Positions 1 through 64,000 of a stretch of 64,000 nt of DNA are shown here, in pieces (position 1 is the first letter of the stretch; every line of letters begins with the position of its first letter). Both the position numbers and the translations under genes were made by a program. Location: positions 1-64,000 of the forward strand of contig CAMDGQ010000006.1 in NCBI GenBank assembly GCA_945897955.1, read 5' to 3'. The stretch comes from Tepidiphilus sp. J10 (GTDB taxonomy: Bacteria; Pseudomonadota; Gammaproteobacteria; Burkholderiales; Thiobacillaceae). The notes under the pieces are model-generated. The model was given only the letters and a program-made list of their open reading frames with translations. It was not told the origin of the DNA and ran no database searches.

Positions 1-60
1 AACATCTGGGCGGATACGCTGGGCCTGCCGCCGGAGTACCACTTCACCAACCGTGTTTGA
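1..60 (+). CDS. 3' end of an unidentified gene
   Basis: An open frame enters from the left edge and ends with TGA at 58-60, giving only 19 residues (NIWADTLGLPPEYHFTNRV). That is too short to assign a family. It ends 10 nt before the stop of the convergent UbiH-like gene, so the two transcription units meet tail to tail. No hairpin terminator fits in the gap. Confidence 0.55.
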   Translation, partial: NIWADTLGLPPEYHFTNRV

Positions 61-70
61 TCCTTGACGT

Positions 71-1252
71 CTACCAGGCCTGGGCGCCGAACATCATCTT
101 GCGCGCGAACAGCGTTTTCAGCGGCGGCATCAGATCGAGCATGAGCAGCGCCGCGCCGCGCGCGTGCTTGAGCAGAAATCTGTCGTTCGAGAACGCTTCG
201 ACCAGGATGTCGGTCATCAGGCTGCCGCCGGCGATGTCGAAGTGGCGGGCCTGCTCGAATCGCCGCGTGAACGCGGCTTCACCCAGACGCTCGCGCGGTG
301 TGCAGAGGATGGCCTCGGCCAGTTTCCAGGCATCGCGCACGCCCAGGTTGAAGCCTTGCCCGGCGACCGGGTGCAGGGTGTGCGCGGCATTGCCGATGCG
401 CAGGATGCGGGAAGCCGGCGAGGCCGCCGCCAGCGCCAGCTTGAGCGGGTATGTGGCGCGGCGACTGGCGGCGAGAAAACGGCCCTGGCGGTCGCCGAAG
501 GCGGTCTGCAAGCTGGCCAGGAAATCGGCATCCGACAGCGCCAGACGGGCTTCGAGCTGGGCATTCGGCGTCGTCCACACCAGGGCGTAGTGATCACCCA
601 ACGGCAGCAGCGCGATCGGGCCATCCGGCGTGAACCGCTCATAGGCGCGGCTGGCGTGGACCTGTTCCGTTTGCACCGTGCAGACCACTGCGGACTGGCC
701 GTAGTCCTTCTCCTGGCGCATCGCCGCCGGCAGGCTCTTGCCGCCTTCCGACAACACCACCAGCGCGGCGGTAAGCATGTGCTCGGCGCCAGCGTGCTGG
801 TAAGTCAGCATGCTGTAGCCGGCCGTCGCCCGCACGGCGGTGACGCGCGCGCCGGTCAGCAAGGTCGCACCGCTGGCGGCCATGCGCTCCATCAGCGCGG
901 CATGCAGATCGCCGTATTCCGCGACATAGCCCAGCGCCGGCGCACCGACATCGTGCGCGGTCAACACGGCGCGCCCGAGACCACCGCGCTGTGAAACATG
1001 AATGCTTTCAATCGGGGTGGCGCGGCCCGCCAGAGCATCCCAGGCGCCCAGTCGTTGCAGGATCAGATGCGCACCCTGTGACAACGCGAGCGCACGCGGA
1101 TCACGCGTTGCGGGCTGCCCTCCTTGCGGCGCGGCCTGCGCTTCCAGGACCGCAACCGCCAGGCCGGAATCGGCCAACCCGGCCGCCAACGCAGCGCCGA
1201 CCGGGCCGCCGCCGACAATGGCGAGATCAACGTGCTGCATAGTTTGCGGCAT
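71..1252 (-). CDS. ubiH: UbiH-like FAD-dependent ubiquinone-biosynthesis hydroxylase
   Basis: This 393-residue flavoprotein monooxygenase belongs to the UbiH/UbiF/Coq6 family, which hydroxylates the polyprenyl-benzene ring during aerobic ubiquinone synthesis, using NAD(P)H and O2 at the inner membrane. The N-terminal FAD-binding motif GGGPVG lies at residues 14-19. The second FAD signature near residue 287 reads GNAAHTLHPVAGQGFNLG; the GN (rather than GD) and TLHP form is what E. coli UbiH shows, whereas UbiF and UbiI have GDAAHTINP. Length is normal for the family. It follows bamB by 7 nt and is probably the last gene of that operon. A second ATG four codons in (1240) is an alternative start; no clear ribosome-binding site separates them. 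The exact ring position modified cannot be read from the sequence. Confidence 0.88.
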   Translation of the reverse strand: MPQTMQHVDLAIVGGGPVGAALAAGLADSGLAVAVLEAQAAPQGGQPATRDPRALALSQGAHLILQRLGAWDALAGRATPIESIHVSQRGGLGRAVLTAHDVGAPALGYVAEYGDLHAALMERMAASGATLLTGARVTAVRATAGYSMLTYQHAGAEHMLTAALVVLSEGGKSLPAAMRQEKDYGQSAVVCTVQTEQVHASRAYERFTPDGPIALLPLGDHYALVWTTPNAQLEARLALSDADFLASLQTAFGDRQGRFLAASRRATYPLKLALAAASPASRILRIGNAAHTLHPVAGQGFNLGVRDAWKLAEAILCTPRERLGEAAFTRRFEQARHFDIAGGSLMTDILVEAFSNDRFLLKHARGAALLMLDLMPPLKTLFARKMMFGAQAW

Positions 1253-1259
1253 CAGGCTG

Positions 1260-2411
1260 CTACTGGATTTTCAGCGCGTACACACCGCCGTTGGCGGTCT
1301 GCACGACGAGGCCGGACTTGAGCGGGATCATGACGCCATTGATCGGGCTGCCATCGGTGGCGACGCGAGCGGCGAAGGCGCCATCCTCGGCATTGATCAG
1401 GTGGATCTGACCTTGAAAATCGCCCAGCGCGACGAAACGCTCGGCCACCGCGACCGGGCTGGACAGCCTGCGGTCACGCAACTTGTCCTGCTTCCACGGA
1501 TTGGCGCCCCGCGCCTTGTCGAAAGCGGCAACATTGCCCTGTTCATCGGCGGTGTAAACAAAGCGATCGTCCATCGACACCCCGCGCATAGCGGAGAAAT
1601 CACGCGCCCAGGCCGCGTTGCCGGAAATCTGGTCGAAACATGCGACTCGCCCCTGGAAGGCGGCGGCGCAGATCAGCCGATCATCTCCTGCGAGCGGGCC
1701 GACGACATCCGCAATCCGCTCGAGTTCGGTAGCGCCGCGCGCCAGCGCGACGTTGGCTTCCCACAGCGGCGCGCCGTTGTTGAGCGCCAGCGCGGTCAGC
1801 TTGCCCCCGGCATGGCCGGCGAACACGGCGTTGCCGGTCAGCATCAGATGCCCCTGTTCGCGCAGAGTCAGCGAGGGCAGATTGCGGCTGTAACTCCAGC
1901 GTTGCTTGCCGCCGGCGCTTTCGAGCAAGTAAACCTTGCCGTCATTCGAGCGCGCCACGACGACGCCATTTTCCGCCACCGGCGGGGTCAGGATTTCACC
2001 CGAAAGTCTGGCGCTCCAGGCCGGCTCGCCATCCGCACTCCGGAAGGCCAGCAACATGCCCTTCGGCGTACCCACCAGCACCAGACCATCGCCGACGCCG
2101 ACACCGGCGGACAAGGTCTGGCCAGCTTCAATGCGCCAGATTTCGCGGCCGGAGGCCAGATCCAGCTTCACCACCTTGCCTTCGCGGCCGGCAGCGTAAA
2201 CCGCCTCGCCATCCGTGCCCGGCGAGAAAGCGAACGGGCTGCCGGAGCCGACATTGGCATCCCAGGATTTGAGCATCTCCGCGCCGGGCTTGAATTCGAC
2301 CAGTTCCGCCGGCTTGTTGCGCGGCGCGGCCGACTCGAACAATCCGCCCAACCAGGCGCAACCGGACAGCGAAGAGGCCAGCAGGAACAGGACAGCGGCG
2401 CGCTTCAGCAC
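1260..2411 (-). CDS. bamB: Outer-membrane assembly lipoprotein BamB
   Basis: BamB is the eight-bladed beta-propeller lipoprotein of the BAM complex that inserts beta-barrel proteins into the outer membrane. The 383-residue product starts MLKRAAVLFLLASSLSGC, a lipoprotein signal with Cys18 as the lipidated residue. It is followed by repeated PQQ-like propeller strands (for example GRIWRIEAGQ-type and VYLLESAGGKQRWSY segments). I chose the GTG at 2411 because GGAGG lies five bases upstream and the lipobox then sits where expected; a longer in-frame extension to 2594 runs through the neighbouring gene and has no signal peptide. It starts 1 nt after the stop of the TPR gene, as in the conserved yfgM-bamB pair. 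Confidence 0.93.
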   Translation of the reverse strand: MLKRAAVLFLLASSLSGCAWLGGLFESAAPRNKPAELVEFKPGAEMLKSWDANVGSGSPFAFSPGTDGEAVYAAGREGKVVKLDLASGREIWRIEAGQTLSAGVGVGDGLVLVGTPKGMLLAFRSADGEPAWSARLSGEILTPPVAENGVVVARSNDGKVYLLESAGGKQRWSYSRNLPSLTLREQGHLMLTGNAVFAGHAGGKLTALALNNGAPLWEANVALARGATELERIADVVGPLAGDDRLICAAAFQGRVACFDQISGNAAWARDFSAMRGVSMDDRFVYTADEQGNVAAFDKARGANPWKQDKLRDRRLSSPVAVAERFVALGDFQGQIHLINAEDGAFAARVATDGSPINGVMIPLKSGLVVQTANGGVYALKIQ

Positions 2412-2412
2412 A

Positions 2413-3042
2413 TCAACCTCCCAAGCCATCCAGGCGAATTTCCAGCAGCGGCTTGAGCGGGCTCTTCTCGCCCAGTTTTTCCAGCGCCAGCGTGTAGGCG
2501 GCGCGCGCTTCCGCCGGTTTGTTCTGGGCAGCCAGCACATCCCCCTTGAGTTGTTCCGACAGGCCCTGGAATGCGGGATCAAAGCTGGCTTCAAGCAGCT
2601 TCAGCGCCCCGGTCAAGTCGTTTTCCTCGAAGTGCAATGCGGCCAGTCGCAGACGCGCCAGCTGGCGAACGCCTTCGTCGCGTGCGTGTTCAAGAGCGAA
2701 TTCGTACTGCGCGCGTGCGCTCTTGGTGTCGTTCGCCTCATAACTGATGCGTCCGGCCAGCCATGCGGCCGGCGTGCCATAGGCACTGCCGGCATGGTTT
2801 TCCATGATCTGGGCGGCAGCGGCCTTGGCGGTTTTCATGTCGTTCATGCCGATCGCCTGTACCGACTTGTCGAACAGCATGGAGGCCTCGGCCGCCTGGT
2901 TGTGGCGCCAGGTTTCCCAGCCGCGCCAGCCGGCCGCCGCCAGCAGAAAGATCGTGACGCCCCAGATCACCTTGTTGCCATGCTGTTTCCACCAGGCTTT
3001 CGCCTCATCTACCTGTTCCTGCTCTTCAAGATCGAGTGCCAT
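2413..3042 (-). CDS. yfgM: YfgM-like membrane-anchored TPR protein
   Basis: The 209-residue product has a short acidic cytoplasmic N-terminus, one transmembrane helix at about residues 25-39, and a periplasmic part of tetratricopeptide-like helices. This is the layout of YfgM, an inner-membrane protein linked to the SecYEG translocon and periplasmic chaperones. Its place between hisS and bamB is the standard position of yfgM. Its first 17 nt overlap the end of hisS, so translation is probably coupled. Identification rests on architecture and gene order; the residue-level match is not distinctive. Confidence 0.85.
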
Positions 3043-4333
3043 TGCTTACCCTTTGAAAAAATCCGATGGCTTCCGTCAAAGCCATCCGCTGTTGCTCGGG
3101 CGGTTGCCCGCGTTCCTGCACAAATTCACCACGCAACGGTTTCACCGTCACCTGATTTTCCGCCATCTCGTCGTCGCCGATCAGAACCGCGTATCGGGCG
3201 AGGCTGGCGTCCGCCTTCTTCATCTGGGATTTAAAGCTGCCGCCGCCGCCATGCATGATCACATCAAGCCCGGCATCGCGCAGCTTCTCTGCGGCCAGAG
3301 GAGCATAGCGCGCCGCCGCCTCGCCAACATTGACCAGATACACATCGGGTGCGTCGGGCGCGGGCAGCAGCCCTGCTTCCGACATCATCACCAGCAGGCG
3401 CTCCACCCCCATCGCGAAACCACATGCCGGCGCCGGCTTGCCGCCAAGCTGGGCGACGAGGCCGTCATAGCGGCCGCCGGCGCATACCGTGCCCTGGGCG
3501 CCGAGTTTGTCGGTAACCCACTCGAACACCGTGTAGTTGTAGTAGTCGAGTCCGCGCACCAGACGCGGATTCACCCGATAGCTGATGCCGGCATCGTCAA
3601 GGCCTTGCCTGACCGCGTCGAAATGCTGCCGCGCGTCGGCGTCGAGTTCGTCGATCAGTTGCGGCGCGGCTTCCACCAGCGCCTGCATGGCCGGATTCTT
3701 CGAATCGAGGATGCGCAGGGGATTGGTCAACAAACGACGCTGCGAATCGGCATCGAGTTGCTCGGCATGCGCCTCGAAATAGGCGACCAGCTTCTGGCGA
3801 TGGCTGGCGCGCGCTTCCGGTCCGCCCAGGGAGTTGATTTCGAGCCGCACAAACTCGGCCAAGCCGAGCATTTTCCACAGTCGCGCGGTCATCAGCAGGT
3901 GTTCGATATCGAGATCGGGGCCGGCATAGCCGAGCGCCTCGACACCAACCTGATGGAATTGGCGATAGCGGCCTTTCTGCGGACGTTCGTGGCGGAACAT
4001 CGGGCCGGCATACCAGAGCCGCTTGCCGCCATCGAACAGCAGGTTGTGTTCGATCGCCGCGCGCACGCAACTGGCAGTGCCTTCGGGGCGAAGCGTCATC
4101 GACTCGCCGTTGAGTGCATCGACAAAGGTGTACATCTCCTTCTCGACGATATCGGTGACTTCGCCAATGGCACGCTTGAACAGACCGGTATGTTCAAGGA
4201 TGGGCGTACGCATCTCGCGATAGCCATAATTTTTCAGCCAGGCACGGATGTTCTGCTCGAAATGGGCCCACAGGGGGGCATCAGCCGGCAGCAGGTCGTT
4301 CATGCCGCGCACGGCGCGGAGGGCGTTGCTCAT
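3026..4333 (-). CDS. hisS: Histidine-tRNA ligase
   Basis: This class II aminoacyl-tRNA synthetase charges tRNA-His. All expected signatures are visible in the 435-residue product: the N-terminal [12 protein letters not shown], motif 2 [16 protein letters not shown], the histidine loops [15 protein letters not shown] and AGGRYDGL, motif 3 [10 protein letters not shown], and a C-terminal anticodon-binding domain. Length is normal. Upstream, a 94-nt gap to ispG is filled by GTGAAA-type repeats that could form a hairpin in the mRNA leader. Its 3' end overlaps the TPR gene. Confidence 0.97.
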
Positions 4334-4344
4334 CTTGCGGTTAG

Positions 4345-4433
4345 GGGTGATGTGAAAAGTGAAGGGTGAAACGTGAAAAGTCGAAGGCGTCCGTACAGTT
4401 TACGTTTCACATTTCACGTTTCACGTTTCACAC
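4345..4433. repeat. GTGAAACG-type repeat cluster, imperfect inverted repeat
   Basis: The ispG-hisS gap is almost entirely repeats of the word GTGAAA(C/A)G. They lie in one orientation at 4351-4380 and in the complementary orientation (TTTCACGTTTCAC) at 4400-4433, so the two halves can fold into an imperfect hairpin. The ispG stop codon (4428-4430) lies inside the right half. Such GTGAAACGTGAAA arrays occur as small dispersed elements in proteobacterial genomes; their function is not known to me. Confidence 0.8.
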
Positions 4434-5663
4434 ACCACGACCTCCATAGGTTCGTTGCACATAGTCCTCGACAATGGCCTGAAACTCCTCGGCGATGCGA
4501 TCGCCCTTCAGTGTCACCGTCTTTGCGCCATCGACATAAACCGGCGCGACCGGCGTTTCTCCGGTGCCGGGCAGGCTGATGCCGACATTGGCATGTTTGC
4601 TCTCGCCGGGGCCATTGACCACACAGCCCATCACCGCGACGTTCATGGTTTCAACACCGGGATACCGGCTCCGCCAGATCGGCATTTGCGCGCGCAGCCA
4701 GTTCTGGATGTTCTGCGCGAGTTCCTGGAACACCGTGCTGGTGGTGCGTCCGCAGCCGGGACAGGCGGTCACCAGCGGCGTGAATGAGCGAATGCCCATG
4801 ACTTGCAGGATTTCCTGCGCGACCTGGACTTCGGTGGTGCGCGATTCGCCTGGTTGCGGCGTCAGCGAAACGCGGATGGTGTCGCCAATGCCTTCCTGCA
4901 GCAGAAGCGAAAGCGCCGCCGTCGAAGCGACGATGCCCTTGCTGCCCATACCGGCTTCGGTCAGGCCCAGATGCAGCGCGTAATCGCTGCGTGCAGCCAG
5001 GTCGCGATACACCTTGACCAGATCCTGTACGCCCGACAATTTGCAGGACAGGACAATACGGTCGCTCGACAAGCCGAGTTCCTCCGCCCGCCTGGCCGAA
5101 TCAAGCGCTGACGTGATCAATGCATTGCGCATGACCACATCCGGCGCCTGCGGCAGCGTCCGTTTTGCGTTCTCGTCCATCATGCGCGCCAGCAATTCCT
5201 GGTCCAGGCTGCCCCAGTTGACGCCAATGCGTACCGCTTTGCCGTAACGCGCCGCGGCTTCGACCAGGATGGCGAACTGTTCGTCCTTCTTGGCGCCGCG
5301 CCCGACATTGCCGGGGTTGATGCGCAGTTTGGCGAGCGCCTCGGCGCACTCCGGCACGGCCTTGATCAGGCGGTGGCCATTGAAGTGAAAGTCGCCGATC
5401 AGCGGTACGGAACAGCCAAGGGCGTCGAGTTTTTCCCGAATCAGCGGCACCGCGCGCGCGGTTTCCTCGGTATTGACGGTCAACCGCACCAGTTCGGAAC
5501 CGGCCTGCCACAACGCATGCACCTGGGCCACGGTACCGGCGATATCGGCGGTATCGGTATTGGTCATCGACTGCACCACCACCGGCGCGCCGCCGCCGAG
5601 CGGGACATGGCCGACAAGGACGCGTCGGGTCGGACGACGAACGGGGGATGAATTCAGACTCAT
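4428..5663 (-). CDS. ispG: 4-hydroxy-3-methylbut-2-en-1-yl diphosphate synthase
   Basis: IspG (GcpE) makes HMBPP from methylerythritol cyclodiphosphate in the non-mevalonate isoprenoid pathway and carries a [4Fe-4S] cluster. The 411-residue product has the expected TIM-barrel start ([20 protein letters not shown]), the cysteine motif [14 protein letters not shown], and the C-terminal [18 protein letters not shown] with the third ligand. It lies between rodZ and hisS, a conserved arrangement. The stop codon is contributed by the GTGAAA repeat cluster, so the last few residues (RTYGGRGV) may be affected by that element. Confidence 0.97.
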
Positions 5664-5677
5664 AGAGGGATTCGCTT

Positions 5678-6604
5678 TTATTCCAGAGTCAATCGGGCCA
5701 CTTTCTGGCCGATGAATGGCGTCAGATCAATGCTGTGCCCGTTGTAGGTCAACTTGACCAGCGCGGCTTCGCCGACCACCAGGCGAAACGGCGGTTCGCC
5801 GGAAAAAGACTCGGCGGTACCGGCGCGCACCAGTTTGGAAAACCGGTTGCCCTTGCCATCGACCACTTGTATCCAGGAGTCCTGCGCGGGTTCGAAACGC
5901 ATGCTGCGCGCCCCCGCTTTCACATTGATGTCGGCATTCAGCGCATTGGCATCGGTTTCCGGAGCAGCCGGTTTGACCGCTGGCGGGGTTGCCGCAACCA
6001 CCGGCGTCGGCGGAGCGACAGGCGTGGCAGTCATCCCGGCAGCCGGTGTCTGACCGGCTTCAGGCAAGGCTGCCGGCAGGGTCACTGGAGTGGGCACAGG
6101 TGTCGGAGCGGGCAACACTTCCTGAGCGGCGGGCGCGGGAGAAATGCCGGCACTGGCCGGATTCAGGGGATCCGCCTGCGAGGACGATTCGGGCTGGGCC
6201 GGCAGCAAGGTGTCTTCCCCCTGCCGCAGCCAGTGATACAAAGCCGCGACCAAAATCAGGAAAACTATCGCTGCAATCATCGGGTAAACCAGCCAGCGAC
6301 GTAGATTGTTCGAATCCACATCAACACCGGCGCTGGGAGCAGTAATGACATCCGCCACCTCGGTCCCCACGTCCACCGGAACGATCAGGCTATCCGGTTC
6401 AACACCGACCAGACGTGCGTAGTTGCGGACAAAACCGCGCACAAACACTTCGCTGGGTAAATGTTCGAATTGTGCTTCCTCCAGGGCCTCGACTTGACGA
6501 GAGGTCAGTTTGAGCTTGGCGGCGACATCGGCAACCGTCAGATTCCTGGCCTCACGTGCGGCCTTCAGACTGGCGCCATATCCGGCCTGAAACACATCCT
6601 TCAT
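5678..6604 (-). CDS. rodZ: RodZ-like cytoskeletal helix-turn-helix membrane protein
   Basis: RodZ links the MreB cytoskeleton to the membrane and sets rod shape. The 308-residue product has an N-terminal Cro-type helix-turn-helix (about 9-75, including [21 protein letters not shown]), a transmembrane helix near 109-128, a long Pro/Ala/Thr-rich linker (about 135-220), and a C-terminal DUF4115 beta domain (about 235-308). That is the complete RodZ architecture. It overlaps the pilW stop by 4 nt and precedes ispG by 14 nt. Confidence 0.93.
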
Positions 6605-7391
6605 AACAGGCTCCCCGCTTGCTCGTAGTCACCGGAAATCAGCCATTGCGCTTGCATCGACTCGGGATGCTCGCGGCGTAATTGCGCGCCGTAATTCGCT
6701 TCCGCCTCGCGATCGCCGAGTTTGCGTTCAGCTCGCACGCCCAGCCAGAGCGCTTGCGGCCCCATCGCCGCATCGCCGACCTGCGCACTGTACTGTCGCA
6801 GCACGCTGCGCGCGGCCAGCCAGCGCCCCTGGCGAAAATGCGTTTCGGCCATGCCAAGCAGTGCCGTCGTCTGGCCGGGAGCCCGCTTCAAAGCGCGCAC
6901 GAAGTAAGTCTCGGCGCGCGTCGGATCGCTCGATTTTTCGAGCGCGCAATTGCCGGCATTCGCGAGCGCCTTGTCCGGCGTCGCATAAAGCGGGTTGCTC
7001 AGGGCAGACTCGAAATGGCTCATGGCTTCCGGCACGCGGGCGCGCTGGCAAAGGAACACACCATAGTTGTTGTGCGCTTCCGAATAATTGGGAGACAGGT
7101 CCAGAGAGCGTTTGAAATGGCCTTCCGCCTGACCATCCTCGCGCAGCTCGGCATGTACCAGGCCGAGTATGTTGTAGGCTGGCGCGTAGGCGCTATCGGA
7201 AGCCAGCGCGATGCGAAGCTCCTGCATGGCGATGGCATATTGACCTCGGGCGTAGTATCGCGAACCCAGTTCGGTGTGCAGACGAGCGCTTGGGTTGTCA
7301 TCGCCGCGACCGAAGGCCTCGGGACTGCTGCTGTTCATGGGAGATGTAGCGCATCCAGCCAGCAGCAACAGCAGAAACAGGCCCGGTTGCT

Positions 7392-7395
<4 letters not shown>
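6601..7395 (-). CDS. pilW: Type IV pilus biogenesis TPR lipoprotein PilW/PilF
   Basis: PilW (PilF) is the outer-membrane lipoprotein that helps assemble the PilQ secretin of type IV pili. The 264-residue product begins with a lipoprotein signal (LLLLLAGC, lipidated Cys15) and contains about six TPR repeats, such as [20 protein letters not shown] and [19 protein letters not shown]. It overlaps rlmN by 4 nt and rodZ by 4 nt, giving an ATGA-coupled chain. The rlmN-pilW-rodZ-ispG order is conserved in many Beta- and Gammaproteobacteria. No other pilus gene is in the window. Confidence 0.92.
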
Positions 7396-8510
<1,115 letters not shown>

Positions 8511-8532
8511 AACAATGGCGGTTCAAGATAAC

Positions 8533-8958
8533 TCAGCGCGAGTAGATCTGGCTGGCGGGGAAGAAATAGGCGATTTCGACTGCGGCGGTTTCCGGCGCGT
8601 CGGAGCCATGCACGGCGTTGGCATCGATGCTGCTGGCGAAATCCGCACGGATGGTGCCCGGATCGGCCTTTTTCGGGTCGGTGGCGCCCATCAGTTCACG
8701 GTTCTTGGCGATCGCGTTCTCGCCTTCCAGCGCCTGGATCATGACCGGGCCGGAAGTCATGAATTCGACCAGATCATTAAAGAAGGGACGGCCCTTGTGA
8801 ACGGCATAGAAACCTTCGGCTTCGGTGCGAGAAAGGTGCGCCATGCGGACGGCGATGACTTTCAGACCGTTGGATTCGAAACGGGAGTAGATCTTGCCAA
8901 TCACGTTTTTGGCGACAGCGTCAGGTTTGATGATGGACAGGGTGCGTTCAACAGCCAT
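8533..8958 (-). CDS. ndk: Nucleoside diphosphate kinase
   Basis: Ndk moves the gamma-phosphate of ATP onto other nucleoside diphosphates through a phosphohistidine. The 141-residue product begins [18 protein letters not shown] and contains the catalytic histidine in [13 protein letters not shown] used the ATG at 8958, which gives the standard length; an upstream in-frame ATG at 9072 adds 38 residues unlike any Ndk. A purine-rich GGAGAAA stretch precedes 8958. It is the probable first gene of the operon running to bamB. Confidence 0.97.
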
Positions 8959-9141
8959 TTGTTTTTCTCCGAAAGGACAGGGAATAGCGAAAATCGAAAG
9001 GAATGCCGGCTGGGCCAGAATGGGGGCGGCAAAGGATTGAATACATGCAAAAAAGCGCGCGCAAGTTACCATGAAACGCCCCTAAAATAAAGGCGATGCG
9101 CTGGTCCGGAGGCCGATCCGGCGCGCCATCAGGAGACCTGA

Positions 9142-9846
9142 ATGCCAGCCGAAAACGGGATGCCGGAAAACGATGATGTCAGAAAAAAGGCTCTTCTGCG
9201 TCTGGCTGTGGCGGGCGTAGTGACTGCCGCCGCGCTGGGAGGCTTGTGGTGGCTTGATCAGACCGGCGGGGATCAGAAGAAACGTCCTGAATCGGCGCCC
9301 TCGCCCATCGTCGCCGCGCCGCAACCTGAAGTCGCCTCACCGGAGACGGCTCCCTCGCCGGAGTCGGCTCTCCCACCCGACTCGGCGCAGCCGGAACAAA
9401 CCCCGGTTGCCGACACTCCTGGCGACAGCGACCATCCCGCCGATACGCCGCCTCCGCCGCGAGTCAGCAACGCGCCAGCCGCCCTCCCCAGAACACTGCC
9501 GACGGCCCAGGCAATCAAGCAGCCACCGCACCTTGACGCCACATCGTCTGCCAGACCGGCAGCTCCAGCCCAACCCGAGAGGACGCCGCAGCCTTCACCC
9601 CAGGTTACGCCCAGCCCCGGCAAAGGCTATGTGGTGCAACTGGGCGTATTCAGCAATCCCGAGAATGCCCACGAACTGGTGACCCGCTTGCAAAAGCTGG
9701 GCGTTCGGGCACACATGGAAGCACGCGTGCAATTAGGGCCGTTCCTGAATCGCGCCGAAGCGGAAAAAGCGCAGAGCGAGATGCGTAAACTCGGCTTCAA
9801 CGCACTGCTTACCCTGCCGTATGCGGCAGTTCCTGCCATGAAATAA
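9142..9846 (+). CDS. SPOR-domain membrane protein
   Basis: The 234-residue protein has a short cytoplasmic start, one transmembrane helix (about residues 19-38, LRLAVAGVVTAAALGGLWW), a roughly 110-residue Pro/Ala/Ser-rich periplasmic linker, and a C-terminal SPOR domain (about 155-230, GKGYVVQLGVFSNPENAHEL). SPOR domains bind denuded glycan strands of septal peptidoglycan, so a role at the division site is likely. This is a DedD/FtsN-like layout, but the specific protein cannot be named. A good ribosome-binding site (GGAG) lies six bases before the ATG. Its last 38 nt overlap the end of convergent tilS. Confidence 0.85.
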   Translation: MPAENGMPENDDVRKKALLRLAVAGVVTAAALGGLWWLDQTGGDQKKRPESAPSPIVAAPQPEVASPETAPSPESALPPDSAQPEQTPVADTPGDSDHPADTPPPPRVSNAPAALPRTLPTAQAIKQPPHLDATSSARPAAPAQPERTPQPSPQVTPSPGKGYVVQLGVFSNPENAHELVTRLQKLGVRAHMEARVQLGPFLNRAEAEKAQSEMRKLGFNALLTLPYAAVPAMK

Positions 9847-11158
9847 GCCAGCCCGTCGCATCGGCCTTGACCAGAAAATCATGGTCGGCGCCGATACCTG
9901 CGGCCCAGGCCAGTTCAGTTCCGACATAAACCAGCGGCAACATCTCGCGCTGCCAGGGCGGGATCGCTGCTTCGCGCAGCAGGTTTTTCAGCGTGCGACG
10001 CGGCCTTCCAGGCTGGGTGCGCATCCTTTCACCGCCCTGGCGAAACCGGATGGAGACCTCGCCCGGTACAAGTCTCAGACCCGCCCCTGTCGTTGCCTGA
10101 AACTGCAAATATCCCGCTTCGCCCAGCTTGAGGCAGGCTTCGCCATGCCAGGTAACGACTCCGGCGGCTTTACTTTCCGGCATGGGTTGCTCATGCGTCA
10201 ACACAGCCCACCGCTGGTGCCTGCGCAGTATCACTTTGCCGAAACCCGCATCAAACACGATGCGCAGTTGCGCATCTGGCCGCGCGGCAAGCAACTGGCG
10301 GAGCGCTTCACGGATGTGCTGCTGCTGCAATTCCGCTCCCGATCTCTCCAGAAAACGACGCAGAAGGTTGCGCGCGCGCGGTTCCGGCAAAGCATGCAGC
10401 GCGTCCATATCCAGTCCGCTGTCTGAAATTGCGTTGCGTCCATCCAGTTCCGCCAGCGTATCAATCAGGGCCGCGGCCTCGGCGAACTGGCTGGCGGCCT
10501 GGGCCAGGCTTTTCAGCGCATCGGGGAAATGCTCGATCAAGCCGGGAAACACGCGATGCCGTAAGGCATTGCGCGCCAGACCCGGATCGGCATTGCTGGC
10601 GTCATCGATCCAGACCAGTCCAAGCTCTGCCGCACAAGTCTCGATCTGCAACCGTGTCGCCGCCAGGAGCGGTCGCAGCAATTTCAGTTGATCCGTCAGC
10701 GGCCGCACCTCGGGCATCGCGGCCAAACCTTTCAAGCCTGAACCACGCAGAAGTTGCAGCATGACGGTCTCGGCCTGATCGTCGCGGTGATGCGCCAGAA
10801 GCAGATAATCCGTATCGAGTTGCGCAAAAACTCGATATCGAGCAGCCCGCGCGGCCGCTTCCAGTCCCTCGCCGGATGGGCGAACCTCGACCCGGCGAGT
10901 CTCCAGCGGCACGGCCAGACAACGGCAAATCTCGGCGCAATGCAGCGCCCAGGCGTCGGCATCAGGCGACAGGCCATGATGAACATGTACAGCGGCAAGC
11001 GTAAAACCGGCGGACTGGCGCAGATCAGCCAGCAGATTCAGCAGAACACTGGAATCGATACCACCGGAGTAGCCGACTGTCAGCCTGCTACCGGGCTTGA
11101 CCTGGCGTCTCAGGCTGGCTGCGAGCAGGCGAGTCAACCGATCCCGGCTGGCAGCCAT
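9809..11158 (-). CDS. tilS: tRNA(Ile)-lysidine synthase
   Basis: TilS converts C34 of tRNA-Ile(CAU) to lysidine, so that it reads AUA rather than AUG; it is essential. The 449-residue product has the ATP-pyrophosphatase P-loop GYSGGIDSSVLL at about residues 22-33, the HHRDDQAETVMLQLLRGSG motif, the IDDASNAD segment, and a C-terminal TilS domain (PGRPRRTLKNLLREAAIPPW). I start at the ATG at 11158, which follows accA by 8 nt; the longer frame to 11446 is a shadow of accA. Its 3' end overlaps the SPOR gene on the other strand. Confidence 0.94.
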   Translation of the reverse strand: MAASRDRLTRLLAASLRRQVKPGSRLTVGYSGGIDSSVLLNLLADLRQSAGFTLAAVHVHHGLSPDADAWALHCAEICRCLAVPLETRRVEVRPSGEGLEAAARAARYRVFAQLDTDYLLLAHHRDDQAETVMLQLLRGSGLKGLAAMPEVRPLTDQLKLLRPLLAATRLQIETCAAELGLVWIDDASNADPGLARNALRHRVFPGLIEHFPDALKSLAQAASQFAEAAALIDTLAELDGRNAISDSGLDMDALHALPEPRARNLLRRFLERSGAELQQQHIREALRQLLAARPDAQLRIVFDAGFGKVILRRHQRWAVLTHEQPMPESKAAGVVTWHGEACLKLGEAGYLQFQATTGAGLRLVPGEVSIRFRQGGERMRTQPGRPRRTLKNLLREAAIPPWQREMLPLVYVGTELAWAAGIGADHDFLVKADATGWLISWQELPHTAG

Positions 11159-11166
11159 GGCATCGA

Positions 11167-12132
11167 TCAGGCGCGCCCTTCCTTGAACTTGCCATAGCCC
11201 ATCAGACGGGCATAGCGCGTATTGAGCAGCGCATTGAGGGGCCGTTCGCGCACGTTGATCAGCGTCTCGGACAAGGTCTTGCGCAACGATTCCATCATGG
11301 CCTCCGGGTCGCGATGCGCGCCGCCCAAGGGTTCGTTGACGATCTGGTCGATCAGGCCCAGTGTTTTCAGCTTCGGTGCGGTAATGCCCAGCGCTTCCGC
11401 TGCGGTGGAGGCCTTGTCGGCGCTCTTCCAGAGTATCGACGCGCAACCTTCAGGTGAAATCACCGAGTAGGTGGCGTACTGCAACATGATCAACGCATCG
11501 CCGACACCGATGGCCAAAGCGCCGCCGGAGCCTCCTTCGCCGATTACGGTGCAGATCACCGGCGTCTTCAACTCGGTCATGACATACAGATTGCGCGCGA
11601 TGGCTTCGGACTGGCCGCGCTCCTCAGCGTCGATGCCGGGATAAGCCCCCGGTGTATCGATGAAGGTGAAAACCGGGATGCGGAATTTTTCCGCCAGGCG
11701 CATCAACCGCAATGCCTTGCGATACCCCTCGGGACGCGGCATGCCGAAGTTGCGGTACTGGCGTTCCTTGGTATCACGGCCTTTCTGGTGCCCGATAACC
11801 ATGACCGTCTCGCCCTGGAAGCGCGCCAGACCGCCAACGATGGCGGCATCATCGGCAAACGCGCGATCGCCATGCAGTTCCTCGAACTCCGTGAACAGCC
11901 CCTGCACATAGTCCAGCGTGTAAGGCCGTTGCGGATGACGTGCCACTTGCGAAATCTGCCAGGCATTGAGCTTGCCGTAGATCTGTTTGGTCAATGCAGC
12001 GCTCTTCTTGCGCAAGCGCTCGATTTCTTCCGAGATATCGAGCGCGGGGTCGTTCTGCACCTCGGACAACTCTTCAATCTTCGCCTCCAGTTCGGCGATG
12101 GGCTGTTCGAAGTCGAGAAAAGTCAGCTTCAT
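11167..12132 (-). CDS. accA: Acetyl-CoA carboxylase carboxyltransferase subunit alpha
   Basis: AccA is the alpha half of the carboxyltransferase that transfers CO2 from carboxybiotin to acetyl-CoA, the first step of fatty-acid synthesis. The 321-residue product begins [20 protein letters not shown], typical of the family, and carries the oxyanion-hole glycines in [16 protein letters not shown]. Other conserved segments are [11 protein letters not shown] and [20 protein letters not shown]. It is co-directional with tilS, 8 nt away, an arrangement seen in many Proteobacteria. accD is not in the window. Confidence 0.97.
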
Positions 12133-12196
12133 GTCGTGATCGGCTTGCCAGAAAGGGGGCGAATTCTACAGGAGCGGTCGAAAGCGGAATCAAGGA

Positions 12197-12682
12197 TCAA
12201 TGATGATGGCCGTGCGGACCATGAACGTGACCATGCTCGATTTCTTCCGCCAAGGCCAATCGCACCGATTGCACCACGCATTGCAAACGCAGGCTCTGGC
12301 CTGCCAGCGGGTGGTTGCCATCAACGACCACCTTGCCATCTGCCACGTCGGTAACGGTGTAGAGCATGACATGCTGGCCATCTTCGCTGGCGCCTTCAAG
12401 CTGCATGCCGACCTTCACTTCTTCCGGGAAAACATCGATGGGTTCGATCCGCACCAGTTCAGCGTCGTACTCGCCAAACGCATCTTCAGGCTCCAGCACC
12501 AGATCAAGTTCGGCGCCGGCTGACCGGCCTTCAAGCGCAGCTTCGACACGCGGAAAAATTCCGTCATAGCCGCCCTGAAGATAGACCGCCGGCGACTCGG
12601 CCAATGCCTCCTCAAGCAACTCGCCATCCAGGGTGCTGAGTCTATAGGTCAATGCGACTACGGTGTCTTTTGCTATTTGCAA
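12197..12682 (-). CDS. slyD: SlyD-like FKBP-type peptidyl-prolyl cis-trans isomerase
   Basis: SlyD-type proteins combine an FKBP prolyl isomerase with an IF (insert-in-flap) chaperone domain and often bind nickel. The 161-residue product has the split FKBP fold, with VVALTYRLSTLDGELLEE at the start, EPEDAFGEYD in the flap and NHPLAGQSLRLQ after the insert. It has a short His-rich tail (HGHVHGPHGHHH), much shorter than in E. coli SlyD. Translation probably starts at the TTG at 12682, because AAGGAG lies six bases upstream. The TTG directly abuts the stop codon of the peroxiredoxin gene. Confidence 0.92.
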   Translation of the reverse strand: MQIAKDTVVALTYRLSTLDGELLEEALAESPAVYLQGGYDGIFPRVEAALEGRSAGAELDLVLEPEDAFGEYDAELVRIEPIDVFPEEVKVGMQLEGASEDGQHVMLYTVTDVADGKVVVDGNHPLAGQSLRLQCVVQSVRLALAEEIEHGHVHGPHGHHH

Positions 12683-13144
12683 TTAAAGCTCCTTAACAAG
12701 TTTGAAAACTTCGGCGGCGTGCCCCTTCGGCGTCACGCCTGACAGAACATGCGCAATCATGCCCTGCCCATCAATGATAAAAGTAGTGCGATTGACGCCC
12801 TCGCGCATCACGCCATCGACTTCACGGTTGACCAGAACACCATAGTCCCGGCAAGCGATACCGTCCTTGTCGGCCAACAGACGTACCGTGATGCCATGCT
12901 TGTCGCGAAACGCGCCGTGTCGAATACAGTCATCGCGCGAGACCCCCACCACAGCGCAGTCGAGTCGCGTGAAGTCGTTCTCAAGATCGCTGAACTCGAT
13001 CGCTTCCGTCGTGCAGCCGGGCGTATCATCCCGCACGTAAAAAAACAGCACGAGCGGCTTGGCCTGGTAATCCGTCAGTCTGGCGATGGTCATATCCGCG
13101 TCGGGTAATTCGAAATGCGGCGCGCGCTCGCCCATGTTCAGCAT
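12683..13144 (-). CDS. Bcp/PrxQ-type thioredoxin-dependent peroxiredoxin
   Basis: Peroxiredoxins of the Bcp/PrxQ family reduce peroxides using a peroxidatic cysteine. The product (153 residues from the ATG at 13144) has the signature YVRDDTPGCTTEAIEF with the peroxidatic Cys. The family's usual resolving Cys, five residues further on (CxxxxC), is replaced by Ile, so it must use another cysteine (two are available, in DDCIRHG and IACRDYG) or a one-Cys cycle. The ATG at 13144 has GAGGA nine bases upstream; the GTG at 13153 would be too close to that site. It is directly followed by slyD and is divergent from the oxygenase gene. Confidence 0.88.
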   Translation of the reverse strand: MLNMGERAPHFELPDADMTIARLTDYQAKPLVLFFYVRDDTPGCTTEAIEFSDLENDFTRLDCAVVGVSRDDCIRHGAFRDKHGITVRLLADKDGIACRDYGVLVNREVDGVMREGVNRTTFIIDGQGMIAHVLSGVTPKGHAAEVFKLVKEL

Positions 13145-13174
13145 ATCTTCCACTCCTCGTGACAGATCAAAAAC

Positions 13175-13203
13175 ATTATATGAACAAACCCTTGATCAAA
13201 CCC
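13175..13203 (-). promoter_or_regulatory. Possible promoter of the peroxiredoxin-slyD pair
   Basis: On the minus strand a perfect TATAAT lies at 13180-13175, about 30 nt before the chosen ATG. A poor -35 (GGGTTT) sits 17 nt further upstream. The -10 overlaps the start region of the divergent oxygenase gene, so expression of the two genes may interfere. Confidence 0.4.
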
Positions 13204-14388
13204 GCTCACGCCAGCCGGAACCAACCGGACAAGCCATTCACGGATGCGGATTATTCCCTGCAAACCCTGCTTGGCGGCATGTCGGTAGAAAAATTTCTTG
13301 CGGATCACTGGCACAAGAAACCCCTTCTGATACGACAGGCCTTGCCCGGTTTCGGCAACTGGCTGAATCGTGAGAGCCTGACCGAACTGGCCTGCCAGGA
13401 CAATTCGGAAGGTCGCCTGGTGCAATTCAAGCGCGGCAAGTGCCTGCTCGAATACGGCCCGTTCGATCCCGAGACTTTGCGGACTCTACCCAAACGCGAC
13501 TGGAGCCTGCTCGTCTCCGGCGTCAATCATCTGCTGCCCGAGGCCGACTGGTTGCTGCATCGCTTCGACTTCATCCCCGCCGCCCGCCTCGACGATCTGA
13601 TGGTCAGCTTTGCGCCGCCAGGCGGCGGCGTCGGCCCGCATTTCGACTCCTACGATGTATTTCTGATCCAGGGCCAAGGACGTCGCCGCTGGGAAATCAG
13701 CACGCAAGATGACCTAACTGTCGTCGATGGCGCGCCGCTTCGCATTCTGCAAAATTTTCGCGTCGATGAATCCTGGGAACTTGATCCGGGCGACATGCTG
13801 TATCTCCCCCCGCAACTCGCGCATAACGGCGTCGCGCTGACCGATTGCATGACCTGGTCGGTAGGATTCCGAGCCCCTAAAGCGGAGGAAATCGTCGGCC
13901 AGTTTCTGACCTACCTGCAGGACAAACTCGAACTGCCCGGCATGTACTCCGACCCCGATCTGAAACAGCAAAAACATGTCGCCGAAATACCCGCCGCGAT
14001 GCTCGACTGGGCCGAGAAAACCATCAAAGCTGCGGCACGCTGGAACAAATCGGATATTGCCGACTTTCTCGGCCGCTATCTCAGCGAACCAAAACCGCAT
14101 GTTTATTTTGATCCGCCATACAGGCCCAAATCCCTCACCGCCTTCACCAAAGCCGTCCAGAAGACCGGCCTGGCCCTTGATGCCCGCAGCCAGATGCTGT
14201 TCAGGGGAGAGGCCTTCTTCTTGAATGGCGAGCGCGTTGAAGCCTCGACGGTCATGCAGCCAACCCTGAAAACGCTGGCAGACAAACGCTTTCTGTTGCC
14301 CGGCGAATGCGGACAGGAGCAAGGCCAGGAGATGCTCGCCCTGCTCTATCTCTGGTACCAGGCGGGCTTCCTGTTTCCCGCCGGATAG
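13180..14388 (+). CDS. roxA: RoxA/YcfD-type ribosomal protein L16 arginine hydroxylase (JmjC cupin)
   Basis: These 2-oxoglutarate/Fe(II) oxygenases hydroxylate an arginine of ribosomal protein L16. The product (402 residues from the ATG at 13180) carries the family start MSVEKFLADHWHKKPLLIRQ, the iron motif HFDSYDVFLIQGQGRRRW (H-x-D) and a distal histidine in PPQLAHNGVAL, followed by a C-terminal dimerisation/winged-helix region. The start is uncertain. The GTG at 13159 and the ATG at 13279 are also possible, and none has a clear ribosome-binding site; the conserved family region begins only around 13279. It converges on gltD across a bidirectional terminator. Confidence 0.87.
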   Translation: MNKPLIKPAHASRNQPDKPFTDADYSLQTLLGGMSVEKFLADHWHKKPLLIRQALPGFGNWLNRESLTELACQDNSEGRLVQFKRGKCLLEYGPFDPETLRTLPKRDWSLLVSGVNHLLPEADWLLHRFDFIPAARLDDLMVSFAPPGGGVGPHFDSYDVFLIQGQGRRRWEISTQDDLTVVDGAPLRILQNFRVDESWELDPGDMLYLPPQLAHNGVALTDCMTWSVGFRAPKAEEIVGQFLTYLQDKLELPGMYSDPDLKQQKHVAEIPAAMLDWAEKTIKAAARWNKSDIADFLGRYLSEPKPHVYFDPPYRPKSLTAFTKAVQKTGLALDARSQMLFRGEAFFLNGERVEASTVMQPTLKTLADKRFLLPGECGQEQGQEMLALLYLWYQAGFLFPAG

Positions 14389-14438
14389 CACTGAGCCATC
14401 AATATCGAATCTGGAAAAAGCAGTCGAACAAGACGCAA

Positions 14439-14466
14439 AACGGGGCGCTGTTTTCAGCGCCCCGTT
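14439..14466. terminator. Bidirectional intrinsic terminator between roxA and gltD
   Basis: A perfect 12-bp stem (AACGGGGCGCTG / CAGCGCCCCGTT) with a TTTT loop lies between the convergent genes. AAAA precedes it on the plus strand, which becomes TTTT following it on the minus strand, so it should stop gltBD transcription and probably roxA readthrough. A second small hairpin (GACAGACT / AGTCTGTC) follows at 14479-14501. Confidence 0.8.
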
Positions 14467-14519
14467 GATTTCAATTCCGACAGACTGCTGGACAGTCTGT
14501 CTTGCCCTGCTGGCAAGGT

Positions 14520-15955
<1,436 letters not shown>

Positions 15956-15956
<1 letters not shown>

Positions 15957-18900
15957 TACGCGGCCTCCAGCAATTTCTGTTCGGCCATTTCGATCAGGGC
16001 GCGCTTGTATTCATTCGGCATCACCTTGACGAACTTGCCACGATATTCATTCCAGTTGTCCAGGATGGTCCTGGCGCTGACGCTGCCGGTGTAGGCGGCA
16101 TGCTTCTCGATCAAGCCCTTCAGCGTCACTTCATCGGCCTGGCCCTTGTGCTGCGTTGCGCTGTTGCCGACGGCATCGGCCGGTTCGACCTTCTCCAGCG
16201 ACACCATGGACAGATTGCAGCGTTTGCCAAACAGGCCGTCCTCGTCCAGCACATAGGCGACGCCGCCCGACATGCCGGCGGCGAAGTTGCGCCCGGTCTG
16301 GCCCAGCACAACCACCGTGCCGCCAGTCATGTATTCGCAACCATGATCGCCGACGCCCTCAACCACCGCGCTGGCGCCCGAGTTGCGCACGCAGAAACGC
16401 TCGCCGGCGACGCCGCGGAAATAGCTCTCGCCGGTGGTCGCGCCATACATGACGGTATTGCCGACGATGATGTTTTCCGACGGCGTGGCGCCGAATGCCG
16501 CCGGCGGCCTGATGACGATGCGGCCGCCACAGAGTCCCTTGCCGACATAGTCGTTGCCTTCGCCGGTCAGTTCGAACGTGATGCCATGTGCCAGGAAAGC
16601 GGCGAAGCTCTGGCCGGCGGTGCCGGTGAGTTTGACCGTGATGCTGTCGTTCGGCAGACCGGCATGGCCGTAACGGCTGGCGACCTGATTCGACAGCATG
16701 GCGCCGACGGTGCGATTGACGTTGCTGATCCGCGTTTCGATGACCACGTTTTCGCCACCTTCCAGCGCCGGCAGCGCCTGCTGGATCAGCGTGTTGTCGA
16801 GCGCGTGTTCCAGGCCGTGGTCTTGCGTTTCGCAATGATGCCGAGCGACATTCGCGGCCACCTTGGGCTGGTAGAAGATGCGGCTGAAGTCGAGCCCGCT
16901 GGCTTTCCAGTGGTCGATACCGGCGCGCATGTCGAGCAAGTCGGAACGACCGGTCAGGTCGGAGAATTTGCGGATGCCCATCCTGGCCATCAACTCGCGC
17001 GCTTCTTCAGCGACGAAGAAGAAGTAATTCACCACATGCTCGGGCTGGCCGGTGAATTTCCGGCGCAGCACCGGGTCTTGTGTGGCGACACCGACCGGGC
17101 AGGTATTCAGATGGCATTTGCGCATCATGATGCAGCCTTCGACGACCAGCGGCGCGGTGGCAAAACCGAATTCGTCCGCCCCCAGCAACGCGCCGATGAC
17201 CACATCGCGACCGGTCTTCATCTGGCCATCCACCTGTACCGCGACGCGACCGCGCAACTGGTTCAGCACCAGGGTCTGCTGGGTTTCGGCGAGACCGATT
17301 TCCCACGGGCTGCCGGCGTGCTTGATCGACGACAGCGGCGAAGCGCCGGTGCCGCCGTCATAGCCGGCGATCACGATATGGTCGGACTTGGCCTTGGCCA
17401 CACCCGCCGCAACCGTGCCGACGCCGGTTTCCGACACCAGCTTGACCGAGATCGAGGCTTTTGGATTGGCGTTCTTCAGGTCGTGAATGAGCTGCGCCAG
17501 GTCTTCGATGGAATAGATGTCGTGGTGCGGCGGCGGCGAAATCAGGCCGACGCCAGGTACCGAGAAACGCAGCTTGGCGATGTATTCGGACACCTTGCCG
17601 CCGGGCAGTTGACCACCCTCGCCGGGCTTGGCGCCTTGCGCCATCTTGATCTGGATCTGGTCGGCGTTGGCCAGGTATTCAGCGGTCACGCCGAAACGGC
17701 CGGACGCCACCTGCTTGATCTTCGATCGCATCGAATCGCCCGCTTTCAGCGGGATGTCGGCGACGACACGGCTCTTGCCGATCAATTCGGACAAGGTGGT
17801 GTCGGTCTTCACCGGCTGGAAGCGCACGGCGTCTTCGCCGCCTTCGCCGGTATTCGACTTGCCGCCGATGCGGTTCATCGCCAGCGCCAGCACGGTATGC
17901 GCCTCGGTGGAAATCGAACCGAGCGACATCGCGCCAGTGGCAAAGCGGGTCACGATGCTGGCCGCCGATTCGACTTCTTCCAGCGGCACCGGCGCGCCGG
18001 CCGATTTGATCTCGAACAGGCCGCGCAGGGTCAGGTGACGCTTGCTCTGATCGTTGATCAGGCGGGCGTATTCCTTGTAAGTCTCGTATTTGTTGGTGCG
18101 CGTCGCGTTTTGCAATTTGGCGATGGAATCCGGCGTCCACAAATGATCTTCACCGCGCACGCGGAAGGCGTATTCGCCACCGGCTTCGAGCGCGTTGGCC
18201 AGCACCGGGTCCAGGCCGAACGCGGCCAGATGCTGGCGCAGCGCCTCTTCCGCCACTTCGAGCAGGCCGATGCCTTCGACGTTGCTCGACGTGCCTGGGA
18301 AATATGCGTCGATGAAGCCGCTGTTGAGGCCGATGGCGTCGAATATCTGCGCGCCACAATAGGACTGGTAAGTCGAGATGCCCATCTTGGACATCACCTT
18401 GTACAAGCCCTTGCCGACCGCCTTGACGAACTTCTTCTGCGCTTCCTTGCTATCCGGCAGACCGAATCCGGCGATGGTTTCGAACGCCAGCCACGGGCAC
18501 ACGGCTTCCGCGCCATAGCCGGCCAGCAACGCGAAATGATGCGTCTCGCGCGCCGAACCGGTATCAATGACCAGGCCGGTATTGGTGCGCAGACCGGCGC
18601 TGACCAGGTGGTGATGCACGGCGGCGCAGGCCAGCAAGGCCGGAATGGCCAGACGATCAGGGCTAACCGCGCGATCTGACAGAATCAGCACGTTGTAACC
18701 GTCATGCACCGATTTTTCTGCGGCTTCGCACAGCGCGGCGATTGCGTCGCGCATGCCTTTGGCGCCCAGGCTCACCGGATAGGTGATGTCGGCAACCAGC
18801 GCCCTGAAACGGCTTTGCGTCAGGCTGTCGATAACCTTCAGCTTGGCCAGTTCGTCCGGCATCAACACCGGCTGACTGGCTTCCAGGCGCAGCGGCGGAT

Positions 18901-20575
18901 CGGAGACATCGGTGGCGTCATCCAGGCCAAGCAGGTTCGGTTTTGGCCCGATGAAGGTCACCAGCGACATCACCAGTTCCTCGCGGATCGGGTCGATCGG
19001 CGGATTGGTGACCTGCGCGAACAGTTGCTTGAAGTAGTGATAGAACGGCTTGGTCTTGTCGGACAGCACCGGCAGCGCGGCGTCGTTGCCCATTGAACCC
19101 GTGGCCTCTTCGCCATTGGTCGCCATCGGCAACATGATGAACTTGAGGTCTTCCTGCGTGTAGCCGAAGGCCTGCTGTGCGTCGAGCACGGATGCGGGCA
19201 GATCGAGTTTGACCTCGACCTTGGGCAGGTCGCCGATGAAATAGCGCGACTTCTCGATCCACTCGCGATAAGGCCTGGCTTGCGCAAGCGAATGCTTGAC
19301 CTCCTCATCGGACAGTATGCGGCCCTGTTCCATGTCGATCAGCAGCATCTTGCCCGGTTGCAGACGCCATTTCTTGACGATCTTTTCTTCCGGGAAGGTG
19401 AGCACGCCCATTTCGGAGGCCATCATCACGAAGCCGTCGTCGGTGACCAGATAGCGCGCCGGACGCAGGCCGTTGCGGTCCAGCGTGGCGCCGATCACGC
19501 GGCCATCGGTAAAGGCGACGGCGGCGGGACCGTCCCACGGTTCCATCAGCGCGGCGTTGTATTCGTAGAAGGCGCGGCGATCCTCATCCATCAACGGATT
19601 GTTCGACCAGGCTTCCGGGATCAGCAACATCATCGCGTGCGGCAGCGAGTAGCCGCCGGCGACCAGCAATTCAAGCGCGTTGTCGAAGGAAGCCGAATCG
19701 GACTGGCCTTCCGCGATCAGCGGCCAGAGTTTTTCCAGATCGTCGCCCAAAACGGCGGATTTCATCGCGCCATGCCGCGCCGCCATCCAGTTGACGTTGC
19801 CGCGCAGCGTGTTGATCTCGCCGTTGTGCGCGATCATGCGGAACGGATGCGCCAGATCCCAGGCCGGGAAGGTGTTGGTGGAGAAGCGCTGATGCACCAG
19901 TGCGAGCGCCGACTCCATGCGCTCATCCTGCAAATCCAGGTAATACGTGCCCACTTCCTCGGCCAGCAGCATGCCCTTGTAAACCAGGGTACGGGACGAC
20001 AGCGACGGAATATAGAATTGCGAACCGTCATCCAGTTTCAACGCGCGCACGGCATGTTCGACGCGTTTGCGAATGACGAACAATTTGCGCTCGAACACAT
20101 TCTGGTCGGCACATTCGGCGCTTTTGCCAATAAACACCTGGCGCATGATCGGCTCGATGGCCTGCGCGGCGGCGGCGATATCGCGGTTGTCGCGCGGCAC
20201 ATCGCGCCAGCCCAGGCAGTTCTGGCCTTCTTCATGCACGATGCGGGCGATGGCGGATTCGCAGGCGACGCGGCCATTGCCGGATTGCGGCAAAAACACC
20301 GTGCCGCAGGCGTATTCGCCGACTGCCGGCAAGGTGATCGCCAGTTTGGCGGCTTCATGGCGCAGAAACGCATCAGGCAACTGAATCAGAATGCCGGCAC
20401 CGTCCCCCAGTTTCGGGTCGTATCCGGTGGCGCCGCGATGGGTCAGATTCTTCAGAATCTGCAAGCCCTGACGCACGATGGCGTGGCTTTTCTCGCCTTT
20501 TATATGTGCTACGAAACCGACCCCGCACGCATCATGTTCGTGCGCCGGATTATATAAACCCTGTCTTGCTGGCAT
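15956..20575 (-). CDS. gltB: Glutamate synthase (NADPH) large subunit
   Basis: GltB transfers the amide of glutamine to 2-oxoglutarate, giving two glutamates; with glutamine synthetase this is the main ammonia-assimilation route. The 1539-residue product has the N-terminal class II amidotransferase with its nucleophile exposed after a short propeptide ([14 protein letters not shown]). It also has a central domain, the FMN-binding synthase domain with the 3Fe-4S motif [15 protein letters not shown], and a C-terminal GXGXG repeat domain. The gltB-gltD order is as in most Proteobacteria. A very long open frame on the opposite strand is a composition artefact. Confidence 0.98.
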
Positions 20576-20781
20576 TACCGCTTAACCTGTCCATCCCTCG
20601 ACTAACCACTGCGCGCGCGCCAAACCGAGGGTGTCTGGCGCGGCCAGCCCGACACCGGATCGGGCAATGAATATTCAGGCGAATTTGTACAAAACCGGCG
20701 GACGATACTACTTTCAACCCCGGATCAGTTCAACCGCAGGTTTGGCCAATTCCACGGCAAATTTGTTCAATCCGAAAATTC

Positions 20782-20809
20782 GTCATTCCGGCGAATGCCG
20801 GAATCCAGA
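20782..20809. repeat. dRS3-like palindromic repeat
   Basis: ATTCCGGC-GAAT-GCCGGAAT within GTCATTCCGGCGAATGCC... is a perfect 8-bp-arm hairpin. It matches the form of the widely dispersed GTCATTCCCGCGAAAGCGGGAATCC repeats (dRS3 of Neisseria and relatives). It is the only recognisable item in the 262-nt gap between gltB and the toxin gene; the rest of that gap shows nothing coding. Confidence 0.75.
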
Positions 20810-20837
20810 TTTCACAGGAAATCACCTCGTCTTGAAA

Positions 20838-21359
20838 TCAGCCTGGCGGAAACCGCAATTGCGAGAAGCTGCGTCCATTCAGGATCGCTCGACGCTCGAC
20901 CTCGGCGGCGGAATCCAGCCAGCCGCGCTGTTCAAGGAATAACAGAAAAGCGCGAGTACTCACCTTGCGGGCGTTCCCCGGCAGCAAAAAGCCGGCCCGC
21001 GCAATCTTGTGGTCCTCGAACAGAAAGACCCCGGTGCGCGGCGGACTCAGGACAGCAAACTGGTTCATGGTCTCCTGGATGGCAAATTCACCCAGGTTGG
21101 CTTTTACCGGAGGCGAAGCCGCCTCGGCCAGCACAGCCTGGTATTGCCGGAACAACTGAGTGGCGCGAACTGGCAAATGCCTGGCCGCGACCCATTCGCC
21201 AATGGCGCGGCTGGTCGGGGTTTCGTTGCGGGTCACTTCATGCAACACCATATCGACGATTTCCACCGACCAACCCGGCTTCAACAACAAGTCCAGCGCA
21301 TCCGCATACGCCAGCGTAATCAATGGCCCGGCATCGGGCAGCAGCGCGATATCAGTCAC
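20838..21359 (-). CDS. PIN-domain toxin
   Basis: The 173-residue product starts DIALLPDAGPLITLAYADALDLLL, the hydrophobic-strand-plus-Asp start of PIN-domain ribonucleases. Further acidic residues fall where the metal site needs them: Glu in VLHEVTR, Glu in NLGEFAIQE, and Asp in VFLFEDHKIA. PIN toxins of VapC type cleave RNA, often initiator tRNA or rRNA. It lies 6 nt downstream of a ribbon-helix-helix gene, the usual toxin-antitoxin arrangement. It is longer than classical VapC (about 130 residues), so I do not give it that name. Confidence 0.75.
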   Translation of the reverse strand: MTDIALLPDAGPLITLAYADALDLLLKPGWSVEIVDMVLHEVTRNETPTSRAIGEWVAARHLPVRATQLFRQYQAVLAEAASPPVKANLGEFAIQETMNQFAVLSPPRTGVFLFEDHKIARAGFLLPGNARKVSTRAFLLFLEQRGWLDSAAEVERRAILNGRSFSQLRFPPG

Positions 21360-21365
21360 AGGCTC

Positions 21366-21713
21366 TCAGTCGGCCAGTGCGTCAAGGCTCTCCACCATCC
21401 CCCGCGTGGCGACCGCCGGCAGGCGCGGCATGGGCAGATGCGCCTGCGCCATCAGCAAGAACAGATCTTCCTCACTGCCGATTCCCAGACGCGCCAGCGT
21501 CGCCCGGTCATCCGCGCGGCCCAGCGAAAAGTCCAGCAAAGCCCGGAAGTTCTGATTCCCGCCCGCCTCCGCAGCCTCAAAGGTCTCCACCAGATAGCGC
21601 AACTCGGCATTGAACAAGGCATTGATCGAGGTATCCGCCTGCGCCGCCACCACCTTGGCGCGCTTGAGCAGATCGCGGTCAACGGAACCGGTGAAGTTGA
21701 CAGTAGTGGACAT
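21366..21713 (-). CDS. Ribbon-helix-helix antitoxin of the PIN module
   Basis: The 115-residue protein has an N-terminal strand-helix-helix segment (TVNFTGSVDRDLLKRAKVVA, then ADTSINALFNAELRYLVE) of the CopG/Arc ribbon-helix-helix type. It ends in a hydrophobic tail (EEDLFLLMAQAHLPMPRLP) that could occupy the toxin active site. AAGGAA lies five bases before the ATG. The palindrome just upstream is the probable operator, so the pair is likely autoregulated. No specific named family was recognised. Confidence 0.72.
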   Translation of the reverse strand: MSTTVNFTGSVDRDLLKRAKVVAAQADTSINALFNAELRYLVETFEAAEAGGNQNFRALLDFSLGRADDRATLARLGIGSEEDLFLLMAQAHLPMPRLPAVATRGMVESLDALAD

Positions 21714-21748
21714 GGCGCTTCCTTAGCTGATGAATGACCGGGCCAGAT

Positions 21749-21768
21749 TAACACATGATTATGTGTTA
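21749..21768. promoter_or_regulatory. Palindromic operator/promoter of the toxin-antitoxin pair
   Basis: TAACACAT-GATT-ATGTGTTA is a perfect 8-bp inverted repeat, 36 nt upstream of the antitoxin start. Read on the minus strand it contains CATAAT, a good -10 hexamer, so a repressor bound here would block the promoter. This fits conditional autoregulation by an RHH antitoxin. Confidence 0.65.
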
Positions 21769-22213
21769 GCCCGAGGATGGAGCTACAGCCTGTGAATTGC
21801 CAGCAAGTTTTCCACAGGCCGGCCAGGGCGAGATAACTGGCTGCTAGACAAGCGCGGGGAAAATGGCCTGGAAAGAATCTACCGCTTGGCTTGGCTGGGC
21901 TGGATTAAAAAAAACTGAAATCACGGTGGGCGACTCCCATTCTTGCGGTTTCGGGCATCTTGCGCGCCCTTGATATTGAATTTGCTTGGCGGCGGCAATT
22001 TAGCACTGCTTGTCGAGCGCCAGCCACCCGATGCCGCGTCTGAACCTGTTTGGCGCTTACCTTTCGCATTGCTTGGCCGTGGATGCGATTGGTTCGGCCC
22101 GATTTAACCAAGATTGCCTGCCGGGGCGTAGGGTGCGCCATGCGCACCTCTCAGCCGCTCAGTGCGCATGGCGCACCCTACGGTTTCATGGATAAATCCG
22201 GCCGGATCAATAT
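21769..22213. other. Intergenic region between antitoxin and hvfC
   Basis: This 445-nt stretch contains no convincing gene; an 80-codon open frame on the minus strand (21905-22147) has no ribosome-binding site and Arg-rich shadow-like composition. The only structured item is the long palindrome at 22127-22182. The first part (21770-22060) shows nothing I recognise. Confidence 0.6.
22127..22182. repeat. Long perfect inverted repeat (REP-like hairpin)
   Basis: Two 21-bp arms (22127-22147 and 22162-22182), core GTAGGGTGCGCCATGCGCAC, are exact reverse complements around a 14-nt loop. Hairpins with this GTAGGGTGCGCCATGCGC core are dispersed in many proteobacterial genomes. This one lies 31 nt after the end of hvfC and could act as a transcript end or mRNA stabiliser for the hvf operon. 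Confidence 0.8.
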
Positions 22214-22978
22214 TCAAACCAGAACCCCGAGAAAAACGCCCTGTTCGTGCATCTCTTTGAGCAACGTTTGCGCAAAGCCGAACAAGGCATCCGGCGTCTG
22301 GCCCATTTCCCGCGCCAGCTCGGTGACGGCCTGGCGTCCGCTCAGGCGGGGGTTGTTCTGAATCAGACTGATCAGGCGGGCGCTGGCCGCGTTGAGCAGG
22401 ATGAAGCGGACGTTGAGGTCGGCATCGCGAAAAGCCAGCGTGAACGTCGGTTGCACGGGCGGTTCACTTGGCTTGTAGCGCGGCGACAATCGATGCACCG
22501 GCCAGCGATAGGCCAGTACGCGCAAGACCGGATTGAGCAGCGGCCGCCCCGTCAGAAGATCGCCGGCCGGATCATGCGCCGGCAGATGTGCGTCGCGATT
22601 CGAGGTATCCAGTTCCAGTTCGATCCATTCGTAATGCGCCAATTCGGGCAGGAAGGCGGGCATGTCGTCGGCCGGTTCCCATTCCGTCTGGAGATAGCTC
22701 AGAAACTCCTCCGGAATCTGCCGAAAGTAAGGCGTATGGCTGACGTGGTCGCGAAAGAAGGCCCGCGCCAGCCTGTCCCAGCGCCGCTTGCCCAGAATCC
22801 GGCGGCAGACCGGAAAACAGGACAGCAGAAAACTTTCGACATTGTTGAACAGCAGGCTGTTGTAAACCTTCATGCGCCGCGCCGGCACGCCCTTGGGGCG
22901 GCTGACATTGCGCGGATCGCGGATATGGGCGGTGAACTCGCGCTGGTATTGCTGGAAATCCGGTTGTTGAAAATCCAT
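22214..22978 (-). CDS. hvfC: HvfC-type DUF2063 protein, partner of the DUF692 RiPP enzyme
   Basis: The 254-residue protein has the DUF2063 start (QQYQREFTAHIRDPRN, then YNSLLFNNVESFLLSCFPVCRRILG) and a C-terminal part ending in DALFGFAQTLLKEMHEQGVFLGV. In bufferin and HvfA pathways, DUF2063 proteins form a complex with the DUF692 (MNIO) enzyme and recruit the precursor peptide. It begins 2 nt after the stop of the DUF692 gene, so the two are co-translated. The family is also labelled putative DNA-binding in databases, but the context favours the RiPP role. Confidence 0.85.
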   Translation of the reverse strand: MDFQQPDFQQYQREFTAHIRDPRNVSRPKGVPARRMKVYNSLLFNNVESFLLSCFPVCRRILGKRRWDRLARAFFRDHVSHTPYFRQIPEEFLSYLQTEWEPADDMPAFLPELAHYEWIELELDTSNRDAHLPAHDPAGDLLTGRPLLNPVLRVLAYRWPVHRLSPRYKPSEPPVQPTFTLAFRDADLNVRFILLNAASARLISLIQNNPRLSGRQAVTELAREMGQTPDALFGFAQTLLKEMHEQGVFLGVLV

Positions 22979-22980
22979 GT

Positions 22981-23850
22981 TCAGGCGGCCCGCGCGATGC
23001 TTTGCCGGTGATTCGACTGAATCCGCGCGATACGCGCCACTTCCGGCATCAATTCCTGCAATGGCGGAATGTTGAAATCGCGTTCCAGACAGGTCGGATG
23101 TACGCCCAGCAGGCCGTATGCGGTATCGAGCAATTGCCAGACCGGGTCGATGACCTCGGCGCCGTGGGTGTCGATGATCAGATCCGGCGCTTGCCTGTGG
23201 TGGCCCGCCATGTGCATGTAAACAATGCGCTCGGCCGGTACATCGGCTTGCAACCGGCGCAGGTAATCAACCGGATCGAAGTTGAAGTTCACGCTGTTGA
23301 CGTAGATGTTGTTGACGTCCAGATGCAGCAGGCAGTCGGCCTCGGCCAGCACGGCTTGGATGAAGGTCGGCTCGTCCATCTCGGCGATCGGCGCGGCGAC
23401 GTAATAACTGGCGTTTTCGATGGCGATTTTCTGTTCAAGGATGTCCTGCGCCCGGCGTATGCGGGCAGCGACATGTTTCACCGCCGCCTCGGTCGGCGGA
23501 ATCGGCATCAGGTCGTAGAGATGACCGTGGTCGGAACAGTAGGAAAGGTGTTCGGTGTAGAGCGAAATTCGATGTTCGGCCATGAAGGCCTTGATCTTGC
23601 GCAACAGCACTTCGTCGAGTGGCGTCGGGCCGCCCAGAGAGAGCGACAGGCCATGGCAGACAAAGGGGAAGCGCTCCGTGAACAGGCGCAGATCACGCGC
23701 GTAACGTCCGCCCAGATCGATCCAGTTTTCCGGCGCCAGTTCGAAAAATTCGATGCTTTCGGGAAACCCCGTGTTCAGCGCGGCCTTGAGCTCAGGCAGA
23801 AGGTCGCGCCGAAAACCGAGTCCCGCGCCGGAGAGACGCGGGGTTTTCAT
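22981..23850 (-). CDS. hvfB: HvfB-type multinuclear non-heme iron oxidase (DUF692/MNIO)
   Basis: DUF692 enzymes use two or three iron ions to oxidise cysteines in ribosomally made peptides; HvfB-type members turn the Cys of EGKCG motifs into 5-thiooxazole. The 289-residue product shows the family's metal-ligand segments in order: LAPENWIDLGG, HGLSLSLGG, TEHLSYCSDHGH, AIENASYY, LHLDVNNIYVNSVNF, YMHMAGH and IDTHG. I start at the ATG at 23850 (MKTPRLSGAGLGFRRD), where homologues begin; the in-frame extension to 24198 is the antisense-like second frame of hvfA and is not protein-like. The gap to hvfA is 19 nt. Confidence 0.93.
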   Translation of the reverse strand: MKTPRLSGAGLGFRRDLLPELKAALNTGFPESIEFFELAPENWIDLGGRYARDLRLFTERFPFVCHGLSLSLGGPTPLDEVLLRKIKAFMAEHRISLYTEHLSYCSDHGHLYDLMPIPPTEAAVKHVAARIRRAQDILEQKIAIENASYYVAAPIAEMDEPTFIQAVLAEADCLLHLDVNNIYVNSVNFNFDPVDYLRRLQADVPAERIVYMHMAGHHRQAPDLIIDTHGAEVIDPVWQLLDTAYGLLGVHPTCLERDFNIPPLQELMPEVARIARIQSNHRQSIARAA

Positions 23851-23869
23851 GCAGTTGTCCGTTCGGCGA

Positions 23870-24292
23870 TTACTTGCTGGCGCCGCACTTGCCCTGGCCG
23901 CACTTGCCTTCCTTGGCCTTCGCCTTGGCTGCGTCGCCGCACTTGCCTTCCTTGGCCTTGGCCTTGGCTGCATCGCCACACTTGCCTTCGCCGCACTTGC
24001 CTTCCTTGGCTTTCGCCTTGGCGGCATCACCACACTTGCCTTCCTTGGCCTTGGCGGCATCGCCACACTTGCCTTCCTTCGCCTTGGCCTTGGCTGCATC
24101 GCCACACTTGCCTTCGCCGCACTTGGCCTGGCCGCACTTGCCTTCAGGTGCCTTGTCGGCCGCAACCATGTATCCCTTGCCCAGGGTCTGGGCCGCAAAC
24201 GGGTTCTCGGCAGAGAACGCCGGCGCGGAAGTCAACGACAAAGCGATTGCGGAACCCAGAGCCAGGGTCAGAGCGGTTTTTTTCGAAGCCAT
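23870..24292 (-). CDS. hvfA: HvfA-type secreted RiPP precursor with EGKCG repeats
   Basis: The 140-residue precursor has a Sec signal peptide (about 1-28, ending APAFSA), a short linker, and a low-complexity Cys-rich part from residue 50. I count eight EGKCG motifs plus QAKCG and QGKCG, with cysteines at 53, 58, 63, 76, 87, 100, 105, 118, 131 and 136, separated by DAAKAKAK or DAAKAK spacers. In Haemophilus HvfA and Caulobacter bufferins such cysteines become 5-thiooxazole groups that bind copper in the periplasm. AGGAG lies seven bases before the ATG. The repeats also exist at DNA level as 33-39-nt units, so copy number may vary between strains. Confidence 0.92.
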   Translation of the reverse strand: MASKKTALTLALGSAIALSLTSAPAFSAENPFAAQTLGKGYMVAADKAPEGKCGQAKCGEGKCGDAAKAKAKEGKCGDAAKAKEGKCGDAAKAKAKEGKCGEGKCGDAAKAKAKEGKCGDAAKAKAKEGKCGQGKCGASK

Positions 24293-24505
24293 GTTGTATC
24301 TCCTGAATATTCAAAATTTGAAATTGTTTGCACTGGCGGATCTGCTTTGCCCAGCCTGGAAAAGCCAAGTTCGGCAGCGGAAAGAACAAGCAAATGCGGA
24401 CTCGTTTTTCCTGCATAACCAATGAGTTTTCATCGGTCGCGGCAATCTATGCGGAGTTCTTCAAAACAGCAAGTTCTTTATAAAAGTCAACAAGATAGCC
24501 AACTC

Positions 24506-24535
24506 TTGAATTGAATTTTTTCGGGTCAATATAGG
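24506..24535 (+). promoter_or_regulatory. Candidate promoter of hsp20
   Basis: TTGAAT (24506-24511) and TATAGG (24530-24535) are separated by 18 nt, about 50 nt before the start codon. The -35 overlaps CTTGAA, which also begins the sigma-32 consensus, but no CCCCAT -10 follows, so heat-shock sigma control is not clearly supported. Confidence 0.45.
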
Positions 24536-24585
24536 TATTGCCAGCCGGATGGATTTCCGGTTTTCCTCACAGAAAGGAGCAAATC

Positions 24586-25020
24586 ATGAGCAACATTGTC
24601 AGGCGCGAACCCTTCGCACTCGATGACATGCTGGATGATCTGTTCAAGGGCTATTTCGTGCGTCCGATGCGTTTTGCGGGAGAAATGCCCGAGATGCGGA
24701 TGATCAGGATGGATGTGAAGGAAGGCGACAAGGATTACATGCTGCATGCCGAGTTGCCGGGCGTCGGCAAGGACGATATTCATGTCACGCTGGAAGGCAA
24801 CACGGTTGCGGTCAGCGCCGAAGTCAAGAAAAACAGCGAAGAGAAGGAAGGCGACAAGGTGCTGCGCAGCGAGCGCTATTACGGCAAGGTCTATCGCAGT
24901 CTCGCGCTGGGCCAGGAGGTGGACGAAACCGGCGCGCGGGCGAAATTCGAGAACGGCGTGCTTGAATTGGTGCTGCCGAAGAAAGCCGCGACCGCCGCCG
25001 TGAAGTTGGCCATTGAATGA
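24586..25020 (+). CDS. Hsp20/alpha-crystallin small heat-shock protein
   Basis: Small heat-shock proteins hold unfolding proteins in large oligomers until other chaperones act. The 144-residue product has a short N-arm (LDDMLDDLFKGYFVRPM), an alpha-crystallin domain (about 45-130) with ELPGVGKDDIHVTLEGNTV and the conserved FENGVLELVLPKK, and a short C-terminal tail. AGGAG lies seven bases before the ATG at 24586. It is divergent from hvfA and ends at a strong terminator, so it is monocistronic. Confidence 0.94.
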   Translation: MSNIVRREPFALDDMLDDLFKGYFVRPMRFAGEMPEMRMIRMDVKEGDKDYMLHAELPGVGKDDIHVTLEGNTVAVSAEVKKNSEEKEGDKVLRSERYYGKVYRSLALGQEVDETGARAKFENGVLELVLPKKAATAAVKLAIE

Positions 25021-25036
25021 ACCTTGCATTGGGTAA

Positions 25037-26011
<975 letters not shown>

Positions 26012-26114
26012 GCAATAATCGCAAGCGGCCACTTCGTTGTGCGTTCCCTCACCACGGGCCGCCGATGCATCTGCTATGCTCCCAAAACTCCTAAAAAATT
26101 CATGGTGAGGTTGC

Positions 26115-27242
26115 GTGTTTTCCTTTTTTCGCAAAGAAAAGCCTGATGACTTTCTTGCTTTCCTGAAGGAAGGACAGGATCCGTTCGGCCCCGGCCCATC
26201 CTACTCGGCCGCCAAGCAACCGGCCGAAGATGCCAGCGGCGGAATTGAAGTCCAGGAAGCGCTGGGCGGGCTGCCGCCGGAACTGGAAGAAGCTGCCGTT
26301 CTGTACGCCAACGGCAAGATCGGCGAAACCGCCACATTGCTCAATCGTTACCTGCTGGATCATCGCGACAACCATGACCCCCTGCCCTGGTACATGTTGT
26401 TTGATCTTTACGAAGTCAGCGACCAGTCGGCGCCATTTGAAGATGCGGCGGTTGATTTCGCGGTCAAATTCGAGCGTTCGCCCCCAACCTGGACGCCACA
26501 TGACAAGCCCAAGACCAACAACCAGCCTGCGCCGCTGATGACTTACGGCGAGAAGTACGGCAGCCTGGAACGCGTCCGGCAAAGCCGTTTCTTCCAGGAA
26601 GCCGGTCTGGCCTCCTATGTACGGCTCGATGTCTCCAAGACGCTGGCCCCGGATGAAGAAACCGCGCGCGCAATCCTGAGCGACATTCTCCGCCTGCATG
26701 AAATGCTCAAACCCGTCGAGCTGATCGGCGGACCGGGATTCGCGGTCAGGCTGGATGCCGCCCGCCAGGGCGAGCGCCTGACAGAATCGGGCTGGTTTCT
26801 CTACCTCGCGGTATTGCAGATCCTTGGCCGTGAAGAGGATTTCGACAATGCGGCGGTGGACTACGCCACCTTGTTCGAGGTTTCCCCTCCCTCCTATTCG
26901 CAACCGCGTCCGTTGCCGATCAAGAACGGAGTGCAGAAAAAGCAGGTCTCCCAATCACCGGAAGCGTGTTTCAAGCTGGTCGGCCAGATCGGCCCCGGCA
27001 CCGAGATGCAATTCCAGGATCTCAAGCAATTCGCGCAAGGCCGCAAGCAGATTGAAATCGACCTGAGCCAGGTTTCCCGAATCGACTTTTCCGTGGTCGG
27101 ACTGCTGCTGGAAACCCTGATCGGCATTTCCGGCGCTGGCGGCAAGATTCTGTTCAAGGAAGGCAACGAACTGGTCAACACATTGCTGCACATCGTCGGC
27201 GCCAGCCAGTTCGCCGCAGTTCTGGGCCGCACCCGCGCCTAG
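26115..27242 (+). CDS. STAS-domain protein of unknown role
   Basis: The 375-residue protein has no signal peptide. Its last 90 or so residues (FKLVGQIGPGTEMQFQDLKQ, then IEIDLSQVSRIDFSVVGLLL and ILFKEGNELVNTLLHIVGAS) form a STAS domain like those of anti-sigma-factor antagonists. The first 270 residues look helical and TPR-like, with two similar blocks around WYMLFDLYEV and FLYLAVLQIL. Such proteins are common in Betaproteobacteria and usually lack an assigned function. GTG is the likely start, with GAGG four bases before it. It precedes hslV by 30 nt. Confidence 0.75.
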   Translation: MFSFFRKEKPDDFLAFLKEGQDPFGPGPSYSAAKQPAEDASGGIEVQEALGGLPPELEEAAVLYANGKIGETATLLNRYLLDHRDNHDPLPWYMLFDLYEVSDQSAPFEDAAVDFAVKFERSPPTWTPHDKPKTNNQPAPLMTYGEKYGSLERVRQSRFFQEAGLASYVRLDVSKTLAPDEETARAILSDILRLHEMLKPVELIGGPGFAVRLDAARQGERLTESGWFLYLAVLQILGREEDFDNAAVDYATLFEVSPPSYSQPRPLPIKNGVQKKQVSQSPEACFKLVGQIGPGTEMQFQDLKQFAQGRKQIEIDLSQVSRIDFSVVGLLLETLIGISGAGGKILFKEGNELVNTLLHIVGASQFAAVLGRTRA

Positions 27243-27272
27243 CGCTTCCCTTCTCTTTCCGGCACCACGCGC

Positions 27273-27827
27273 ATGGAACAATTTCACGGCACCACCATAC
27301 TTTCGGTTCGGCGCGGAGAATCCGTCGCCATGGGCGGCGACGGCCAGGTCACGCTGGGCAACATCGTCATCAAGGCCAGCGCCCGCAAGATCCGCCGCAT
27401 CTATCAGGAACGCATTCTGGCCGGATTCGCCGGCGGCACGGCGGATGCATTCACTCTGTTCGAGCGGTTCGAAGCCAAGCTGGAAAAACATCAGGGACAT
27501 CTGGTCCGCAGCGCCGTGGAACTCGCCAAGGACTGGCGCACCGACCGCATCCTGCGCCGCCTCGAAGCCATGCTGGCGGTGGCCGACAACAGCAGCACGC
27601 TGATCATCACCGGCGCCGGTGACGTGCTGGAGCCCGAGCAGGGCATCGCCGCCATCGGCAGCGGCGGCGCCTATGCGCAATCGGCAGCGCGTGCGCTGCT
27701 GGAGCATAGCGACCTGGACCCCGAGCGCATCGTGCGTGAATCCATCGGCATCGCCGCCGACATCTGCATCTACACCAATCGCAACATCCTGATCGAAACC
27801 CTGCCCGCCCGTCCGGGCGCGCAATAG
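27273..27827 (+). CDS. hslV: HslV, protease subunit of the HslUV complex
   Basis: HslV is the proteasome-like threonine peptidase that works with the HslU unfoldase. The 184-residue product begins [15 protein letters not shown]; removal of the leader exposes the first Thr of TTIL as the nucleophile. [45 protein letters not shown] and GAAYAQ-like [15 protein letters not shown] are family hallmarks. Length is normal. hslU, normally adjacent, is not here: a PLP lyase follows instead. Confidence 0.96.
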
Positions 27828-27856
27828 GCGGGCTCTGGCGCGCGCCAGGCAGCAGG

Positions 27857-29026
27857 ATGGACTTCGATCTCCCGATTCCGCGCGACGGCACCGACTCGAT
27901 CAAGCATGACGGCCGCGCCGACTATTTCGGCACTGCGGATGTCTTGCCGCTGTGGGTGGCCGACATGGACTTCGCCGCGCCGGAAGCAATCACCCAGGCC
28001 CTGCTGCTGCGAGCAGCGCACCCGATATATGGCTACAGCCGCCACCCCGAAGCACTCTTCGAAGCCCTGATCGGCTGGATGTGGCAGCGGCACGGCTGGC
28101 GGATCGAACGTGACTGGATTCTGATCACTCCCGGCGTCGTCCCCTCGCTGCATGCCGCAGTGCTGGCCTTTGCTGCCGCCGGCGAGGGCGTCATCGTGCA
28201 GCCGCCGGTCTATTTTCCGTTTTTCTCCGCCGCAACCGCGACCGGGCGCCGGCTGATAGAAAACCCGTTGCGGCTGATCGAGGGCCGCTATCAAATCGAC
28301 TTCGCGCATCTGGAGCGCTGCGCCAGCGAGTCGGATGCCCGTCTGCTCCTGTTGTGTTCGCCGCACAACCCGGTCGGCCGGGTATGGACGCAAACCGAAC
28401 TGGTGCAGGTGCTGGAAATCGCCGAACGCCATGATCTGATCGTGCTGTCCGACGAAATCCACCATGACCTGATCTACCCCGGCCAGCGCCATCATGTGCT
28501 GGCGAAACTGGCGGCCGATCCAGCCCGCGTGGTTACCGCCGTCGCGCCGAGCAAGACCTTCAACATTCCAGGCCTGGGCATGTCCGCCCTGATCGTGCCG
28601 GACCCCGGCCGCCGTGCCGCGTTGAGTCACGCATTCGACCTGCTGCACGCCGGCAACTACAACCCGTTCAGCAGCGCCGCCTTCACCGCCGGTTACCGCG
28701 AAGGCGCTGCCTGGCTGGATGCGCTCATGGCCTATCTGGCGCAGACCCGCGACTACGCCATCGCCTTTGCGCGCGAACGCCTGCCCGGCATCCGCGTCAT
28801 CGAGCCGGAAGGCACCTATCTGCTCTGGCTGGATTGCCGTGATTTGTGCGCGGCACGCGGCTGGGATGACGGGTCTTTGAAACGCTTTTGCGTCGAACAG
28901 GCGAAAGTCGGCATGAACCCCGGCACCGTGTTCGGCACCGGCGGTTCCGGTTTCATGCGGATGAATATCGGCGCTCCGAGAGCAGTGATCGAAACCGCTT
29001 TGCTGCGATTGGCAGCGGCGCTGTGA
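27857..29026 (+). CDS. MalY/PatB-type PLP-dependent cystathionine beta-lyase/aminotransferase
   Basis: The 389-residue fold-type I PLP enzyme begins with the MalY/PatB signature (DSIKHDGRADYFGTADVLPLWVADMDFAAPEAI). It has the PLP-binding SDEIHHDLIYPGQRHH and the Schiff-base lysine in VAPSKTFNIPGLGMS. Family members split C-S bonds of cystathionine or other cysteine conjugates, releasing pyruvate, ammonia and a thiol. The usual substrate of this copy is not deducible from position; it lies 29 nt after hslV and before the flagellar operon. Confidence 0.9.
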   Translation: MDFDLPIPRDGTDSIKHDGRADYFGTADVLPLWVADMDFAAPEAITQALLLRAAHPIYGYSRHPEALFEALIGWMWQRHGWRIERDWILITPGVVPSLHAAVLAFAAAGEGVIVQPPVYFPFFSAATATGRRLIENPLRLIEGRYQIDFAHLERCASESDARLLLLCSPHNPVGRVWTQTELVQVLEIAERHDLIVLSDEIHHDLIYPGQRHHVLAKLAADPARVVTAVAPSKTFNIPGLGMSALIVPDPGRRAALSHAFDLLHAGNYNPFSSAAFTAGYREGAAWLDALMAYLAQTRDYAIAFARERLPGIRVIEPEGTYLLWLDCRDLCAARGWDDGSLKRFCVEQAKVGMNPGTVFGTGGSGFMRMNIGAPRAVIETALLRLAAAL

Positions 29027-29151
29027 AACCTGTTGGGCGTAAGCTAAAGACCGGCGGCAGATCTTGCCGCTCCAGGCGAAGCTTGCCGGCAAGGTCTTGC
29101 CGATTCCTGACCAGGCTCGGTAAATCAATGGGTTGAGGGTGAATCCAGGGC

Positions 29152-29167
29152 TGGCATGCGGCTTGCT
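29152..29167 (+). promoter_or_regulatory. Sigma-54 promoter of the flgB operon
   Basis: TGGCATGCGGCTTGCT matches the sigma-54 consensus TGGCACGNNNNTTGCW at all but one position, with the obligatory GG-N10-GC spacing. The GC is at 29165-29166, so transcription should start near 29178, only about 4 nt before the flgB ATG. Confidence 0.65.
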
Positions 29168-29181
29168 GAATAAGCCACACC

Positions 29182-29589
29182 ATGCTCAACAAAATCGACA
29201 ACGAAGTTGCTTTCGTCAAATCCGCCCTCAATCTGCGCGCGCAGCGCCAGGAAATTTTGGCGGGCAACATCGCAAACTCGGATACCCCCAATTTCAAGGC
29301 GCGCGATCTGGACTTTACGGCCGCCTTGAAGAACGCCATGGGCAGCGCCGGCGGCGCCTTGAAACTGGCCCGTACCGATCGCGCGCATATCCCCGGCGGC
29401 GGCTCGGCAACACTTGACGGCCACCTCAAATACCGCTCCAGCGTGCAACCCAGTCTGGACGGCAACACCGTCGATCCCGATGTCGAGCGGGCGCATTTCA
29501 CCGAAAACTCGCTGCACTACCAGTTCCTGCTCGATCGCGCCGCGTCATCGTTCAAGACGATGGGCCAGGCGCTCGGGTCCAACCAATAA
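29182..29589 (+). CDS. flgB: Flagellar basal-body rod protein FlgB
   Basis: FlgB is the most proximal rod component. The 135-residue product begins MLNKIDNEVAFVKSALNLRA and carries the family motif LAGNIANSDTPNFKARDLDF. The C-terminal HYQFLLDRAASSFKTMGQAL helix completes the rod-protein pair of terminal helices. There is no Shine-Dalgarno sequence before the ATG, and the predicted transcript start is just upstream. It is the first gene of an uninterrupted flgB-L run; flgA, flgM and flgN are not upstream as they often are. Confidence 0.96.
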   Translation: MLNKIDNEVAFVKSALNLRAQRQEILAGNIANSDTPNFKARDLDFTAALKNAMGSAGGALKLARTDRAHIPGGGSATLDGHLKYRSSVQPSLDGNTVDPDVERAHFTENSLHYQFLLDRAASSFKTMGQALGSNQ

Positions 29590-29603
29590 ACCGGGTCGCG
29601 TCC

Positions 29604-30017
29604 ATGTCGCTTACCAACGTGTTTCAGATCGCCGCCTCAGCGCTGACCGCGCAATCGATGCGCCTGAACGCCGTCGCCTCGAATCTGGCCAATGCCGATT
29701 CCGCGCACGCTTCCACCGGCGAAGGCTACAAGGCCAAGCAGGTCATGTTCCAGGCGATTGCCACCAACAAGGCAGCGCCCTGGGCGCAAGGCGTGCGGAT
29801 GACCGAAGTGGTCGAGGACAAATCGCCGCCGCGCATGGTTTACGACCCGAAGCACCCCCTCGCCGATGGCAAGGGCTATGTCGCCTACCCCAACGTGGAT
29901 GCGGTGGAAGAGATGGTCAACATGATCTCCGCCTCGCGTTCCTATCAAACCAACGCCGAAGTGATGGCCACCACCAAGTCGCTGATGCAGCGCACTTTGG
30001 CCGTCGCCGCCAGTTAG
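29604..30017 (+). CDS. flgC: Flagellar basal-body rod protein FlgC
   Basis: FlgC is a proximal rod protein. The 137-residue product shows the N-terminal rod helix and motif NVFQIAASALTAQSMRLNAV, SNLANADSA, then VAYPNVDAVEEMVNMISASRSYQTNAEVM at the C-terminal side, where the terminal helix packs against that of neighbouring rod proteins. It follows flgB by 14 nt and precedes flgD by 11 nt. Confidence 0.97.
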   Translation: MSLTNVFQIAASALTAQSMRLNAVASNLANADSAHASTGEGYKAKQVMFQAIATNKAAPWAQGVRMTEVVEDKSPPRMVYDPKHPLADGKGYVAYPNVDAVEEMVNMISASRSYQTNAEVMATTKSLMQRTLAVAAS

Positions 30018-30028
30018 GAGCGCTAATC

Positions 30029-30706
30029 ATGGCAATCACCGCCGTACAGAACGAATCCGCTGCGAGCATCTTCGCCGGCCTCAATGCAACCGCTACGGGC
30101 ACCACCGGCAACTCGACAAGCGAGTTGTCCGACCGTTTCCTCAAGTTGCTGGTCACGCAGCTCAGGAACCAGGATCCGATGAACCCGATGGAAAACGCCG
30201 AGCTGACCACTCAGCTTGCCCAGATGTCCACGGTGGAAGGCGTCAACAAACTGAACAGCACGCTGGATGGTCTGGTCTCCCAGTTCAAGTCGAATCAGGT
30301 CATGCAGGGCGCGGCGCTGGTCGGCCATCAGGTTCTCGCCGAAGGCGACGCGCTGACCCTCGGCGCGGCTGGCGCGGCGGGCGGCATCGGCCTGGATGCG
30401 GCGGTGGACAGCCTGCGGGTCGATATCGTTGACGGCAATGGCGCCACGGTCCGGTCGCTTGACCTGGGCAAGCAGGACGCCGGCCTGGTTCGCTTCGTCT
30501 GGGATGGCCGCGACAACGCCGGAGCCAGCCTGGCCGAGGGCGACTACACCTTCAATGTCGAAGCCAACGCGGCGGGAACAAGGGTGGCCGCAACCAGTTA
30601 TGCGCTGGGCAATGTGCTCAGTGTTTCGCTCAACGCCAACGACATGGACGTGGAGGTTTCCGGACTTGGCGCGCGCGGACTCGATCAAATACGGCAAATT
30701 TTCTAA
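30029..30706 (+). CDS. flgD: Flagellar hook-capping protein FlgD
   Basis: FlgD forms the cap under which FlgE hook subunits polymerise. The 225-residue product has the conserved N-terminal FLKLLVTQLRNQDPMNPMEN and LTTQLAQMSTVEGVNKLN, followed by a FlgD tudor-like and Ig-like region (GNGATVRSLDLGKQDAGLVRFVWDGRDNAG). GGAG lies seven bases before the ATG at 30029; the open frame extending further upstream is a shadow of flgB and flgC. Confidence 0.95.
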   Translation: MAITAVQNESAASIFAGLNATATGTTGNSTSELSDRFLKLLVTQLRNQDPMNPMENAELTTQLAQMSTVEGVNKLNSTLDGLVSQFKSNQVMQGAALVGHQVLAEGDALTLGAAGAAGGIGLDAAVDSLRVDIVDGNGATVRSLDLGKQDAGLVRFVWDGRDNAGASLAEGDYTFNVEANAAGTRVAATSYALGNVLSVSLNANDMDVEVSGLGARGLDQIRQIF

Positions 30707-30718
30707 GGAGCGGATGAC

Positions 30719-31945
30719 ATGGGCTTTCAGCAAGGATTGAGCGGACTCAACGGCGCGTCGAGAAATCTGGATGTAATCGGACACAACATCGCCAACACGG
30801 CTACCGTGGGCTTCAAGTCGAGCCAGGCGCAATTTGCCGATGTGTATGCCTCATCGCTGTTTGGCGTCGGCGGCCTGCAGGTCGGCATCGGCACCAAGAT
30901 CGCCGACATCGCGCAGTCGTTCACCCAGGGCAATGTCAGCGCCACCGGCAACACGCTCGATCTGGCGATTACCGGCGAAGGTTTCTTCCAGGTATCCAAG
31001 GACGGCGTCGTTTCCTACACCCGCAACGGCCAGTTCCATCTCGACAGCGAGGGTTTCCTGGTGGACAACTCGCTGGCGCGCGTCCAAGGCTATGCCGCAG
31101 TCAATGGCGTGCTCAACACCGCGCCAGGCGCCGACTTGCAGGTCACGTTCTCGACCGGTCAACCGCAAGTCACCAGCACCGTCGACATGGCGCTCAACCT
31201 GAACGCGGATGAAGTCGCCCCCCTGGTGGCATTCGATCCGGCCGACACCGACAGTTACAACCACAATACCTCCGTCACCGTGTTCGACGCGCTCGGCAGC
31301 GAACACACGATGACCCTGTATTTCAGCAAGAGCACGGCAGCCGTATTGCCCGGCACGGTTGACTGGAACGTGAACGCCTTTCTCGACGGCATCGCGGCGG
31401 GCGGCAGCATCCTGACATTCCCGGTGACAACCGGCCAGATTACCCCGGCAACCAATGACTTCGCGATCACGGCGGACGTTTCCGTCGGGGGTGTAGCCAC
31501 CCCGCTGCCGATCACGGTTCAACTGGGCAACACCACCATGTTCTCGGGCAAGTTCGGCGTCAACACACTGACTCAGAACGGCTTTGGCAAAGGCGACCTG
31601 GCCGGCCTGGCGGTGACCAAGGACGGCATCGTGCAGGCCCAGTACACCAATGGCGAGGCGCTGACCATCGGCCAGTTGTCGCTCAGCAGTTTCATCAACC
31701 CGAACGGCCTGCAATCCATCGGCGACAACCACTGGATCGCAACACCGGATGCCGGCACGGCGAACACCCAGCAACCCAATTCCGGCGTGCTTGGATTGGT
31801 GCAATCGGGCGCAGTGGAAGACTCCAACGTCGATCTGACCGCCGAACTGGTCAATCTGATCATCGCGCAGCGCATGTATCAGGCCAACGCCCAGACCATC
31901 CGGGCGCAGGACCAGATTCTGCAAACCCTGGTCAACCTGCGTTAA
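30719..31945 (+). CDS. flgE: Flagellar hook protein FlgE
   Basis: FlgE builds the hook, the universal joint of the flagellum. The 408-residue protein starts MGFQQGLSGLNGASRNLDVI and has GHNIANTATVGFKSSQAQFADVY; its C-terminus LVNLIIAQRMYQANAQTIRA is the standard hook/rod closing helix. Length is close to that of E. coli FlgE (402). It lies 12 nt after flgD and 23 nt before flgF. Confidence 0.97.
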   Translation: MGFQQGLSGLNGASRNLDVIGHNIANTATVGFKSSQAQFADVYASSLFGVGGLQVGIGTKIADIAQSFTQGNVSATGNTLDLAITGEGFFQVSKDGVVSYTRNGQFHLDSEGFLVDNSLARVQGYAAVNGVLNTAPGADLQVTFSTGQPQVTSTVDMALNLNADEVAPLVAFDPADTDSYNHNTSVTVFDALGSEHTMTLYFSKSTAAVLPGTVDWNVNAFLDGIAAGGSILTFPVTTGQITPATNDFAITADVSVGGVATPLPITVQLGNTTMFSGKFGVNTLTQNGFGKGDLAGLAVTKDGIVQAQYTNGEALTIGQLSLSSFINPNGLQSIGDNHWIATPDAGTANTQQPNSGVLGLVQSGAVEDSNVDLTAELVNLIIAQRMYQANAQTIRAQDQILQTLVNLR

Positions 31946-31968
31946 ACGCAAGACACGGAGAAATCTGA

Positions 31969-32709
31969 ATGGACCGCGTGATCTACATCGCCATGACCGG
32001 CGCTCGCGAAGTAACGCGGCAGCAGGCGGCGGTGTCGCACAACCTGGCCAACATCTCGACGCATGGCTTTCGCCAGGAACTCAACGTCTTCCGCGCCCTT
32101 CCGGTCGTCGGCGAAGGCGCGAAGACACGCGCTTTCGTGCTGGAAACGACACCGCGCACCGATTTCACGCCGGGTACGATTCAACAGACCGGCCGGCCGC
32201 TCGATGTCGCCCTGCGCGGACCCGGCTGGATTGCCGTGCAGGACGCCAGCGGCCAGGAAGCCTATACCCGCATGGGACATTTGCAGGTCAGCCAGAACGG
32301 CATCCTGCAAACCACCAATGGTCTCAACGTCCTCGGCGACGCCGGCCCTCTGGCCACGCCGCCCGATCAGGACATCCTCATCGCCAGGGATGGCACCGTT
32401 TCCAGCGTTCCGATCGGCATTGGCCTCAACGCGGTGGCAATCGCCGGACGCATCAAGCTGACCAATCCGAACGAAACCGATCTGGTGCGCGGCGAAGATG
32501 GTCTGTTCCGGCTCAAGTCCGGCCAGCCGGCCGAGGCCGACGCCAATGTCACACTGATATCGGGCGCGCTCGAAACCAGCAATGTGAACCCCGCCGAAGC
32601 GATGGTCAGCATGGTCAGCCTGGCGCGTCAGTTCGAAATGCAGATGCGGGTAATTCGCGCCGCCGAAGACAACAACCGCAGCGCCGACAAAGTGTTGTCG
32701 ACCACCTGA
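31969..32709 (+). CDS. flgF: Flagellar rod protein FlgF
   Basis: FlgF is a proximal rod protein. The 246-residue product begins MDRVIYIAMTGAREVTRQQAA, has HNLANISTHGFRQELNVFRA, and closes with NPAEAMVSMVSLARQFEMQMRV. This is the FlgF form (M-S-LARQFEMQ) rather than FlgG ([14 protein letters not shown]). GGAG lies before the ATG. It is 15 nt upstream of flgG. Confidence 0.96.
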   Translation: MDRVIYIAMTGAREVTRQQAAVSHNLANISTHGFRQELNVFRALPVVGEGAKTRAFVLETTPRTDFTPGTIQQTGRPLDVALRGPGWIAVQDASGQEAYTRMGHLQVSQNGILQTTNGLNVLGDAGPLATPPDQDILIARDGTVSSVPIGIGLNAVAIAGRIKLTNPNETDLVRGEDGLFRLKSGQPAEADANVTLISGALETSNVNPAEAMVSMVSLARQFEMQMRVIRAAEDNNRSADKVLSTT

Positions 32710-32724
32710 TCCGAGGATTGAAGC

Positions 32725-33510
32725 ATGCTCCGCTCACTGCATATCGCCCGCACTGGACTCGATACCCAGCAAACCCAGCTCGACGTGGTTTCCAACAATC
32801 TGGCCAACGTCTCGACCACCGGCTTCAAGAAGAGCCGCGCCATCTTTGAAGACCTGCTTTACCAGACCATCCGCCAGCCCGGCGCGCAATCCTCGCAGCA
32901 AACCCAGTTGCCATCCGGGTTCCAGCTCGGCGTCGGCGCGCGCACCGTGGCCACCGAGCGCATCCACCAGCAAGGCAGCCTGCAACAGACGCAGAATCCG
33001 CTCGATGTCGCCATCAACGGACGCGGCCTCTTCCAGATTCAGTTGCCCGACGGCAGCACGGCCTACACGCGCGACGGTTCCTTTCAGGTTGACAGCCAGG
33101 GCACGCTGGTCACCGCCAGCGGCTATAACGTGGTGCCCAACATGCAGATCCCGCAGGATGCCCTGGTGGTCAGCATCGCCCGCGACGGCACCGTCAGCGT
33201 GACGCAGCCGGGCAATCCGAACACGGTGACGCAACTGGGCCAGATCCAGTTGGTCACCTTCATCAACTACGCCGGCCTGCAAAGCCAGGGCGAGAACCTG
33301 TACATCGAAACCGCTGCTTCAGGCGCACCCCAGACCGGCAACCCTGGGGAAAACGGACTTGGTGTGCTTAACCAGAGCTTCATCGAAACCTCCAACGTCA
33401 ACGTCGCGGAGGAACTGGTCAACATGATCATCGCGCAGCGTGCCTTCGAGCTGAATTCGCGCGCCATCACCACATCCGACCAGATGTTGCAGCGTCTGAC
33501 GCAGCTTTGA
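32725..33510 (+). CDS. flgG: Flagellar distal rod protein FlgG
   Basis: FlgG forms the distal rod, the drive shaft inside the P and L rings. The 261-residue product begins [20 protein letters not shown], has [25 protein letters not shown], and ends [20 protein letters not shown]. Length is that of the family (about 260). Its stop (33508-33510) lies 11 nt before the FlgH start. Confidence 0.97.
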
Positions 33511-33521
33511 TGGAGGCATAC

Positions 33522-34202
33522 ATGAACCGCATCAGCCTGTTCATCCTCGCAGCCGCGCTCGTCGGCTGCGCCACACCGCCGCCGGCCACCGCGATCCGGC
33601 AGCCGCTCAACATGCGCCCGCAACCGGTTGCCGCCGCGCCCGCCGACAACGGCGCCATCTATCAGCCCGCCCCCAGCCAGGCGCGGCCGGGCGCCAGCCT
33701 GTTCGAGGATCGCAAGGCGCGCTATGTCGGCGACACGCTGACCGTCAATCTGGTCGAAAAGACGGAAGCCAAGCGCAAATCGGAAAGCAAGGATGAGCGC
33801 ACCTCGACGGCGGCGCTGAATGTTCCGGCGCCCAACGTCCTCGGCAGCACGCGCGGCATCGGCGCGACCAACTGGACCGCATCAGGCGACCTGTCGCAGG
33901 AACTGAAGGACAACGAAACCAATTCCAACAGCGTCACCGGCTCCATCACCGTCAGCGTGGTCGAAGTGCTCGCCAACGGACATCTGGTCGTCGCCGGTGA
34001 AAAGCAGGTTGCGATCAACAGCGACACCGAATACATCCGGCTCGCCGGCATCGTGAATCCCGCACAGATCAGCAGCGCCAACAGCATCAGCTCGACACAA
34101 CTGGCGAACGCCCAGTTCGAATCGAAAAACACGCAAAGTCTCGACAAGTCGCAGCTCGGCAGCATGCTGGCGCGATTCTTCCTGACCGTGCTGCCGTTCT
34201 AG
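33522..34202 (+). CDS. flgH: Flagellar L-ring lipoprotein FlgH
   Basis: FlgH forms the outer-membrane L ring. The 226-residue protein has a lipoprotein signal ending LVGC (Cys16), the conserved SLFEDRKARYVGDTLTVNLVEKT, and VEVLANGHLVVAGEKQVAINSDTEYIRLAGIV. I use the ATG at 33522 because GGAGG lies five bases upstream and the lipobox then fits; starts at 33507/33510 would overlap flgG. It is 4 nt upstream of flgI. Confidence 0.96.
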   Translation: MNRISLFILAAALVGCATPPPATAIRQPLNMRPQPVAAAPADNGAIYQPAPSQARPGASLFEDRKARYVGDTLTVNLVEKTEAKRKSESKDERTSTAALNVPAPNVLGSTRGIGATNWTASGDLSQELKDNETNSNSVTGSITVSVVEVLANGHLVVAGEKQVAINSDTEYIRLAGIVNPAQISSANSISSTQLANAQFESKNTQSLDKSQLGSMLARFFLTVLPF

Positions 34203-34206
34203 GCGA

Positions 34207-35304
34207 ATGAACATGACTCTACGCAAACTGATCCCGTTCCTGCTGCTCGCCGCACTCGCGCAACCGACCTTCGCCGAGCGGGTCAAGGACATCGCCACCC
34301 TGGCCGGTGTGCGTTCCAACCCGTTGATCGGCTACGGCATCGTGGTCGGCCTCGACGGCACCGGCGACTCCAGCCTGGCGCTGACCAACCAGAGCATGGC
34401 CACCCTGCTCGGCCAACTGGGCATCCAGCAGGACGCCAATACGATCAAATCGAAGAACGTCGCAGCGGTGACCGTGACCGCCGTGATGCCGCCCTATGCC
34501 CGCCCCGGCCAGCAACTCGACGTCACCGTCGCCAGCCTGGGCAATGCCAAGAGCCTGCGCGGCGGCACCCTGTTATTGAGTCCGCTGAAAGGCGCCGACG
34601 GCCAGATCTACGCACTGGCACAGGGCAATCTGCTGGTCGGCGGCGCAGGTGCATCCGGCGGCGGCGCCAGCGCCCAGGTCAACCATCTTTCCGCCGGCCG
34701 CATCCCCTCCGGCGCGACGGTCGAACGCGGTGTGCCGTCGGCGCTCGGACAGGGCGAATTTGTGCAACTGGAATTGCGGGAATCCGACTTCACCACTGCC
34801 AGCCGCCTGATGGAAGCGATAGATCGCAACTTCGGCAAAGGCGCGGCGCAAGCGCTTGATGGCCGCGTCGTGCGCGTCAAGGCGCCGACCGAATCCGGCG
34901 CGCGCGTTGCGTTCATGTCAAAGCTGGAAAATCTCAGCCTCAATCCCGGCTCGCCAATGCCGCGCGTGATCATCAACCCGCGCACCGGTTCGATCGTCAT
35001 GAACCAACTGGTCAGCGTCGAGAAATGCGCCATCGCGCACGGTAACCTGTCCGTCACCATCAACACCGAAAGCCAGGTTTCCCAGCCCAACCCACTCGCC
35101 GGCGGACAGACCGCAGTCACTGAAAAGGGCGATGTCCAGATCAAGAGCGACAAGGGCGAGCTGATGGTGCTGCCCGCTTCCGCCACCCTGAATGACGTCG
35201 TGCAGGCGCTCAATGCCATCGGCGCTACGCCGCAGGATCTGCTTGCCATCCTGCAGGCAATGAAGGCTTCCGGCGCATTGAAAGCGGAACTTGAGGTGAT
35301 CTGA
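34207..35304 (+). CDS. flgI: Flagellar P-ring protein FlgI
   Basis: FlgI builds the periplasmic P ring around the rod. The 365-residue product has a Sec signal peptide (about 1-23, ending PTFA) and the conserved ERVKDIATLAGVRSNPLIGYGIVVGLDGTGD split across the mature start. The C-terminal AGGQTAVTEKGDVQI-like strand and LNAIGATPQDLLAILQAMK follow. An ATG two codons in (34213) is an alternative start. Its stop overlaps the first base of flgJ. Confidence 0.96.
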   Translation: MNMTLRKLIPFLLLAALAQPTFAERVKDIATLAGVRSNPLIGYGIVVGLDGTGDSSLALTNQSMATLLGQLGIQQDANTIKSKNVAAVTVTAVMPPYARPGQQLDVTVASLGNAKSLRGGTLLLSPLKGADGQIYALAQGNLLVGGAGASGGGASAQVNHLSAGRIPSGATVERGVPSALGQGEFVQLELRESDFTTASRLMEAIDRNFGKGAAQALDGRVVRVKAPTESGARVAFMSKLENLSLNPGSPMPRVIINPRTGSIVMNQLVSVEKCAIAHGNLSVTINTESQVSQPNPLAGGQTAVTEKGDVQIKSDKGELMVLPASATLNDVVQALNAIGATPQDLLAILQAMKASGALKAELEVI

Positions 35305-36224
35305 TGATCGCCGCCAGCGAACGCCTCGCGGTCGATGTCGCCGATGCCCAGGCGCTGAAGGCGCGCGCGACATCCGGCGATCCCGACGCGTTGCGTTCGG
35401 CGGCCCGCCAGTTCGAATCCATGCTGATAGCGCAGATGCTGAAGACCATGCGCGAAACTCGCTTCAACGAAGAAGACGATCCGCTGACCGGCGGCGAAAG
35501 CATGAAGCTGTATCGCGAATTGCTCGACCAGCAGTGGGCCGCCAGACTGTCCGGAGGACGCGGCCTCGGCTTTGCCGAGATGATGACCAAGGCCATGGAG
35601 AGCCGAGGTGGCGCGGTTGCCGGCGTATCGCCCCCCGCAACCCCGGCAGCGACCCCGGCGGCAGGCGCTCAGCCCGCTCCAGCCTTGCCGCTCGCGGCCT
35701 CGGCCGTCAGCCGCCCGGCGGCGGTGGCCATGCCGGCTGTGGCAACCGCGCCGGTTGCCGCCGACCAGTCCGGCCGCAAGCAGCAGTTCATCGAAACCAT
35801 GCGCCCGCATGCTGAAGTTGCAGCAACCGCCACCGGTCTCCCGGCGCGTTTCATCCTGGCGCACGCAGCGCTGGAGTCGGGCTGGGGCGAGCGCGAAATT
35901 CGCGACTCATCCGGCGGCGCCAGCCACAACCTTTTCGGCATCAAGGCCGGCCGCAACTGGGATGGCGCAACGGTGCAGACGCTGACCACCGAATATCGCC
36001 AGGGCTTGCCGATGAAGATGACGCAGAGCTTCCGCGCTTACGACGACTACAGCGCCGGCTTCACCGACTACGCCAACTTGCTGAAATCGCGGCATGGCGC
36101 GTCGCTGCAAGCCGATGCAGATGCATTCGCGAACGGCCTCGCGGCCGGCGGCTATGCGACAGACCCGGCCTATGCCGGCAAATTGAAAGCCGTCATCGCC
36201 AGCGTGGCGATGGCGGGTGTGTAA
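35304..36224 (+). CDS. flgJ: Peptidoglycan hydrolase and rod scaffold FlgJ
   Basis: FlgJ caps the growing rod and opens the cell wall for it. The 306-residue protein has the N-terminal rod-scaffold domain (about 10-100, AARQFESMLIAQMLKTMRET), an Ala/Pro-rich linker, and a C-terminal glucosaminidase/muramidase domain (about 155-300, RFILAHAALESGWGEREIRD with the catalytic Glu). This two-domain form is typical of Beta- and Gammaproteobacteria. It overlaps flgI by 1 nt. Confidence 0.96.
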   Translation: MIAASERLAVDVADAQALKARATSGDPDALRSAARQFESMLIAQMLKTMRETRFNEEDDPLTGGESMKLYRELLDQQWAARLSGGRGLGFAEMMTKAMESRGGAVAGVSPPATPAATPAAGAQPAPALPLAASAVSRPAAVAMPAVATAPVAADQSGRKQQFIETMRPHAEVAATATGLPARFILAHAALESGWGEREIRDSSGGASHNLFGIKAGRNWDGATVQTLTTEYRQGLPMKMTQSFRAYDDYSAGFTDYANLLKSRHGASLQADADAFANGLAAGGYATDPAYAGKLKAVIASVAMAGV

Positions 36225-36279
36225 TTCGCTAGCGGCAGAAAGCCGTTTCGTAACGTCTATCAGGTAACAGGAGGTTGCC

Positions 36280-37704
36280 ATGGCGACTGGTTTACTCGGA
36301 ATCGCACTCAGTGGGCTGGCCGCTGCTCAGGCCGGCATCAGCACAACGCAGCACAATATTTCCAATATCAATACGGCCGGATTTCGCCGTCAGGAAGTGG
36401 ATTTCGCGGCGCGGAACGCCAATTTGTTCGGCTCCAGCTATTACGGTTCCGGCGTCGGCGTCAGCACCATCCGCAATCTCTACAGCCAGTTCCAGGACAG
36501 CCAGGTTCTGCTCAATCAGGCGCAACTGTCGCGCAACCAGGCCTTTGCCGGCCAGGCCAGCCAGATCGACGAACTTGCCGGTGACGCCGACAGCGGTCTG
36601 ACCTCGGCGCTGGATGCATTCTTCAGCGCCGGCCAGACCGTCGCCAGCGACCCGACCTCGAACGCAGCCCGTCAGGTCATGCTGTCTTCCGGCCGCAATC
36701 TGGCCGCACGCTTCAACAACCTTGCGACCGCATTCGGCGATATGCGCATCGACAGCAATCGCGAGGTCGCTGCGACCGTGGGGCGCATCAACACCTTGAC
36801 CAGCCAGATCGCCGACCTGAGCGGCAACATCGCTCGCGCCGAAGGCACCACCGGCGCCGGCCAGCCGGCCAACGACCTGCGCGACCAGCGCGATAATCTG
36901 GTGTCGGAACTCAACAAGCTGATCAATGTATCGCCCGTGCAGCAGACCGATGGCGCCTTCAATCTGTATGTCGGCAGCGGCCAGCCCCTGCTGGTTGGCA
37001 CCAGCGCGATTCGAATGAGCAGCATCCCCGACGCAACCAACCCCGAGTTCAGCGTGCCGGCATTGAACCTGCCCGGCGGCATTACACTGCCGCTCGATTC
37101 GGCGTTGATCAACGGCGGCAGTCTTGGCGGCCTTCTGGCGGCGCGCGATACCGTTCTGCGGCCGGCGATGGAAGACCTCGATACCCTGGCGTTCGAACTG
37201 GCGACCCGGTTCAATGCACAGCACCAGCTCGGCTTCGACAAGACTGGAACGACCGGCGATTTCTTTTTTGCCGACCTGGCCATACTGGCAGCCCCGCCCG
37301 CCAACGCCGCCGCCGCGTTCGCCATGCACGCCAACATGACCAACCCGAACCTGATCGCCGCCTCCGCCACCCCCACCGGCAGCCCCGGCGACAACACCAA
37401 TGCCCTGCTGCTGGCCGAATTGCAGATCCAGCCCAACACCGTCAACGGCAGCGACACCTTTTCCAGCGCCTATGCGCAACTTGTAGCGCGCACCGCGACA
37501 CTGGCCTCCGAAGCGGATATCAATGTCGCGGCCTATGAAACCCTCACCCGTTTGTCGGTGCAGGCGCAACAGTCGGTCTCCGGCGTCAACCTGGACGAAG
37601 AAGCGGCCAACCTGATCCGCTTCCAGCAGGCCTATCAAGCCTCCGCCAAAGCCATGCAGATCGCGTCCACCCTGTTCGATGAACTGCTCGGCGTCTTGCG
37701 CTAA
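36280..37704 (+). CDS. flgK: Hook-filament junction protein FlgK
   Basis: FlgK (HAP1) is the first junction ring between hook and filament. The 474-residue product begins LLGIALSGLAAAQAGISTTQ, has HNISNINTAGFRRQEVDFAA, NDLRDQRDNLVSELNKLINV in the coiled-coil D0/D1 region, and ends SGVNLDEEAANLIRFQQAYQ. It is somewhat shorter than E. coli FlgK (about 547), the loss being in the exposed middle domains. AGGAGG lies six bases before the ATG. A 55-nt gap separates it from flgJ. Confidence 0.95.
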   Translation: MATGLLGIALSGLAAAQAGISTTQHNISNINTAGFRRQEVDFAARNANLFGSSYYGSGVGVSTIRNLYSQFQDSQVLLNQAQLSRNQAFAGQASQIDELAGDADSGLTSALDAFFSAGQTVASDPTSNAARQVMLSSGRNLAARFNNLATAFGDMRIDSNREVAATVGRINTLTSQIADLSGNIARAEGTTGAGQPANDLRDQRDNLVSELNKLINVSPVQQTDGAFNLYVGSGQPLLVGTSAIRMSSIPDATNPEFSVPALNLPGGITLPLDSALINGGSLGGLLAARDTVLRPAMEDLDTLAFELATRFNAQHQLGFDKTGTTGDFFFADLAILAAPPANAAAAFAMHANMTNPNLIAASATPTGSPGDNTNALLLAELQIQPNTVNGSDTFSSAYAQLVARTATLASEADINVAAYETLTRLSVQAQQSVSGVNLDEEAANLIRFQQAYQASAKAMQIASTLFDELLGVLR

Positions 37705-37732
37705 CCGCCTGATCAGCCGATAAGGAGACATC

Positions 37733-38734
37733 ATGCGCATCGATTCAATGACCTACTTCAACACCAGCCTGTCCGGCATCCAGAGCAATCAGACTGCGAT
37801 CGCGCGCCTGAACCAGCAGATCGCCAGCGGCCTGACCATGCTGTCAACCAAGGACGACCCGGTCACCGGCGTCAAGGCGATGGAACTGGGCAACCGCATT
37901 GCCCAGCGCACCCAGTACGTGGCCAACCAGGACAAGGCGGAACTCGACCTCAACTACGAAACCGTGGTCACCAAGGAAATGGCCAGCGCGATGAACCAGG
38001 CGCGCGCCCTGCTGACCGGAATCAGCCCGACGCAGTCCGCGTCGCTGCGCAATATTCACGCCGAGCAATTGAAGGGCGTGTTCAACCATCTGCTTGACCT
38101 CGCCAATACCCGCAACCCGTCCGGCGACTACATTTTCGGCGGCGCCGACACCGACGTGCAGCCATTCGAGAACACCAGCATCAGCACTGTTCCGGCTACC
38201 GTGCAAGCCACCACCTTTGGCGGTATTGCACCACCCGGCCCGGTCGAACTGGAACTGACGCGCGAGGTTCAAATCGGTGTCAGACACCAGGTTCAGGTCA
38301 GCGACGGCATCACCGACGTGCTCAGTTTCACCGACTTGGAAGCCGGCGCGGCCATCATTGACGCGGCCAATCCCGGTTTCAACCCCGCAATCGACCGACA
38401 TGACGTATTGCAGAATCTGGCGCATGCCATCGTCAATCTCCCGGGCGCGGTAACCGACGGCGAGTTGAAGAGCTATACCGACATCCTTGATGTCGCGCTC
38501 GGCAAGCTCGAACTGATCCAGCACCGGATTGCCGGCGCGCTGATCGAAATCCGCGATGTCCGCCAATCGACCAGGGCCTTGTTGCTGGAAGAGAAGAATG
38601 CCCTCAGCGACATGACCCAGGTTGATCAGGCCGCTGCCATCGTCGAGTTGCAGAGCCGGCAAACCACGCTGGAAGCAATCAGTCGCGCCTATTCGCTGAC
38701 TTCCGGTCTGTCGTTGTTCAACTACCTGGGCTGA
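37733..38734 (+). CDS. flgL: Hook-filament junction protein FlgL
   Basis: FlgL (HAP3) is the second junction ring, related to flagellin. The 333-residue product begins MRIDSMTYFNTSLSGIQSNQ, has LNQQIASGLTMLSTKDDPVT, NPSGDYIFGGADTDVQPF, and the C-terminal LQSRQTTLEAISRAYSLTSG and LSLFNYLG. GGAG precedes the ATG. It ends the flgB-L run. The last 36 nt of the gene, including its stop, are repeated exactly at 38875-38910. Confidence 0.96.
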   Translation: MRIDSMTYFNTSLSGIQSNQTAIARLNQQIASGLTMLSTKDDPVTGVKAMELGNRIAQRTQYVANQDKAELDLNYETVVTKEMASAMNQARALLTGISPTQSASLRNIHAEQLKGVFNHLLDLANTRNPSGDYIFGGADTDVQPFENTSISTVPATVQATTFGGIAPPGPVELELTREVQIGVRHQVQVSDGITDVLSFTDLEAGAAIIDAANPGFNPAIDRHDVLQNLAHAIVNLPGAVTDGELKSYTDILDVALGKLELIQHRIAGALIEIRDVRQSTRALLLEEKNALSDMTQVDQAAAIVELQSRQTTLEAISRAYSLTSGLSLFNYLG

Positions 38735-38735
38735 C
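38700..38735 (+). repeat. Direct repeat, copy 1 (3' end of flgL)
   Basis: This 36-bp segment, coding the last residues of FlgL and its stop codon, occurs again without mismatch at 38875-38910. The two copies lie 139 bp apart and bracket the long palindrome; flanking bases differ on both sides. Confidence 0.9.
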
Positions 38736-38794
38736 CCCGCCTTATTGATCCGGCCAGGTTTATCCGTGATTTTTCATTGTCAAAGAAAACCAAG

Positions 38795-38872
38795 ACGTAG
38801 GATGGGCCAAGCGAAGCGGGCCCATCAATGCACCGTGCGTGATGGGCCCGCTTCGCTTGGCCCATCCTACGT
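38795..38872. repeat. Long perfect palindrome (REP-like hairpin)
   Basis: Two 33-bp arms (38795-38827 and 38840-38872), with core GTAGGATGGGCCAAGCGAAG, are exact reverse complements around a 12-nt loop. Hairpins with a GTAGGATGGG...CCCATCCTAC frame are dispersed in many proteobacterial genomes. This one ends 2 bp before the second copy of the flgL tail. It could also end transcription of the flagellar operon, though no T-run follows. Confidence 0.88.
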
Positions 38873-38874
38873 GG

Positions 38875-38910
38875 CTTCCGGTCTGTCGTTGTTCAACTAC
38901 CTGGGCTGAC
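38875..38910 (+). repeat. Direct repeat, copy 2 (displaced flgL tail)
   Basis: Exact 36-bp copy of the flgL 3' end with its TGA, standing alone downstream of the palindrome with no open frame leading into it. It is the remnant expected if an element inserted into, or was copied next to, the flgL terminus. Confidence 0.9.
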
Positions 38911-38962
38911 GGCGATCGGGTGTGGCTGCCTCGGATGCGCTTGCTGGGCCCATCAAGCGCCG

Positions 38963-39817
38963 TTAAAGCTCGCGCACCACACGAAATCCCAGATTCACAT
39001 CCAGTTCATCGAACCAGCGCGGCTTTCGCGCGCATGAGCGGGCCTGCCAGGCCGACTCGAACCAGGAGCCGCCCTTGGTGACATACCAGCGGCCGGTCTT
39101 GCCGGGACTGTTCGGGTCTGCCGGCCCCTGCCACAGATCGTTGGTGAACTCCCATACATTGCCGTGCACATCGTGCAGACCCCAGATGTTGGCGGGATAC
39201 ATGCCGACATCCAGCGCCTGGTTCATCGGCGCGCAGAACGGCAAAAACCGCCGCCACCCTGCCACACTGCGGCCGACGATCTGGAACGAACCGGTATTGG
39301 CCTCGCTGCAACCCAGATCGTCGCCGAAACAGTAGCGGCTTGCGCTGCCGGCGCGGGCGGCATATTCCCATTCCGCTTCGGTCGGCAAGCGATAGTGCTG
39401 GCCGCTGCGCTCCGACAGCCAGGCGAGATAGCCCGTCGCGTCGGCCCGGCTGACGTTGGTCACCGGCTGGCGCGCCTCGGTGCGCACCAGATGATCCGGC
39501 CAGATATGGCCGCATGCTTCGGCATAGCGCTGGAATTCGTCGGCGGTGACGCAGTAGCGCCCGATCGCGAATGCGCGCTCGATATCGACGTTGCGTGGCG
39601 CGAGTTCGCCGAAACCGCGTTCCGCTTCGGGATTGCCCAGCGTGAATACGCCGGCCGGGATGATGGCCAGTTCCGGCCCGGTGAGGCCGTCGCTCAAGGC
39701 TTCCTGAAAAAACACATCCAGGCCGGCCGCGCGCGCTCTCTCCTGTTGCAGGGTGCGTAACCGGACCGGGGTCAGATCATGCACAAAAGGCAGGTTCGGA
39801 TCGTTCTCGGCATTCAT
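38963..39817 (-). CDS. Formylglycine-generating-enzyme (SUMF1) family protein
   Basis: The 284-residue protein has the FGE-sulfatase fold from about residue 48: ELAIIPAGVFTLGN, VTNVSRADATGYLAWLS, YRLPTEAEWEYAARAGS, GLHDVHGNVWEFTNDLW, KGGSWFESAW and LGFRVVREL. True formylglycine-generating enzymes use two cysteines near the C-terminus; here only one is visible (ARSCARKP), and the residue five before it is Trp. It may therefore be a non-sulfatase member of this lectin-like fold. No sulfatase gene is nearby. It converges on flgL across the repeat region, and the REC-AraC gene is divergent. Confidence 0.83.
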   Translation of the reverse strand: MNAENDPNLPFVHDLTPVRLRTLQQERARAAGLDVFFQEALSDGLTGPELAIIPAGVFTLGNPEAERGFGELAPRNVDIERAFAIGRYCVTADEFQRYAEACGHIWPDHLVRTEARQPVTNVSRADATGYLAWLSERSGQHYRLPTEAEWEYAARAGSASRYCFGDDLGCSEANTGSFQIVGRSVAGWRRFLPFCAPMNQALDVGMYPANIWGLHDVHGNVWEFTNDLWQGPADPNSPGKTGRWYVTKGGSWFESAWQARSCARKPRWFDELDVNLGFRVVREL

Positions 39818-39968
39818 CGCTTGGGTCTCGCAGGATCGGTGGTCGGGCTCCGGATTGTAGGATGTCCGCCAGGCATGGCCGCCCTATCAAAGCAGGCCGG
39901 TTCATTTCTATGTCGAAAGTCATAGGATGGTATTGACTGATCATCCAAACTCGGCAAGCTTTCACCCT

Positions 39969-40757
39969 ATGTCCACGCCAATGCCTCAGCTTCTGATCTG
40001 TGATGACGAGCCGGATTCCATCGCGCTGCTGGTTTCCTATCTGGCCGAGCAGGACATTGATATCAGGGTTGCGCTGGAAGGCGTGGACGCAATCAACAAG
40101 GCGGTGTCGGGTCAGCCCGATCTGATTCTGCTCGATGTCACCATGCCCGGCCTGGATGGCTATGCCACCTGCGAGCGCCTCAAGGCCAATCCCGCCACCG
40201 CAGCCATTCCGGTCATATTTCTGTCCGGTCGCGATGGCGTGGAGGATCGCTTGCGCGGCTTTGCGGCGGGTTGCTCGGACTACATCACCAAACCGTTTTC
40301 CGCACGCGAAGTCCTGGCCCGCATCGGCGTGCATCTGCATGCCAAACAGCAGGTCGATGAACTGCGCAAGCTGGTCACGATACGCGGCGAATGGCTCAGG
40401 AAACCAGATCGCCCGGGCGACCAGCTCTTCTACCGGGCCCTGTCCCTGCTTGAGGAAAATCTGGCGTGTCCGCTCAGCCTGCCCGAACTGGCGCACCGCG
40501 CCGGCACCAACGAGCGCAAATTGACCGCGCTGTTTCGCAGTCTGGTCGGCATGACGGTATTCGACTTCCTGGGCGAGCGCAGGCTTGAGCTTGCCCGCCA
40601 GTTGCTGGAAGAAAGCAACCTCCAGGTGCGCCAGATCGCGGAGCGGGTCGGCTACCAGAATCCGGGCGATTTCACGCGCGCATTTCGCCGCAGATACGAG
40701 GTCACGCCCAGAGACTATCGGCGCGGGCTGGGTATCGATAACGATCACCAGGAATGA
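39969..40757 (+). CDS. Response regulator with AraC-type DNA-binding output
   Basis: The 262-residue protein has an N-terminal receiver (about 5-120: LLICDDEPDS, phospho-acceptor Asp56 in DLILLDVTMPG, FLSGRDG, and Lys in YITKPFSAREV). A C-terminal AraC helix-turn-helix pair follows (about 155-255: LSLPELAHRAGTNERKLTAL, VRQIAERVGYQNPGDFTRAF). It probably binds DNA when phosphorylated by the kinase whose gene overlaps its stop by 4 nt. The ATG at 39969 is chosen because the receiver starts right after; the frame is open from 39927. Confidence 0.9.
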   Translation: MSTPMPQLLICDDEPDSIALLVSYLAEQDIDIRVALEGVDAINKAVSGQPDLILLDVTMPGLDGYATCERLKANPATAAIPVIFLSGRDGVEDRLRGFAAGCSDYITKPFSAREVLARIGVHLHAKQQVDELRKLVTIRGEWLRKPDRPGDQLFYRALSLLEENLACPLSLPELAHRAGTNERKLTALFRSLVGMTVFDFLGERRLELARQLLEESNLQVRQIAERVGYQNPGDFTRAFRRRYEVTPRDYRRGLGIDNDHQE

Positions 40758-43060
40758 AGTTCTGGCACAGGGCCATTCTTGGCCTGCTGATCGTCCTGCT
40801 GCTCGGCATGCCTGCCCGGGCGACACATGCCATTGACGGCGCAATCGACATCGAAAGCCAGGCGGACGGAAAACGGCCATTGGGTCACTTTCTGCATCTG
40901 TATTACGACAGCAGCGGCCGCATGACCCGCAACCAGATCGCTGCCGCCGACGCCCGGGGCGAATTCACGCATGCGGGCGTGGCGGCGCCCAGCCTGGGTT
41001 ACCAGTCCGGCGCGTCGTGGGCTCGCTTCGACCTGTACAACCCCGACGCAACCCGTCAGACCCGCTGGCTGCTCATCAACTGGCCCTTCCAGCAACACTA
41101 CAACCTGTATCTGACCGGCGCCGATGGCCAGACCCGTTCGATGCAGAGCGGCAGCAGCGTTCCGATCGAGCAACGCCCGCTGGCTTCGCGATATTTCCTG
41201 TTTCCACTGGAACTCGATCCGGGCGAGAAAGCGCGCGTCTATCTTCGGGCCTCCGGCCAGGCAACCCAGATTCTGGACATCCAGTTGTGGCGGCCGGGCG
41301 CCTTCGTCGATCACATCGCCTGGTACATGGCCTGGAAGTACCTCGCGCTTGGCTCGACGCTGATCGTGCTGGTGTTCAGCATCTTTTCCTGGCAACTGCA
41401 TCGCCGCCCGGGACTGCTCGCGCTGGCGCCGGGTCATCTCATGCTGGTATGCGCCATCCTCGGGCTTGACGCCTTCTATGCCGATTGGGTACCGGCCGAC
41501 ACACCGCTCTGGTCGAACCGGATCGCCAACGGCTGCGTCAATCTGGGGATGTTCCTGCATGCCCAGTTCGCGCGCAGTTTTCTCGAACTCGGACGACGCT
41601 TTCCGCGTCTGGACCGAATCTTCGCCGGCCTGATCTGGCTGATTCTGGCCTCCACTCCGATCCTCATTTTTTTCGAAGCGCCGATGCAATACCAGCAGGG
41701 CGGAACCGCGCTGCTGGTATTGCTCAGTCTGGCCATCGTGCGAGCGGCCTGGGGCGGCGACCGGAAAGCGCGTGGCTATCTGCTGGCCTGGGGCTTTCTG
41801 TTCGCCGGCATCCTGATGCGCGCCGCCCAGGTTTACGGCTGGCTGCCCGACATCAGCTACATCGGCAACCTGCCGCTGTTCGGGCTGATCACATCGGTGC
41901 TGATTCTGTCCCTGATCATCTACCGCGACATGCGCACCACCCGCCGACACGCCGATGCAGCGCGGCAAATGCTGCTGACACAGCAGCAGGGCGAGCAGGA
42001 TCGCCTGAGCCGGGCGGTCGAGGAACGCACCGCCGAACTGCAACAGGCGCTCGCCAGCGCCGAAATGGCAAACCGTGCAAAAACAATCTTCCTGTCGAGC
42101 ATGAGCCACGAGTTGCGCACCCCGTTGCATACCGTGCTGGGTTACAGCGCCCTGCTGAAACAGCAGGCCGGTAATGAAACCCGCGCCCGGGCCGCCATCA
42201 TCGAGCGCAGCGGCCGCCAGTTGCTGCGCCTGATCGACGATCTGCTCTGCTTCAGCCGCGATGAAGTCATCCCCATGGCCCTGCATCCAGAACCGGCGCA
42301 CCTGTCGGCGCTGCTCGATCATTTGCGCGAACAGGGCGAGCGCATGGCGGCGGAAAGCGGCAACCAGTTCCGCCTGGAATGCGACGAAAACCTGCCCGCC
42401 ACCCTGGACATGGACGAACCGCGTCTGCTGCAGGTGCTGCTCAACCTGCTCGGCAACGCCTGCAAGTACACCCATGCGGGCATGATCAACCTGCGGATTG
42501 CCGCCGCCGGCCCGGTCATGACGCAAGCCGATCCCCCCACCCAGACGCTGTTGTTCGAGGTCTCCGACAACGGCCCCGGCATCGCCCCGGCCGACCAGGT
42601 GCGCATCTTCGAGCCCTTTGTTCGTCTTGCCGACCAGGCGGCGCATCCCGGCCTTGGGCTGGGTCTCGGCATCGCCCGCCAGTGGGTTCGCGGCATGGGC
42701 GGCGACATCGACATCGTCAGCGAACTCAATCAGGGCTGCCGCTTCAGTTTCACCCTGACATTGCCGCTGGCGCAGCCCCCGGCCGGCCCGGCAGCGACGC
42801 CGCCGAGCGACGCCGCCTGCGCGGACACGGATGCTCCCCCGCTCGATATCGCCACGCCTTCCGTCGAAATCATGGCGGAGTTGCTTGGCATGCTGCGGGA
42901 AGGACGCTTGCCGGCATTGAAACTCAGAGCCGAAGCGCTGATGCGGGAACATCCGCAGAGTCGCGACTTTCTGCTCAACATCCAGGCCTGCTGCACCAGT
43001 ATCGACCTGCCCGGGCTGAACCGTTTGCTCCGCCCTGACCCGGGCCACCCGCCAGCCTGA
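40754..43060 (+). CDS. 7TMR-DISM sensor histidine kinase
   Basis: The 768-residue kinase has a signal-like first helix, a periplasmic 7TMR-DISMED2 beta-sandwich (about 40-175), seven transmembrane helices (about 188-395), and a short coiled coil. A HisKA domain follows with the phospho-acceptor His452 (FLSSMSHELRTPL), then the ATPase domain (LLGNACKYTHAG, VSDNGPGIAPAD, GLGLGLGIARQWV). A Pro/Ala linker leads to a helical C-terminal segment of about 70 residues that resembles no catalytic domain. 7TMR-DISM extracellular domains usually bind carbohydrates or other small ligands. ATGA overlap with the upstream regulator marks a cognate pair. Confidence 0.9.
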   Translation: MKFWHRAILGLLIVLLLGMPARATHAIDGAIDIESQADGKRPLGHFLHLYYDSSGRMTRNQIAAADARGEFTHAGVAAPSLGYQSGASWARFDLYNPDATRQTRWLLINWPFQQHYNLYLTGADGQTRSMQSGSSVPIEQRPLASRYFLFPLELDPGEKARVYLRASGQATQILDIQLWRPGAFVDHIAWYMAWKYLALGSTLIVLVFSIFSWQLHRRPGLLALAPGHLMLVCAILGLDAFYADWVPADTPLWSNRIANGCVNLGMFLHAQFARSFLELGRRFPRLDRIFAGLIWLILASTPILIFFEAPMQYQQGGTALLVLLSLAIVRAAWGGDRKARGYLLAWGFLFAGILMRAAQVYGWLPDISYIGNLPLFGLITSVLILSLIIYRDMRTTRRHADAARQMLLTQQQGEQDRLSRAVEERTAELQQALASAEMANRAKTIFLSSMSHELRTPLHTVLGYSALLKQQAGNETRARAAIIERSGRQLLRLIDDLLCFSRDEVIPMALHPEPAHLSALLDHLREQGERMAAESGNQFRLECDENLPATLDMDEPRLLQVLLNLLGNACKYTHAGMINLRIAAAGPVMTQADPPTQTLLFEVSDNGPGIAPADQVRIFEPFVRLADQAAHPGLGLGLGIARQWVRGMGGDIDIVSELNQGCRFSFTLTLPLAQPPAGPAATPPSDAACADTDAPPLDIATPSVEIMAELLGMLREGRLPALKLRAEALMREHPQSRDFLLNIQACCTSIDLPGLNRLLRPDPGHPPA

Positions 43061-43196
43061 GCAGACCGCAACCGGCGGCAGAATTCACAAAGACTTCCGG
43101 CATGGCTCAGTTATTCACCTTCAAGGCTAAATCACTCGCCGGCATTCGGGCTGCAAGCGTGCTGTAATTAACCCTTCAGCAACAGATGCCATGCCG

Positions 43197-43212
43197 GTCG
43201 AAGTCATTCGAC
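43197..43212. promoter_or_regulatory. Small palindrome upstream of the STAS gene
   Basis: GTCGAA-GTCA-TTCGAC is a perfect 6-bp-arm palindrome, 50 nt before the STAS start codon. It could be a regulator site; the rest of the 201-nt gap after the kinase gene shows nothing recognisable. Confidence 0.3.
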
Positions 43213-43261
43213 AGGGGACGTGGCGGAAACCTTGTAGTTGCTTTCAGTCTGGTGAATACAA

Positions 43262-43576
43262 ATGAACACGACCGATTACGATCTTCATGCCACTCAGAAT
43301 GGCATCCGTATCCATCTGAAGGGCCAATTCAACTTCCATGCCCGCAAGGCATTCAACCAGGCCAGCCAGAAAGCGCTGCACCATGCCGATGGGAGGGAAA
43401 TCGCGCTCGACATGGCGGATATCGACTACATGGATAGCGCCGCCCTGGGCATGCTGCTGCTGCTGCGAGACAAGGCAGGGAAGTACGGCAAGCAGATCGT
43501 GCTGAAGCGGGCGCAAGGCCAGGTGCTGGAAATCCTGCAAGTCGCGAATTTCGATCGCCTGTTCGACATCGCCTGA
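43262..43576 (+). CDS. STAS-domain anti-sigma-factor antagonist
   Basis: The 104-residue protein is a single STAS domain. The segment ALDMADIDYMDSAALGMLLL contains Ser59, the residue that kinases phosphorylate and SpoIIE-like phosphatases dephosphorylate in SpoIIAA-type switches. Its partner kinase and phosphatase are not in the window. It lies in the signalling block but in its own transcription unit, about 200 nt after the kinase gene. Confidence 0.87.
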   Translation: MNTTDYDLHATQNGIRIHLKGQFNFHARKAFNQASQKALHHADGREIALDMADIDYMDSAALGMLLLLRDKAGKYGKQIVLKRAQGQVLEILQVANFDRLFDIA

Positions 43577-43698
43577 GCCGCGCCCGGCGTGGATGCGCTG
43601 CAAGCTCATTTTTTCGAAGTAGCTGCTCACTATTCCGCCTGTGGCAAGGTGTCGCGAATGCCGTTAACGCCAGCATCGCTCAATCTGCCGGACACAAG

Positions 43699-45666
43699 AT
43701 GAAACCACCACGTTCGCCCCTGCTGACGGCAGCGGCGGCCCTGCTCTGCTTCCAATCCGCCCTGGCGCAGGAAGTCGGCGATCCGCTCGAGCTCAGTCTG
43801 GAGGAGCTCATGCAGGTCGTGGTGACATCCGTTTCGCGCAAAGCGCAGACCCTCGCCGAGACAGCGGCGGCGGCCTATGTGATCCGGGCCGACGACATTC
43901 GCCGCAGCGGCGCCAGCAATATCCCCGAAGCCCTGCGTCTGGCCCCCGGCGTCCAGGTCTCGGCCATCGGCGCCAACAAGTGGGCGGTCTCGATACGCGG
44001 CCAGGCCGACCGCTTCAGCAACAAGCTGCTGGTGCTGGTGGATGGCCGCAGCGTGTATTCGCCTATGTTTTCCGGCGTGGTCTGGGAAACCCTCGATGTG
44101 CCGCTGGAAAACATCGAACGCATCGAAGTCATTCGCGGTCCCGGCGCCTCGATCTGGGGCGCCAATGCAGTCAATGGCGTGATCAACATCATCACCCGCT
44201 CGGCTTTCGATACACAGGGCGGCAAGGCTACCCTGGCGGCGGGTAGCGAATTGCGCGGCTATGCGCTGGCGCGCTATGGCTGGAGCCCCGATCCCGATAC
44301 CGCCGTGCAGCTTCACGCCAAGGCGCACGATACCGACCCAGGCAGCTTCAGCGCCGGCGGCAAGGGGGCTGACGACTGGCAGACCCGCAGCGCCGGCTTC
44401 AAGCTCCAGCGCCTGATCGGCCCGGACACCCTGCGCATTCAGGGTGGCGTCAACGCATCCAGCGCCGGTGACGAAATCATGATGATTACGCCGGCCGGCA
44501 TCGTGCCGCTGCGCCATGACCAGGAAATGACCGGCGGCCATCTGCTCGGACGCTGGGAGAGCGACCCGACCGAAAGCCGCCGGAACAGTTTTCAGGCCTA
44601 TCTGGAGCACACCCACTACGACCACATCATCCTCGGCGAACAGCGCACCACGCTTGATCTGGAATTTCAGCAGACGCGGCGCACGTCCGCCAGCGAGGAA
44701 TTGACCTGGGGCCTCGGCTATCGCTACAGCCAGGACGATATCCGCACGTCCAGCCTGATCACCCTGCCGGATACCGAAGCCAGAACATCGCTCTACAGCG
44801 CCTACATCCAGGACGAAATCACCCTGGTCCCGGAACGCTGGCGCTTGAGTCTGGGCGCACGCCTGGAGCACAACGAATACACCGGCATCGAATTTCAGCC
44901 CAATCTGCGCCTGTTATGGACGCCCGACACCCAGACCAGCGTCTGGGCATCCGCCGCCCGCGCCATTCGCACCCCCTCCCGCGTCGAACGCGGCGGCACG
45001 GTTTACCTGCCGGTCAATGCGTTCAGCGCGCTGCAACTGGATAACGCCCAGACCAGCGAGGAAAAACTGGACGCGCTCGATCTGGGCTGGCGCTATCAGT
45101 TCAGCCGAGGGCTCAGCCTGGACCTGGCTGCTTTCGCCTATCGCTACGGCGATCTGCGCGACGCCACGATTTCCGGTCCGGCGGTCCTCCAGCCGGGCGG
45201 CTACTTCTTCATTCCCTCGATCAACAGCAATGGCAACAGCGCCAGAGCGAGCGGCATCGAACTATCGCTGGATTGGCGGCCGCGACCGGAATGGCGCCTG
45301 CAAGGCACCTACAGCCATCTCGACAGCGAGGTCAAGCTGGCGCCGGGCAGGCTGCCCAGCGGCTATGCCGACACCTCGCCGACACACATGCTGTCGCTGC
45401 GCGCGTCGCTGGACCTGAGTTCGACTGTGCGCGGCGATGCCTGGCTGCGCCATGTCAGCCCCATCCGCAACCCGAACTTCATCCTGCCGGCGCATACCAC
45501 GCTCGATCTGCGTCTGGCCTGGCAAGCGCGCCCGAACCTGGAACTCTCGCTGGTCGGGCAAAACCTGCTCGACGACGCCCATCAGGAATATGGCAGCAGC
45601 TACATCCTGTCCACCCCGAGCGAAGTCGAGCGCGGCATCTATGCCAGGGCGGACTGGAAGTTCTGA
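43699..45666 (+). CDS. TonB-dependent outer-membrane receptor
   Basis: The 655-residue protein has a Sec signal (about 1-23, ending ALAQ), a plug domain (about 45-165, with LRLAPGVQVSAIGANKW and IEVIRGPGASIWGANAVNGV), and a 22-strand barrel closing with the aromatic residue of GIYARADWKF. It lacks the STN domain of signalling receptors. Its substrate is unknown: no siderophore or sugar gene is nearby. It sits 3 nt before a YfiR-like gene, so it may serve a signalling rather than a nutritional role. Confidence 0.9.
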   Translation: MKPPRSPLLTAAAALLCFQSALAQEVGDPLELSLEELMQVVVTSVSRKAQTLAETAAAAYVIRADDIRRSGASNIPEALRLAPGVQVSAIGANKWAVSIRGQADRFSNKLLVLVDGRSVYSPMFSGVVWETLDVPLENIERIEVIRGPGASIWGANAVNGVINIITRSAFDTQGGKATLAAGSELRGYALARYGWSPDPDTAVQLHAKAHDTDPGSFSAGGKGADDWQTRSAGFKLQRLIGPDTLRIQGGVNASSAGDEIMMITPAGIVPLRHDQEMTGGHLLGRWESDPTESRRNSFQAYLEHTHYDHIILGEQRTTLDLEFQQTRRTSASEELTWGLGYRYSQDDIRTSSLITLPDTEARTSLYSAYIQDEITLVPERWRLSLGARLEHNEYTGIEFQPNLRLLWTPDTQTSVWASAARAIRTPSRVERGGTVYLPVNAFSALQLDNAQTSEEKLDALDLGWRYQFSRGLSLDLAAFAYRYGDLRDATISGPAVLQPGGYFFIPSINSNGNSARASGIELSLDWRPRPEWRLQGTYSHLDSEVKLAPGRLPSGYADTSPTHMLSLRASLDLSSTVRGDAWLRHVSPIRNPNFILPAHTTLDLRLAWQARPNLELSLVGQNLLDDAHQEYGSSYILSTPSEVERGIYARADWKF

Positions 45667-45669
45667 TCC

Positions 45670-46203
45670 ATGCCCCCGGCACGCCCGCACAAGTTCCGCT
45701 GGAGCATGTTCACCCTGCTGCTGCTGCCTGCCGCCGCAACGGCCGACACCCTGGCGGAAGACAGCGTCAAGGCCGGCATCATCCTCAATTTCGCCAAGTA
45801 CACCGAGTGGCCCGGCGCTGCGCTGGCGGGCGACAGCCTGCGGGTTTGCGGCCTCGGCAACCAGCCCCTGTCCGGCAAGCTGGCGCAAATGCAGGGACGC
45901 CAGGTGCAGAGCCGCGAGATTCAAGTCCGCATCCTGACCCGCGCCGATGAATGGCGCGACTGCCATGTCCTGTTCATTCCCGCCGCCGAGAAGCAGCGCG
46001 GCGACGCGATCCTGCGCGCGCTGGCGCAGGCACCGGTGTTGACCGTGGGCGACAGCGAGGAATTTGCCCAGAGCGGCGGCATCATCGGCCTCAAGCTGCG
46101 CGCCGGGCGCGTCCGTTTCGACATCAACCTGGCCGCAGCCCGCAAGGCCGGCCTGAGCTTGAGCAGCCAGTTGCTGAAACTGGCGGATACGGTGCAGCAA
46201 TGA
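45670..46203 (+). CDS. YfiR-family periplasmic protein (DUF4154)
   Basis: The 177-residue protein has a signal peptide (about 1-25, ending ATA) followed by the YfiR/DUF4154 core: [54 protein letters not shown], and [20 protein letters not shown] with [15 protein letters not shown] at the end. In Pseudomonas YfiR binds the periplasmic domain of the diguanylate cyclase YfiN and keeps it off. Here the next gene, overlapping by 4 nt, is a hybrid kinase with a YfiN-like sensor, so YfiR-like restraint of a kinase is the likely role. Confidence 0.88.
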
Positions 46204-49025
46204 GCGCTCTGGACATTCTGAGCAAGGCTTCCCTCAAGCGGCGTCTGATCTGGATGCTGGCGGGCATGGCCTTTCTGGTGCTGGCGCTGGCGTTGCCGAT
46301 CTTCACCGTGACCGGCGTGCTGCGTCAGCAGGAAGGCATGATGGCGCAACTGCGCGGACTGGCTCAGGTGCTGGCGGCCAATGCCGAATCGGCGCTGGTG
46401 TTCGGCGACGGCAAGGCGGCGGCGGACAGCCTTTCCAGCCTGCGCGAACGGCGCGAAGTCCTCGCCTCGCGCATCGTGCTGCCGGATGGCAAGGTTTTCG
46501 CCGTGTTCCCGCCACAAGTCGCACCGAAGCTGTTCGACAGCCCGCCGCAAGACCCCCGGGAAGCCATGCCGTTCAGCGCCAGTCGTCTGCGCCTGGACTG
46601 GCCATTGCTGGCGAAAGGCAGCAACGCGGCCGGCAATGAGCGGCTGGGTACGCTATCCATGGTCATCGACCTGTCCGGCATGTGGACGCAGATTCGGCAG
46701 GACATCGCCACCACGCTGGGCGCCAGTCTGGTCGTGTTTCTGCTGGCGGTGATGCTGGCGCTGCGCCTGCAGCGGCGCATCAGCCAGCCGATCCTGAATC
46801 TGGCGCAGACCGCCCGCCGTGTCGCCCAGACCCAGCGCTTCGACCTGCGCATCGACCGCACCAGCGAGGATGAAATCGGCGATCTGGTCAACAGTTTCAA
46901 CAACATGCTGGCCGAAATTCATGCCCGCGACGAAAGCCTGCGCCAGCACCGGGGCAATCTGGAAAATCTGGTGGACGCGCGCACCCGGGAACTGAAATCG
47001 GCGAAAGAGCAGGCCGAGGCCGCCAGCCAGACCAAGAGCGAATTTCTCGCCACCATGAGCCACGAAATCCGCACCCCCATGAACGGGGTGCTGGGCATGA
47101 CCGAACTGCTGCTCGGCACCTCCCTGGATGCCACCCAGCAACGCTATGCCAATACCGTGCTGCAATCCGGCCGGCATCTGCTCGGCATCATCAACGACAT
47201 CCTGGACTTCTCCAAGATCGAATCCGGGCACATGGAACTGGAAGATGTCGAGTTCAACCTGGGCGAACTGATCGAGGAAACCGCCGCCATGTTCACCCAG
47301 CAGGCCGAGGGCAAGGGACTCGAACTGGTCACCCAGCTGACGCCGCCGAACATTCCGCTGCTGGTGCGTGGCGATCCGTTCCGGCTGCGCCAGATACTGG
47401 CCAACCTGATCAACAACGCCATCAAATTCACCCGCAAGGGCGAAATCGTCATACGCGGCCAGCTCCTGTCCGAATCCGACACCGACAGCCGGGTTTATCT
47501 GGTCGTCGAAGATACCGGCATCGGCATCGCACCGGATGCAATCAAGCTGGTGTTCGAACATTTCGCCCAGGCCGACAGTTCGACCACCCGCCAGTTCGGC
47601 GGCACCGGTCTCGGGCTGGCGATCTGCAAACGGCTGGTCGAACTGATGAACGGCAGCATCGGCGTGAACAGCGAACCGGGACGCGGCTCCAGATTCTGGG
47701 TGGACCTGATTCTGCCGAAAGCCAGCCAGACCGTCGCCACCGCGACGCCGACCCCGTTGATGGAGCAGGTGCGCACCCTGGTGGTGGACGACAACCTGAC
47801 CAACCTGGAAATTCTCAAGCTGCAACTGGAAGGCTGGCGCATGCACGTCACCTGCGCCGAAAGCGGCCCGCAGGCGCTGGATGCCATGGCCGACGCGGCA
47901 AACGCCGGCGCGCCGTTCGATCTGGTGATTCTGGACATGCACATGCCCGGCATGAACGGCCTGCAACTGGCCGGCGCAATCCGCGCCAATCCGGCGCTGG
48001 CCGGCGCGCGTCTGGTCATGCTGACCTCCACCTATTCAAGCGGCGACGCCGAACAACGCAAGCAGGCCGGGCTTCTGCGTTGCGTCAACAAACCCATCCG
48101 CCAGTCCGAACTGCGCGAAGTGGTTTGTTCGGCACTGAAGAACACCCCGGAAAATACCGCCGCATCGGCTGGCGCAAGCGCTGTCGCGGCGTCGGCGCCG
48201 GTGCAAACGAATGAAAAACTGTCCGGCAGAGTGCTGCTGGCGGAAGACAACCTGATCAATCAGGAAGTGGCCAGGGCCATGCTGAGCAACCTCGGCCTGA
48301 CAGTAGAGATTGCCAACAATGGCGAAGAAGCCCTCGCGCTGGTCACCGCGTTCCACTTCGACCTCATTCTGATGGACTGCCAGATGCCGGTGCTGGACGG
48401 CTATCAGGCCACCGCCGCACTGCGCAAGCGGGAAACACCCGGCCAGCGCCGAATGCCGGTGATCGCACTCACCGCCAACGCCATGGAAGGCGACCAGAAC
48501 CTGTGTCTGGCCGCCGGCATGGACGACTACCTGGCCAAGCCCTACAGCCGCTCGCAACTGGAACAGATGCTGAAGCGCTGGCTGGCGCCGCTCGCCCCCC
48601 GGGCAACCAGTCCCGAACCTTCCGCGAGCGCGGACGCGCCGCCCGACAGTCCGCGTGCAATCGACATGAAAGTCCTGGCGCAATACCGCGACCTCGACCC
48701 CGATGGCGGCCTCGGGCTGACTCTCGAAATCCTTCAACTTTTCCTCGACAGTTCGGCCCCCTTGATGCGGCAGATGGACAAGGCCATCTCCGCGAACGAT
48801 GCCGAAGCGCTCCGCTTTGCCGCACACAGCATGAAGTCGAGCTGCGCCAATGTCGGCGGCATGATCCTGTCCAAACTGTTCCATCAGCTTGAAGAGCTTG
48901 GCCGGGAAACCCGGCTTGAGCATGCCGGCGACCTGTTCACCAAAGCGCAACAGGAATATGACCGGCTCAATGCCGAAATCCGCGTCTTCCTCGCAAATGC
49001 GGCCCCCAATGCCGCCTCCACCTGA
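46200..49025 (+). CDS. CHASE8-like hybrid histidine kinase with two receivers and HPt
   Basis: The 941-residue protein contains TM1 (about 17-40), a roughly 110-residue periplasmic domain resembling CHASE8 of YfiN ([20 protein letters not shown]), TM2 (about 170-190), HAMP, and HisKA with His288 ([13 protein letters not shown]). These are followed by an ATPase domain ([34 protein letters not shown]), receiver 1 (Asp579), receiver 2 (Asp726, [13 protein letters not shown]) and an HPt domain (His876, [14 protein letters not shown]). Both receivers retain the acidic pocket and lysine. I start at the ATG at 46200, overlapping the YfiR gene by 4 nt; the frame upstream of it is shadow. A complete phosphorelay on one chain, without a diguanylate cyclase. 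Confidence 0.9.
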
Positions 49026-49046
49026 CCCTTTCAAAGCCCGGACAAC

Positions 49047-50159
49047 ATGCATCTTCCATTTACCTCCGCCACCCAGGTTCATGCCGATTTGCACGCCGCT
49101 TCGGCAGATGCCGGACACCCCCTCTGGCTGTTGTGTATCGCGGACTGCCACGGCGAATCCGTGGCGGAACTGCTTGAACTGCTGCGAGCGCGGAATATGC
49201 GCGTCTGCGGCGGCCTGTTTCCCGGCCTCATCGCAAACGGCGCTCGCATCGACAGCGGCCTGCTCGCCATCCCGCTGCCGCCGGAAAGCCGGGTTGCCTG
49301 CGTCGAATTGCGTGACAGCGGCCTAACCTGGCTGCAACCGCCGCCCGAACCGAGCGAAGAAGCCGGCACGGCCTGTTCGTTGATGCTGGTCGATTGCCTG
49401 GCCCCCGGCATCAGCGGGTTGCTGGAAGAAATCTATGACCGGTACGGCAATCGTCTGCACCACGTCGGCGCCGGAACCGGCTACCACGACCTGCGCCGGG
49501 CGCCCAGCGTGTTCACCGAAGCCGGCTTTATCCCGCACGGCGGCCTGCTGGTGATGACTCCGCGCCGAGCAACAGTGCATGTACGCCACGGCTGGAGCCG
49601 GGTGCGCGGCCCGTTCATCGCCACGCGCACGCGCGGCAACGTGATCCAGGAACTCAACTGGGAACCCGCCGGCGCCTTTTACCGCGCCCAGGTCGCCGAA
49701 CTCGCGCCCGAACTCGCTGCGCTGCCGGTGTTTCCCGACATCGGCGCCATCTATCCGCTGTGCATCGGCAAGGAAGGCAGCGAAGACGTCATGCGCGACC
49801 CGATGGAGATCAACGAAGCCGGAGAGCTCGTGGTGTTGTCCGATGTACCGGAAAACGCCGTCATGTATCTGGCGCACGGCAACCGCGAATCTCTCGTCGA
49901 GTCGGCGCGTTTGCTGGCACGGGAATGCGGCGAGCCGGACAATGTGGCGGCCTGTTTCATCGCCAACTGTTTTTCCCGCGCGCTGATGCTGGGCGACGAC
50001 TTCCCGCGCGAACTGGCAACCGTGAGCGAGGCGCTGGCCCGCTTCTCCCCGGTTCCCGCCGAGGGCGTCCTGGCGCTGGGCGAGATTGCCGCCAATGGCG
50101 GCGGCAGCGTCGATTTCTACAATAAAACGCTGGTAGTAGCGCTAAGTTACGGTGGATGA
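49047..50159 (+). CDS. FIST-domain sensor protein
   Basis: The 370-residue cytoplasmic protein has FIST_N (about 15-190, with [21 protein letters not shown]-type strands and [20 protein letters not shown]) and FIST_C (about 205-350, [20 protein letters not shown] and [17 protein letters not shown]). FIST proteins are found beside kinases and are thought to sense small ligands such as amino acids. It lies 21 nt after the hybrid kinase, and its stop overlaps or abuts the next kinase gene, so it probably feeds one or both kinases. Confidence 0.87.
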
Positions 50160-50169
50160 AACTTCGGCC

Positions 50170-53100
50170 ATGAACCCAGCCCCACCGATCACAGAAGATC
50201 TGCTCTGGCTATATGAGCTGTCCCTGGCGATTGGGCGCAGCCTCGACGTGCGCACCACCAGCCGGGACTTTCTTCGCCTGCTGGTGGCGCGGCGCAACCT
50301 GGTCGGCGGAGCGATCTGGTGGCATGAAGATGACACCGATCGCCTCACCCTGCTCGATGCGCTGCCCCGCGCCCTGACGCCGCAATCCACGCTGCCCTTG
50401 AGCCACCCGCTCTGGCAATTCAGTCACGACGGCCAGCCGAGCATCCTGGCCGAAGGCGACGACGAGTTCGCGGCCCTCTGCCCGGCCGCATCCGGCATCG
50501 CCGCCTGCGTCCACTACCCGCTCGGCGACCAGGGTGTGCTTCTGATGTTCTCCGCACAGCCCGAGGTATTCAACGCGCGCATGCTCGGCCAGTTGCGCGG
50601 CGTCGCCGGCAAGCTGACCACGGCGATCAAGGGTGGCATGGCTTTCACCCGATTGAAGCGCTCCGAAGCCGAAGTACGGCGCGAAAGCGAAAAGAACCAG
50701 GCTCTGCTGCGCAATGCCAGCGACGGCATCCACATCCTTGACCGCAACGGCAACCTGCTCGACGCGAGCAATTCGTTTTTTGCCATGCTCGGCTATGAAC
50801 GTCATGAAATGATCGGCATGAACGTCGCAGGCTGGGATGCCGGCTTTGACGCGGAAAGTCTCAAGCGATTCATGCAGCACCTGTTTGCAAGCGGCGTTCA
50901 CAACGTGTTCGAGACCCGACACCGGCGCAAGTCCGGCGAAGTCATCGACGTTGAAGTCAGCGGCTACCCGCTGGAACTCGAAGGCCAGACCGTGCTGTTC
51001 ACTTCATCGCGCGACATCACCGCGCGCAAGCGTACCGAAGCGGCGCTGCAACAAAGCGAACAGCGCCTGTCCTTCGCGCTGAATGGCGCCAATGACGGCC
51101 TGTGGGACTGGAACCTGGAAAACAACGCGGTGTATTACTCGCCGCGCTGGCTGGAGATGCTGGGTTATGCCCCCTGCGAACTGCCGCAAACCCTGGAAAC
51201 CTGGTCCATGCTGGTGCATCCCGACGACAGGGAATCAACCCTGGCACTGGTCGCCGACTATCTGGAAGGACGTTCCGACAAATTCGAGATCGAATTCCGC
51301 ATGCGCCACAAGCAGGGCGATTGGCTGCACATCCTGTCCCGCGCCAAGCTGGCGCGCGATGCCGCCGGGCAAACCCTGAAGCCGCGCCGACTGGTCGGCA
51401 CCCATGTCGATCTGACCGAGCGCAAACAGATGGAGTTGGCGCTGGAACGCCAGGCCGCCTTCACCGAAGCCGTCATCGACGCCGAAGTGGACGGTATCGC
51501 CGTCTGCTACAAAATCGACGCCCCGCCCTGGATTCAGTTCTCGGTATGGAACCGGGCCATGCGCGAACTGACCGGTTACAGCCGGGAGGAAATCAATCGG
51601 CTTGGCTGGATTCAGACCGTGTTCACCGCCCCCGAATACAGAACCGGCGCCCAGGCGCGTCTGGAGCGGATGTATGCAGGCGAGCATCTGCGCGGAGAGG
51701 AATGGACGCTCACCCGCAAGAATGGCGAAGTGCGGGCGGCCCGCATCCACACCACTTTCATCACCAGCAAGGACGGAAACATCCATGTCCTCGCCGTCAT
51801 GCACGACATCAGCGAACAAAAGCGGGCGCAGGCGCAGCTCTCGGACAGCGAAGCACGCTGGCGCAAGCTCTATGAAGATTCCGCCGACGCCATCCTGCTG
51901 ATAGATGAAAACCGCTTCATCGACTGCAACCGCGCGGCGCAAGCCATTCTCGGGCTCGACTCGCGGGCGCAGATACGGAATATCCCCCCCGCCGCCATTT
52001 CGCCCGAATTGCAACCGGATGGACGCCGCTCCGACGAGAAATCGCTGGAGATGATCGCGCGCGCCCATGCCCTCGGCTGCCACCTGTTCGAATGGGAGCA
52101 TCTGGACACCCGGGGTCGCCGCTTTCAGGTCGAAGTCATGCTCACGGTCATTTCGCAGGACACGCGCAGCCTGCTGCATGTCGTCTGGCGCGACATCACC
52201 GAGAAAAAGCGCCTGCAAACGGAATTGAGCCAGCACCACCATCACCTGGAAGAACTGGTCGAAGAGCGCACGCGCCAACTGGCCATCGCCAAGGACCAGG
52301 CCGAAGCCGCCAATCAGGCCAAGAGCGCATTCCTCGCCAACATGTCCCATGAAATCCGCACGCCGATGAACGCCATCCTCGGCATGGCGCATCTGATGCG
52401 CCGCGCCGGCGCCGACGCCAGCCAGACCGAACGCCTGGACAAGATCGAAAACGCCGGAAAACACCTGATGGAAATCATCAATGCCGTCCTCGACCTGTCC
52501 AAGATCGAAGCCGACAAATTCGTCCTGGAAGAATCCGCTGTCGATATCCGGAGCATCACCGGCAACGTCGCCGCCATGCTGGCCGCGCGCATCCAGGCCA
52601 AGGGCCTGCGCCTGGCAATCGACGTACAACCGCTGCCGCCGTATCTGCTGGGCGACCCCACCCGGCTGCAACAGGCCCTGCTCAATTACGCCAGCAATGC
52701 CGTGAAATTCACCGAACAGGGCGGCATCACCCTGCGCATCCTGCCGGAACAGGAACAAGAGGATTCCATCCTGCTGCGCTTCGAAGTACAGGACAGCGGC
52801 ATTGGCATCGAGCCGGAAGCACTATCCAGGCTGTTCTTCGCGTTCGAGCAAGCGGACAACAGCATGACCCGGAAATATGGCGGCACCGGACTCGGCCTCG
52901 CCATCACGCGTCGCGTCGCCCGAATCATGGGCGGCGATGCCGGCGCGAGCAGCACGCCGGGCCTGGGCAGCACCTTCTGGTTTACGGCCAGACTGCGCAA
53001 AGGCGTACAGCCGCCGATTGCCCAGCCGAGCCCCGACAGCGCAAGCGCAAGCGCCGAAGAAATCCTGGCGCGGGAATATCGCAACAGCCGCATCCTGCTG

Positions 53101-53463
53101 GTCGAAGACGAACCGGTGAACCGGGAATTCAGCGTCATCCTGCTGGAAGAAATCGGCATGCGCATCGGTCAGGCAGCGGACGGAGTCAAGGCGCTGGAAC
53201 TGTTTGACCGGCAGCAGTTCGACCTGATTCTGATGGACATGCAAATGCCCAACATGGACGGCCTGGAAGCCACCCGCCGGATACGCCAACGGCCGACAGG
53301 CGCGCAGATCCCGATCATCGCGATGACCGCCAATGCCTTCGAGGATGACCGGGAACTGTGCCTCGCCGCCGGCATGAACGATTTCATTACCAAACCGGTG
53401 GACCCTGACGCGTTCTTCGCCAGCCTGCTTCAATGGCTGCCCAGGCCGGCAAAGCAAACCTGA
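50170..53463 (+). CDS. GAF/PAS hybrid sensor histidine kinase
   Basis: The product (1097 residues from the ATG at 50170) is soluble. It has a GAF-like region (about 10-165), four PAS/PAC modules (about 170-690), a coiled coil, HisKA with His727 ([13 protein letters not shown]), an ATPase domain ([36 protein letters not shown]) and a C-terminal receiver (Asp1023, [13 protein letters not shown]; Lys in [11 protein letters not shown]). There is no HPt, so a partner must supply one; the HPt of the hybrid kinase two genes upstream is a candidate. The GTG at 50152, which overlaps the FIST stop, is an alternative start. Confidence 0.9.
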
Positions 53464-53482
53464 GCTCGGCACGGCGGCCGTG

Positions 53483-53511
53483 AGGGTGGATGCGCTGCGC
53501 TTATCCACCCT
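53483..53511. repeat. Inverted repeat between convergent genes
   Basis: AGGGTGGAT and ATCCACCCT (53483-53491, 53503-53511) flank GCGCTGCGCTT. The hairpin lies between the stops of the hybrid kinase and the YecA gene, and belongs to the dispersed GGGTGGATAAGCGC-type class seen in many proteobacterial genomes. It may act as a bidirectional terminator. Confidence 0.7.
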
Positions 53512-53517
53512 GCAAAA

Positions 53518-54225
53518 TCAATGCAGCTTCTCGGCGCTGCCGCAGCACTTCTTGTATTTCTTGCCGCTGCCGCACGGGCACAGGTCGTTGCGGCCGACTT
53601 TGGGTTCTTCCCGGCGGAAGGTGGAAGCTTCTTTCCGGTGCGGCAGCCAGTAGTCGCGGATGCCGATGACACAGGGGCCGATGGCGTCGGCGAAGTCCTG
53701 ATGGCGCTCGGCCAGGCGTTCGTTTTCCTTGAGCTGGTCCCAGCCTTCTTCGGTGCCGTAGAGCAGCATCGGAGTAAGCAGGCCGCCGCCCTCCTGTTCG
53801 GGTTCGGCGGCGATCAGCGGTTGCCAGCCTTCCGGGTCGAGCTGGATGGCGCGAATGAAGCCCATGCACCATTCGTCGAGAATCGGGATGATCCTGCCGT
53901 CGTTGTCGCTCTGATAGATCAGCGGATCGTACTGATCGACGTCTTCCACCAGATCGTTGACGCGGTCGTTGTACATGCGCATGACCAGCTCGATGATCCG
54001 CTGCATCTGCTCGGCGGATTGCCAGGCCATGGGGTTTTCGTCGCTGTCGCCCCAGATCGCCGCCAGCCATTGGCTGGGCGTCAGTGTGTTGGGGCCGATG
54101 ACGATGCCGGTAAGGAAGCCATCGAGCATGGCAATGTCCATGCTTTCTTTGGGCAGACTCTCGGAAGAAAGGAATGTATCGAGTTCGTCGAGTTCTTCGT
54201 CGGTGAGGGGCTGGTTGGGGAACAT
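53518..54225 (-). CDS. YecA/UPF0149-family protein with SEC-C zinc motif
   Basis: The 235-residue protein has the UPF0149 helical domain (about 5-190: [51 protein letters not shown]). It ends in a SEC-C zinc-binding motif ([18 protein letters not shown]) like that at the end of SecA. YecA homologues bind ribosomes near the exit tunnel. GGGGAACATG shows a reasonable start context. It is transcribed towards the hybrid kinase; between it and the next gene lies a 210-nt gap with nothing notable. Confidence 0.88.
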
Positions 54226-54435
54226 GTGCGGCCTTGATCGGATCGGTTGAGGGGGCAGTGCGCAGCTTCGATGCTTGCGCTGAACTGGAGGCTGGCGGGG
54301 CGCCTTGTGCCGCCGGGTGCCTGGCGGTCCCTGGCATCATCGACTGCCGATCGACAACCCCAATCCGCCATGCGCCAAGGTTAACTGCGACGATGCCGGC
54401 GCGCCAGCCAATTGGCGCGCGGCGTGAGGCAAAGG

Positions 54436-55830
54436 CTACAGTCGGCGCACGGTCAGTTTCCCCTTGCCGAGGCGGGCCTGGATGAGTCGGTAGGTATCGC
54501 GGTCGAACGGGACCGACGCGGCTTGCGCAAGCAGTTCATGCACCTCTTCTTCGCTTGTCGCCGTCCCCAGATAGCGCCAGTTGTCGATGACGTGCATTTC
54601 TTCGATGTCGAGAAAGTCGTCGCGTTCGACGAGGCCGACCGGACCATCGTAGGGCCAGGCCTGGAGCCTGAGTTTTGCGAGTGCGGTCATCAAGCGGGCG
54701 CTGTGCAGGCCGAGGCTTTCCCTGCCGATGCAGGCGCCTTTGCACTGGTGTATCTGGTTCGAGAAGCAGGGGCGGCCGGGTTGAGCGGTCTTTTCCAGGC
54801 CCAGGATGATCGGACAGAGTTGATAGGCTTCGGCAATTCTGCGCAGGGCGTTGGCGGCTTCGCGGCGGTTGCCGAACAGGCCGTACAGATTGCCGATCCG
54901 GAATTCGGCGTCGTCAACGCCGAGCAGTCTGGGCCGGTAATCGCCCGGCGCGCGCTCTTCCAGACTCCAGGCGCAGAGTTCGGTGGCGTGTTTGAGTTGC
55001 CGGTTGTGCATCGGCTGCCGGGTTTTCACCAGACGGGATTCCAGCAACAAGGCGCCGAACTCGCCCATGGTTTCCTGCCAGTCGATGCGGCGCACCTCCT
55101 GCGAGAGCCGCATTTCCTTGTTTTCCCGGGTGTCGGCGGCAAAGTGCGCCAGCACCCGCTTGCGCAGGTTGATGCTTTTGCCGACGTAGAGCAGGACATC
55201 GTTTTCGCCGAAGAACAGGTAAACGCCGGGGGATTCGGGCAGGTCTTCGAGCATCGCCGGATCAAGATGCGGCGGCAAAGCCGGCCGATTGAGCTGAAGC
55301 TGGATGGCTTCCTCGAACCGGTCCTGGTCGGTTTGAGCGCGCACCTTGCGCCAGAACTGCCAGACCAGGTCCGCGTCGGCAAGCGCGCGGTGGCGATCGG
55401 GATGACTGAGGCCGTGTCGCTCGATCAGGCTGTCCAGGTTGTGCCTGGGATGTTGCGGGAACAGCTTGCGCGACAGCCGCACGGTACACAGCACGTCGGC
55501 GCGGAAGCGCCGGCCCAGACGCAGGAATTCGTTCCTGATGAAGCCATAGTCGAAACGGGCGTTGTGGGCGATGAACAGGCAGCCTTCGAGGCGCTGCGCC
55601 AGTTCATCCGCAATCTCGGCAAAGCCGGGGGCGGAGGCCACCATTTCATTGCGGATGCCGGTGAGCTGCTGGATGAATTCGGGGATCGGACGTTCCGGAT
55701 TGACCAGCGTGCTCCAGACGTCAATCTGCGCGCCTTCCACCAGAACAATGCCGATTTCGGTAATGCGGTCGCGCGTCGGATTGGTGCCGGTGGTTTCCAG
55801 ATCGATAAAGGCGAGGCGTTCGGGAAGCAT
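54436..55830 (-). CDS. DnaQ-type exonuclease fused to GIY-YIG (Cho-like) nuclease
   Basis: The 464-residue protein joins two nucleases. Residues 5-170 are a DEDDh 3'-5' exonuclease like DNA polymerase III epsilon (FIDLETTGTN, LFIAHNARFDYGF, HRALADADL). Residues about 200-290 are a GIY-YIG domain as in UvrC and Cho (ESPGVYLFFGENDVLLYVGK, SINLRKRVLAHF). The rest resembles the Cho/UvrC linker (CKGACIGRESLGLHSARL). It lacks UvrC's endonuclease V and HhH domains. Such fusions are known in Proteobacteria and are probably involved in nucleotide excision-type repair. Confidence 0.9.
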   Translation of the reverse strand: MLPERLAFIDLETTGTNPTRDRITEIGIVLVEGAQIDVWSTLVNPERPIPEFIQQLTGIRNEMVASAPGFAEIADELAQRLEGCLFIAHNARFDYGFIRNEFLRLGRRFRADVLCTVRLSRKLFPQHPRHNLDSLIERHGLSHPDRHRALADADLVWQFWRKVRAQTDQDRFEEAIQLQLNRPALPPHLDPAMLEDLPESPGVYLFFGENDVLLYVGKSINLRKRVLAHFAADTRENKEMRLSQEVRRIDWQETMGEFGALLLESRLVKTRQPMHNRQLKHATELCAWSLEERAPGDYRPRLLGVDDAEFRIGNLYGLFGNRREAANALRRIAEAYQLCPIILGLEKTAQPGRPCFSNQIHQCKGACIGRESLGLHSARLMTALAKLRLQAWPYDGPVGLVERDDFLDIEEMHVIDNWRYLGTATSEEEVHELLAQAASVPFDRDTYRLIQARLGKGKLTVRRL

Positions 55831-55888
55831 GCGACTGGCTGTCCTGGCGTTCAGCGCGGCAGAAGCGGCGGCGGGGATTCGGGCCGGA

Positions 55889-56113
55889 TCAATCAGCCGA
55901 CTTGCGCTTCATTCTGTACAGCTTGATTGCGAGCAGGGTCGCCGGCAGCAAATGCCAGAGCAGATCAAAGATATCGAGCGGCCGGGTCAGCGTGCCCTGC
56001 CCCAGCATGCGCAGTTTTTCGACCAGATGCGGCTCCGGGATGAAGGGCGCACCCAGCATGAAAAGCGTCAGAACAACCAGCAAAGGCAGCGGAAAACGAT
56101 CAATAAACTGCAT
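55889..56113 (-). CDS. Small conserved membrane protein
   Basis: The 74-residue product has two hydrophobic helices (about 7-24, FPLPLLVVLTLFMLGAPF, and 47-64, IFDLLWHLLPATLLAIKLY) with HLVEKLRMLGQGTLTRPLD between them, and a basic C-terminus. Similar small proteins occur in Betaproteobacteria, sometimes labelled as RND-transporter-related without evidence. The role is unknown. It is co-directional with the SRAP gene upstream (18 nt) and the fusion nuclease downstream. Confidence 0.75.
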   Translation of the reverse strand: MQFIDRFPLPLLVVLTLFMLGAPFIPEPHLVEKLRMLGQGTLTRPLDIFDLLWHLLPATLLAIKLYRMKRKSAD

Positions 56114-56131
56114 GTGAATAAACCCTGTAAT

Positions 56132-56857
56132 TCAGTCCGGAACAAGGCCGGCAAGGCCGGGCTGACCTTCCGGCGCCCGGAAGATTGTTGCGTTTGCGTC
56201 CGACCGGGCGCGCATCAATTCAGCGTCGTCTTCGCTGGTTTTACTGACTCGGCGGTCCACCGGCCAGGCCTGCATTTCTTCGGCGGCACAGGGTCTGACC
56301 AGCGGTTCAATGTCTTCCACCGGCCCGGCCAGCCATTTCGCCCAGTCTTCCGCCGCGATGATCACCGGCATGCGATCGTGGATGGGCTGCATGATTTCAT
56401 TCGGCCCGGTGGTGATGACACAGCAGGTGCGCAGAATGTCCCCGGCGGGCGATTTCCATGCTTCCCAAAGACCCGCCATTGCCATCGGCTGCCCGGATTT
56501 CAGGCTGATGAAATAAGGCTGCTTTTGTCTGCCCAGGGCTTGCCATTCGTAAAAGCCGTCAGCCGGTATCAGGCAGCGGCGACGTTTGAATGCATCCCGA
56601 AAGGAAGGCTTTTCGGCAACCGATTCACCGCGTGCGTTGTTCAGCCTGGCGCCGATTGCGGGGTCTTTCGCCCAGTTCGGCACCAGACCCCATTTCAGTC
56701 GGTGCAGGACGCGCCGGCCTTCGGGCGACTGCCGAATGACACCAATCTCCGTGCCTGGCGGGATGTTGTATCTCGCCGTCAGATCGGCGCATTCATGCAG
56801 CGCAAAACGGGTAATCAGTTCGGCCGGCGGAGCCTGAAGGGCGAAGCGACCGCACAT
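56132..56857 (-). CDS. SRAP/YedK abasic-site shielding protein
   Basis: SRAP proteins (YedK, HMCES) form a stable thiazolidine cross-link with abasic sites in single-stranded DNA through Cys2, protecting them. The 241-residue product begins MCGRFALQ, so Cys2 is present. The other active-site residues are visible: Asn in RLNNARGES, Glu in DGFYEWQALG, and His in IHDRMPVII. Length is slightly over E. coli YedK (222). It is 26 nt downstream of the HU gene. Confidence 0.95.
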   Translation of the reverse strand: MCGRFALQAPPAELITRFALHECADLTARYNIPPGTEIGVIRQSPEGRRVLHRLKWGLVPNWAKDPAIGARLNNARGESVAEKPSFRDAFKRRRCLIPADGFYEWQALGRQKQPYFISLKSGQPMAMAGLWEAWKSPAGDILRTCCVITTGPNEIMQPIHDRMPVIIAAEDWAKWLAGPVEDIEPLVRPCAAEEMQAWPVDRRVSKTSEDDAELMRARSDANATIFRAPEGQPGLAGLVPD

Positions 56858-56883
56858 GGGTATCGGTGCGGGCTTGGCGGCGA

Positions 56884-57189
56884 TTATTTCTTTACCGGCT
56901 TCTTCTGCGCCTTGGCCTTGTTGAGCGAGGCGGCCAGCGCGGTGCCGGCCTTGAAGCGAGCCACTTTCTTGGCGGCGATCTGGATTTCCTTGCCGGTCTG
57001 CGGGTTGCGACCGCTGCGGGCGGCGCGTTCATTGACGCTGAAGGTGCCAAACCCGATGAGCTGAACGGACTCGCCTTTGGCCAGCGCTTCGGCGATGACT
57101 TCCATCGTGGCATTCAGCAGTACGGCGGTTGCAGCCTTGCTGGCGTTGGATTTTTCGGCAATGGCATCAATCAGTTCGGCTTTGTTCAT
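56884..57189 (-). CDS. HU-family nucleoid DNA-binding protein
   Basis: The 101-residue protein is a HU/IHF fold: MNKAELIDAIAEKSNASKAA, VQLIGFGTFSVNERAARSGR with the beta-arm, NPQTGKEIQI carrying the DNA-intercalating proline, and FKAGTALAASLN. A Lys-rich tail (KAKAQKKPVKK) extends beyond the usual 90 residues. It bends and compacts DNA. The gene is divergent from terC. Confidence 0.94.
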   Translation of the reverse strand: MNKAELIDAIAEKSNASKAATAVLLNATMEVIAEALAKGESVQLIGFGTFSVNERAARSGRNPQTGKEIQIAAKKVARFKAGTALAASLNKAKAQKKPVKK

Positions 57190-57439
57190 GGCGGTCTCCG
57201 GTTGGGGTGGAACACAGGGCGCTCAAAGATACCGCTATTCCAGTGCCGCGTGGACAGGAAGATTGATCATTTGCCATTGCAGGATGCAACGCCCCCCGCT
57301 TGCGGCGGCGCTACAGACCACATCCCGGTTGCCGGCCGGACGGGTCGGCAAGCGAAAGCTCGGCCTGCGAGAGCAAGAGCAGACAGGCATAATGCCGGCG
57401 GCCTGCCGCAACTCCGGCACTTTTCACCTGTTTCCGACC

Positions 57440-58195
57440 ATGATCGAACTCCTGCTCACCCCCGAAATCTGGATTGCCTTCTTCACGCTGACTGCCCTGG
57501 AACTTGTCCTCGGCATCGACAACATCATTTTCATCTCCATCCTCGTCGACAAACTGCCGCGCGAGAAACAGGAGTTCGCCCGGCGGCTCGGCCTGTTCCT
57601 CGCAATGTTCATGCGCATCGGCCTGCTGCTGGTGCTGTCCTGGATCGTCGGCCTGACCGAACCGGTGCTCACGCTGCTTGGCCACGAAATTTCCGGGCGA
57701 GACATGATCCTGATCTCCGGAGGCTTGTTCCTGATCTGGAAGAGCACCGGCGAAGTACACCAACTGCTCGAAGGCGAAGAGGGCGAAGCATCCAGCAAGG
57801 TGGCATCGACTTTCGCCGGAGTCATCGCGCAGATCATCGTAATCGACCTGGTCTTCTCGCTTGATTCCATCATCACCGCCGTCGGCATGGTCAGCGAAGT
57901 CGGCGTCATGATCGCCGCCGTGGTTGCATCGGTCGGCCTGATGATGCTGTTCGCGCCATCCATCGGCCGCTTCGTGTCCGACCACCCCACCATCAAGATG
58001 CTGGCCCTGTCCTTCCTCGTTGTGGTTGGTGTCGTGCTCATCGCCGATGGATTCGGCCATCATGTGCCGAAGGGCTATATCTACTTCGCCATGGCCTTCT
58101 CCGTGGGCGTCGAAATGCTCAACATCCGCTTGCGCAAACGCACGGTCAAACCTGTCGAACTGCGCGAGCCGTATTCCAGCGACGGCAACCCGTAG
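57440..58195 (+). CDS. TerC-family integral membrane protein
   Basis: The 251-residue protein has about seven transmembrane helices. It carries the TerC signatures ALELVLGIDNIIFISILVD and VIDLVFSLDSIITAVGM, whose acidic residues lie within membrane helices and are thought to bind metal. Members export manganese or serve metal loading of exported enzymes. I start at the ATG at 57440; a longer frame to 57077 runs antisense through the HU gene. I found no yybP-ykoY riboswitch motif upstream. Confidence 0.92.
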   Translation: MIELLLTPEIWIAFFTLTALELVLGIDNIIFISILVDKLPREKQEFARRLGLFLAMFMRIGLLLVLSWIVGLTEPVLTLLGHEISGRDMILISGGLFLIWKSTGEVHQLLEGEEGEASSKVASTFAGVIAQIIVIDLVFSLDSIITAVGMVSEVGVMIAAVVASVGLMMLFAPSIGRFVSDHPTIKMLALSFLVVVGVVLIADGFGHHVPKGYIYFAMAFSVGVEMLNIRLRKRTVKPVELREPYSSDGNP

Positions 58196-58260
58196 CGCGG
58201 CCAAGTCGTTGCCGCTGCGGGCGGCTGGCAGGAATGGCCGGCCACCGGTAACCTTGCGCC

Positions 58261-58767
58261 ATGCAGCTACCCCAAGCCTATCTGGACATCGTCCTGCCCC
58301 TCATCGATAAAGCGCGCGGCTTCCTGGAAAACGGGGAGTCGCTGGAACCCTTCGCCTTCGTCGGCAACCACGCCACCCGGCAAATAACCGCCATCCTGAT
58401 CGACACCCGATCCGACGAATCCAAGGATCAATCGGCCGAGCACATCCGATTTGCCGCCGCGCAAACCGAGGCCGATTTTGTCTTCACCATCATGGAAGCC
58501 TGGGGCCTGCCCAGGGACAAGATGCCGCGCTTTCAGGAAATCCTCGACAAATACGGGTCGATCGGCGCCAGTCCCTACAGGATCGACATCGTCGGATTCA
58601 TGCTGGAAACCCGCTACGGCGTGTGGGGCTGCCAGATGACGTTGAAGCCGAAGGGTTATTCCAAGAAAAAACGCACCTTCGGCAAGGTCGAATTACCGTT
58701 TCTGGACGGAGTGGAAGGCAGGTTTGTGGGGTTGCTGCCGCAGGTGGAGAAGACGGCTTTGCATTGA
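58261..58767 (+). CDS. Conserved hypothetical protein
   Basis: I do not recognise this 168-residue soluble protein. It has an N-terminal helix (YLDIVLPLIDKARGFLENGE), a beta region (PFAFVGNHATRQITAILIDT), a helical middle (AEADFVFTIMEAWGLPRDKM), and a basic C-terminal part (KPKGYSKKKRTFGKVELPFL). Codon use resembles that of its neighbours and the reading frame looks genuine. It follows terC by 65 nt and converges on the HNH gene. Confidence 0.7.
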   Translation: MQLPQAYLDIVLPLIDKARGFLENGESLEPFAFVGNHATRQITAILIDTRSDESKDQSAEHIRFAAAQTEADFVFTIMEAWGLPRDKMPRFQEILDKYGSIGASPYRIDIVGFMLETRYGVWGCQMTLKPKGYSKKKRTFGKVELPFLDGVEGRFVGLLPQVEKTALH

Positions 58768-58773
58768 GGGGAA

Positions 58774-59529
58774 TCATTGAGGTTGGAATACAGATTCTCG
58801 ATGACCAGCAAGAAAGGCTTTGTCTGGGTAAAACCGCTCCGGCATTTTCAACGCTCTACCCTCGTAACCGGCAAAGTTGTCTCGAATGTTTTGATTTGTG
58901 AAATGGTCTTTGAGGTGTTTGCTCAAGATCAGCCGGTAGTCGTCATCAAAGGAGATCAAGCCTTGGTCGAAAGCGCCATCATGGAGGCGGGATAGGCACA
59001 GTCCATTACGCGGGTTGACGCGCTGTTCGGGATAACTGGCCCAGGGCAGGATATGGCTGGCAACCAGCAATTCGGCGATTGGGTTGCCAGTGACGCAGCA
59101 TTGCGCTTGATAGGCTGACAGGACTACACGGCGGAAGAAACTTTGCGCCAGACGGACTTTGACTGTTCGTTCAGTTTCCGTTTCGATTATTGCGCCCGGG
59201 GCAGCATCGTTTGGTAGCGATGACTGATCTGGCCAAATATTTCTCCGCAGCGCTTCGCTTTCAATCACCAACCGTTGCCAATCCTGATGAAATTCTTGCC
59301 AGACCTGTCGATCAAGTCGGCTGGCACCGCCTAGTCCTTTGACGCCGCGCGCCTGCTCATCTGGGTCGAGCGAAGTCAGATTATTCAGCTTCATCGCCAC
59401 GCTGCCCGGCGTGCGTCCAAGTCCTCGCGCCATTTCGATGACTTCAATAGCCCGGCTGTCTTGCCGGCCGAAAGGAATGCGGTAATACAGATTAATGACC
59501 AGGAGAAGTTCGTCGCGAGTCCAGTCCAA
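58774..59529 (-). CDS. HNH endonuclease
   Basis: The 251-residue protein has an N-terminal helical SANT-like start (WTRDELLLVINLYYRIPFGR, VIEMARGLGRTPGSVAMKLN), a linker, and a C-terminal HNH nuclease (CCVTGNPIAELLVASHILPW, VNPRNGLCLSRLHDGAFDQG) with one Cys pair reduced to a single CC. Translation probably begins at the TTG at 59529. It sits 16 nt after the next HNH gene, so the two form an operon of DNA-cutting enzymes, likely defence-related. Confidence 0.85.
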   Translation of the reverse strand: MDWTRDELLLVINLYYRIPFGRQDSRAIEVIEMARGLGRTPGSVAMKLNNLTSLDPDEQARGVKGLGGASRLDRQVWQEFHQDWQRLVIESEALRRNIWPDQSSLPNDAAPGAIIETETERTVKVRLAQSFFRRVVLSAYQAQCCVTGNPIAELLVASHILPWASYPEQRVNPRNGLCLSRLHDGAFDQGLISFDDDYRLILSKHLKDHFTNQNIRDNFAGYEGRALKMPERFYPDKAFLAGHRESVFQPQ

Positions 59530-59545
59530 AATCGTTCACCCAATC

Positions 59546-60472
59546 TCAAAGTTGACGTTGAGGTCGCTTGAACACTTCATTCACATGCCACGCCAGAAAA
59601 TCCCCCGCCGGCAGGTATTCGCGGCTTTGGGGTTTGATGAGCGGATTGCCATGCTGCGCCAGCAAGGTGTTCTTGGTGGCTTCGCCGCCCGCTACCTGCT
59701 GGCTGAACACCAGCGTGAAGCTGTCGGGCAGGATGGTGAAAGCGCCCAGGTCGAAAATCTTGTGATGTAACGAACACAAAGCCAGCCCGTTGCTTTCGAC
59801 ATCCGGGCCGCCGGCCTGGAACCATTTGATATGGGCGGCTTCCAGGCCGATGGTTTGTTGACCCAGGCGCAAGTCGAAGCCGCAGACGCAGCAGCGATAT
59901 TCGTAGGCACGCAAGACACGTTCGCGAAATCCGGGATCGCGGTTGCGCGGGCGGTATTCGGCGGCTTCCGATCTGGCGTGTCTGGCATCAAGCAGCGTCA
60001 GGCCGACTGCGGCCAGAATGTCGGCATGCAGGGTCTCCGGGAAGTGGGCGTTCAAAAGGCGTCGCGCCACTTCCTGCAGCAGTTCGGTTTCGTGCTGCAA
60101 TGCGCTTTGCACTGAGGGGGCGAAGCCGGCCGCGATGTGGTTTTGCCGCAGTTCCGTGAGGCTGGGCGTGGCGCCGGGCGGGCGTTCGAGGATATTTGCG
60201 GGGCCGCTCAGTTGCCATAGACCGCCACCGCCATCCGTTGCCAGATGCCAGAACGGAAAGTGGCGATTTTTGCCGGCGCCGGTTGGTCCGAATTCGTCGA
60301 TCAGAGTTTTCAGGGGCGCGTCGATCTGGCTGAACTCGACCACCGGGACTTCGCCGCGCTGGAGGCGGCCCAGAGCAAGCAGGATAAGCAGCGGTTTGTG
60401 CGGGGCGCGTTTGTCTCCCTGCTGCCAGACACGAATGCGGTCGAATATCTGGAGAACCTGGGTTCGTGTCAT
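59546..60472 (-). CDS. HNH endonuclease resembling phosphorothioate-DNA-dependent McrA enzymes
   Basis: The 308-residue protein begins IRVWQQGDKRAPHKPLLILL, the start of an N-terminal domain found in McrA-type restriction enzymes that bind sulfur-modified (phosphorothioate) DNA. It ends with an HNH nuclease (YEYRCCVCGFDLRLGQQTIG, LEAAHIKWFQAGGPDVESNG, LALCSLHHKIFD). Such enzymes attack phosphorothioated DNA from other sources. The reading domain assignment is by pattern only. No dnd sulfur-modification gene is in the window, as expected for a type IV system. It lies 166 nt after the VWA gene. Confidence 0.78.
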   Translation of the reverse strand: MTRTQVLQIFDRIRVWQQGDKRAPHKPLLILLALGRLQRGEVPVVEFSQIDAPLKTLIDEFGPTGAGKNRHFPFWHLATDGGGGLWQLSGPANILERPPGATPSLTELRQNHIAAGFAPSVQSALQHETELLQEVARRLLNAHFPETLHADILAAVGLTLLDARHARSEAAEYRPRNRDPGFRERVLRAYEYRCCVCGFDLRLGQQTIGLEAAHIKWFQAGGPDVESNGLALCSLHHKIFDLGAFTILPDSFTLVFSQQVAGGEATKNTLLAQHGNPLIKPQSREYLPAGDFLAWHVNEVFKRPQRQL

Positions 60473-60638
60473 CGGCGGCCCATTGCATTCTTGATTTGTT
60501 GATGTTCGATCAGTCCACCAGGCTGCTGCTTTCCGATAAGCACGGACTCATTCCTTTGCGGTGAATCGGCAACTGTGTTGTTGCCTTTGGGCCTGATCAT
60601 TCTCCCACCCGGGCTGAAGTGGGTATATATGGCGAAAG

Positions 60639-62024
60639 TTATAGAGATTCCGGCTTGTTCTCGTCCCGCCCATCCCGAAACTGCGTCCTGCCCTGTGCCG
60701 ATTTGCGACGCAGGAAGGCGGGCGCTTCGGCTTCTCTCAGCATGGCCAACGGCTCTTCCTTTGCCGCCAGCCGGGTGTTCATGCGGCGCGAGGAGTAGCG
60801 CGCTTCCTTGGCGAAGTGGGCCTGGTCTTTCTGCCGGGCCAGTTCTGCCATGCTGGCCAGCACTTCCTGCACCCAGGGGTTGTCGGCGAAGCGCTGTTTT
60901 GCTTCCGCCAGCAGGCGGTCGATGCCGGCCCAGTCGCCTTTTTGCGCGGCGGTGCGGGCTTTTTCGAGCAGCTTGCCGGCTTCGAGTTCGTTGAATCGTT
61001 GCAGCACCAGTGCATCCGGCAAGAGGGCTTCCCACGCTTGGGCGGGCAAGGCCGGCAGCTTGAGCTGGGCGGGCGGGAATACGATGAGTTGGCCTTCGAG
61101 GCCGGTGGCGTTGATTTCCAACTGGAGCAGCGGGGTCGGGGTGTCGCCGTTTTGTGGCGGCGGTACGTCCAGTTCGAGCATGGCCCAGGCTTCGGCGCCC
61201 CAGGCGAGGTCGGGCAGGCGAATCACCGGGAAGCTGCGTTGCTCTTCGACGACGTAGTCGTTGAGCAGCCGGACTTTGATGCCTTCCGGCGCGCCCAGGG
61301 TGAGGCGCAGTTTGCCGGCATAGAGGTTGGCGATGAGGTCGAATTCTTCGGCGAAGGGTTCGAACAGGTCTTGCGCGGTGGCGCCGTAGTAGTGGTTGCC
61401 CTGACCGGACTTGGCCATGGCGACCATGAGGTCTTCGTTGAAGTCGCGCCCGAGGCCGTAGGTGGAGGTGGTGACGCCTCGATCGGCGAACTGGCCGCAT
61501 TGCAGGGTGATCCGGTCGGTTTCGGTCAGGCCTTCGTTGGCGTTGCCATCGGAGAGCAGGATGACGCGCGACAGGCCGGCCTGCTGGATATGTTCCAGCA
61601 GTGCCTGGCCGCCGGCCTCCCAGCCGCCGTGCAGATTGGTGCAGCCGCCTTCCTGGATGCCTTTCAGCGCCATGTGCAGGATTTTGCGGTCGCCGACCGG
61701 CTGGGCCGGGACGAGGACATCGACGCGGTTGTCGAACTGGACCAGGCTGGCGCGGTCGTCGGGTTTGAGCTGATCGATGATGTGGCGGGCGCAGCGTCTG
61801 GCTTCATGCAGTGGTTCGCCGGACATGGAACCGGAACGGTCGATGACCAGGGCGAGGTGGTAAGGCGGGCGCGGTTTGATCGAGGCGGGATCGGCGTCCG
61901 GCGCCTGGATGCGGACCAGTACCTGTACACGTTGCGCGTGGCCGGCGATGAGGGCCGATTTGAGCGGTGTGAGGATGATCTGCGGCGCGGTGTTGCCAGT
62001 GGCGGTGTTGTGGGTTTGGGTCAT
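60639..62024 (-). CDS. VWA-domain protein
   Basis: The 461-residue protein has a von Willebrand factor A domain (about 55-230) with an intact MIDAS site: Asp62-x-Ser-x-Ser in LVIDRSGSMSGEP, and further ligands in GGCTNLHGG and LSDGNANEGL. The C-terminal half has a beta domain and a helical end. There is no signal peptide, so it acts in the cytoplasm. The ATG at 62024 has AGGAGG six bases upstream; the frame continues to 62063. It is divergent from a WYL regulator, often paired with VWA or MoxR-type proteins. Confidence 0.88.
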   Translation of the reverse strand: MTQTHNTATGNTAPQIILTPLKSALIAGHAQRVQVLVRIQAPDADPASIKPRPPYHLALVIDRSGSMSGEPLHEARRCARHIIDQLKPDDRASLVQFDNRVDVLVPAQPVGDRKILHMALKGIQEGGCTNLHGGWEAGGQALLEHIQQAGLSRVILLSDGNANEGLTETDRITLQCGQFADRGVTTSTYGLGRDFNEDLMVAMAKSGQGNHYYGATAQDLFEPFAEEFDLIANLYAGKLRLTLGAPEGIKVRLLNDYVVEEQRSFPVIRLPDLAWGAEAWAMLELDVPPPQNGDTPTPLLQLEINATGLEGQLIVFPPAQLKLPALPAQAWEALLPDALVLQRFNELEAGKLLEKARTAAQKGDWAGIDRLLAEAKQRFADNPWVQEVLASMAELARQKDQAHFAKEARYSSRRMNTRLAAKEEPLAMLREAEAPAFLRRKSAQGRTQFRDGRDENKPESL

Positions 62025-62081
62025 GTTGGCCTCCTGTGTGGCGACTGGCTTGATTGCCAGCACGTGAAGGCAGACTAATCC

Positions 62082-62094
62082 GCGAGAGTCTCGC
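62082..62094. promoter_or_regulatory. Palindrome in the VWA-WYL intergenic region
   Basis: GCGAGA-G-TCTCGC is a perfect palindrome with one central base, 58 nt upstream of the VWA start. Together with the second palindrome at 62130 it marks a candidate control region for the divergent genes. Confidence 0.4.
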
Positions 62095-62129
62095 CAGATG
62101 AGTCATGCACCACGCAGGTTTTGCAATTA

Positions 62130-62145
62130 CGGAAATAATTTTCCG
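62130..62145. promoter_or_regulatory. Candidate WYL-regulator operator
   Basis: CGGAAA-TAAT-TTTCCG is a perfect 16-nt palindrome about 105 nt from the VWA start and 97 nt from the WYL start. Its AT-rich centre lies in an AT-rich stretch (TTGCAATTACGG), so promoter elements could overlap it. Confidence 0.45.
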
Positions 62146-62241
62146 ATGCGGCTATCGGGTTGATTCCTGCCCGGGGTCTCATGGGACGATACCGAGGCCT
62201 GTTCAGTGCGTTGTGCAGGCCTATCCAGCCAGGGGGGTGTG

Positions 62242-63219
62242 ATGAATCAGACCGAGCGCTTCTACAAGATCGACCAGATGATTTCGGACGGCAAGCTGGT
62301 CACCTTCCAGCAGTTGCTGGAGGTGCTGGGAATCTCCCGGGCTACGCTGCGGCGGGATCTGGAGTACATGCGCAACCGGTTGAACGCGCCGATCGTGTTC
62401 GATCGCTTTGCCGGCGGTTATTGCTTTGATTCGGCTCGGCCGCAGATTGGCGGGCAGTACGAGTTGCCGGGGTTGTGGTTTTCTTCGGCGGAAATCCATG
62501 CGCTGTTGACCATGCAGCATCTGCTGGCGAATCTGGACCCGGGCGGCATTCTGACGCCACATATCCAGCCCTTGATGGCACGGCTCAACGCCCTGCTCGG
62601 CACCGCCGAGAACACGGCGGAGGAGATTCGCCGTCGCGTGCTGGTGATTGGCGTCGGGCAGCGTCAACTCATGCTGGATCACTTCGAGCGCGTGGGGTCG
62701 GCGCTGTTGCGCCGCAAGCAGTTGCACATTACCTATTTGTCCAAGAGCAAGGCTGAACTCACCGATCGGGAGGTGTCGCCGCAGCGGCTGGTGCATTACC
62801 GCGAGAACTGGTATCTGGACGCCTGGTGCCATATGCGCAACGAGTTGAGAAATTTCGCGGTGGATTCGATCCGACGCGTGGAGGTGCTGGAGAAACCCGC
62901 CCGCGAAGTTTCCCAACGCAGCATCAATGCGGCGCTCGGGCCGGGCTACGGCATCTTCGCGGGCGTCCGGGTGCAGACTGCCAGTCTGGCTTTCACGCCT
63001 TTGCGCGCACGCTGGGTGGCATCGGAGTTGTGGCATCCGAAACAGAAGGGCCGCTTTGATGCGGATGGCCGCTACATCCTGGAACTCCCGTATGCCGATC
63101 ATCGCGAGTTGATCATGGATATCCTGAAGTACGGCGCGGATGTGGAGGTGCTGGGGCCGGAAAGCCTGCGGCAACTGGTGCGGGAGGAGCACGCGCGGGC
63201 GGCCAGCCGGTATTCCTGA
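62242..63219 (+). CDS. WYL-domain transcriptional regulator
   Basis: The 325-residue protein has an N-terminal winged helix-turn-helix (about 1-60, FQQLLEVLGISRATLRRDLE) and a central WYL domain (about 150-225, RKQLHITYLSKSKAELTDRE, VHYRENWYLDAWCHMRNELR, with the conserved W-Y core). A C-terminal WCX domain (about 235-320) follows. WYL regulators bind nucleic-acid or nucleotide ligands and often control defence and DNA-repair genes. The ATG at 62242 follows a G-rich ribosome-binding stretch. It probably regulates the divergent VWA gene. Confidence 0.92.
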   Translation: MNQTERFYKIDQMISDGKLVTFQQLLEVLGISRATLRRDLEYMRNRLNAPIVFDRFAGGYCFDSARPQIGGQYELPGLWFSSAEIHALLTMQHLLANLDPGGILTPHIQPLMARLNALLGTAENTAEEIRRRVLVIGVGQRQLMLDHFERVGSALLRRKQLHITYLSKSKAELTDREVSPQRLVHYRENWYLDAWCHMRNELRNFAVDSIRRVEVLEKPAREVSQRSINAALGPGYGIFAGVRVQTASLAFTPLRARWVASELWHPKQKGRFDADGRYILELPYADHRELIMDILKYGADVEVLGPESLRQLVREEHARAASRYS

Positions 63220-63263
63220 AACATCGGCTATGCGTAAATTGGCGAGCTGTCGGTGTGCTTTGC

Positions 63264-63281
63264 GCCCGAGGACGCTCGGGC
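63264..63281. terminator. Hairpin between WYL gene and tRNA
   Basis: GCCCGAG-GACG-CTCGGGC is a perfect 7-bp stem between the WYL gene and the convergent tRNA gene. Only a weak T-containing tail follows on the plus strand, so it may end one or both transcripts. Confidence 0.45.
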
Positions 63282-63336
63282 CTTGCTTCGATCATCACCC
63301 GGCCGCGCGCCGGGTTGATTGCGCAACTGCTTGATC

Positions 63337-63413
63337 TGGTGCGGTCGGCGGGACTCGAACCCACGACCCTCGGCTTCGGAGGCCGATACTCTATCCATCT
63401 GAGCTACGACCGC
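63337..63413 (-). tRNA. tRNA-Arg (anticodon CCG)
   Basis: Read on the minus strand, the 77-nt gene starts GCGGTCG and ends CGACCGC-A-CCA, with the CCA encoded. The D-arm is GCTC...GAGT, the anticodon stem TCGGC/GCCGA holds the loop CTCCGAA with anticodon CCG (reading CGG), and the T-arm contains GTTCGAGTC. All four stems pair well. Confidence 0.96.
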
Positions 63414-63541
63414 ATTGTGTAGATGCCTGTTAAGCAACAAAGCATCAAGGTTCCTGCCTGAATCAACCACTGTTTCCGTGATCTTGCCATTCGTACCGGG
63501 AAACAAGGGCTGAAACGGCGCGCAGGATAGCACAGAGGCGT

Positions 63542-63569
63542 TTGGCCGGCTGCACAAAACCCTTATAAT
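63542..63569 (+). promoter_or_regulatory. Sigma-70-type promoter of the cytochrome gene
   Basis: TTGGCC at 63542-63547 and a perfect TATAAT at 63564-63569 are separated by 16 nt and lie about 37 nt before the cytochrome start codon. The -35 hexamer is only partly matched. Confidence 0.55.
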
Positions 63570-63605
63570 CGTGCGGTTCTCAAAACCTAGATTAGGGTCT
63601 GCGCC

Positions 63606-64000
63606 ATGTCCGATCATCATCAAATGACAAAAACGACACCAAAGGATTTTCTTGTCGCCACCCTGGGCGGCCTGTTTGCACCGGGCCTGACGATCTTCAT
63701 GATCGTCATGCTGTTTCTCGGCGTGCAGCACAACATGGGACAGGCTGATCCCGCTCCGGTTGCAGATAAGGCGGTGCGCGAACGCATTCAGTCGTTTGGT
63801 CACTCGCTTGCGGTCGATCCCAATGTTCCCAAAGTCGAATTGACCGGCGAGCAGGTTTACAACGAGGTCTGCGCCGGTTGCCATGCTTCCGGCGCGCTGG
63901 GTTCACCCAAGTTCAAGGAAAAAGCCGACTGGGGCAAGCGCATTGCACTGAGCTATCCCACCTTGCTCGACCATGCGCTGAAGGGCTTCAACAAGATGCC
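63606..64000 (+). CDS. Cytochrome c5-like membrane-anchored c-type cytochrome, partial
   Basis: The frame is cut by the right edge of the window. It encodes a cytoplasmic start (MSDHHQMTKTTPKDFLVATL), one transmembrane helix (about 20-40, GLFAPGLTIFMIVMLFLGV) and a periplasmic part with the heme-binding CAGCH motif near residue 93. The following region (ALGSPKFKEKADWGKRI) resembles cytochrome c5 proteins, with a second heme or tail possible beyond the edge. These carry electrons in the periplasm, often to terminal oxidases. Confidence 0.88.
   Translation, partial: MSDHHQMTKTTPKDFLVATLGGLFAPGLTIFMIVMLFLGVQHNMGQADPAPVADKAVRERIQSFGHSLAVDPNVPKVELTGEQVYNEVCAGCHASGALGSPKFKEKADWGKRIALSYPTLLDHALKGFNKM

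What the first reader, a model, noticed from the sequence alone, without database searches (positions are those of the whole stretch)
22214..24292. Complete HvfA-HvfB-HvfC RiPP operon with a Cys-rich EGKCG precursor
Three consecutive genes encode a secreted precursor with ten Cys in KCG motifs, a DUF692/MNIO oxidase and a DUF2063 partner, with 19-nt and 2-nt gaps. In Haemophilus (HvfABC) and Caulobacter (bufferins) such sets make 5-thiooxazole-bearing, copper-binding peptides. The product of this cluster would be a new variant with its own motif number and spacing.
Basis: partly seen in the sequence, partly recalled or inferred. Interest (0 to 1): 0.85.

Follow-up and report, generated by a model that had tools for sequence, protein, structure and literature searches.

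The report
A standard copper-binding peptide gene set
A bacterium carries three genes that very probably make a cysteine-rich, chemically modified copper-binding peptide of a type already described in many bacteria, so the find is real but ordinary; its main use is as a natural test of how the modifying enzyme chooses its sites.

Summary
On the minus strand, hvfA (24292-23870), hvfB (23850-22981) and hvfC (22978-22214) lie 19 and 2 nt apart, and HvfA has ten Cys, all in KCG. HvfB and HvfC pass NCBIfam's HvfB and HvfC cut-offs; HvfA passes the KCGExKCG domain cut-off but not the stricter HvfA equivalog one. Metal-ligand and substrate-selectivity residues are present. This is a captophorin (EGKCG/oxazolin-type) cluster, a class already described: about 2,000 precursors (PMC12452194), 5-thiooxazoles shown for three products (PMC13097082).

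A private motif number and spacing means little: across 92 related loci the precursor has 1 to 12 CG sites, 6 to 12 in the window's own set of 13, while the N-terminal leader stays nearly fixed.

Not in the first report: the genome holds a second hvfABC set followed by doxX, in a separate clade. The window copy lacks doxX and sits between gltB and hsp20-argB, as in many relatives. Three of its ten sites are isolated, although the Fontimonas enzyme failed on a one-repeat minimal peptide. Modification, export and copper binding here are inferred.

The parts
23870..24292 (-). hvfA: 140-aa precursor; signal-peptide-like residues 1-28 (by eye), leader ENPFAAQTLGKGYMVA, then a core with 10 KCG sites (Cys spacings 5,5,13,11,13,5,13,13,5)
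   Evidence: (KCGExKCG_twice 63.4 bits, cut-off 19.5)
22981..23850 (-). hvfB: MNIO (DUF692) enzyme, 289 aa
   Evidence: PF05114 324 bits; NF003818 403.4, cut-off 360; 3bww E 1.2e-72
22214..22978 (-). hvfC: DUF2063 + NGO1945_C partner protein (PME type 1, RRE), 254 aa
   Evidence: NF050145 292.7, cut-off 142; 3dee E 2.8e-15
24444..24497 (-). block conserved upstream of hvfA in orthologous loci (TATCTTGTTGACTTTTATAAAGAACTTGCTG ... TAGATT): candidate promoter/operator
   Evidence: alignment of 10 upstream regions, coordinates; the sigma-70 consensus scan found nothing, so a candidate only
24300..24304 (-). Shine-Dalgarno-like AGGAG before hvfA; hvfB and hvfC have no obvious one in the 22 nt before their starts
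22127..22182 (.). perfect 21-nt inverted repeat, 14-nt spacer, 31 nt beyond the hvfC stop codon; a dispersed genomic repeat that could act as terminator (inference)
   Evidence: the arm has 28 places with at most 1 mismatch in the genome, 0 for the pattern read backwards
24538..25020 (+). divergent Hsp20 gene, neighbour in many relatives (context, not claimed as a part of the pathway)

Best explanation
hvfABC is a captophorin (EGKCG/oxazolin-type) biosynthesis operon. HvfC binds the conserved leader of HvfA through its RRE and holds it to HvfB. HvfB, a di-iron O2-dependent oxidase, converts the cysteine of each KCG site into a 5-thiooxazole with loss of 4 H per site (predicted total about -40 Da if all ten react). 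The modified peptide is exported by Sec, and its thiols bind Cu(I) in the periplasm as a buffer against copper stress. Shown here: gene order, family membership of HvfB/HvfC, presence of metal-ligand and selectivity residues, conservation of the leader, and a conserved orthologous locus. Inferred from characterised relatives: the modification, its order relative to export, copper binding and physiological role.
For: HvfB and HvfC pass the curated equivalog cut-offs, HvfA the KCGExKCG domain cut-off. HvfB aligns with 3bww (E 1.2e-72) and keeps H66, H101, E145, D178, N180, H213, H217, D227, H229 and E256 (positions), invariant in 9 of 9 aligned HvfB. The residues N175/D242/H244 of H. influenzae HvfB, whose loss abolished activity (PMC13419390, passages), map to N180/D227/H229 through 3bww on the assumption of a one-residue numbering shift; H. 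influenzae HvfB itself was not aligned, and the other ligand assignments are recalled. The Arg-Arg pair and Asp-Phe dyad of FonB (PMC13097082) are present as R14-R15 and D258-F259 (matched by motif, FonB sequence not in hand). HvfC matches 3dee, the partner in the gonophorin cluster. In 12 of 12 other members of the window's 13-row set, hvfB stands with hvfC and a Cys-repeat precursor.
Against: No experiment on this product. HvfA fails the strict HvfA equivalog cut-off (64 against 95). Orphan precursors exist in two genomes rated 99% complete in which no HvfB relative was found (G007 of the same genus, G023 of the same family), so the peptide may have a use without modification. Three of ten sites are isolated, and FonBC did not modify a one-repeat minimal peptide (PMC13097082).
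Confidence: 0.9

Rival explanations
1. HvfA works mainly as an unmodified, metallothionein-like thiol peptide; HvfBC modify few or none of its cysteines.
For: Orphan hvfA-like genes: G007 (99% complete, no HvfB relative) keeps one beside hsp20-argB with no hvfB or hvfC in the 4.5 kb taken; G023 (99% complete, none) likewise has one without hvfB or hvfC. The landscape paper counts 67 of 2583 genomes with Buf_EGKCG but no MNIO (PMC12452194).
Against: In the window and in 12 of 12 other members of its set hvfB and hvfC stand with the precursor, and the listed ligands are invariant in the 9 HvfB aligned.
Confidence: 0.05
2. It is a bufferin proper (Buf1/DUF2282 or Buf2).
For: The MNIOs are close: HvfB also matches the BufB model (238.5 bits).
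Against: The BufB cut-off is 310, not reached; HvfA matches no Pfam family, so not DUF2282. No Buf2 profile was at hand. A true DUF2282 gene lies elsewhere in the genome, C1:34578-34727.
Confidence: 0.02
3. The modification is oxazolone/thioamide, as in methanobactin and as first assigned for oxazolin.
For: NCBIfam still names the family oxazolone/thioamide-modified.
Against: Oxazolin was reassigned to 5-thiooxazole by two groups (PMC13097082; PMC13419390, passages). HvfB is far from MbnB (29.6 bits, cut-off 325).
Confidence: 0.03

Closest known systems
Fontiphorin cluster fonABC (Fontimonas thermophila), captophorin class
   Same: Minimal A-B-C set without doxX; EGKCG repeats; Arg-Arg and Asp-Phe residues (PMC13097082, sections read)
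   Different: FonA has seven sites; here ten sites, three of them with no partner five residues away
Oxazolin, hvfABC of Haemophilus influenzae
   Same: HvfB/HvfC equivalog families; EGKCG sites; six 5-thiooxazoles in oxazolin (PMC13419390, abstract)
   Different: Ten sites; HvfA equivalog cut-off not reached (64 against 95)
Buf_EGKCG/oxazolin family of Antoine et al. 2025
   Same: Signal-peptide precursor, MNIO, PME type 1
   Different: Described type 1 repeats are 17 residues with two EGKCG each (PMC12452194, passages); four of the nine Cys-to-Cys steps of the window precursor are 13 residues. The genome's second HvfA has mostly the 17-residue type (5+12)
MmrA (product bulbicupramide) of Microbulbifer
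   Same: Conserved leader, core with a variable number of EGKCG (five to eight) (PMC12538549, abstract and passages)
   Different: Three two-Cys cassettes in the MmrA studied; mixed triple, double and single sites here
Bufferins (DUF2282 / Buf2), Caulobacter
   Same: MNIO + DUF2063, thiooxazoles and copper role (PMC12452194, passages)
   Different: Precursor does not match DUF2282

Membership tests
Captophorins / EGKCG-oxazolin type | MNIO enzyme of the HvfB group | tested here: met
   NF003818 403.4 bits, cut-off 360
Captophorins / EGKCG-oxazolin type | PME type 1 partner (DUF2063 + C-terminal RRE-bearing domain) | tested here: met
   PF09836, PF22106; NF050145 over cut-off
Captophorins / EGKCG-oxazolin type | Cys-rich precursor with Lys-Cys 5-mer repeats beside the MNIO | tested here: met
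   10 KCG, 8 EGKCG; NF050137 over cut-off
Captophorins / EGKCG-oxazolin type | MNIO metal ligands and Lys-Cys selectivity residues | tested here: met
   residues named in PMC13097082 and PMC13419390, matched by 3bww alignment or motif, the rest recalled
Captophorins / EGKCG-oxazolin type | Sec signal peptide on the precursor | tested here: inconclusive
   Seen by eye and aligned; no predictor run
Captophorins / EGKCG-oxazolin type | 5-thiooxazole, -4 Da per Cys, about 305 nm absorbance | not testable with these tools
   needs expression and mass spectrometry
Captophorins / EGKCG-oxazolin type | Cu(I) binding | not testable with these tools
   needs biochemistry
HvfA equivalog (NF050188) | score over curated cut-off 95 | tested here: not met
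   64 bits; so a family member by domain model, not an HvfA equivalog
Four-gene cluster with doxX | doxX gene next to hvfC | tested here: not met
   3 DoxX matches in the genome, none on the window's contig C6; the second cluster has one
Bufferin Buf1 | DUF2282 precursor | tested here: not met
   HvfA: 0 Pfam families
Bufferin Buf2 | Buf_6/12Cys precursor profile | not tested
   no such profile turned up in the two libraries scanned (Pfam, NCBIfam)

The most novel reading that the evidence does not exclude
One genome runs two lineages of captophorin machinery that have divided the work: a doxX-less one (window) whose enzyme accepts isolated EGKCG sites 11-13 residues apart, and a doxX-linked one working on paired sites, mostly in 17-residue repeats. 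If so, the window's HvfBC would break the two-repeat requirement seen for a minimal Fontimonas peptide, and the two products would differ in copper stoichiometry or in the conditions that induce them.
Probability: 0.25. Interest if true: 0.4.

Novelty: new member of a known kind. Interest (0 to 1): 0.2.

Why it matters
As a single finding it adds one more cluster to a class said to take in tens of thousands of MNIOs (PMC13097082, abstract). It is useful because one genome carries two enzyme lineages with differently spaced sites, which makes two open points testable side by side: whether an isolated EGKCG is a substrate, and what DoxX adds. It also shows the enzyme (83-87% identical between the window and its four nearest loci) and the leader staying nearly fixed while the Cys array is rebuilt.

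Tried and rejected
Beta-helix fold of the core (proposed for a mid-size family member in PMC12452194): AlphaFold2 of window HvfA with an 11-row alignment gave mean pLDDT 42.9, and of the second HvfA alone 45.6. No fold is supported; low confidence neither proves disorder nor excludes a copper-bound fold.

Hsp20 as a functional partner: hsp20 lies near in 26 of the 92 loci of the tree, and argB too in all 26, so shared gene order explains most of it. One exception in placing: in L065 hsp20 lies on the other side, beyond doxX. Not claimed.

Promoter: the sigma-70 consensus scan found 0 sites in 21700-24700. An aligned block (24497-24444) is conserved. A regular expression written after seeing that alignment hit 7 of 13 set members, not the window itself (which departs at one base), and 0 of the other 79 loci, against 0.085 expected per 13 shuffled sequences. 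Kept only as a candidate.

Rfam: no match in 21500-25200. DUF2282 membership rejected. A link between repeat type and enzyme clade: not supported, since paired and single arrangements both occur within the window's set and within the C1 set.

Weak points of the counts: one search kept 80 of 314 confirmed relatives, so the survey leans to close kin. In the 92 rows the precursor of L077 and L091 was found only as a fragment, and L103 was cut at a late start (its full frame, read, has a variant leader SVF...GGYMVA); these rows stayed in the counts. Six of 92 rows, the window's own short locus L094 among them, were not scored for doxX; for the window the whole-genome search stands in. The tree is a quick one with some long branches.

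Full report
What is there. On the minus strand lie hvfA (24292..23870, 140 aa), hvfB (23850..22981, 289 aa) and hvfC (22978..22214, 254 aa), with 19-nt and 2-nt gaps. HvfA starts with a signal-peptide-like stretch, followed by ENPFAAQTLGKGYMVA and a 93-residue core with ten cysteines, all in KCG; eight are EGKCG, one QAKCG, one QGKCG. Shuffling the core 20,000 times never gave more than four KCG. The DNA array shows related tandem repeats, so expansion by slippage or recombination is likely (inference).

Families. HvfB: Pfam MbnB_TglH_ChrH 324 bits, NCBIfam HvfB equivalog 403.4 over a cut-off of 360, nearest solved chain 3bww, E 1.2e-72. HvfC: DUF2063 and NGO1945_C, HvfC equivalog 292.7 over 142, 3dee E 2.8e-15. 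HvfA: KCGExKCG_twice 63.4 over 19.5, but the stricter HvfA equivalog model gives 64 against 95. The result against full identity with Haemophilus HvfA is thus a failed equivalog cut-off, not a failed family.

Active site. In an alignment of nine HvfB, H66, H101, E145, D178, N180, H213, H217, D227, H229 and E256 are invariant. H. influenzae HvfB loses activity when N175, D242 or H244 is changed (PMC13419390, passages); through 3bww, and assuming a one-residue numbering shift, these map to N180, D227 and H229. The remaining ligand roles are recalled. FonB Arg15/Arg16 and Asp249/Phe250, tied to catalysis and to Lys-Cys substrates (PMC13097082, section read), have counterparts by motif in R14/R15 and D258/F259.

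Where it lives. The window is on contig C6 of a 3.9-Mb, 128-contig genome, rated 92% complete. One same-genus genome (G006) has its hit on a contig of exactly the length of NCGJ01000003.1, a Hydrogenophilales MAG, so the host is probably a member of that order (inference; Thiobacillus and Hydrogenophilus titles are among the near hits).

A second copy. The genome has two MNIO matches and two DUF2063 matches. The other set, on C1, is hvfA (138 aa, ten KCG in five EGKCGEGKCG pairs), hvfB, hvfC and a DoxX gene. The two HvfB are 65% identical. In a tree of 92 HvfB the window copy falls in a set of 13 (SH-aLRT 95) and the C1 copy in a separate set of 9 (99) (quick method, some long branches). All 9 of the C1 set have doxX downstream; 0 of the 12 others in the window's set do, and none of the three DoxX matches of the genome is on C6. 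HvfB relatives were found in 27 of 41, KCGExKCG matches in 22 of 41.

Gene order. In the window's set (12 relatives, 4-kb flanks), argB is found in 11, hsp20 in 9, gltB in 8. The window has gltB on one side and hsp20-argB on the other. This points to an old, vertically kept locus, not a recent arrival (inference). The two small genes between hvfC and gltB (20838-21713) hit none of the other loci searched (L014-L123).

How variable is the precursor? I read the precursor at 92 loci (80, the window and C1 copies, 10 more). CG sites run from 1 to 12; the window has 10, as do six others. In the window's set of 13 the counts are 10, 12, 8, 11, 10, 10, 10, 8, 8, 9, 6, 10 and 6, with spacings from 5 to 42. 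The leader NPF...GY (or SPF, RY) is seen in 88 of 92; of the four others, L077 and L091 were found only as fragments, L103 has a variant (SVF...GGYMVA) and L113 lacks the NPF part. So leader and enzyme are largely kept, the array is not. This agrees with what was reported for Microbulbifer (PMC12538549, passages): in this family a private motif number and spacing is common.

Isolated sites. The window's ten Cys fall into 3+1+1+2+1+2: three sites have no partner five residues away; the C1 precursor has none such. At least one isolated site occurs in 63 of 92 loci, and only isolated sites in 12 of 92. Fontimonas FonBC modified a peptide with two repeats but not one with one (PMC13097082, section read). 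Either isolated sites within a long peptide are fine and the one-repeat peptide failed for another reason (length, leader distance), or they stay unmodified. The window and C1 pair could decide this.

Mechanism. The best reading is the published captophorin route: leader recruitment by HvfC, 5-thiooxazole formation by a mixed-valent di-iron HvfB with loss of 4 H per Cys, Sec export, Cu(I) binding. For this operon only the genetic parts are shown; every chemical step is carried over from relatives. Leader recognition by the RRE was modelled for Microbulbifer MmrC (PMC12538549); single Ala changes before the core of a minimal FonA peptide were tolerated (PMC13097082), which is against any one leader residue being essential.

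Against the reading. Orphan precursors exist: G007 (99% complete) keeps an hvfA beside hsp20-argB with no hvfB or hvfC in the 4.5 kb taken and no HvfB relative found in the genome, and G023 (99%) has another. G008 and G012 also lack an HvfB hit, but are 84% and 58% complete, and in G008 the gene lies near a contig end. PMC12452194 counts 67 of 2583 such genomes.

Literature. Two word searches listed five papers on this or near-by chemistry that I considered. I read three of four parts of the results section of PMC13097082 and passages; sections 14 and 20 and passages of PMC12452194; abstract and passages of PMC13419390 and of PMC12538549; and only the listing of PMC12636315. I make no claim that the doxX split between the two lineages is unpublished; neither search aimed at it.

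Verdict. Real, correctly described, and ordinary: a new member of a known kind. Interest 0.2.

Noticed in passing
L003:6182-8713 (genome contig C1): A second hvfABC set followed by doxX in the same genome, with paired EGKCG mostly in 17-residue repeats; its clade carries doxX in 9 of 9 rows.
   Followed up: yes
L124:1097-5932 (C1, about 30-35 kb): A DUF2282 bufferin-type precursor with no MNIO nearby (the genome's two MNIO matches are elsewhere); its neighbours look like a thioredoxin-like protein, gluconate dehydrogenase subunit, GMC oxidoreductase, DoxX, ECF sigma and anti-sigma (names apart from DUF2282 and DoxX recalled from sequence).
   Followed up: partly
L126:2082-2663 and L127:1761-2210: hvfA-like precursors without hvfB/hvfC in two genomes rated 99% complete; L126 keeps the hsp20-argB neighbourhood and has what looks like nuoN on the other side (name recalled).
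   Followed up: partly
L027, L029, L030, L031, upstream of position 4001: Nitrosospira precursors with a single Cys (EGNCG) fused to EF-hand-like stretches (by eye), still next to hvfB and hvfC matches: possible natural one-site substrates.
   Followed up: no
L042:2249-3078: A precursor resembling the second type followed by a doxX match without its own MNIO between, placed upstream of an hvfBC in a Thiobacillus MAG.
   Followed up: no
window 22127-22182: Perfect 21-nt inverted repeat just past hvfC; the arm occurs at 28 places in the genome with at most one mismatch, 0 for the pattern read backwards: a dispersed palindromic repeat.
   Followed up: partly
window 20838-21713, minus strand: Two adjacent small genes (115 and 173 aa) between hvfC and gltB with no Pfam or NCBIfam match; they look like a toxin-antitoxin pair (by eye) and hit none of the other loci searched.
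   Followed up: partly
window 23753-24425, plus strand: Long open frames (183 and 221 aa) antisense to hvfA, probably a by-product of the repeat's codon make-up.
   Followed up: no
L028, L045, L049, L050, the 1000 nt upstream of hvfA: In 4 of 4 Thiobacillus loci read, a frame like an ECF sigma factor ends about 330 nt and a small Cys-bearing anti-sigma-like frame about 75 nt before hvfA, suggesting sigma control there (by eye, no family scan); the window has only the 245-nt gap to hsp20 in that place.
   Followed up: partly
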